From: a virus
Length of the DNA stretch: 23,366 nucleotides
Virus record (IMG/VR): IMGVR_UViG_3300035698_005333
Span: 1-23,366 of that record
Reading direction: 5' to 3' (one strand)
Shown here: piece by piece, positions 1-23,366 of the stretch
How the letters are laid out: each line of letters opens with the position of its first letter
Numbering within the stretch: the first letter of the stretch is position 1
The notes under the pieces: model-generated
The model's input: the letters and a program-made list of their open reading frames with translations, nothing else
The model's database searches: none
Told to the model about the DNA's origin: nothing
Program-made: the position numbers and the translations under genes

Positions 1-1900
1 TATATTTAAACACGACACCATAGTCGGTTCCTACTCCACCAATTTCTTTAAAAATAATTCTAGAATCTCCATTACCAGATGTAACTTCATTTCCTATAGT
101 TATTGTAGAATCTTGTCCAGATACACCATCTGCACCAACTTTTAAATTTTTACCTATATATACATCTCCGCCCGAAACAATTTCGCCAGCTACATCTAAA
201 CTACCGGGTGGTAATGAAGTATCAGGTTTCTTTCCAATACCTAAAATACTTTTTAATAAATTCTTCCATTTCCAAATTAAAGGTTGAGCAGAATTTAATG
301 TGTAATTAGTAGATGTTGTGCTAGTTATTCTATCTGTAATAACAACTCTAACTAGGAACGTTTTTGTAGAATCAAACCCAGCACTTCCTGTCAAGTCACC
401 ATCAATAGCATCTTCAAATGTGAACGATCCACTAGCGTTAGTATCTAAAGTTATAGCTTTATCACCACTCCAAGAACTTCCGTTATCTGAACTGTAATTA
501 TATATAGCTGTTACTATCGTGTTATCAACATCTGTATATGTATTAGCCCAATTAGTGTATGTACCTTCAAGAACCATAGTTGTTATTTCACTAACGTTAT
601 CTTCTCTCGATACTGTTAAATCAGTTATTACAGGTTTTTCATAACTTATAATAGTAGGTGAATATGATTTAGATGTTTCATTACCTCTACTATCAATAGC
701 TTTTATTGATAAGTTACTATTTATAATTCCGTTGATTGTTTCTTCAACTGTACCAGTCGATGCGTAAGATTTAGTTTTGGAAGTTAATCCTGAACTTTCA
801 AATTTATAAGACGTCATAGTAGATTGTTTAATAGCTATAGCTTTGTTTGCTTCTACAATCGTCATTTTAGCATTTGAATAACCTTTAATAATAACCATAT
901 CAGAAGATGTAACAGCTTTAGTAACTGCATTTGTATCTTCGTAAGTAAATGTTGTGAACGTAGGATTAGCGTTAACTATACTAAAAGTCTTTGTTTCAAT
1001 ATCGGTATATAGAGTTGATGTAGAATCTCTTGTGTCTATATAATATTCAACATCGGTTGAGTTTGAATTAGGTATATCATCCCTCATATCTATCAATTCT
1101 GCACTAGTCAAAACTAATGTATACGGTGATGTTATACTATCTCTTTGAGCTTTTAAAGCACCATTTATACCGATTCTTAATCTTATAGGGTTTCCGCTAG
1201 GATTACTGAATGAAATTGATGGTGTATCTTCATCATCAAAATTTACAACAGATGTTATTCTAGCTTGATCGGTAGTTGTTGCATATAATGTGCTACTAGT
1301 TGTGTATAACTGACTATCAGTTCTCTTAACTTTAATAGCGACGCTATATTGTGTTCCGGGGCTTAGTCCACTTATTGTAAAGCTCGATCCCGACGTTCCA
1401 ACGAATGATCCTCCATTTATAGAATATTCAATAGAATCACACGCAGCATCAGCTGACCAAGAAACATTTATCTTATCAAATCCACCTGAAACAGCAGTAA
1501 ATGATGTGATTGTTGCGTATCTTGGTATTGTTGCCAGCGATAAAGTGGTGTTAAGAGTGTAACTTCCATCACGACCAGCTCTAATGCTAGCAGAAGGTGG
1601 CGTACCATCAGAATTATGATTTATATATTTAGTGAAACTACCTAAAGTTGTTATACCTTCAGGAATTGTACCAAAATATGTGCTGAAATATTGAGTTTCG
1701 CCATATATTCTTATATTAGAACTCATTGTCCCTCGATAATTATTAGCTGAACCTACAGCTTGTAATTTTAATGTCGAATCAACTCGTGATCTATTATTAG
1801 AACTTTCAGTAGTTACAGTATAATCAACGTAGTAACGATAATCATTATAGTTAGGTGTGTTACTTCCTGACATTACATAATATGTATATAATCTTGACAT
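1..1900 (-). CDS. DUF859-like phage tail/receptor-binding structural protein with Fn3 domain (C-terminus beyond the window)
   Basis: The frame is open from an ATG at 1900 to the left edge, about 633 codons, with a GGAGGAG ribosome site at 1905-1911. The first ~120 residues are a beta-rich domain followed by the phrase TLSLATIPRYATI, which matches the 'TIPR' junction I associate with DUF859 siphophage tail proteins. Residues ~125-205 read as a fibronectin type III domain (conserved W in VSWSAD, SGLSPGTQYSVAIKV). Later beta-rich segments end in GIGKKPDTSLPPGSLDVAGE and a glycine-rich VYIGKNLKVG region, again resembling the end of DUF859 proteins. It follows another fibre gene by 12 bp, so it is probably part of the host-recognition apparatus. 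The family call rests on recalled sequence style; the reading frame itself is certain. Length cannot be judged because the 3' end is missing. Confidence 0.75.
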   Translation of the reverse strand, partial: MSRLYTYYVMSGSNTPNYNDYRYYVDYTVTTESSNNRSRVDSTLKLQAVGSANNYRGTMSSNIRIYGETQYFSTYFGTIPEGITTLGSFTKYINHNSDGTPPSASIRAGRDGSYTLNTTLSLATIPRYATITSFTAVSGGFDKINVSWSADAACDSIEYSINGGSFVGTSGSSFTISGLSPGTQYSVAIKVKRTDSQLYTTSSTLYATTTDQARITSVVNFDDEDTPSISFSNPSGNPIRLRIGINGALKAQRDSITSPYTLVLTSAELIDMRDDIPNSNSTDVEYYIDTRDSTSTLYTDIETKTFSIVNANPTFTTFTYEDTNAVTKAVTSSDMVIIKGYSNAKMTIVEANKAIAIKQSTMTSYKFESSGLTSKTKSYASTGTVEETINGIINSNLSIKAIDSRGNETSKSYSPTIISYEKPVITDLTVSREDNVSEITTMVLEGTYTNWANTYTDVDNTIVTAIYNYSSDNGSSWSGDKAITLDTNASGSFTFEDAIDGDLTGSAGFDSTKTFLVRVVITDRITSTTSTNYTLNSAQPLIWKWKNLLKSILGIGKKPDTSLPPGSLDVAGEIVSGGDVYIGKNLKVGADGVSGQDSTITIGNEVTSGNGDSRIIFKEIGGVGTDYGVVFKY

Positions 1901-1912
1901 CTAATCTCCTCC

Positions 1913-3970
1913 TTAATATTCTATGCAGTTTTTTTCATCACTGCCATTTACATAAGCTAATTCTAATATTGTGAACTCACCTATATCTATTTGTGTTGTA
2001 CCTGTTCCTTGAGCATCAACTAATGATATTTTATTAGTTATAATACCTTGGACATCAAATTTAGTTATTATATTTTCGTCTTTATCCGTTATATAATCTC
2101 CTGATTCATCGATTATATGTGTTAATTCATATTCTCCATCTTCGTTAGGTAATGATGATATTTCAATACCTTCATAAGATAATTTTATATTAGTTCCTAT
2201 CATTTCTCCGTGAGCTGGTTGCCATTTTAATGGGTTTGGAGAATAAATACCATCTTCTAATATAGCACCGTAGTTAAGCATTAAATCACTATATGCAAAA
2301 CCATCTCCGACAGCTTCTATTATTATACTTAATGAATCACTACTTGGTGTGATTAAGAAACTTTCAAATGTAAATTCACCTATAACAGTCGTTATCGTTT
2401 TTAATGTACTTATAACTCCGTTATCATTTATTTTAATAGTTACTGTATCTGTATTTTCATTTAAGTATTTAAGTGATAGAGTGTGATATGTATTTGATTT
2501 AACTCTTAAATTCCAGGTTATGTAACCAGCCGCTGAACATTTAACGGATGTATTAGATTCTGTATTTAATGATGTTTCAGAACTTTGTTCAGCTGTCCAA
2601 GTTCCTGTTCTTTCAAAAAATGGAGTGTTGGTAGCTCTAAGTATTAATAAACTGTTAGGTATTAAGTTAGCCCCACCTTTTTCAGCAAAAGAATAGTTAA
2701 CAGATGATATGTTCTGTGTTATTCTGCTCAATTTACTACCTTCTAAGTTTAAATCCATATCATTTACAACTTCTGTTAATTCGGTATTTATATCATCTAT
2801 TGATTGATTAACTAAAGAACTTTGGATATAACCATCTTTACGCTTCCAATGATCCCAATCAAACGTTTGGCTATTCGCTTCAGATACGACTATATCACCT
2901 ATATAAAAACCATCAGGAATAAGAGATGCGTCTAAATCTATTATCCATATATCATTAACGTGATATGTAGTTGGTTGAGTTGTGAATATGCTTTTTTTAC
3001 CATCTATTTGATCGAATATACTCGACGGAACATTCTCTGTTATCCAACTATACTCATCTAATTCGTTTTTATAATAAGAATATGTTGTGTCATTATTTAT
3101 ATCTCTCCATAAATCACCTATATGTAAATCTCTTACATCATCAGTAGACCACGGAATAGACGGATCATTATCGTTATACCATAGAGAAACAGTTGTATTT
3201 ACAAATTGAGTATAATTATTTTCTATAAAATCAACTAAATCTGTATCATCTGTATATTTTGATGCTAATTCCCAATCAGCAGCTTCATAAGCTCCTGTTG
3301 CTCTAGTAACTATACATATCTTTAAATCACCGGTAGCTCCACCTGACCATAAATCACCTATTGAATAAGGTGTCGAAGGTGTAGTTACGAATGTTTGTGC
3401 TTTTCCATCTGCTGTAGACTGAGCCGTTGCTGCGTTACTATAAGCGTCTATAGCTCGTTGATCTTCTATGATAACCCAAAGATTAGATAAACTATCATAT
3501 CTTTTTAATAATTTAACACTATCTTTATACCATAAATCTCCGTTATGTTTTTCTCTATCAGCTTCAACCCAAGTGTTTGGATCTGTTTCTTGAAAATAAG
3601 ATTCAATCTTACCATCTATTTGAAGTTGTAAAGTTCCTTTATCTTCTACATAAGTTTCGTCAACAAATGTGTTGAAAGCATCGAATGTTTCATCGGTTTT
3701 AGTAGAAACCTCAGTTACTCTACCATCTAAATCTTCGGTAGCTTCTATAAATACTTCGGTAAGTGTAAAGTCTGTTAAAACTGCATTTATTTGATCGTCT
3801 GTATATTCGTAAGCAGTTTGTAAAACTCCTCCTATTTCTGTATATAACGCTAATATATCATTATGATGTAAGTTGACGGCTGTTTCAACTTGAGTATTTG
3901 TTTGATTAAGATCTGCACCATATAATATTTGACCATCTTGATAATCTTTTTTTAAATTTAATAATGCCAT
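1913..3970 (-). CDS. Phage tail fibre / minor structural protein with GDLW repeats and a C-terminal carbohydrate-binding-like domain
   Basis: This 685-residue protein starts at an ATG preceded by AGGAGGTG. Residues ~8-43 form an anchor segment nearly identical to that of the broken fibre gene ending at 7702. Residues ~45-130 are helical and rich in T, E and D. Residues ~130-390 carry imperfect repeats centred on GDLWY, GDLWS, GDLWR and NDIWI, a motif common in minor tail proteins of Gram-positive phages. Residues ~455-600 (starting GGANLIPNS) form a jelly-roll-like stretch typical of carbohydrate-binding modules in fibres, and the last ~70 residues are a short beta-rich tail. It lies just after the endolysin gene and just before the DUF859-like gene. 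I infer a receptor-binding role; no enzymatic motif is seen. The fibre class is likely, but which domain binds the host is not determined. Confidence 0.75.
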   Translation of the reverse strand: MALLNLKKDYQDGQILYGADLNQTNTQVETAVNLHHNDILALYTEIGGVLQTAYEYTDDQINAVLTDFTLTEVFIEATEDLDGRVTEVSTKTDETFDAFNTFVDETYVEDKGTLQLQIDGKIESYFQETDPNTWVEADREKHNGDLWYKDSVKLLKRYDSLSNLWVIIEDQRAIDAYSNAATAQSTADGKAQTFVTTPSTPYSIGDLWSGGATGDLKICIVTRATGAYEAADWELASKYTDDTDLVDFIENNYTQFVNTTVSLWYNDNDPSIPWSTDDVRDLHIGDLWRDINNDTTYSYYKNELDEYSWITENVPSSIFDQIDGKKSIFTTQPTTYHVNDIWIIDLDASLIPDGFYIGDIVVSEANSQTFDWDHWKRKDGYIQSSLVNQSIDDINTELTEVVNDMDLNLEGSKLSRITQNISSVNYSFAEKGGANLIPNSLLILRATNTPFFERTGTWTAEQSSETSLNTESNTSVKCSAAGYITWNLRVKSNTYHTLSLKYLNENTDTVTIKINDNGVISTLKTITTVIGEFTFESFLITPSSDSLSIIIEAVGDGFAYSDLMLNYGAILEDGIYSPNPLKWQPAHGEMIGTNIKLSYEGIEISSLPNEDGEYELTHIIDESGDYITDKDENIITKFDVQGIITNKISLVDAQGTGTTQIDIGEFTILELAYVNGSDEKNCIEY
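3846..3943. repeat. Shared fibre 5' module, copy A (98 bp direct repeat, partner 7578-7675)
   Basis: This stretch matches 7578-7675 base for base except at one position (g at 3878 against a at 7610). It encodes the anchor segment near the N-terminus of two otherwise unrelated fibre genes. Identity stops abruptly at both ends: the first codons of the two genes are only partly similar, and nothing matches beyond the inner end. Confidence 0.95.
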
Positions 3971-3980
3971 AATTCACCTC

Positions 3981-4874
3981 CTATTTTTTAAAATATTCAA
4001 TAATTAATTTAATTAATTCTAATATTCTGTCCATTAATTTTTGTTTTCCATCTTCTACTGGTATATCTATTATCTTTTCTGTTTTAGGTATTATTTTTAA
4101 CCAACTTTTATCGCTAGCTACCCATAAGTTATCACCTATATTGTACCAAACGTAATCACCGTTTAATTCTGAACCTGAATAGTTATATAAACCTTTGTTA
4201 GCATAACCTAATTTTTCTCCATTAGGAGATTTTCTAACTCGAAGATTCTCTATAATTACATCTAATTGATCTACATATATATTTTTTTCAACAACTTCTC
4301 CAAAATACTTCGGTAAAGTAATAAAAATTAAATCACGATTGTTTTTAATAGTTGTGAAATCCTTGTCTATGTAGAAGCAATTTTCAGGCTTTTCTGCCTT
4401 AGCGCCGATATTCCAAGTTGATAATGAGTTCTTAGCCCATCCGTTATTACCTAACTTACTAAATAAACCGCGAGCGATTTCTATATGAAAGTGATTTCCT
4501 GTTGCTTGACCATCAGCTCCTTCGGTAAATAACGATTGTTTTCTTGTAAACTTTTGACCTACTTTCAAAGGTTTTAAAGTATTATCGTTAGGGTGAGTTA
4601 TCGAAATTGTTATATAATCTTCAAATGTAGGTGTTTTAACCTTAGTTGTTGATTGTAACCATATTGTATTAGTTCCACCATTTCCTACACCATATATACG
4701 TTTTATTTGAATCTCGTCACAAGGACAATAAAAATAGCTTTTGCTTGTATCTTTATCAGCTTCATCCCATGGATAACCTTGAGGTTTACCATTATATGAC
4801 TTAGCGTGAGAATAAGCTCCTAAGTAACTTTGGGTAATATTCATACATTTAGTTGGATATATTAAATAATTCAT
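3981..4874 (-). CDS. Endolysin: M23-family peptidoglycan endopeptidase with C-terminal SH3b domain
   Basis: The protein cuts peptide bridges in peptidoglycan at the end of infection. Numbered from the start used here (297 residues), it has H23 in AYSHAKSY, D37 in PWDEAD and the zinc-ligand pair H128-x-H130 in GNHFHIEIARG, the H...D and HxH signature of LytM/M23 peptidases. CPCDE and GVGNGGTNTIW are also typical of clostridial phage M23 endolysins. Residues ~205-262 (LRVRKSPNGEKLGY, WYNIGDNLWV) form a bacterial SH3 wall-binding domain, and an amphipathic, hydrophobic tail ends in EYFKK. An ATG three codons upstream (4883) touches the AAAGGAG site directly, so the ATG at 4874, about 9 nt downstream, is preferred. 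No signal peptide is seen, which fits release through a holin. The gene has its own promoter at 4896-4923. Confidence 0.9.
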   Translation of the reverse strand: MNYLIYPTKCMNITQSYLGAYSHAKSYNGKPQGYPWDEADKDTSKSYFYCPCDEIQIKRIYGVGNGGTNTIWLQSTTKVKTPTFEDYITISITHPNDNTLKPLKVGQKFTRKQSLFTEGADGQATGNHFHIEIARGLFSKLGNNGWAKNSLSTWNIGAKAEKPENCFYIDKDFTTIKNNRDLIFITLPKYFGEVVEKNIYVDQLDVIIENLRVRKSPNGEKLGYANKGLYNYSGSELNGDYVWYNIGDNLWVASDKSWLKIIPKTEKIIDIPVEDGKQKLMDRILELIKLIIEYFKK

Positions 4875-4895
4875 TGTACTCATCTCCTTTATTAT

Positions 4896-4923
4896 ATTAT
4901 ATCATATAAAAAAAAGATTACAA
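4896..4923 (-). promoter_or_regulatory. Extended -10 promoter for the endolysin gene, overlapping a terminator hairpin
   Basis: On the minus strand, TTGTAA (4918-4923) is followed after 16 nt by TGATATAAT (-10 at 4896-4901). The -35 lies inside the hairpin that follows the holin gene and the hairpin's T-tract fills the spacer. Confidence 0.65.
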
Positions 4924-4930
4924 TGTAATC
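4908..4930 (-). terminator. Rho-independent terminator after the holin candidate
   Basis: Read leftward, the stem GATTAC / GTAATC (4925-4930 with 4916-4921, 3-nt loop) is followed by eight T (4908-4915). It begins 5 nt after the upstream stop codon at 4936. T residues also precede the hairpin on the plus strand, so it could act in both directions. The short stem suggests partial termination. Confidence 0.6.
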
Positions 4931-4935
4931 AATTT

Positions 4936-5313
4936 TTAAATTTCGAAAGCGAACTGAACAACAGTTTCTATAAGAACTATAACAACGGCAACCATACCTA
5001 AAAGCTTTGCTTTGAAAGCTTCTAAAATACCAACTCTTTTAGTTGTCGATACGCATCGTTCTTCTATATTTTCTATTCTCAAATTTTGAGTTTCAACAAC
5101 ACTAATTCTTTTGTTTAAATTTTCTATGTTTTCATCTTGTTTATCATTTTTTTTTTCATATTTGACAAATGTAGAAATTATTTGTTCTATACCCGAAAGA
5201 GATTTCTCTATTTTTATATATCTCTCTGTATTTTTTTCTTCTCTTTTTTCGTTAGCTACTTCTATTTTTTCTAATCTTCTGTTTATTTCTTTATGTTCTT
5301 GATCACCATTCAT
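4936..5313 (-). CDS. Holin-like protein: coiled coil plus C-terminal transmembrane helix (XhlA-like)
   Basis: This 125-residue protein starts at an ATG with a well-placed GAGGAG site 8 nt upstream; an in-frame TTG at 5331 would leave the site inside the gene and is rejected. Residues ~1-100 are highly charged and heptad-rich, predicted to be coiled coil (EINRRLEKIEV, IENLNKRISVVE). Residues ~102-123 (AKLLGMVAVVIVLIETVVQF) form one hydrophobic helix at the C-terminus. Cytoplasmic coiled coil plus one membrane helix is the layout of XhlA-type hemolysin/holin accessory proteins, and it sits directly upstream of the endolysin. I infer a role in membrane permeabilisation or holin regulation. It is longer than the usual ~90-residue XhlA. 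No second classic holin is seen nearby. Confidence 0.6.
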   Translation of the reverse strand: MNGDQEHKEINRRLEKIEVANEKREEKNTERYIKIEKSLSGIEQIISTFVKYEKKNDKQDENIENLNKRISVVETQNLRIENIEERCVSTTKRVGILEAFKAKLLGMVAVVIVLIETVVQFAFEI

Positions 5314-5349
5314 ATCAGCCGCTCCTCTCAAGTTTTGTCTTCTAGTTAG

Positions 5350-5379
5350 ATTATATCATAAAGATAGGAAAATTGTATA
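5350..5379 (-). promoter_or_regulatory. Extended -10 promoter for the lysis genes
   Basis: On the minus strand, TATACA (5374-5379) lies 18 nt before TATAAT (5350-5355), which is preceded by TG in TATGATATAAT. The same 11-base -10 block recurs before the endolysin, adaptor and phosphoesterase genes. The transcript would start about 30 nt before the holin ATG. Confidence 0.65.
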
Positions 5380-5617
5380 CACTATCAGCAATTTTTTTCA
5401 CCTTACTGAGTTTTATATAACCGTTTTTATGTAAACAATGATCCAGAAACCGTTCCAATTGTTATTATTAATACATCCGTCTTATTCATATCCTTTGTAT
5501 TTTATTATATTTTAACGTCTTTAGTTACGTTGTTGGTCTGTACTGTAACCATCGTCAACCTCCTGTTCGTTAATTAGTTTTTTGTTTTTCTTTCCAATTT
5601 TTAAATTCTTCTTCTTT
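5380..5617. other. Mostly non-coding or decayed stretch between the lysis genes and the fibre region
   Basis: No substantial ORF is present. On the minus strand an excellent AGGAGG site precedes an ATG at 5552 encoding only 15 residues (5505-5552, MVTVQTNNVTKDVKI). A second ATG at 5489 encodes 20 residues (5427-5489, MNKTDVLIITIGTVSGSLFT) that look like the start of a membrane helix. These could be remnants of a truncated holin-like gene or true micropeptides. The good ribosome site for so short a peptide is the oddity. Confidence 0.4.
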
Positions 5618-5809
5618 TTATAATTCATATTGTAGTTTTAATTTCATTTCTTCTTCTTCTGATTTCACTTCTAATATTTGCTTTTCTTTTTCTAATATTT
5701 CATCTTTGTTCAACATTCTAACAACTTCTTTAATTTCTTTAGTTTTAGCATTTATAAATATTTCTCTAACTTCATTTTGTTTTAATTCTACAACTTCTTT
5801 TAATTCCAT
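5618..5809 (-). CDS. Small charged, helical protein, possibly truncated by an in-frame stop
   Basis: This 63-residue ORF starts 1 bp after the stop of the upstream fibre gene, with GAGGT 7 nt before the ATG. The product is almost entirely K, E, L and I residues and probably a long helix or coiled coil (VVELKQNEVREIF, ILEKEKQILEVKSEEEEMKL). No family is recognised. Its position after a fibre gene would suit a small tail-associated or chaperone-like protein, but that is inference. In the same frame, directly after the TAA at 5618-5620, 15 more codons of the same character (KEEEFKNWKEKQKTN) run to a second TAA at 5570, so the original gene may have been 79 codons long and shortened by a single nonsense change. 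Confidence 0.5.
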   Translation of the reverse strand: MELKEVVELKQNEVREIFINAKTKEIKEVVRMLNKDEILEKEKQILEVKSEEEEMKLKLQYEL

Positions 5810-5810
5810 A

Positions 5811-7702
5811 TTAATTACCTCGCTTATAAATTTTAATAGTTGTTCCTACTTTAAATTGAGAACCCATATTATAAAAAATCATAGAAGTTATATTTGAAAT
5901 AACTGCTGAATTATTACCACTATAATTAGATAACCCTTGTGTTCCAGATATTACACTAGACATAACCGAGTTCCATTTAACTTTAGAATCATTTAAACTT
6001 ATTGTTCCATTTCCGAAAGCAATAGCTGAACTTCCTTTAAAAACTCCTATTACTGCGTAAGATTGACTTATTCTATATAACGCTGTCGGAGTTATATTAC
6101 CGTCTGTTGTTAAAGAAGCACTCATATAACTTCTAACGTGAGTGTAGTTTGCAGATATACCATTGAATCGTATACCTATTTCTACAGCACTTATGGTTTT
6201 TCCGTCTATAGTATAGTCGTATATTCCGCCATCCCCATTAATGTCTAAATTAGAAAAACTTACTGCTGATGTGTCAGCTGTTACTGTTACTCCAGCTACT
6301 AATCTACTGTACTTATCTTCTAATAACTCACCTTCTTCGCTTAATGCTTTAAAGTCTGTAATATCTTCTGCTAATACTAAGTCAGTTCCTGTTAAGTCTG
6401 CACTTGCAGTTATTCCTTTATTTGTTATTGTATTTGTACTATCAAAGTTATTATAAACGAACTCAGTACTTACTTTCGGCATTACTTCTTCAGATGATTT
6501 AGTACCAGCAGTTAATTCTAAAGCGTTCGCTTCTGAAATTGCTAAAGTTATTAATCTAACATCAATATAATTTCCTTTTGTATATTTTGCGTTATCGTAA
6601 CTTCTATAACCCATTACAAATTTAGTTATGGCGAATTGGTCACTACCTACATTTAATAAAGTTTGTTTAACTCCATCTACAAATATATCCCATTGACTTC
6701 CTGTCCATCTAAATGCTAATTTATATCTTTTCTTTTCTGTAAAAGTATTATTAGTTTTAGAAAAACTACCGTTGTCTAAACTCTGAATAATAAAAGCTCC
6801 ACTTGCGTCATATCTTACAATACCTCGTTCATCATCATCAAAACTTAATAATTCTTGCTGTATTCCAGCTTCTGTACCATTTCTATTTAAAATAAAATCA
6901 ATATATACAGTCCCTATTATTGTACTGGTAAACGTTCCGCTTACCGCTTTAGATGTTGTTCCGTTTAACTTTAATAAACTATCGTAAGATTCTTGGTATT
7001 TACTATTATCAATAGTATCATTTATTTCAGTTGCTGTTTTAGTTATATCTAAATCATCTAAATCTTGCACAGCACTATCCGCTAAGTCTAAACTTGCATT
7101 TATTGATGCGTTTAGTTTAGATTCATCTATACTTGACGCTTTAATACTTGCTGTTAAATCTTGTTCAGTTAACGTTAAATCAATTTCATCTGTATCAGTT
7201 ACCGTTATGGCTGCGTGTAGTGCGTCTTTTTGTGCCTGTGTGATGTGTTCGTAGTCATCACCTAGATTTATATCAGCTAAGTCATTATGGCTAAAATCAC
7301 CAGCTACAGGAAGTATTTGGTCACCTGTATTTGTGCCACTTGTATTTCCAACTATAGTTTTTTCAGAATCGGTAAATTCGTTTGTATCTGCATTATTTTC
7401 GTATTGGGTTTTTATTTCTGCGTCAGTTTGATTTACCTCTGCTCCTGTTTCAATACCAGCTAATTTGGTTTTTTCTTCATACGTAGTATATTTATTAGTT
7501 ACACCTTCAGTTATATGAGTTGTTGTTAATTCAACTATTCCTACTTGACTGTTAACGCTAGAAATAGCGCCCTCACCAACGCTAATATATCATTATGATG
7601 TAAGTTGACAGCTGTTTCAACTTGAGTATTTGTTTGATTAAGATCTGCACCATATAATATTTGACCATCTTGATATGATTTATTCAAATTTAATTTCGGC
7701 AT
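5811..7702 (-). pseudogene. Lectin-like tail fibre gene interrupted by one 1-nt frameshift near 7577
   Basis: The gene starts at the ATG at 7702 (AGGAGG upstream) with MPKLNLNKSYQDGQILYGAD, the anchor shared with the fibre at 1913-3970. After HHNDILAL the frame runs into a UAG 12 codons later. The -1 frame continues at once as GEGAISSVNSQVGIVELTTT and stays open to 5811. Adding one G to the GG at 7576-7577 restores a 630-residue protein. After a linker of fibre-style repeats (VTNKYTTYEEKTKLAGIETGA), residues ~240-395 resemble a LamG/concanavalin-like domain (YKLAFRWTGSQWDIFVDGVK), and a C-terminal beta-rich head ends FKVGTTIKIYKRGN. The downstream frame has no plausible start: its first candidate, a GTG at 7070, lacks a ribosome site. 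It is either a real broken gene or a sequencing deletion; no slippery heptamer favours programmed shifting. Confidence 0.7.
7578..7675. repeat. Shared fibre 5' module, copy B (98 bp direct repeat, partner 3846-3943)
   Basis: Ninety-seven of 98 bases are identical to 3846-3943. The low-coordinate end of this copy (7578) is the point where the downstream reading frame of the fibre gene is lost, so a recombination junction may coincide with the frame break. Confidence 0.95.
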
Positions 7703-7703
7703 A

Positions 7704-10202
7704 TTAATCCTCCTTTACTTTTTTAAGTTTATATTCTATACCTATATCAGTAATTGAGAACGCCTTATCATTATCACCTAACGTTTCTTCACTTCCTTCA
7801 TATATATCATATAATTCAATAGATATACTTTTACCTTTTAATCCTATTTTAGACTTAATAGTTTGTGTTTTAATATTACCTAGTAGTGTTTCTCCTAAAA
7901 CCATTTCTCCTAATACAGCTCCTCTTTTTAAAGATAACTCTGCGTTAGAATTAATAATTTCTTCGTAGTATATATAATCGGTATCTGTATCAACTCTAAC
8001 ATAATAATTTTCAGGAGTTAATACTGCGACATCATCTATTTTAATAACTAAGTATAACGGTATTAATCCATCACCTTCATTAGTTCCTTTTATTCTAACA
8101 CTTTTATATTTCTTTTGGTTAGTAGGTGTTAAAGAAAAGTTTTTAACTGTCTTAAAATATGTGCTGTACGGATTACCATCATCTGTATATTCACTATCAG
8201 GTTCGAATATCATTATTTTCATATCTTTAGTATCATCAAGTGTCTTATTTATGATCTTACATATATTATAATCGTTTCCAAATTCGTTTTCAGCGAATAA
8301 CCCTGATAACGTAGATGTATAACCATCAACTTCGGTTAAGTTATATTGATATTTATAATAAGCGTCTAATACATAATTATATATTAATAACTCATCGCCC
8401 ATACTAAGAATATATTTATTTCCTTTAACTACTGAATTTATTGCGTTTTTTCTAGGATAATTATCAATTATGTCTAAATCTATAGGTATAATATTTTCTG
8501 TTCCCTCACCTGAATAACCTTGTTTTAATAAACAAAGACCGTTTTCAGATAGGAATATAATATTATTTTCTATTTGTTTAGCTGTATTTTTGTTTTTAAT
8601 ACCAACAAAGTCATTTAATGGATATAATCCATCAGAGTCACCAGCATAAGGAAAGTTACCTGATAATCTTTTAAATTCTTTCTCAGTTCCAACAGCGTGG
8701 AATTGTCTGAAATATTTAATCATCTTAACACTATCTTTAGAAGTATCTATAGCGTATAAATAATTGTAATTAGGAAAGTAGTAGAAGTTGTCAAATTCAC
8801 TCAAGAATATATAACCGTGTCCACCATATAATATTAATTGATTATTTATAATAGTGCAATATATCGAACTATTAACTATATCTTTTATTGTATCTATTTT
8901 ACCAATTTCTTTAGATTGTTGTGAAGTTGCTATGAAGTAACCGATATAATCTATACCAGTTCCTTTAGTTATTTTTATTTCGAAGTTACCCTCTAAATTA
9001 AATTCTGTTACAGTAAATATATTGGCTGTTAAACCTGTTCCATAACTACCTATCATATCAGTGTATGGGTTATCAGTTTCATCAATCACTCCATTATCAG
9101 GTCTATATTTCGGAGTAACGTTAGCTCCTGTACCTGTAGTTATAAGATGTATTTTAAATGGTTTATCATCAGTTGTTGTATATGTAGCTGGTATTTCTCT
9201 AGTTGGTTCATCATCATAAGTCATAAATATTCCTTTAATAGCGTCGACCGTTCCAGTTCCTGAATCAATCCACTCTAAAGGAGTTTCAGCAACTATGTTG
9301 AAACCTATGTTCGTAACTTCTATACCATTAGGCTTATAAGCATTAGTGTAATCAATTATTTCTAACTCACCATCTTGGATTTGAAATAAATTAAATCCAG
9401 TAGTGAAATATTTCTTATCATTATAATCTATTACATTTATTATTTGTTCATCATATAAACCAACATTTAAGAAATTGATCTTACTAGTAGCTGGAGTTGT
9501 TGTTATAGCTGTTGTTTTATCAACTATAACATCTAATGATAGTGTTAAATAAGGATTTAAAATTAAACTAGAAGCGTTTTCTAATGTCATTTTACATCTA
9601 ACATATTTAAACACGTTATATTCAACTGGGTTAAGATATGAACTAGCTAGTTCTTTTTGTAAATAGTAACCACTTAAAATAACAGTAAATTCTACTTCAC
9701 TATTTATATTCCATTGTAATAATTCTTCTTCAAAATCATTATAATCATTAATCATTTGGTCGTTTTCTATTTGTAAATAAGCAACTTTGTCATAAACAAC
9801 ATCAATATTAGCGGCTGTAGCTTCTGAATCTGTATAAACTATAGTATCTTTAAGCATTTTAAATATTTCTTTGTCTGCTTCTTGAGTATTATCTACAGTT
9901 CCATTCAATTTACCAGTCAACGGAGTTGTGAACGTTACATCTTCGTTTAATATATCAGTTATTGGAGTAGGGTCTGTTTTTAAATCATAAAACAACTTAA
10001 TTAATTCATTAAGTTTGTTATTTTTTAAACCTTTACGTTTAGTAACGACTCCTTCTTCTTTCATTTCATAATTAACAAGTTCTCTAAAAACATTATCTCT
10101 AAGAACTCCGTCATAAGATGAAGAATTATAACCTTTGTTAAAGTTATTTATTAAGTCATATTGTTTTCCTTTGATTCCCTTTAAAGGGTTTTTAACTGCC
10201 AT
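7704..10202 (-). CDS. Large short-tail structural protein, tail tubular B / nozzle-like
   Basis: This 832-residue protein has AAAGGTGG before its ATG and ends 1 bp before the next gene. Its opening, NFNKGYNSSSYDGVLRDN followed by an EEGVVTKRKG phrase, has the pattern 'few gaps, released start, ... parameter-rich region ... K R x G' seen at the start of T7 gp12-type nozzle and other podovirus tail proteins. The middle, FLSEFDNFYYFP and NNIIFLSENGLCLL, resembles the repeated blades of beta-propeller nozzle domains. The C-terminal ~150 residues are beta-rich. There is no enzyme motif, signal peptide or membrane segment. Sitting between the adaptor candidate and the fibres, it would close the short tail and anchor fibres. 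The assignment rests on position, size and local sequence style; a structural protein is nearly certain, the exact homolog is not. Confidence 0.6.
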   Translation of the reverse strand: MAVKNPLKGIKGKQYDLINNFNKGYNSSSYDGVLRDNVFRELVNYEMKEEGVVTKRKGLKNNKLNELIKLFYDLKTDPTPITDILNEDVTFTTPLTGKLNGTVDNTQEADKEIFKMLKDTIVYTDSEATAANIDVVYDKVAYLQIENDQMINDYNDFEEELLQWNINSEVEFTVILSGYYLQKELASSYLNPVEYNVFKYVRCKMTLENASSLILNPYLTLSLDVIVDKTTAITTTPATSKINFLNVGLYDEQIINVIDYNDKKYFTTGFNLFQIQDGELEIIDYTNAYKPNGIEVTNIGFNIVAETPLEWIDSGTGTVDAIKGIFMTYDDEPTREIPATYTTTDDKPFKIHLITTGTGANVTPKYRPDNGVIDETDNPYTDMIGSYGTGLTANIFTVTEFNLEGNFEIKITKGTGIDYIGYFIATSQQSKEIGKIDTIKDIVNSSIYCTIINNQLILYGGHGYIFLSEFDNFYYFPNYNYLYAIDTSKDSVKMIKYFRQFHAVGTEKEFKRLSGNFPYAGDSDGLYPLNDFVGIKNKNTAKQIENNIIFLSENGLCLLKQGYSGEGTENIIPIDLDIIDNYPRKNAINSVVKGNKYILSMGDELLIYNYVLDAYYKYQYNLTEVDGYTSTLSGLFAENEFGNDYNICKIINKTLDDTKDMKIMIFEPDSEYTDDGNPYSTYFKTVKNFSLTPTNQKKYKSVRIKGTNEGDGLIPLYLVIKIDDVAVLTPENYYVRVDTDTDYIYYEEIINSNAELSLKRGAVLGEMVLGETLLGNIKTQTIKSKIGLKGKSISIELYDIYEGSEETLGDNDKAFSITDIGIEYKLKKVKED

Positions 10203-10205
10203 ATT

Positions 10206-10631
10206 CTACCACCTTTGGAAAATTACAGCTCTTTCGCTAGGATCTATGTTAGCATATCTTGAAGATCCTCCAGCGTAACCTGTTTCTTCTCCACTTTCGT
10301 CTATAGTTACTATATCTTTTATACCTGTTTTCTTAAAATCAACTAAAGCGTTTAAGAATCTTTGGTAATGAAAATCTCTAGTATTGTCATTATCATCGTT
10401 AGCCATAATTGCGAATGCAAAATATGGGTCTAATAACCTTAACTGCCAATCATCAGAAACAGCGTTGTAATCAATACTGTCCAAGTTACCTGTGATAAAC
10501 TGAGGTAAGTTAGTACCTATTTTTGTGTTTAATTCAGCTATACAGTTGTTAGCAACACCTAAAATATTAATTTCACTAAGTGATTCATCTGTTATATAAT
10601 TTGAATTGTCCACTATATCTTTTAAATACAT
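10206..10631 (-). CDS. Head-tail adaptor / tail tubular A-like protein (candidate)
   Basis: This 141-residue, mainly helical protein ends 3 bp before the nozzle-like gene. An ATG three codons upstream (10640) abuts the AAAGGAG site, while the ATG at 10631 has proper 9-nt spacing and is preferred; the endolysin gene shows the same layout. The sequence YLKDIVDNSNYITDESLSEI, then LLDPYFAFAIMANDDND and FHYQRFLNALVDFKKTG, fits small helical connector (gp11/gatekeeper-like) proteins that sit below the portal. The C-terminus (SSRYANIDPSERAVIFQRW) is extended. The role is inferred from size, helical content and position. It has its own promoter (10654-10682) behind a terminator, so the tail genes form a separate transcription unit from the glycan cassette. 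Confidence 0.5.
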   Translation of the reverse strand: MYLKDIVDNSNYITDESLSEINILGVANNCIAELNTKIGTNLPQFITGNLDSIDYNAVSDDWQLRLLDPYFAFAIMANDDNDNTRDFHYQRFLNALVDFKKTGIKDIVTIDESGEETGYAGGSSRYANIDPSERAVIFQRW

Positions 10632-10653
10632 AAATATCATCTCCTTTATTCTA

Positions 10654-10682
10654 ATTATATCATATTTGTTATTAAATAAAAA
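10654..10682 (-). promoter_or_regulatory. Extended -10 promoter for the adaptor-nozzle-fibre unit
   Basis: TATGATATAAT lies on the minus strand with the -10 at 10654-10659. At 17-nt spacing the -35 position holds only TTTTTA (10677-10682), part of the preceding terminator's T-tract, so promoter strength probably depends on the TG extension. Confidence 0.55.
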
Positions 10683-10707
10683 GAACTTACCTTCCGGATA
10701 GTTCTTT
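10670..10707 (-). terminator. Terminator after the glycan cassette
   Basis: Read leftward, AAAGAACT (10700-10707) pairs with AGTTCTTT (10680-10687) around a 12-nt loop that can form an inner CC/GG pair with a GGAA tetraloop. TTTTTATTT follows. The LicD stop codon (10687-10689) lies within the hairpin. Confidence 0.65.
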
Positions 10708-11280
10708 CAAATACGTAGTTCTCTTTAAATAATTTATAGGGTGGTCATTTCTAGGTGTTTTCCAATCTCCGTATAGTCTTTTTAAAATTATTTCGCTATT
10801 GTTAGGTATATTAAATTCAATTCCGTTCAATTCACCTTTTTTAAAAGGAAAAAACTGCTCATAATTACCAAAGTTACCCCATTGACAAGTCCAATAATCA
10901 CCATTTTTATCTATCCACGATGTGAATAAATCAATAATTAAATCACCGCATTTAACGTGAGCTTGACCAAATGGATCAACTATTTCATCTAAACTGCCAA
11001 CTTCATAATTAATATCCCAATATTTAATCAACATATTCTCATCTTTTAACATATTATAAATGAATTTAGCCTCGTCTATAACGTGGTTAACGTCCCTGTA
11101 TGTACTTAAATAGCACACATCTATGTCATTGTCACCATCTATAAGTTTTTGTTCTCTAACAGCCCCTAAAAGACTCCCAAACTGCAGATGTATATCAAGT
11201 CCTTTGAATTTATCGGTGAATTTCTTCAAATCTTTAACTAATCCTAACTTTTTTTCTTCTGTTAATTCTTTAAATATCAT
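10687..11280 (-). CDS. LicD-family phosphotransferase (CDP-alcohol dependent transferase candidate)
   Basis: This 197-residue protein carries the LicD signature: FGSLLGAVREQ at residues 34-44 followed by DGDNDIDVCY (48-57), where the acidic residues bind metal as in nucleotidyltransferase folds. IIDLFTSW (115-122) supplies a further acidic position, and LYGDWKTP near 168-176 is the usual C-terminal LicD motif. LicD proteins move phosphocholine, and related fukutin-type enzymes move polyol phosphates, from CDP carriers to sugars. The start has GAGGGG 7 nt upstream, inside the end of the TagD-like gene, so the two are translationally linked. The neighbouring cytidylyltransferase would supply the CDP donor and the GT4 enzyme the sugar acceptor. 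The substrate is inferred from neighbours; choline or glycerol phosphate are both possible. It is shorter than typical LicD (~270 residues) but retains the core motifs. Confidence 0.8.
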   Translation of the reverse strand: MIFKELTEEKKLGLVKDLKKFTDKFKGLDIHLQFGSLLGAVREQKLIDGDNDIDVCYLSTYRDVNHVIDEAKFIYNMLKDENMLIKYWDINYEVGSLDEIVDPFGQAHVKCGDLIIDLFTSWIDKNGDYWTCQWGNFGNYEQFFPFKKGELNGIEFNIPNNSEIILKRLYGDWKTPRNDHPINYLKRTTYLKELSGR

Positions 11281-11283
11281 ATT

Positions 11284-11664
11284 TTAACCCCTCATCTTAG
11301 TCGAACTTATTTTCTTCGTTCTAGGTAAGAATTTAACTTCAACACCTAAATCGCTTCCTTCAAATGTTTTTTCATTCCAATCATCACCAACAAATATTAT
11401 CTCAGGTTTATATTTATTAATTAGTTCCTTTTTACCAAAATATAATGATTGAACATCTACTAAATCAACTGATTCTAATTCTTTTAAAGCGTCCATTCTC
11501 TCTTTTAGAGTGAATGTCGGTTTGTGACCTTTCTTTTTTTCAACATACTCATCATCAGAAGCACAAACAATCAATAAATCACAGTGTTTTTTAGCGTTTT
11601 TCATCAAATTTATATGCCCTATATGGGTATAATCGAATACACCAAACGTTATTCCCGTTATCAT
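11284..11664 (-). CDS. tagD: Cytidylyltransferase, TagD/TarD-like (glycerol-3-phosphate cytidylyltransferase type)
   Basis: At 126 residues it is close in length to cellular TagD (~129). It has the nucleotide-binding HxGH motif in GVFDYTHIGH (8-17), the RMDAL segment (56-60), GDDW at 93-96 and LPRTKKISSTKMR at 113-125, which together match TagD-type enzymes that make CDP-glycerol from CTP and glycerol-3-phosphate. The ATG overlaps the glycosyltransferase stop by 4 bp (ATGA) with no strong ribosome site, so it depends on translational coupling. CDP-glycerol normally feeds teichoic-acid synthesis; here it probably feeds the adjacent LicD-like transferase. Family is secure; the exact substrate (glycerol-3-P or another phospho-alcohol) is inferred, and the gene symbol is by similarity only. 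Confidence 0.85.
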   Translation of the reverse strand: MITGITFGVFDYTHIGHINLMKNAKKHCDLLIVCASDDEYVEKKKGHKPTFTLKERMDALKELESVDLVDVQSLYFGKKELINKYKPEIIFVGDDWNEKTFEGSDLGVEVKFLPRTKKISSTKMRG

Positions 11665-12767
11665 ACTACGAACTCACACCATCCTGTATCGATTAATTGT
11701 AATCCACGTTCTAATTTTTCATATCTATCTTTTTCGAACTTAGGATCCATATTTCTACCTTTTTGCTTATCTTTATAAAGAGCTACAGTTCTAACTAAAA
11801 CTCTTTCTCTTTCATTTATTTTCAAAATTGATAACCAGTCTTTTTCATCTGATTCTTCTACATATAAGAAGTTATTAGGTATTTCATTATATAATTTATC
11901 GAAATCTAAATTAGATAAACCCATATCTACTATAAATCCGTTAACGCCGTCATCTATTATTTCATAAGCAGCTGGATAATTAGTTAATATACAAGGAGTT
12001 CCTGCCTGCAGAGCTTCTCTAGGAGAATATGGCATTCCTTCAGTATTAGATAATTGAACTAGGTAATCAGCGTCGCGAACTTCTTGTGTTAAATCTAACT
12101 TAACGCCTTTAAACGTAACTTCTTCAAAGTAATTCATCTCTTTAATTATTTTTCTAGTATAATCATCATCTAAGTTATTACCATAAACATCCCAAGTGAA
12201 TTTCTTATGTTTTTTTCTTAATATTTCACACAGTCGTATCATTCTTTCAAATCCTTTTTCAGGACTTATTCTTGATAATGTTATTAATTTAAGAACATCT
12301 GTTTTTGTTTCTTTTTTAGATCTTTTGAACTTAATTTCGTTATCTAATAAGTTATAAATAACCGTACTTTTATGCCCATATTCTGTTTTTAAAGCCTCAG
12401 CAACGTTATTACCAACAGAAACGTGGTGTGTAACATTGTATCTTCTTTTATAATTAAAATAATTACTCATTTTGTATTGTGTTAAATCAGCGTGTGTTAT
12501 CTGTATATATTTTTTAGCTTTTATCTGAGTTTCTTTAATATCTCCCCACGATGTACTATATAAACAAATATCACCTTCTATTTCTCTACCATTATGTATA
12601 AAAACCGTAGCGTATTTTCTAACCTTATCCAAAGATTCTTTATCACCACCATCACATACAAACGTTATATCAAAATATTTACTCATTCTCTTACAAAAAT
12701 TAATATTAAATTTTTCAACTCCACCTATCTTGTTTTGAACAGCTGAATACATAATTAATTTCTTCAT
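11661..12767 (-). CDS. GT4-family glycosyltransferase (GT-B fold)
   Basis: This 368-residue protein has the N-terminal glycine-rich acceptor-side motif KIGGVEKFN (13-21). Its C-terminal donor half contains LITLSRISPEKGFERMI (161-177), FTWDVYGN (190-197) and the E-x7-E motif EGMPYSPREALQAGTP (243-258) that binds nucleotide-sugar donors in retaining GT4 enzymes. It would transfer a sugar to a glycan, lipid or protein acceptor in the cytoplasm; no membrane segment is seen. It is the first gene of a three-gene unit, with GAGGTG before its ATG and its own promoter-like sequence between it and the capsid-region terminator. Its position inside the virion-gene region suggests it decorates a virion protein or host wall glycans late in infection; the sequence cannot distinguish these. 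Confidence 0.85.
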   Translation of the reverse strand: MKKLIMYSAVQNKIGGVEKFNINFCKRMSKYFDITFVCDGGDKESLDKVRKYATVFIHNGREIEGDICLYSTSWGDIKETQIKAKKYIQITHADLTQYKMSNYFNYKRRYNVTHHVSVGNNVAEALKTEYGHKSTVIYNLLDNEIKFKRSKKETKTDVLKLITLSRISPEKGFERMIRLCEILRKKHKKFTWDVYGNNLDDDYTRKIIKEMNYFEEVTFKGVKLDLTQEVRDADYLVQLSNTEGMPYSPREALQAGTPCILTNYPAAYEIIDDGVNGFIVDMGLSNLDFDKLYNEIPNNFLYVEESDEKDWLSILKINERERVLVRTVALYKDKQKGRNMDPKFEKDRYEKLERGLQLIDTGWCEFVV

Positions 12768-12787
12768 TCACAATCACCTCTATGGTA

Positions 12788-12816
12788 ATTATAGCACAAA
12801 AAAAGGAATATTACTA
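12788..12816 (-). promoter_or_regulatory. Promoter candidate for the glycan cassette
   Basis: TGCTATAAT on the minus strand (-10 at 12788-12793) lies directly after the T-tract of the capsid-unit terminator. The 17-nt-spaced -35 (TAGTAA, 12811-12816) is poor and falls in the hairpin. The 5' leader would be only about 14 nt, so the call is tentative. Confidence 0.4.
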
Positions 12817-12821
12817 TTCCT
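12798..12821 (-). terminator. Rho-independent terminator of the scaffold-capsid unit
   Basis: Read leftward, AGGAATA (12815-12821) pairs with TATTCCT (12804-12810) over a 4-nt loop, followed by a run of T to 12798. It starts 3 nt after the stop codon of the 109-residue gene. Confidence 0.75.
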
Positions 12822-12824
12822 CTT

Positions 12825-13154
12825 TTAACCACCAATGTAGTCGCCAAGCTTGTTAACTTTTTTGTTAGCAAGACTGGCTTTTTTATTTATGCTAGATTCT
12901 GATTTTTGGTCAATCTTATTCTCGATAAATCTTTTGATTGCAGGTGATAATAAATATTCAGATCCGTCAAATATGATATTTACATTAACTCCTTGATACG
13001 TACTTCTAAATCCGTGAGGATATAGAGCTGAAAACGCTCTTAAAGCTTTGAATTTCTCTTTTTTAACAGACATTACTTTCTTACTTCCAGCTGCAGATTC
13101 TTTTTTGATTTGCGAGTCGGTTTTTTCACTATCTTTAAATACTTTTTTTCCCAT
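12825..13154 (-). CDS. Small basic protein downstream of the major capsid gene; function unknown
   Basis: This 109-residue protein has GGAAAGGATT before the ATG and follows the capsid gene by 30 bp in the same unit. The first ~35 residues are lysine- and serine-rich and probably disordered. The centre (YQGVNVNIIFDGSEYLLSPAIKRFIENKI, residues ~54-82) looks like a compact beta-beta-helix domain. The tail is again Lys/Ser-rich and ends GDYIGG. No named family is recognised. The phrase 'x-G-V-x-V-x-I-x-F-D-G' resembles small structural proteins I have seen in phage capsid regions, so a decoration, cement or DNA-contacting head protein is plausible. It is not obviously an enzyme. The gene boundary is secure because a terminator follows at once. 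Confidence 0.55.
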   Translation of the reverse strand: MGKKVFKDSEKTDSQIKKESAAGSKKVMSVKKEKFKALRAFSALYPHGFRSTYQGVNVNIIFDGSEYLLSPAIKRFIENKIDQKSESSINKKASLANKKVNKLGDYIGG

Positions 13155-13184
13155 TTTATAAATCCTTTCCGTTAATTAAGACTT

Positions 13185-14207
13185 TTATACAGAACCTTCA
13201 GTTTGGTCAGCGTAGAAATCTTCTCTAGTTATTGGATTAGTTACTGCGTGACTTAATACAGTTACAGCAGACTCATCTAATACTTTAGCTCCGAATCCCA
13301 TAGCGATCCATCCTAATGATGCTAATTGTCCTAAGTTATCTCCGATTTTTGGTCCGAAGTCCATTTTTTTCATTTCAATTCCAGCAGACTCTAAATCCAT
13401 AACAGCAAATGCGTCGTTTCCGATTACATAAGTATGGTAAATAACTACTGAAGTTGCGTTAGTTTCGATTACTGGATACTCGTAAGTTCTGATTCTTAAG
13501 TTATAAATATCAGTTCCTTCTAATGAACCTTTTACTATAGGCTTATTAGTGTTTCCAGGAATTAAATATCTATCTTTTAAATCTTCGTCATCGATTAGAT
13601 CTTCCATACCTTCAACTGGTACTAAACAAGCGTAGTTTCCACCAGCACTCATAAGTCCAACTCTACGGTTAGCTTTCATTGGAGTAGTAATTTTTCTTAA
13701 CTCATCTAAAGTTAAAATGTTAGTAACTTTTACTGAATCAACATCAGGATCAGTTGTTCCTGCGTCTACAACAAATGCAACACCAGCATCTTCTTCAATA
13801 GCATCTCTTACTATTAATTCAAATGTCTTAGCACCGTGTTCAGCTAAAGTTTCAGAGTAATCTTCCATAACTTTTTGTAAGTTATAAGTTTCTAATTGTC
13901 TAGTAACTTCGATATAAGCACCATAGAATCCGATTTCTCCTTCTATAGTAGTATATCCAACCTTCATACCTGTTGGGTTTACACCTTCAGTAAGTACGTG
14001 GCGATCAGTAGCAACTGGTAAAGGTTTTTGTAATTTCCACATAACCTTGTTAGTTCCTTGATTTCTTTTTACAGCTTGTTTCTTCCCGATTTTTTGTAAA
14101 ACATTATATTCTACTTTATCGTTCATCATTTTAAGCATTACTTTGTTTTCAACAGCTTCTCTGTCGAAAGCAGGAGTAGTTGTTCTTATAGTTGTTAACG
14201 TATTCAT
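13185..14207 (-). CDS. Major capsid protein, N4-gp56 family
   Basis: This 340-residue protein builds the head shell. The opening ~100 residues, including VEYNVLQKIGKKQAVKRNQG, VLTEGVNPTGMKVGYTTIEG and IGFYGAYIEVTRQLETY, follow the pattern of the N4-gp56 major capsid family (HK97-like fold): a 'LTEG.xP' loop, then a 'G.yGaYi.vt' strand. Later parts with DFGPKIGDNLGQLASLGW fit the family's C-terminal end. The length matches the usual 300-400 residues. It follows the scaffold gene by 29 bp, with GAAGTGAT 5 nt before the ATG, and precedes a small basic protein and a strong terminator. Codons here are visibly more GC-ending than in the flanking tail genes, as expected for the most highly expressed protein. 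Confidence 0.88.
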   Translation of the reverse strand: MNTLTTIRTTTPAFDREAVENKVMLKMMNDKVEYNVLQKIGKKQAVKRNQGTNKVMWKLQKPLPVATDRHVLTEGVNPTGMKVGYTTIEGEIGFYGAYIEVTRQLETYNLQKVMEDYSETLAEHGAKTFELIVRDAIEEDAGVAFVVDAGTTDPDVDSVKVTNILTLDELRKITTPMKANRRVGLMSAGGNYACLVPVEGMEDLIDDEDLKDRYLIPGNTNKPIVKGSLEGTDIYNLRIRTYEYPVIETNATSVVIYHTYVIGNDAFAVMDLESAGIEMKKMDFGPKIGDNLGQLASLGWIAMGFGAKVLDESAVTVLSHAVTNPITREDFYADQTEGSV

Positions 14208-14236
14208 AATATCACTTCTTTCTATATTAGATTATT

Positions 14237-15055
14237 TTAATCTTTACGTTTTAATTGGTTATAAAGTTTGGTAACTTCGTCGTCTACTTCTTCAGCAGCG
14301 ACTGATTTTTGTTCTAACGGAATTTCATTTTTGATTTTAACTTTTTTTTCAAGTTCCTTTTGCTTACTTATCTTTTTAGGTAAATAAGAGTTTAAAACTC
14401 GCTTCAAAGCTGGGGTAGTTAAAGATTGTAATTCTTGAACCTTTAATCCATCTCTAGCTAATTCTTCATCGATCGTTTTCAGATCGCTGTCAGAAAGCTT
14501 GTTGCTAGATACAAAATCACTAAGAGTGCTATCATAGACAGCTTGTTTTTCCGCTAAATCTTTTGATGTCAACTTATTTTCCAATTCTGATATTCTATTT
14601 TCTTGCTCTATTTGCATTTTAATTTCTTCTACTGTTCTACCTGATGATTTAGCTTCTTCTACAAGAAGTGCTTCTTCAGTTTTTGATAACAGTTCAGAAT
14701 AATCTTTGTGACCTAGCTTCATAGCAGCCTCATTGAATCTATCAATGTCAGAACCTTGACTTGAATTTTTATCTTCAAGTTCTTTAAGTTTAACTCTCAT
14801 TTCAGCAAATTTCTTATTAGACTTTGAATCTTCCTCTTCAACTTCTACAGTATCTTCCGTTTCTTCAGTATCAATTACCTCATCTTCAGTTTGAGTTTCC
14901 TCAATTTCTGTTTCCTCTTGAGTTTCCTCAATTTCTGTTTCCTCAGTTTCGACAGTTTCTACTTCTTCAACAATTTCCTCTGCTTCTGTAACATCTGTAT
15001 TTTCAGTTTCTTCAACTACAGTTTCGTTAAATAGGGTTGTGAAATCTTTTTCCAT
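14237..15055 (-). CDS. Scaffolding protein
   Basis: This 272-residue protein directly precedes the capsid gene. Residues ~8-75 are extremely acidic (repeating EETEIEETQ units and VETVETEE runs) and probably unstructured. Residues ~80-240 are helical with coiled-coil character (FAEMRVKLKELEDKN, ISELENKLTSKDLAEKQAVY), and the last 30 residues are lysine-rich before a mixed tail. Acidic disordered N-terminus, long helix and basic C-terminal part is the usual build of a head-assembly scaffold, which binds capsid subunits and is lost on maturation. No protease motif is seen. GAGGAGG lies 6 nt before the ATG and a strong promoter sits ~100 bp upstream, so scaffold and capsid are transcribed together. 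Confidence 0.75.
   Translation of the reverse strand: MEKDFTTLFNETVVEETENTDVTEAEEIVEEVETVETEETEIEETQEETEIEETQTEDEVIDTEETEDTVEVEEEDSKSNKKFAEMRVKLKELEDKNSSQGSDIDRFNEAAMKLGHKDYSELLSKTEEALLVEEAKSSGRTVEEIKMQIEQENRISELENKLTSKDLAEKQAVYDSTLSDFVSSNKLSDSDLKTIDEELARDGLKVQELQSLTTPALKRVLNSYLPKKISKQKELEKKVKIKNEIPLEQKSVAAEEVDDEVTKLYNQLKRKD
14891..14944. repeat. Perfect 27-bp tandem duplication in the scaffold gene
   Basis: Two adjacent identical 27-bp units (14891-14917 and 14918-14944) encode the nonapeptide EETEIEETQ twice. The unit is a multiple of three, so copy-number change would keep the frame. Confidence 0.95.
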
Positions 15056-15131
15056 ATTCTATCCTCCTCACTTTATTTTTTCCAAAATTAATATTTTTTC
15101 GGGCTTAATGGAAGCCGTGATATTATGGTGA

Positions 15132-15144
15132 GAGATCCTATCTC
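15132..15144 (-). promoter_or_regulatory. Hairpin at the 5' end of the scaffold-capsid transcript
   Basis: A GAGAT / ATCTC stem with a 3-nt loop lies within a few bases of the predicted transcript start from the 15153-15181 promoter, in a leader of ~90 nt. It may stabilise the abundant capsid mRNA; that role is inference. Confidence 0.4.
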
Positions 15145-15152
15145 CTATCTTT

Positions 15153-15181
15153 AGAATATCACAAAAAAAAAAGATTGTCAA
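15153..15181 (-). promoter_or_regulatory. Strong promoter for scaffold and capsid genes, embedded in the portal terminator
   Basis: Consensus TTGACA (15176-15181) is followed after exactly 17 nt by TATTCT (15153-15158) with TG in the extended -10 position. The -35 lies in the terminator hairpin and overlaps the last codons and stop of the portal gene. This is the best-scoring leftward promoter by eye. Confidence 0.8.
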
Positions 15182-15187
15182 ACAATC
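15163..15187 (-). terminator. Rho-independent terminator at the end of the portal gene
   Basis: Read leftward, GATTGT TTG ACAATC (15173-15187) is followed by ten T (15163-15172). The hairpin contains the portal stop codon (TGA at 15178-15180) and the -35 of the next promoter. Confidence 0.75.
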
Positions 15188-17016
15188 TTCTCCTCTGTTT
15201 GTATTGTTTCTAATCGTTGTATTAGCTCTTTAGCTGTATCTAATGTATTATCATCATTAAATATATCAACCATACCCGCTTGGAACTCCTCAGGAGTAAC
15301 AATAGGGTTTCCTTCGTTATCAGCAATCTGTAACATTGGGAATAATTGTAGAGCTAAATCAATCTTCTCAGAATAAGATTCTTCACTCATATCACTATAT
15401 CGTTTAGATAATTCGTCATAGCTATCTAATTTAGCAGCTTTAACTAAATCTAATGATGTAATTAATGGGTTTGGATCTTTATATTGGTTTTGCATTTGAT
15501 AAATATTTTTATACTCAGTATATTGTCTTGATGAATCATTTTTAGTTTTATATGATAAATCAGTTAATATATCTGTATCTATATCAGTAAGACCTTTTTC
15601 AAGTTGAAACTCTTTAAATGTAGTTTCTTTATCTTTATCTTCTCTAACAAAAATAGTTCTATCTCCATAATAATGAGCTATATACTTTATGATTTTCTTA
15701 GATAATCTAGTAACGAATAATTCTATTTGTTCAATTATCAATACATCAATAGCTTTAACTAAGTCGATAACATCACTAGTTCCACTAGCTGTATTAGCTG
15801 CCGTTCCTAAATTACCTGTATACCTAGAAGATACACCAGCGTACGTTCTTATATATTGAACGAACTCTCGACCATAATTAACTAACTCAGCATCAATTTT
15901 AGGGTATGGTAATTGAGCTATAGCTTTATTAATGTCTCCTGATGCCATCCATATTGTTCCTAGAGCGGCTTGGAATTTAGCAAACTCGTCTATATCAATA
16001 TTAGCTTCATCAGATATAATCCAAGTTGGTATTGTATAGTGCATAGCTACGTTATTTATTGAACTTTCGATCAAGTTAGCTACTTTCTGTGCAGAAGTTA
16101 AACCTCTCATCAACGGAATTGCGTATGGTGATTGAGGCATTTCCTCACAAGAGAATTTTTCAATAGGATAGAAATCAAATGGGAAGTTTTCATTAGTTTC
16201 TAATAATACTCCATTAATTAAATAGTGAACCATTATTTTAGTATACTTAACTTCTTCTTCATCACCAGTTTCTTCATCAGTAATAGTTTTAGTATCTAAC
16301 TTTTTAACATATATAGTGTTTAACATATATATGTTTTTTTGTTCTTTAACATAGTCACGACCAGCTAACATTTCACCGTCTTGTGGACCATCACTATATT
16401 TTCTAGCTGTTTTACTATTATCTTCTAACTTCTTAGCCCATTCAGGTTTATTTCTCTTAACCCAATCAAATGTTTTACGAGTTTTAGAAACTAAAAAGTC
16501 ACTTCCATCAATATTATCTGAACTAGGATCTAAATATATAGTGGTAGGATATAATTCATTTAATTTTATGAAACCTTCGTTACGAGTGTTAGTTCCACCA
16601 TCAATAGAATCGGCATCAAAAGTTATTTCTATATAACCATCACCTAAAATTGCACCACTCTTTATACATTTCTTAACAAGTGAATCAGCTTCTAATCTTT
16701 TCCATTCGTTTTTATAAACACTATTTAGAGTTTCAACAGCTTTAATATCATTAGGAGATTTAGGTTTAATATCACCACTATAGTCAGTCGTGAATAACGA
16801 CGCTAATCTCTCGTCTATTGCGTTCTTAACGTGATTTATATCACTTCTAAGTACGAATGGAGAATCTTCGCTATACGTAGCTAAATTATAATAAACGTTC
16901 TCGTAATGAGCTTGGTTATTAATATATTCTTCATCTCTTTGTGCTTTTCGATATTCAGTAGCCGAATTGATTTTAGCGACTAAACTATCTTGTAACTTCA
17001 TTTCTTTTTCGTCCAT
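15178..17016 (-). CDS. Portal protein
   Basis: This 612-residue protein forms the ring through which DNA enters the head. It lies between large terminase and scaffold, the standard portal position. The start (QDSLVAKINSATEYRKAQRD), the early RSDINHVKNAIDERLASLF segment and SGAILGDGYIEITFD match the crown-to-wing layout of podovirus-type portals, and NLIESSINNVAMHYTIPTWI followed by a long helix (KFQAALGTIWMA) fits the stem region. The acidic, helical C-terminal third fits a crown. Length suits podovirus portals of 500-700 residues. Its ATG overlaps the stop of the 57-residue gene by 1 bp (TAATG), so the two are coupled. I recognise it by position and sequence style; no single diagnostic motif exists for portals. 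Confidence 0.8.
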   Translation of the reverse strand: MDEKEMKLQDSLVAKINSATEYRKAQRDEEYINNQAHYENVYYNLATYSEDSPFVLRSDINHVKNAIDERLASLFTTDYSGDIKPKSPNDIKAVETLNSVYKNEWKRLEADSLVKKCIKSGAILGDGYIEITFDADSIDGGTNTRNEGFIKLNELYPTTIYLDPSSDNIDGSDFLVSKTRKTFDWVKRNKPEWAKKLEDNSKTARKYSDGPQDGEMLAGRDYVKEQKNIYMLNTIYVKKLDTKTITDEETGDEEEVKYTKIMVHYLINGVLLETNENFPFDFYPIEKFSCEEMPQSPYAIPLMRGLTSAQKVANLIESSINNVAMHYTIPTWIISDEANIDIDEFAKFQAALGTIWMASGDINKAIAQLPYPKIDAELVNYGREFVQYIRTYAGVSSRYTGNLGTAANTASGTSDVIDLVKAIDVLIIEQIELFVTRLSKKIIKYIAHYYGDRTIFVREDKDKETTFKEFQLEKGLTDIDTDILTDLSYKTKNDSSRQYTEYKNIYQMQNQYKDPNPLITSLDLVKAAKLDSYDELSKRYSDMSEESYSEKIDLALQLFPMLQIADNEGNPIVTPEEFQAGMVDIFNDDNTLDTAKELIQRLETIQTEEKIV

Positions 17017-17189
17017 TATGCGTTACCTCTTTTCTCAACGATTTTTTCGATTTTTTTCATTTGAGCATCGGGAATACCTTTGAAAGATACGCGGTTTTGA
17101 GTTGATTTTACAACCGGTTTAACCTCTCGTAATTCTTTAACTTGCTTTTCAAGTTCAGCAATCCTTTTAAAAATTGTGAATATTTTCAT
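17016..17189 (-). CDS. Small coiled-coil protein between terminase and portal
   Basis: A 57-residue ORF starts with ATG at 17189 behind a strong AGGAGGT site, overlaps the terminase stop by 4 bp (ATGA) and overlaps the portal start by 1 bp. The tight coupling on both sides, plus the ribosome site, makes it a real gene. The N-terminal 24 residues (IFKRIAELEKQVKELREV) form a leucine-heptad coiled coil, followed by a proline-containing basic linker and a short amphipathic helix (DAQMKKIEKIVEKRG). No family is recognised. Its place suggests a packaging or portal-assembly accessory protein. Confidence 0.7.
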   Translation of the reverse strand: MKIFTIFKRIAELEKQVKELREVKPVVKSTQNRVSFKGIPDAQMKKIEKIVEKRGNA

Positions 17190-18739
17190 ACCTTGAAACC
17201 TCCTACTCTCCTCTTATTTTTAGAACTATGACTAACAGAGTTCATTAATTTATTACCCATAGCCCCTATATTTTTATTATACAACATTCTTTGCTTAACT
17301 ACAACATCATACGGAATATCGTGATAGATATATCGAATACAGTCCATCGCGTGGTTATTCTTATCGAGTGGTTTATCCCCTATATTCCTATTAGTGTTAC
17401 GTTCTTCAGGAGTCGGATAACGATATTCACATCCTTCAGTTATTGTATTTTTTAAACTTCTAAATATATGAATCTTACCATTAAACATCAAATCCTTAAC
17501 CTTAGCAATACCATCCATAATAGAATTGTTAGCAGACTTGAATATCAGATTATGTTCTAAATTCATCTGTTGTTTATACGTTCTAGCACTTATCTGTGAT
17601 CGTTTAGCTGCTGACGGGTCTATCAGTAACGGCATCAATCTACCATCAGGTATATCTCTAATCATAGCTTTTATAGCAATCGCAACCTGAGTTAACACTT
17701 GATCTGTTTTATAAAATTCTCTTATCAAATACGTATTTCCAGTTTCTTCATCGAGTGCTGCCAAAACTACAGCTGCAGGGTCGGCAATACCAGGGTCGTG
17801 TGCTAAATAGTAAATCCATTCAGGTTTCAGAGGTATATCATCCATAACATACTTCAAAAATTCAGGATACACAGCTCCTTCAGCATATTCAATAATACAA
17901 TCTATATTCAATCTAACCTGAGCGGCAGACATCGATGAAATCATCGTTTGTAAAACACCTTCAGCTAAAAACGTATTATCTCTTGAACTACTCAGAAACG
18001 CTTTCAAGTCAGGATTCGGTTCTTTAACTCTATCCATATACGTATCGACAGTACTTCTTATACTCTCACTACCTTCTATACTTGAAGATGTAAATAATAG
18101 ATCACGTATAAACCCTTGAGATGGATTCGAAATACCAATCCCCATAAAGCGATCGACACCATCTTCCATAACATCTCTCGATGCTGCGTGGTTTCTTAAA
18201 CGTTGAATCAACTCATACCAAACATCAGGTTTTATACCTGACATTTCTTCAAGTAAAAACCCGGTTATCTCCATCGATCTAAACGTTTCGTCATCCTTAG
18301 ATGAATAACCTATAAACTCGTGACCATTGGTCAGTTTTATATATATATTTTGTTTCGTATCGTGAAACTTCTCTATATATTTATCAGGCAAATATTCTTT
18401 AAACACAGGAATAACAGCTCTCGACAACTGTTGCAGCGTTTGAGCCATCAGCAACGTCTTACCATTTGGAACTGTCAATCCGTGGTTTATGCTTTCCATA
18501 ACTCCAGCTCTTGATTTCGCCGATCCTTTTCCACCTATCAGCAACTTAAGTTTACTCTTACTATCATGAACAACCTTTTGGTGAGGTAGTGGTTCGTAAT
18601 CTATATACGCGGCATCACATATATCGCAATACCCATAAAATTTCTTTGATTGCTTTTGAATTGTTATCGATCCATTCTTACATACGGGGCATTCATAAAC
18701 CTTCTCGAATTTGGTTTCTTTTATCTTATTAACTATCAA
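17186..18739 (-). CDS. terL: Terminase large subunit with N-terminal zinc ribbon
   Basis: This 517-residue packaging motor begins at a TTG overlapping the previous stop by 4 bp (TTGA), with AAGGA 8 nt upstream. Residues 17-41 hold C-x2-C-x17-C-x2-C (CPVC and CDIC), a zinc ribbon that most large terminases lack. The ATPase half has Walker A GGKGSAKS (69-76) and Walker B FLLEE (161-165), with the coupling segment SNPSQG near 204. The nuclease half has the RNase H-like acidic sites in HDPGIADPAA (~315), LLIDPSA (~372) and NHAMDCIRY (~465). It binds procapsid portal, pumps DNA and cuts it. All catalytic motifs are intact, so it should be functional. Family assignment is secure; the cutting mode (pac or cos) cannot be read from it. 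Confidence 0.95.
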   Translation of the reverse strand: MIVNKIKETKFEKVYECPVCKNGSITIQKQSKKFYGYCDICDAAYIDYEPLPHQKVVHDSKSKLKLLIGGKGSAKSRAGVMESINHGLTVPNGKTLLMAQTLQQLSRAVIPVFKEYLPDKYIEKFHDTKQNIYIKLTNGHEFIGYSSKDDETFRSMEITGFLLEEMSGIKPDVWYELIQRLRNHAASRDVMEDGVDRFMGIGISNPSQGFIRDLLFTSSSIEGSESIRSTVDTYMDRVKEPNPDLKAFLSSSRDNTFLAEGVLQTMISSMSAAQVRLNIDCIIEYAEGAVYPEFLKYVMDDIPLKPEWIYYLAHDPGIADPAAVVLAALDEETGNTYLIREFYKTDQVLTQVAIAIKAMIRDIPDGRLMPLLIDPSAAKRSQISARTYKQQMNLEHNLIFKSANNSIMDGIAKVKDLMFNGKIHIFRSLKNTITEGCEYRYPTPEERNTNRNIGDKPLDKNNHAMDCIRYIYHDIPYDVVVKQRMLYNKNIGAMGNKLMNSVSHSSKNKRRVGGFKV

Positions 18740-19179
18740 GTTCGATCCTTCACATCAGTTACTCTTAATATAACTATATTCTGTTTAGATTCTTGTTTAT
18801 TCTTAGCTTCTATCTTTTCAATCATATTGATAGAATCCTTTTTACCTTTTCCGTATGCGTCTGTTAAATTGTTCTCAGCACTCATTTTTATAAAGATATC
18901 CTTATGTCTAGCTAAATACTTCGCTACCATATTATCCATTAGGAACATCGTCCATTCATCAGGTGTTACATCTTCATAATCGTGAGATAACTCAAATTGG
19001 TTTTTAAATAGGTTATTCTCAAACTCACTCAAAAACATATCGCTTAATTTTAAAAATAGTGTACGTCTACTCTCGTTCAAGTGACCTGCTATTTTTATAT
19101 TCTCCGTTAAGCTATCAACCTCATTCTCTCTGTTTTTTACATTTCTGTCTATAGTATCTTTGTTGTCTAATATACTCAC
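18736..19179 (-). CDS. Terminase small subunit candidate
   Basis: The frame is open from a TTG at 19200, but a GTG at 19179 has AAGGA and GAGG sites just upstream and gives 147 residues, beginning MSILDNKDTIDRN. The protein is helical and charged: residues ~20-60 (ENIKIAGHLNESRRTLFLKL), a middle helix-rich block (EDVTPDEWTMFLMDNMVAKYL), and a C-terminal basic region. The stop overlaps the large terminase start (TTGA). Position directly before terL, size and helical character are typical of small terminases, which recognise packaging-start DNA. No clear HTH motif can be named, so this is a positional call. Confidence 0.6.
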   Translation of the reverse strand: MSILDNKDTIDRNVKNRENEVDSLTENIKIAGHLNESRRTLFLKLSDMFLSEFENNLFKNQFELSHDYEDVTPDEWTMFLMDNMVAKYLARHKDIFIKMSAENNLTDAYGKGKKDSINMIEKIEAKNKQESKQNIVILRVTDVKDRT

Positions 19180-19297
19180 AAAACCTCTTCCTTTCTTCAA
19201 CCATTATCTTCATACAAAACGGACATCTATATATATTTCGATGTCCTTCCATCGCTATTATCTTTAAATTTCGACCGCATCCATCACATTTAATCAT
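19121..19297 (-). CDS. 58-residue zinc-ribbon protein preceding the terminase genes
   Basis: The ATG at 19297 follows GGAGG by 8 nt. The product begins MIKCDGCGRNLKI and continues to RCPFCMKI, giving two CxxC pairs (CDGC, CPFC) 17 residues apart, a compact zinc ribbon resembling Com-type regulatory zinc fingers. The C-terminal half is strongly basic (ERKRFCEYIRQQRYYRQKCKKQRE), suggesting RNA or DNA binding. It overlaps the first 59 bp of the small terminase gene in another frame, so it may control that gene's translation. I infer nucleic-acid binding; no named family is certain. Confidence 0.65.
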   Translation of the reverse strand: MIKCDGCGRNLKIIAMEGHRNIYRCPFCMKIMVEERKRFCEYIRQQRYYRQKCKKQRE

Positions 19298-19315
19298 CGC
19301 AGTAGCCTCCTACCT

Positions 19316-19344
19316 ATTATAACATAAAAAAAACATCGATTCAA
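19316..19344 (-). promoter_or_regulatory. Promoter for zinc-ribbon and terminase genes, in a terminator hairpin
   Basis: TTGAAT (19339-19344) is followed after 17 nt by TATAAT (19316-19321), with TG in the extended position. The -35 is exactly the six-base loop of the hairpin at 19334-19349. Confidence 0.75.
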
Positions 19345-19349
19345 CGATG
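19326..19349 (-). terminator. Terminator before the terminase unit
   Basis: CATCG / CGATG stem (19345-19349 with 19334-19338), 6-nt loop, then eight T (19326-19333) on the minus strand. The short stem suggests moderate efficiency. Confidence 0.6.
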
Positions 19350-19421
19350 CTTAACTATAACCTTTTAAAGCCTCGGTTTTTATTAATTCTTCATACCGCC
19401 CTATAGCTATACCGAATATGT
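19326..19421 (-). ncRNA. Possible small RNA (or micro-ORF transcript) upstream of the terminase genes
   Basis: A promoter at 19428-19456 and a terminator at 19326-19349 bound a ~95-nt transcript without a normal gene. It contains a TATAGCTATA palindrome and CTATA/TATAG ends that could pair. A UAA at ~19353 closes a coding-like frame (RYIFGIAIGRYEELIKTEA), but no standard start follows the promoter. Either a structured RNA or a decayed coding remnant is possible. Confidence 0.35.
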
Positions 19422-19427
19422 ACCTAC

Positions 19428-19456
19428 ATTGTAACACAAAAATAAAAGAAACGCAA
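19428..19456 (-). promoter_or_regulatory. Promoter embedded in the terminator after the phosphoesterase gene
   Basis: TTGCGT (19451-19456), 17-nt spacer containing the T-tract, then TACAAT (19428-19433) with TG extension. It has the same architecture as at 19316 and 15153. Confidence 0.6.
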
Positions 19457-19466
19457 AACGCGTTTC
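19437..19466 (-). terminator. Terminator downstream of the phosphoesterase gene
   Basis: GAAACGC / GCGTTTC stem (19460-19466 with 19448-19454), 5-nt loop, then TTTTATTTTTG on the minus strand. The 7-bp GC-containing stem is the most stable of the leftward set. Confidence 0.75.
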
Positions 19467-19495
19467 CTCTAAAAGAATAAAAAAAGGGTCTTGTC

Positions 19496-19516
19496 GGGGA
19501 GCGGATAAATCTCCCC
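19496..19516 (-). other. GC-rich hairpin in the 3' region of the phosphoesterase transcript
   Basis: GGGGAG (19496-19501) pairs with CTCCCC (19511-19516) around 9 nt. The nearest T-run (19481-19487) starts about 8 nt beyond the stem, too far for a classic terminator. It may be an additional RNA structure or a protein-binding inverted repeat. The remaining bases between 19517 and 19582 show no gene. Confidence 0.45.
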
Positions 19517-19582
19517 TCATAATGTGCCTAATAATATACCAATCTAACGCCGTCTATTTCCACACACACTATGAGGAAGGAT

Positions 19583-20513
19583 CTATAATCTCTTCATCTT
19601 CTCCTTCGTCTTATAATACGGTACATACGTATCGTTCATCTCAACTACCTCTCCCAATTCGTTAACTCTAGCATTAATAATTATATATCCCATATCATTA
19701 CCAAGCTTCATCTTCTTCATAAACGGAGTCGGATCTACCATACACGGCACTTGGAATGCGTGTATATTTCTATAAAACATCTTAAAGTACTTATGGAAGT
19801 GTCCAACAAATATCATATTCGGTTTATCTCCACCCATCATAGCGTCTATATTCTTCTGCAACTTATAACTACGTGCATACGAACTTCCACCACCCGGGTG
19901 ATCCAATTCAACAATACATCCACCAAAATTCAGCTTCGCATTATCGTGACCAACATACACCATATCATCTCGACGCATCGCAATATTCTTACCTACGTTG
20001 ATACCGCCGTTCATTATGTGTGTTTCATCGTGATTCCCAGTAATAAAGTACGTCTTAACACCATCACGCATCGGGTAATTCGCAACCACATCATCTATCT
20101 GTTCATCAGCACCCATATTATCCAACTCATATATATGCGTCGGTCTTATCTTATAAAACCCGTCAGTTATATCACCGCAATGCAGCACAGTCTTGATCCC
20201 ATCCGCAGCAGCTCTATCATACGCCTCTTGCAGTATATCATTTCTATGCATCTTATTACTCATATGAGTATCTGAAATAACTATAAACCTCAAATCCTTA
20301 ACAGAACCACCAACATCCGTCGTCTTCTTATTCTCAGGTGCGATTCGGTTATCTGTGATCTTACATTTCTTCAGACCGTTCTCAGTCCACTTCTGAACGT
20401 CAGGTGTTCAATCAACCCCACGATCTCATATTCCTTCAATCCTAGTTTCCGTGCTAACTCTAGTGTCGTTTTCTCTCTTTTGTCTTCGCTTTTTGATTGT
20501 TAGTTAACGTCAT
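19583..20513 (-). pseudogene. Calcineurin-like metallophosphoesterase with N-terminal HTH-like region, broken by two 1-nt deletions
   Basis: The catalytic part (19583-20293) is intact, with all metal-binding motifs counted from LRFIVISDTH: SDTH (7-10), HCGDITDG (38-45), GNHDETH (86-92), DHPGG (131-135) and VGHFHK (163-168). Upstream, the ATG at 20513 (AAGG site, strong promoter) starts MTLTNNQK and soon stops. Another frame carries TTLELARKLGLKEYEIVGLIE, and a third continues TPDVQKWTENGLKKC into the catalytic frame. Adding one A in the AAAAA run at ~20489-20493 and one in the AA at ~20408-20409 restores a ~310-residue protein. The first segment resembles a small HTH. If the breaks are real, only a TTG at 20293 without a clear ribosome site could start the enzyme. 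Substrate is unknown; such phage enzymes are often nucleases or phosphatases. Confidence 0.75.
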
Positions 20514-20535
20514 TTTTTACCTTCTTTCTTCTATT

Positions 20536-20564
20536 ATTATATCATATTTATTTTAGGTTTTCAA
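20536..20564 (-). promoter_or_regulatory. Leftward promoter at the divergent region
   Basis: TTGAAA (20559-20564), 17-nt spacer, TATAAT (20536-20541) within TATGATATAAT. The ATG at 20513 lies ~23 bp downstream. It is the first leftward promoter from the divergent region and the strongest without an overlapping terminator. Confidence 0.75.
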
Positions 20565-20954
20565 TGTTAGGTGGGATTGGCTAAATACATACACGTGACG
20601 CGGGCGGGTACACGCTTCTCATTTTATTCAAACCCACCCCCTCCCCTTTTTCTATACAGCGTCGTATATCATAGGTAATATACTTTACTATTCAAGTTTG
20701 GTAATTCAAAACCTATATAAACATAGTATTATATTTTAGAGCATACCCCAGAATATACCTGCCCTATTTATTTATATGTATATTTATATATTTATATATT
20801 ATAATCTTTATAAAGTTAAAAAAAATTAAGGGCACAGGTTTTAGAGTTTGCTTTTTTATATAATACTATCTATATATGAAAAAAAATAATTGGTACAACT
20901 AAAGGGGAAAAGCCCTCTTTTAACTATTACTTATAAAAAAGTGTAGTTTTATAC
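20565..20954. other. Non-coding divergent region with GC-rich patch and AT-rich tract (origin or packaging-site candidate)
   Basis: No gene is supported in these 390 bp. A short GC-rich patch (20591-20615) contains CACGTG and a CGTG/CACG inverted repeat, followed by a pyrimidine run ACCCCCTCCCC (20635-20645). Further right, 20764-20815 is almost pure A/T with overlapping TATTTATA units, suited to easy melting. Such a layout between divergent transcription units fits a replication origin or a packaging/cohesive end region. Both are inference. Confidence 0.4.
20901..20921 (+). terminator. Weak rightward hairpin with U-run
   Basis: AAAGGGG, 5-nt loop, CCC-T-CTTT with one bulged T, then T. It would lie ahead of the main rightward promoter and could stop a short transcript from TATAAT at 20859-20864. 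Weak evidence. Confidence 0.3.
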
Positions 20955-20984
20955 TTGACAAACATAAATGTTATATGATATCAT
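20939..20984 (+). promoter_or_regulatory. Main rightward (early) promoter with palindromic operator candidates
   Basis: Consensus TTGACA (20955-20960) precedes TATCAT (20979-20984) by 18 nt, with TG in the extended -10 position. Three palindromes overlap it: AAGTGTA..TATACTT (20939-20956, one mismatch) covering the 5' part of the -35, AACAT-AA-ATGTT (20961-20972) in the spacer, and the perfect ATGATATCAT (20975-20984) over the -10. They are well placed for repressor or activator binding. The leader then runs ~45 nt to the first small gene. Confidence 0.7.
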
Positions 20985-21031
20985 TACTTCAGCAGCGAAA
21001 AGGTGCTAGTAAAGAATAGGGGAAAAAGACA

Positions 21032-21112
21032 ATGATTAGATTTATAAAAGAAAACAAAATATCGATAGCATTTATAATATTTGTATTTGTATTATCAGCA
21101 ACTTGTAAATAG
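21032..21112 (+). CDS. 26-residue membrane peptide, first gene of the rightward operon
   Basis: ATG follows AGGGGA by 8 nt, directly downstream of the early promoter. The peptide is MIRFIKENK followed by a single hydrophobic helix (ISIAFIIFVFVLSATC) and a terminal lysine. The basic N-terminus predicts an inside-to-outside membrane span. It has no homolog I recognise; first-position membrane peptides in phage early operons can affect host membranes, but that is inference. Confidence 0.55.
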   Translation: MIRFIKENKISIAFIIFVFVLSATCK

Positions 21113-21171
21113 AAAGAAAGAGGGAAAACTTAAAAAATGATATAGTATTAACAGATAGTTTCGGGGGTATT

Positions 21172-21309
21172 ATGTATAATGTAGCAGACCACGGGAAATA
21201 TGACTATACAGAAACATTAAAACTATGGGAAAAATTACCAGCAAGTGAAAAAGAGGCATTAGGTGGACTAATACAAGGTGCTATTAGATTTATGAAAGGG
21301 AATGAATAA
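21172..21309 (+). CDS. Small protein of unknown function, start uncertain
   Basis: The ATG at 21172 gives 45 residues (MYNVADHGKYDYTETLKLW...), with GGGGGT 5 nt upstream. It is acidic and helical (LWEKLPASEKEALGGLIQGAI). Codons directly upstream in the same frame also read like protein (NDIVLTDSFGGI) and a better ribosome site (AGAGGG) lies at 21120-21125. However, the ATG at 21137 is one base out of frame and meets UAG after two codons. The original start may have been lost through a 1-nt indel. Confidence 0.55.
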   Translation: MYNVADHGKYDYTETLKLWEKLPASEKEALGGLIQGAIRFMKGNE

Positions 21310-21310
21310 A

Positions 21311-21562
21311 ATGAAATTATATAACATAGAAACACAAAAAGAAATAATAAAAGGTGCGACTGCTATTATGAATGATAAAAAATATAATAATAGCTTAGAA
21401 ATGATAGTGGACGCTATTATAGTACACGATTATAATATCAATAATGATAATGTAAAAGAAGAAAATGACAAGTTATTTAGTGTTATTAATAAAGTATATG
21501 ATAAATTAGATAAGTTTGAAAAAAAAGATATAAATAATTTAGTAAAAAAGGTAGGGGAATAA
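21311..21562 (+). CDS. Small charged helical protein, unknown
   Basis: An ATG at 21302 lies directly against the GAAAGGG site, so the ATG at 21311 is preferred, giving 83 residues. It overlaps nothing but follows the previous stop by 1 bp. The product is rich in K, D, N and I and helical; residues ~45-80 look heptad-rich (KLFSVINKVYDKLDKFEKKDI). No family is recognised. It is an early operon member. Confidence 0.6.
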   Translation: MKLYNIETQKEIIKGATAIMNDKKYNNSLEMIVDAIIVHDYNINNDNVKEENDKLFSVINKVYDKLDKFEKKDINNLVKKVGE

Positions 21563-21563
21563 T

Positions 21564-21770
21564 ATGAAAAAAATAATTCAAGTAAACAAGGAAAAATTTA
21601 AATTGTATATTAAAGAAGAAGAATTAGAAAACGCAAAACAGACATTTATAAATAAACAATATGACTGGATGAGCAAAGAAAAATTGGAAAATTATGCTGA
21701 TAAAAGCATAAAACAATTAATTAAAGATAACATCAGAAGAATTAAATACTGTATTAAAATAAAAAAATAA
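21564..21770 (+). CDS. Small basic protein, unknown
   Basis: This 68-residue ORF starts 1 bp after the previous stop, with AGGGGA 5 nt before the ATG. It is lysine-rich (KYCIKIKK at the end) and helical, containing a motif-free YDWMSKEKLENYADKSIKQLI stretch. No family recognised; high basic charge would allow nucleic-acid binding. Confidence 0.55.
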   Translation: MKKIIQVNKEKFKLYIKEEELENAKQTFINKQYDWMSKEKLENYADKSIKQLIKDNIRRIKYCIKIKK

Positions 21771-21778
21771 TTAGAAAT

Positions 21779-21865
21779 ATGGGAAACGATAGTTATCAAT
21801 CAATGGTAATAGGTCTTATAATGTATGAAAAAAATTTAGATTTTGAAGAAATGGAGTTGATTTAA
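21779..21865 (+). CDS. 28-residue ORF, doubtful
   Basis: ATG to UAA encodes MGNDSYQSMVIGLIMYEKNL and an acidic end. There is no clear ribosome site, but it fills the gap between two genes and ends 1 bp before the next ATG, and its 3' end supplies that gene's GGAG site. Confidence 0.3.
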   Translation: MGNDSYQSMVIGLIMYEKNLDFEEMELI

Positions 21866-21866
21866 T

Positions 21867-22046
21867 ATGAAGATAGAACAAATATACAACGAAATGATAG
21901 ACAACACAACAAAAGCAATTAATAAAGTGAATGGTAGCACTAAAAAACATAATATATTAGATACTTTAAAGGTTAATAAATGGCTTATAATAGGTATTAT
22001 ATGGGTTTGGTTACTTGTATTAATAGAATGCGTTAGGGGTGTTTAA
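21867..22046 (+). CDS. 59-residue single-span membrane protein
   Basis: ATG has a GGAG site 10 nt upstream and the stop lies 2 bp before the next ATG. Residues 1-38 are polar and helical (EQIYNEMIDNTTKAINK), and residues 39-54 are a hydrophobic span (WLIIGIIWVWLLVLIE) followed by CVRGV. Early membrane proteins of this type are common in phages of Gram-positive hosts; function is unknown. Confidence 0.6.
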   Translation: MKIEQIYNEMIDNTTKAINKVNGSTKKHNILDTLKVNKWLIIGIIWVWLLVLIECVRGV

Positions 22047-22048
22047 AA

Positions 22049-22288
22049 ATGGGAAAAGTTAAAATTAATTATATTGATAAAATACCAAAAGTGAAAAGTA
22101 AAAAACTATTTTATTATGACATAAGAACTGATGATATAGGCAATGGACCAAGTATTGAAAGAATGGTTATAATTAATCGTGAAGGTAGTATAGTAGCAAA
22201 TAAAGACCTATTAAAAGATAATAGGAGTTATGACTTGAATGACTTATATGAAGAATGGGAAGTTATAGAAGAAAGGGGATTAATGTAA
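22049..22288 (+). CDS. Small acidic protein, unknown
   Basis: This 79-residue ORF follows AGGGGTG with good spacing. The core FYYDIRTDDIGNGPSIERMV and INREGSIVANKDLL look like a compact beta-rich domain, with an acidic helical end (LNDLYEEWEVIEE). I have an impression of small 'YY-x-I-R ... I-x-x-x-V-x-V-N' proteins of mobile elements but cannot name a family. It is followed without gap by the next gene. Confidence 0.6.
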   Translation: MGKVKINYIDKIPKVKSKKLFYYDIRTDDIGNGPSIERMVIINREGSIVANKDLLKDNRSYDLNDLYEEWEVIEERGLM

Positions 22289-22489
22289 ATGATAGTATTA
22301 TCTTATATATTAAAAGATTATTATGGTGAGGAAAAACACGAAGAAGTTAATTTAGGGGACTTTAATAGTGCTACCGAACTAGCATTTGAACTAGGGAAAA
22401 AAGGGGTTAAAATAAGCAGACAAGCAGTAAATGAAGCAATAAGAAATGACTATATAATCAATAAAGAGTATAAAGTTTGGAAAGTATAA
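22289..22489 (+). CDS. Small DNA-binding candidate, NUMOD1-like HTH
   Basis: This 66-residue ORF starts directly after the previous stop with GGGGATT 9 nt upstream. The second half, FNSATELAFELGKKGVKISR, then AVNEAIRNDYIIN and a closing YKVW, follows the NUMOD1 pattern 'S-x-x-E-A-x-x-x-L-x-I-S-x-x-x-I-x-x-A-I-...-Y-x-W', a helix-turn-helix module usually attached to homing endonucleases. Here it stands alone, with no nuclease, so a small regulator is possible. The resemblance is suggestive only. Confidence 0.5.
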   Translation: MIVLSYILKDYYGEEKHEEVNLGDFNSATELAFELGKKGVKISRQAVNEAIRNDYIINKEYKVWKV

Positions 22490-22534
22490 GCAATATTATA
22501 TGTTAAATTATAGGTAGAAAGGTAGGTAATTTAT

Positions 22535-22804
22535 ATGTTTAAATGTGAAAAGTGTTTTTATACGTTCGAAAATCCATCTTATATTAAAGAAAGGGTCGGA
22601 GAATATCAAAGGATAGATGTGTTTACAGAGTATAGTTGTTGTCCTAATTGTAAATATGATGAGTACGTTGAAGTTTCAAACGATATATGTCCTAAATGTA
22701 GAAAACATAATTATCAAGTATTTAGAAAATTGTATGATAGTTACACAGTCGAAGAACAAGAAATATTAATAGAAGATATGTTAAAATATTGGGGGGTGGA
22801 ATAA
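22535..22804 (+). CDS. 89-residue zinc-finger protein with three Cys pairs
   Basis: GAAAGGTAGG precedes the ATG. The protein has CEKC near the start, CCPNC in the middle and CPKC later, enough cysteines for one zinc ribbon plus an extra pair, or two sites sharing ligands. The C-terminus is acidic (VEEQEILIEDMLKYWGVE). Zinc ribbons of this size are typical of phage transcription modulators and DNA-binding accessory proteins. No exact family is recognised. Confidence 0.65.
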   Translation: MFKCEKCFYTFENPSYIKERVGEYQRIDVFTEYSCCPNCKYDEYVEVSNDICPKCRKHNYQVFRKLYDSYTVEEQEILIEDMLKYWGVE

Positions 22805-22948
22805 ATGACAAAAACAGATATAAAAGATAATGAAATCAAAAGACTAAAAGAAATGGTTACGAAATTACAACAAGAAAAACAACAACTTGAAAATAAATTA
22901 ATTCAAGTTATAACTGCTAATAATATAGTTTTAAAGAATATGAACTAA
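22805..22948 (+). CDS. 47-residue coiled-coil peptide
   Basis: ATG directly follows the previous stop (TAA ATG) with GGGGGTGG 6 nt upstream. Nearly the whole peptide is a leucine-zipper-like heptad array (EIKRLKEMVTKLQQEKQQLE), suggesting dimerisation with itself or a host target. Function unknown. Confidence 0.6.
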   Translation: MTKTDIKDNEIKRLKEMVTKLQQEKQQLENKLIQVITANNIVLKNMN

Positions 22949-23085
22949 ATAATAACTCTCCCGCTTACGAGCAAAAAACACGCCAAGAAAAAGAGAAATG
23001 TTTCTACATGAAACAACTTCTATTTTGTAGGTATAGATTGGGTTTGTGTGTTTCGAGTTTATACCGTTAATAAGGAGGAAAAAGA
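22949..23085 (+). promoter_or_regulatory. Structured leader region before the 67-residue gene
   Basis: No gene is seen. Two inverted repeats occur: GTTTC-TACAT-GAAAC (around 23000-23015) and GGTATA ... TATACC (about 23030-23066, 24-nt apart), just ahead of a strong AGGAGG site. They could form an RNA structure controlling the downstream gene or an operator. No promoter consensus is convincing here. Confidence 0.3.
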
Positions 23086-23289
23086 ATGAAAATAATAGGT
23101 ATTTTTTTACAAATATTAAATATGTTTATATTATTTGGGTCGATATTTATGTTGACGTATAGTATATACGAATTAATTATTATAGATATTGTATTTTATT
23201 TAATAACTATGTTAATGTCAACAGTATTTTTAATAATAAATAATATATTTGAAATAGAATGTGGAAACTTAACGAAAGTAGTAAAATAA
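23086..23289 (+). CDS. 67-residue membrane protein with two transmembrane helices
   Basis: AAGGAGG lies 8 nt before the ATG, the best ribosome site in the rightward region. Residues ~3-27 and ~29-53 are hydrophobic (IIGIFLQILNMFILFGSIFM; IIIDIVFYLITMLMSTVFLI), followed by a polar tail (EIECGNLTKVVK). Small two-helix proteins can act as holins, but the position in the early region argues against lysis; superinfection exclusion or membrane modification is as likely. Confidence 0.6.
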   Translation: MKIIGIFLQILNMFILFGSIFMLTYSIYELIIIDIVFYLITMLMSTVFLIINNIFEIECGNLTKVVK

Positions 23290-23290
23290 A

Positions 23291-23366
23291 ATGGAAGAAT
23301 TATTAATTAAAATTAAAAACAATGAAGATTTAGAATATTTAGGTAAAATGTGGAAAGATATCACAA
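23291..23366 (+). CDS. Partial ORF at the right edge
   Basis: An ATG 1 bp after the previous stop opens MEELLIKIKNNEDLEYLGKM and continues past the end of the window. There is no clear ribosome site, so translation would be coupled. Function cannot be judged. Confidence 0.45.
   Translation, partial: MEELLIKIKNNEDLEYLGKMWKDIT

Follow-up and report, generated by a model that had tools for sequence, protein, structure and literature searches.

Enzymes of the LicD/fukutin family transfer phospho-alcohols from CDP donors, as established for FKRP. In phages, a LicD with an IspD partner was first reported in 2021 by Benler, in the replication module of the 'Flandersviridae' gut phages, only part of which carry licD and ispD (PMC8008677). 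Virion glycosylation by phage enzymes is also already known: capsid and tail proteins are modified by phage-encoded glycosyltransferases, as in mycobacteriophages (Freeman 2023, cited in PMC12363180), and the available part of that source describes no LicD or CDP-alcohol step. We found no report in the open-access literature of a cassette combining a PF01467 nucleotidyltransferase, a LicD and a glycosyltransferase in virion gene blocks, of the pairing of the first two across lineages, or of joint transfer of the set.

A cassette of this type was present in a 23,366-bp IMG/VR virus record, a fragment referred to here as the window (Table 1); the contigs compared with it were all metagenomic. 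It comprises a GT4 glycosyltransferase, a PF01467 nucleotidyltransferase (CyT, a predicted CDP-alcohol maker) and a LicD-family phosphotransferase. As in the 'Flandersviridae', the LicD gene lies beside a nucleotidyltransferase gene; however, the 'Flandersviridae' partner belongs to the IspD family and lies in the replication module, whereas the partner in the window is a PF01467 protein, accompanied by a glycosyltransferase and located among virion or packaging genes. The IspD-family partner could also be a CDP-alcohol (TarI-like) synthase. Compared with the mycobacteriophage system, in which capsid and tail acceptors are described, the target of the window cassette is only predicted.

Transcription of the window genes runs along the minus strand, beginning with the terminase, a P22-like portal, a probable scaffold, the major capsid protein and a 109-aa gene. 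These are followed by GT4, CyT, LicD, an adaptor-like gene, a nozzle-like gene, and the fibre and lysis genes. The cassette is therefore located between the capsid and adaptor genes, inside the virion block, as the first-pass annotation had proposed. The N4-gp56 phage context suggested at the same time had to be abandoned, since the capsid protein matched PF25209/PHROG 1357 and the portal was P22-like instead.

The three genes were intact, with reading frames exactly as first annotated, and closely coupled: GT4 and CyT are joined by an ATGA stop-start overlap, CyT and LicD are separated by 3 bp, and the ribosome site of LicD lies within the end of CyT. The cassette is also preceded by a terminator-like structure and a promoter-like site, much as previously suggested: a hairpin with a U-tract closes the capsid unit and an extended -10 box opens the cassette. 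Terminators are annotated at the equivalent place in Paenibacillus phage API480. The sequence TGNTATAAT occurred six times in the window, each time shortly before a gene and in the orientation of the late genes; we consider these boxes as probable promoters because of their placement and not their number, the count of 6 versus 3.95 expected not being significant alone. No membrane segment was predicted in GT4, CyT or LicD (maximum KD19 of 0.74). Foreign base composition as a signal of import was ruled out, since the GC content of the cassette (28-31%) matches that of the phage (31%) and thus gives no sign of recent import.

Table 1. Features of the cassette and its flanks in the window, in order of transcription.
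Feature	Position	Strand	Evidence
Major capsid protein (context)	13185..14207	-	PHROG 1357 3.8e-19; API480 MCP E 7e-12
109-aa gene 3' of the capsid gene (flank, outside the cassette)	12825..13154	-	API480 gene 9, E 4e-4, weak, single comparison
Terminator-like hairpin and U-tract after the 109-aa gene	12797..12826	-	Fold dG -12.4, z -3.0
Promoter-like extended -10 box TGCTATAAT preceding GT4, the first cassette gene	12788..12796	-	Motif placement
GT4 glycosyltransferase, 368 aa	11661..12767	-	PF00534 1.1e-22; EX7E intact
ATGA stop-start overlap joining GT4 and CyT	11661..11664	-	Sequence
CyT, PF01467 nucleotidyltransferase, predicted CDP-alcohol maker, 126 aa	11284..11664	-	PF01467 3e-19; TagD 1coz 4.6e-15
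AGGGG, LicD ribosome site within the end of CyT	11288..11292	-	Sequence
LicD-family phosphotransferase, 197 aa	10687..11280	-	PF04991 39.5 bits; DxDID
Promoter-like extended -10 box TGATATAAT between LicD and the adaptor gene	10654..10662	-	Motif placement
Head-tail adaptor-like gene (context, other flank)	10206..10640	-	API480 gene 10, E 1e-9
Tail nozzle-like 832-aa gene (context)	7704..10202	-	API480 gene 11, E 2e-10

Profile searches confirmed the three family assignments, each protein scoring above the cut-off of its Pfam family with its catalytic motifs intact. GT4 matched PF00534 with 80.9 bits (cut-off of 26.4) and retained R166/K171 and the EX7E glutamates E243 and E251. Its relatives in the PDB include Gtf1/TarM. 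The GT4 core and the EX7E motif are common to TarM, Gtf1, SdgB and the window protein; however, the known enzymes are about 500 aa long versus 368 aa, and the likeness is weak and limited to the GT4 core. Moreover, scores of 65 and 50.7 bits against the SdgA/SdgB NCBIfam models were under their exception cut-off of 800 bits. The predicted structure of GT4 (pLDDT 46) was too poor to serve as a search query. Among phages, the GT4 search retrieved only Butyrivibrio phage Arawn-type enzymes, which lie outside cassettes, and two fecal phage fragments.

CyT matched PF01467 with 70 bits (cut-off of 21). Its HxGH, GDDW and RTxxISST motifs were intact in the alignment and, like its fold family, are shared with TagD/TarD; the GDDW and RTxxISST positions resembled those of TagD, unlike those of E. 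coli HldE. Of the TagD-like cytidylyltransferase first annotated here, the PF01467 family was retained and the TagD type was not: CyT scored 76.0 bits against TIGR01518 (TagD/TarD; equivalog cut-off of 165.4) and 76.6 bits against TIGR02199 (HldE domain II; equivalog cut-off of 181.5), and it fell in a separate clade of the tree (support 92/87), with TagD, TarD and Treponema sequences placed elsewhere. A TagD orthologue was ruled out by both the cut-off and the tree.

LicD exceeded the gathering cut-off of PF04991 (22.6 bits) and contained the GSLLGxxR...DxDID motif and a C-terminal YGDWKTP. It was 43% identical to the LicD of locus L003, and residues G35, L37, L38, G39, R42, D50, D52, I53, D54, Y170, W173 and P176 were invariant in six phage and two bacterial LicDs. 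The best PDB match of its structural model, which is of modest confidence (pLDDT 59), was FKRP (E 8e-4), structures of which filled the top 11 rows, with TM scores of 0.40-0.48; the matched FKRP structures were solved with CMP and CDP-ribitol. The window protein has in common with bacterial LicD transferases and human FKRP/fukutin the LicD domain, the DxD motif, a predicted CDP-alcohol donor and, tentatively, the fold; it differs from them in being about 200 aa long and phage-borne, with a short, divergent C-terminal half.

To find related loci in viruses, we used a two-sequence CyT alignment as a query, which identified 47 viral loci where single-protein viral scans with the major capsid protein, CyT or GT4 had given no matches. 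A LicD profile, built from the window and L003 sequences only, placed LicD beside CyT in L049, L051, L053, L055, L056 and L062. After removal of near-copies, every member of the window's CyT clade adjoined a LicD (5 out of 5), versus 2 of the 24 other CyTs (Fisher p = 1.8e-4), a count in which some flanks were short and a weak LicD-like match beside L059 was left out. The reciprocal LicD scan added L099, L100, L101/L102, L103 and L106, each with a CyT at most 740 bp away, and in most pairs CyT and LicD overlap or touch. A control of 490 kb of terminase-found viral DNA contained neither CyT nor LicD; likewise, no LicD was found among the relatives identified by terminase (37 loci), and a tblastn search with LicD against 50,697 phage records gave no match at the sensitivity used. 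Plasmid matches were remote. The lineages were counted as the window, L003, the L049 group, L053, L099, L051/L055/L056, L062 and L101; L049, L100, L103 and L106 were treated as one lineage because they are related at the DNA level. This recurrence in unrelated phages strengthens the earlier view of one coupled route of CDP-donor synthesis, phospho-alcohol transfer and sugar transfer, and the constancy of the CyT partner is as expected of a gene that supplies the donor. Two of these loci had unusual CyT surroundings. In L101, a 96-kb virus contig, a CyT is directly followed by a 635-aa LicD-GT2 fusion (13170-15077), the GT2 domain of which also has some similarity to the Pfam model for the stem domain of FKRP. 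In L100, CyT lies within a 386-aa frame (5876-7036), the cysteine-rich N-terminal part of which may be a homing-endonuclease-like insertion.

L053 and L099 carry a trio of CyT, LicD and a GT2/GT4 protein, the GT4 part of which is 36-38% identical to the window GT4 (38% over 282 aa for L053). Inside this trio, a stretch of 2,677 bp is 73% identical between the two DNAs, despite terminases and portals that show no similarity and belong to different PHROGs. The trio therefore seems to travel as a unit. In three lineages (the window, L003 and L049/L100/L103/L106), the cassette comes directly after the capsid gene; in L051-L056 and L099, it precedes the terminase and is not capsid-adjacent. Cassettes of L003 and the L049 group lie among further sugar genes (epimerases, GT9, UPF0047, nucleotide-sugar dehydrogenase), and those of L053 and L099 are minimal, with no kinase and no phosphonate gene. 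The UPF0047 (YjbQ-like) genes (L003:6823-7221 and L049:3949-4353) belong to capsid-linked sugar blocks of phages that are unrelated to each other.

The closest known phages were Paenibacillus API480 and SV21 (31% for the terminase and 26% for the portal). The API480 homologues of the capsid, small, adaptor and nozzle genes are arranged as in the window, the match of the small gene being weak, and the equivalent gap contains nothing. The cassette is thus present in one phage and absent from the other at one defined point. Absence from related phages, which the first-pass annotation had regarded, together with frame damage, as evidence against the cassette, is literally true of API480, the nearest isolate; however, the cassette was found in unrelated phages, which speaks against an artefact and shows that the module is accessory and mobile. 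A passenger, or decaying host genes without phage function, would also be missing from the nearest known phages, but we consider this explanation very improbable: the three frames and their motifs are intact, the cassette has its own promoter-like site, pairing and order are kept in unrelated phages, and the trio was transferred jointly.

The sequence itself shows the three enzyme families with intact motifs, the coupling of the genes, the insertion site, the conserved CyT-LicD pairing and the joint transfer of the trio, whereas we infer the identity of the donor, the order of the reactions and a virion target. CyT would make a CDP-alcohol from CTP and an alcohol phosphate of the host, for which glycerol 3-phosphate is the simplest candidate, and LicD would move the phospho-alcohol from this donor to a sugar. 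GT4 would attach this sugar to an acceptor, or extend a chain on it. The acceptor would most likely be a recently synthesized virion protein, and the modification would alter how the particle is charged at its surface, adsorbs or is recognized. Since the minimal cassettes contain no kinase, the alcohol phosphate would come from host metabolism, and a housekeeping metabolite is expected.

The cassette had initially been suggested to add glycerol phosphate or choline phosphate. CDP-glycerol would be the simplest donor, but with CyT outside the TagD clade and HldE-II scoring equally, glycerol is a candidate only. Phosphocholine was rejected as the first choice and is less likely, since no choline kinase or LicC-type gene was found in the window or in the minimal cassettes. 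It is also quite possible, if somewhat improbable, that CyT makes another donor (CDP-ethanolamine, CDP-choline, a CMP-phosphonate or a nucleotide-activated heptose) and that the group transferred is not glycerol phosphate; this can be combined with either a virion or a host surface target. The equal scores of TIGR01518 and TIGR02199 point in this direction, as do the best NCBIfam model for LicD, the cholinephosphotransferase Mf1 (47.9 bits, under its cut-off), whose donors are CDP-choline and CDP-ethanolamine (PMC11982090), and a distant bacterial LicD (L008) located in a phosphonate-synthesis-like locus. However, the minimal cassettes contain neither a kinase nor a phosphonate gene, and the GDDW and RTxxISST positions are TagD-like. 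Moreover, LicD-paired relatives of CyT scored higher with TIGR01518 than with HldE-II, and the reverse was observed for L058 and L059, which have no LicD over the cut-off. The L008 locus (93-5347), on a Sumerlaeota contig, ends with the LicD fragment and begins with a protein that has a CyT-like N-terminus; this LicD may possibly use a CMP-phosphonate.

Regarding the target, we place a virion protein ahead of the host surface as most likely, on the circumstantial grounds of the late position of the cassette, its adjacency to the capsid gene in three lineages and the lack of predicted membrane segments; the mycobacteriophage enzymes provide a precedent. The same chemistry could instead be directed late at teichoic acid or wall polysaccharide of the host surface, where it would block superinfection or re-adsorption of progeny to debris, a possibility that we consider a serious, if less likely, rival. 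Among the solved relatives of GT4 is TarM, a wall teichoic acid glycosyltransferase, and modification of teichoic acid as a defence against superinfection has been proposed for the 'Flandersviridae' LicD (PMC8008677). LicD enzymes such as Mf1 also act on lipid-linked glycans (PMC11982090), variable EPA loci of Enterococcus contain licD and a cytidylyltransferase (PMC11269942), and LicD-related wall loci are reported to bear on Enterococcus phage sensitivity. Nevertheless, expression would be late for exclusion, the genes occupy a late, capsid-adjacent position in three lineages, and no flippase, membrane protein or lysogeny gene was seen with the cassette in the window. On balance, and by little, we favor a late-expressed, mobile accessory glycan-phosphate cassette whose phospho-alcohol-bearing sugar is most likely put on a virion protein.

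More tentatively, a mobile, self-contained CyT-LicD-glycosyltransferase cassette may be common to unrelated tailed phages and place a phosphodiester-bearing glycan on their own capsids. It might then be the viral equivalent of glycan phosphorylation of the teichoic-acid or dystroglycan type and, in some phages, part of a long, giant-virus-like, capsid-linked glycan locus. Should the virion be the target, phages from several lineages would produce particles that bear a phosphate-linked alcohol, with effects on charge, adsorption, clearance and the binding of antibodies; should it be the host wall, the cassette would represent a widespread late superinfection barrier. With either target, the conserved pairing offers a small, testable unit of three enzymes predicted to be soluble, and it suggests which enzymes act as partners of those phage LicDs whose action on teichoic acid has so far been a proposal.

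Two other features were observed elsewhere in the window. A gene for a calcineurin-like metallophosphoesterase (PF00149; 19583-20293) lies upstream of the packaging genes. In addition, a 144-nt direct repeat (88%; 7578-7721 and 3846-3989) duplicates the beginning of the 685-aa tail gene at the beginning of the fibre gene that follows the 832-aa gene; the reading frame is broken at about 7578, where this repeat ends, which suggests a recombination scar or an assembly join.
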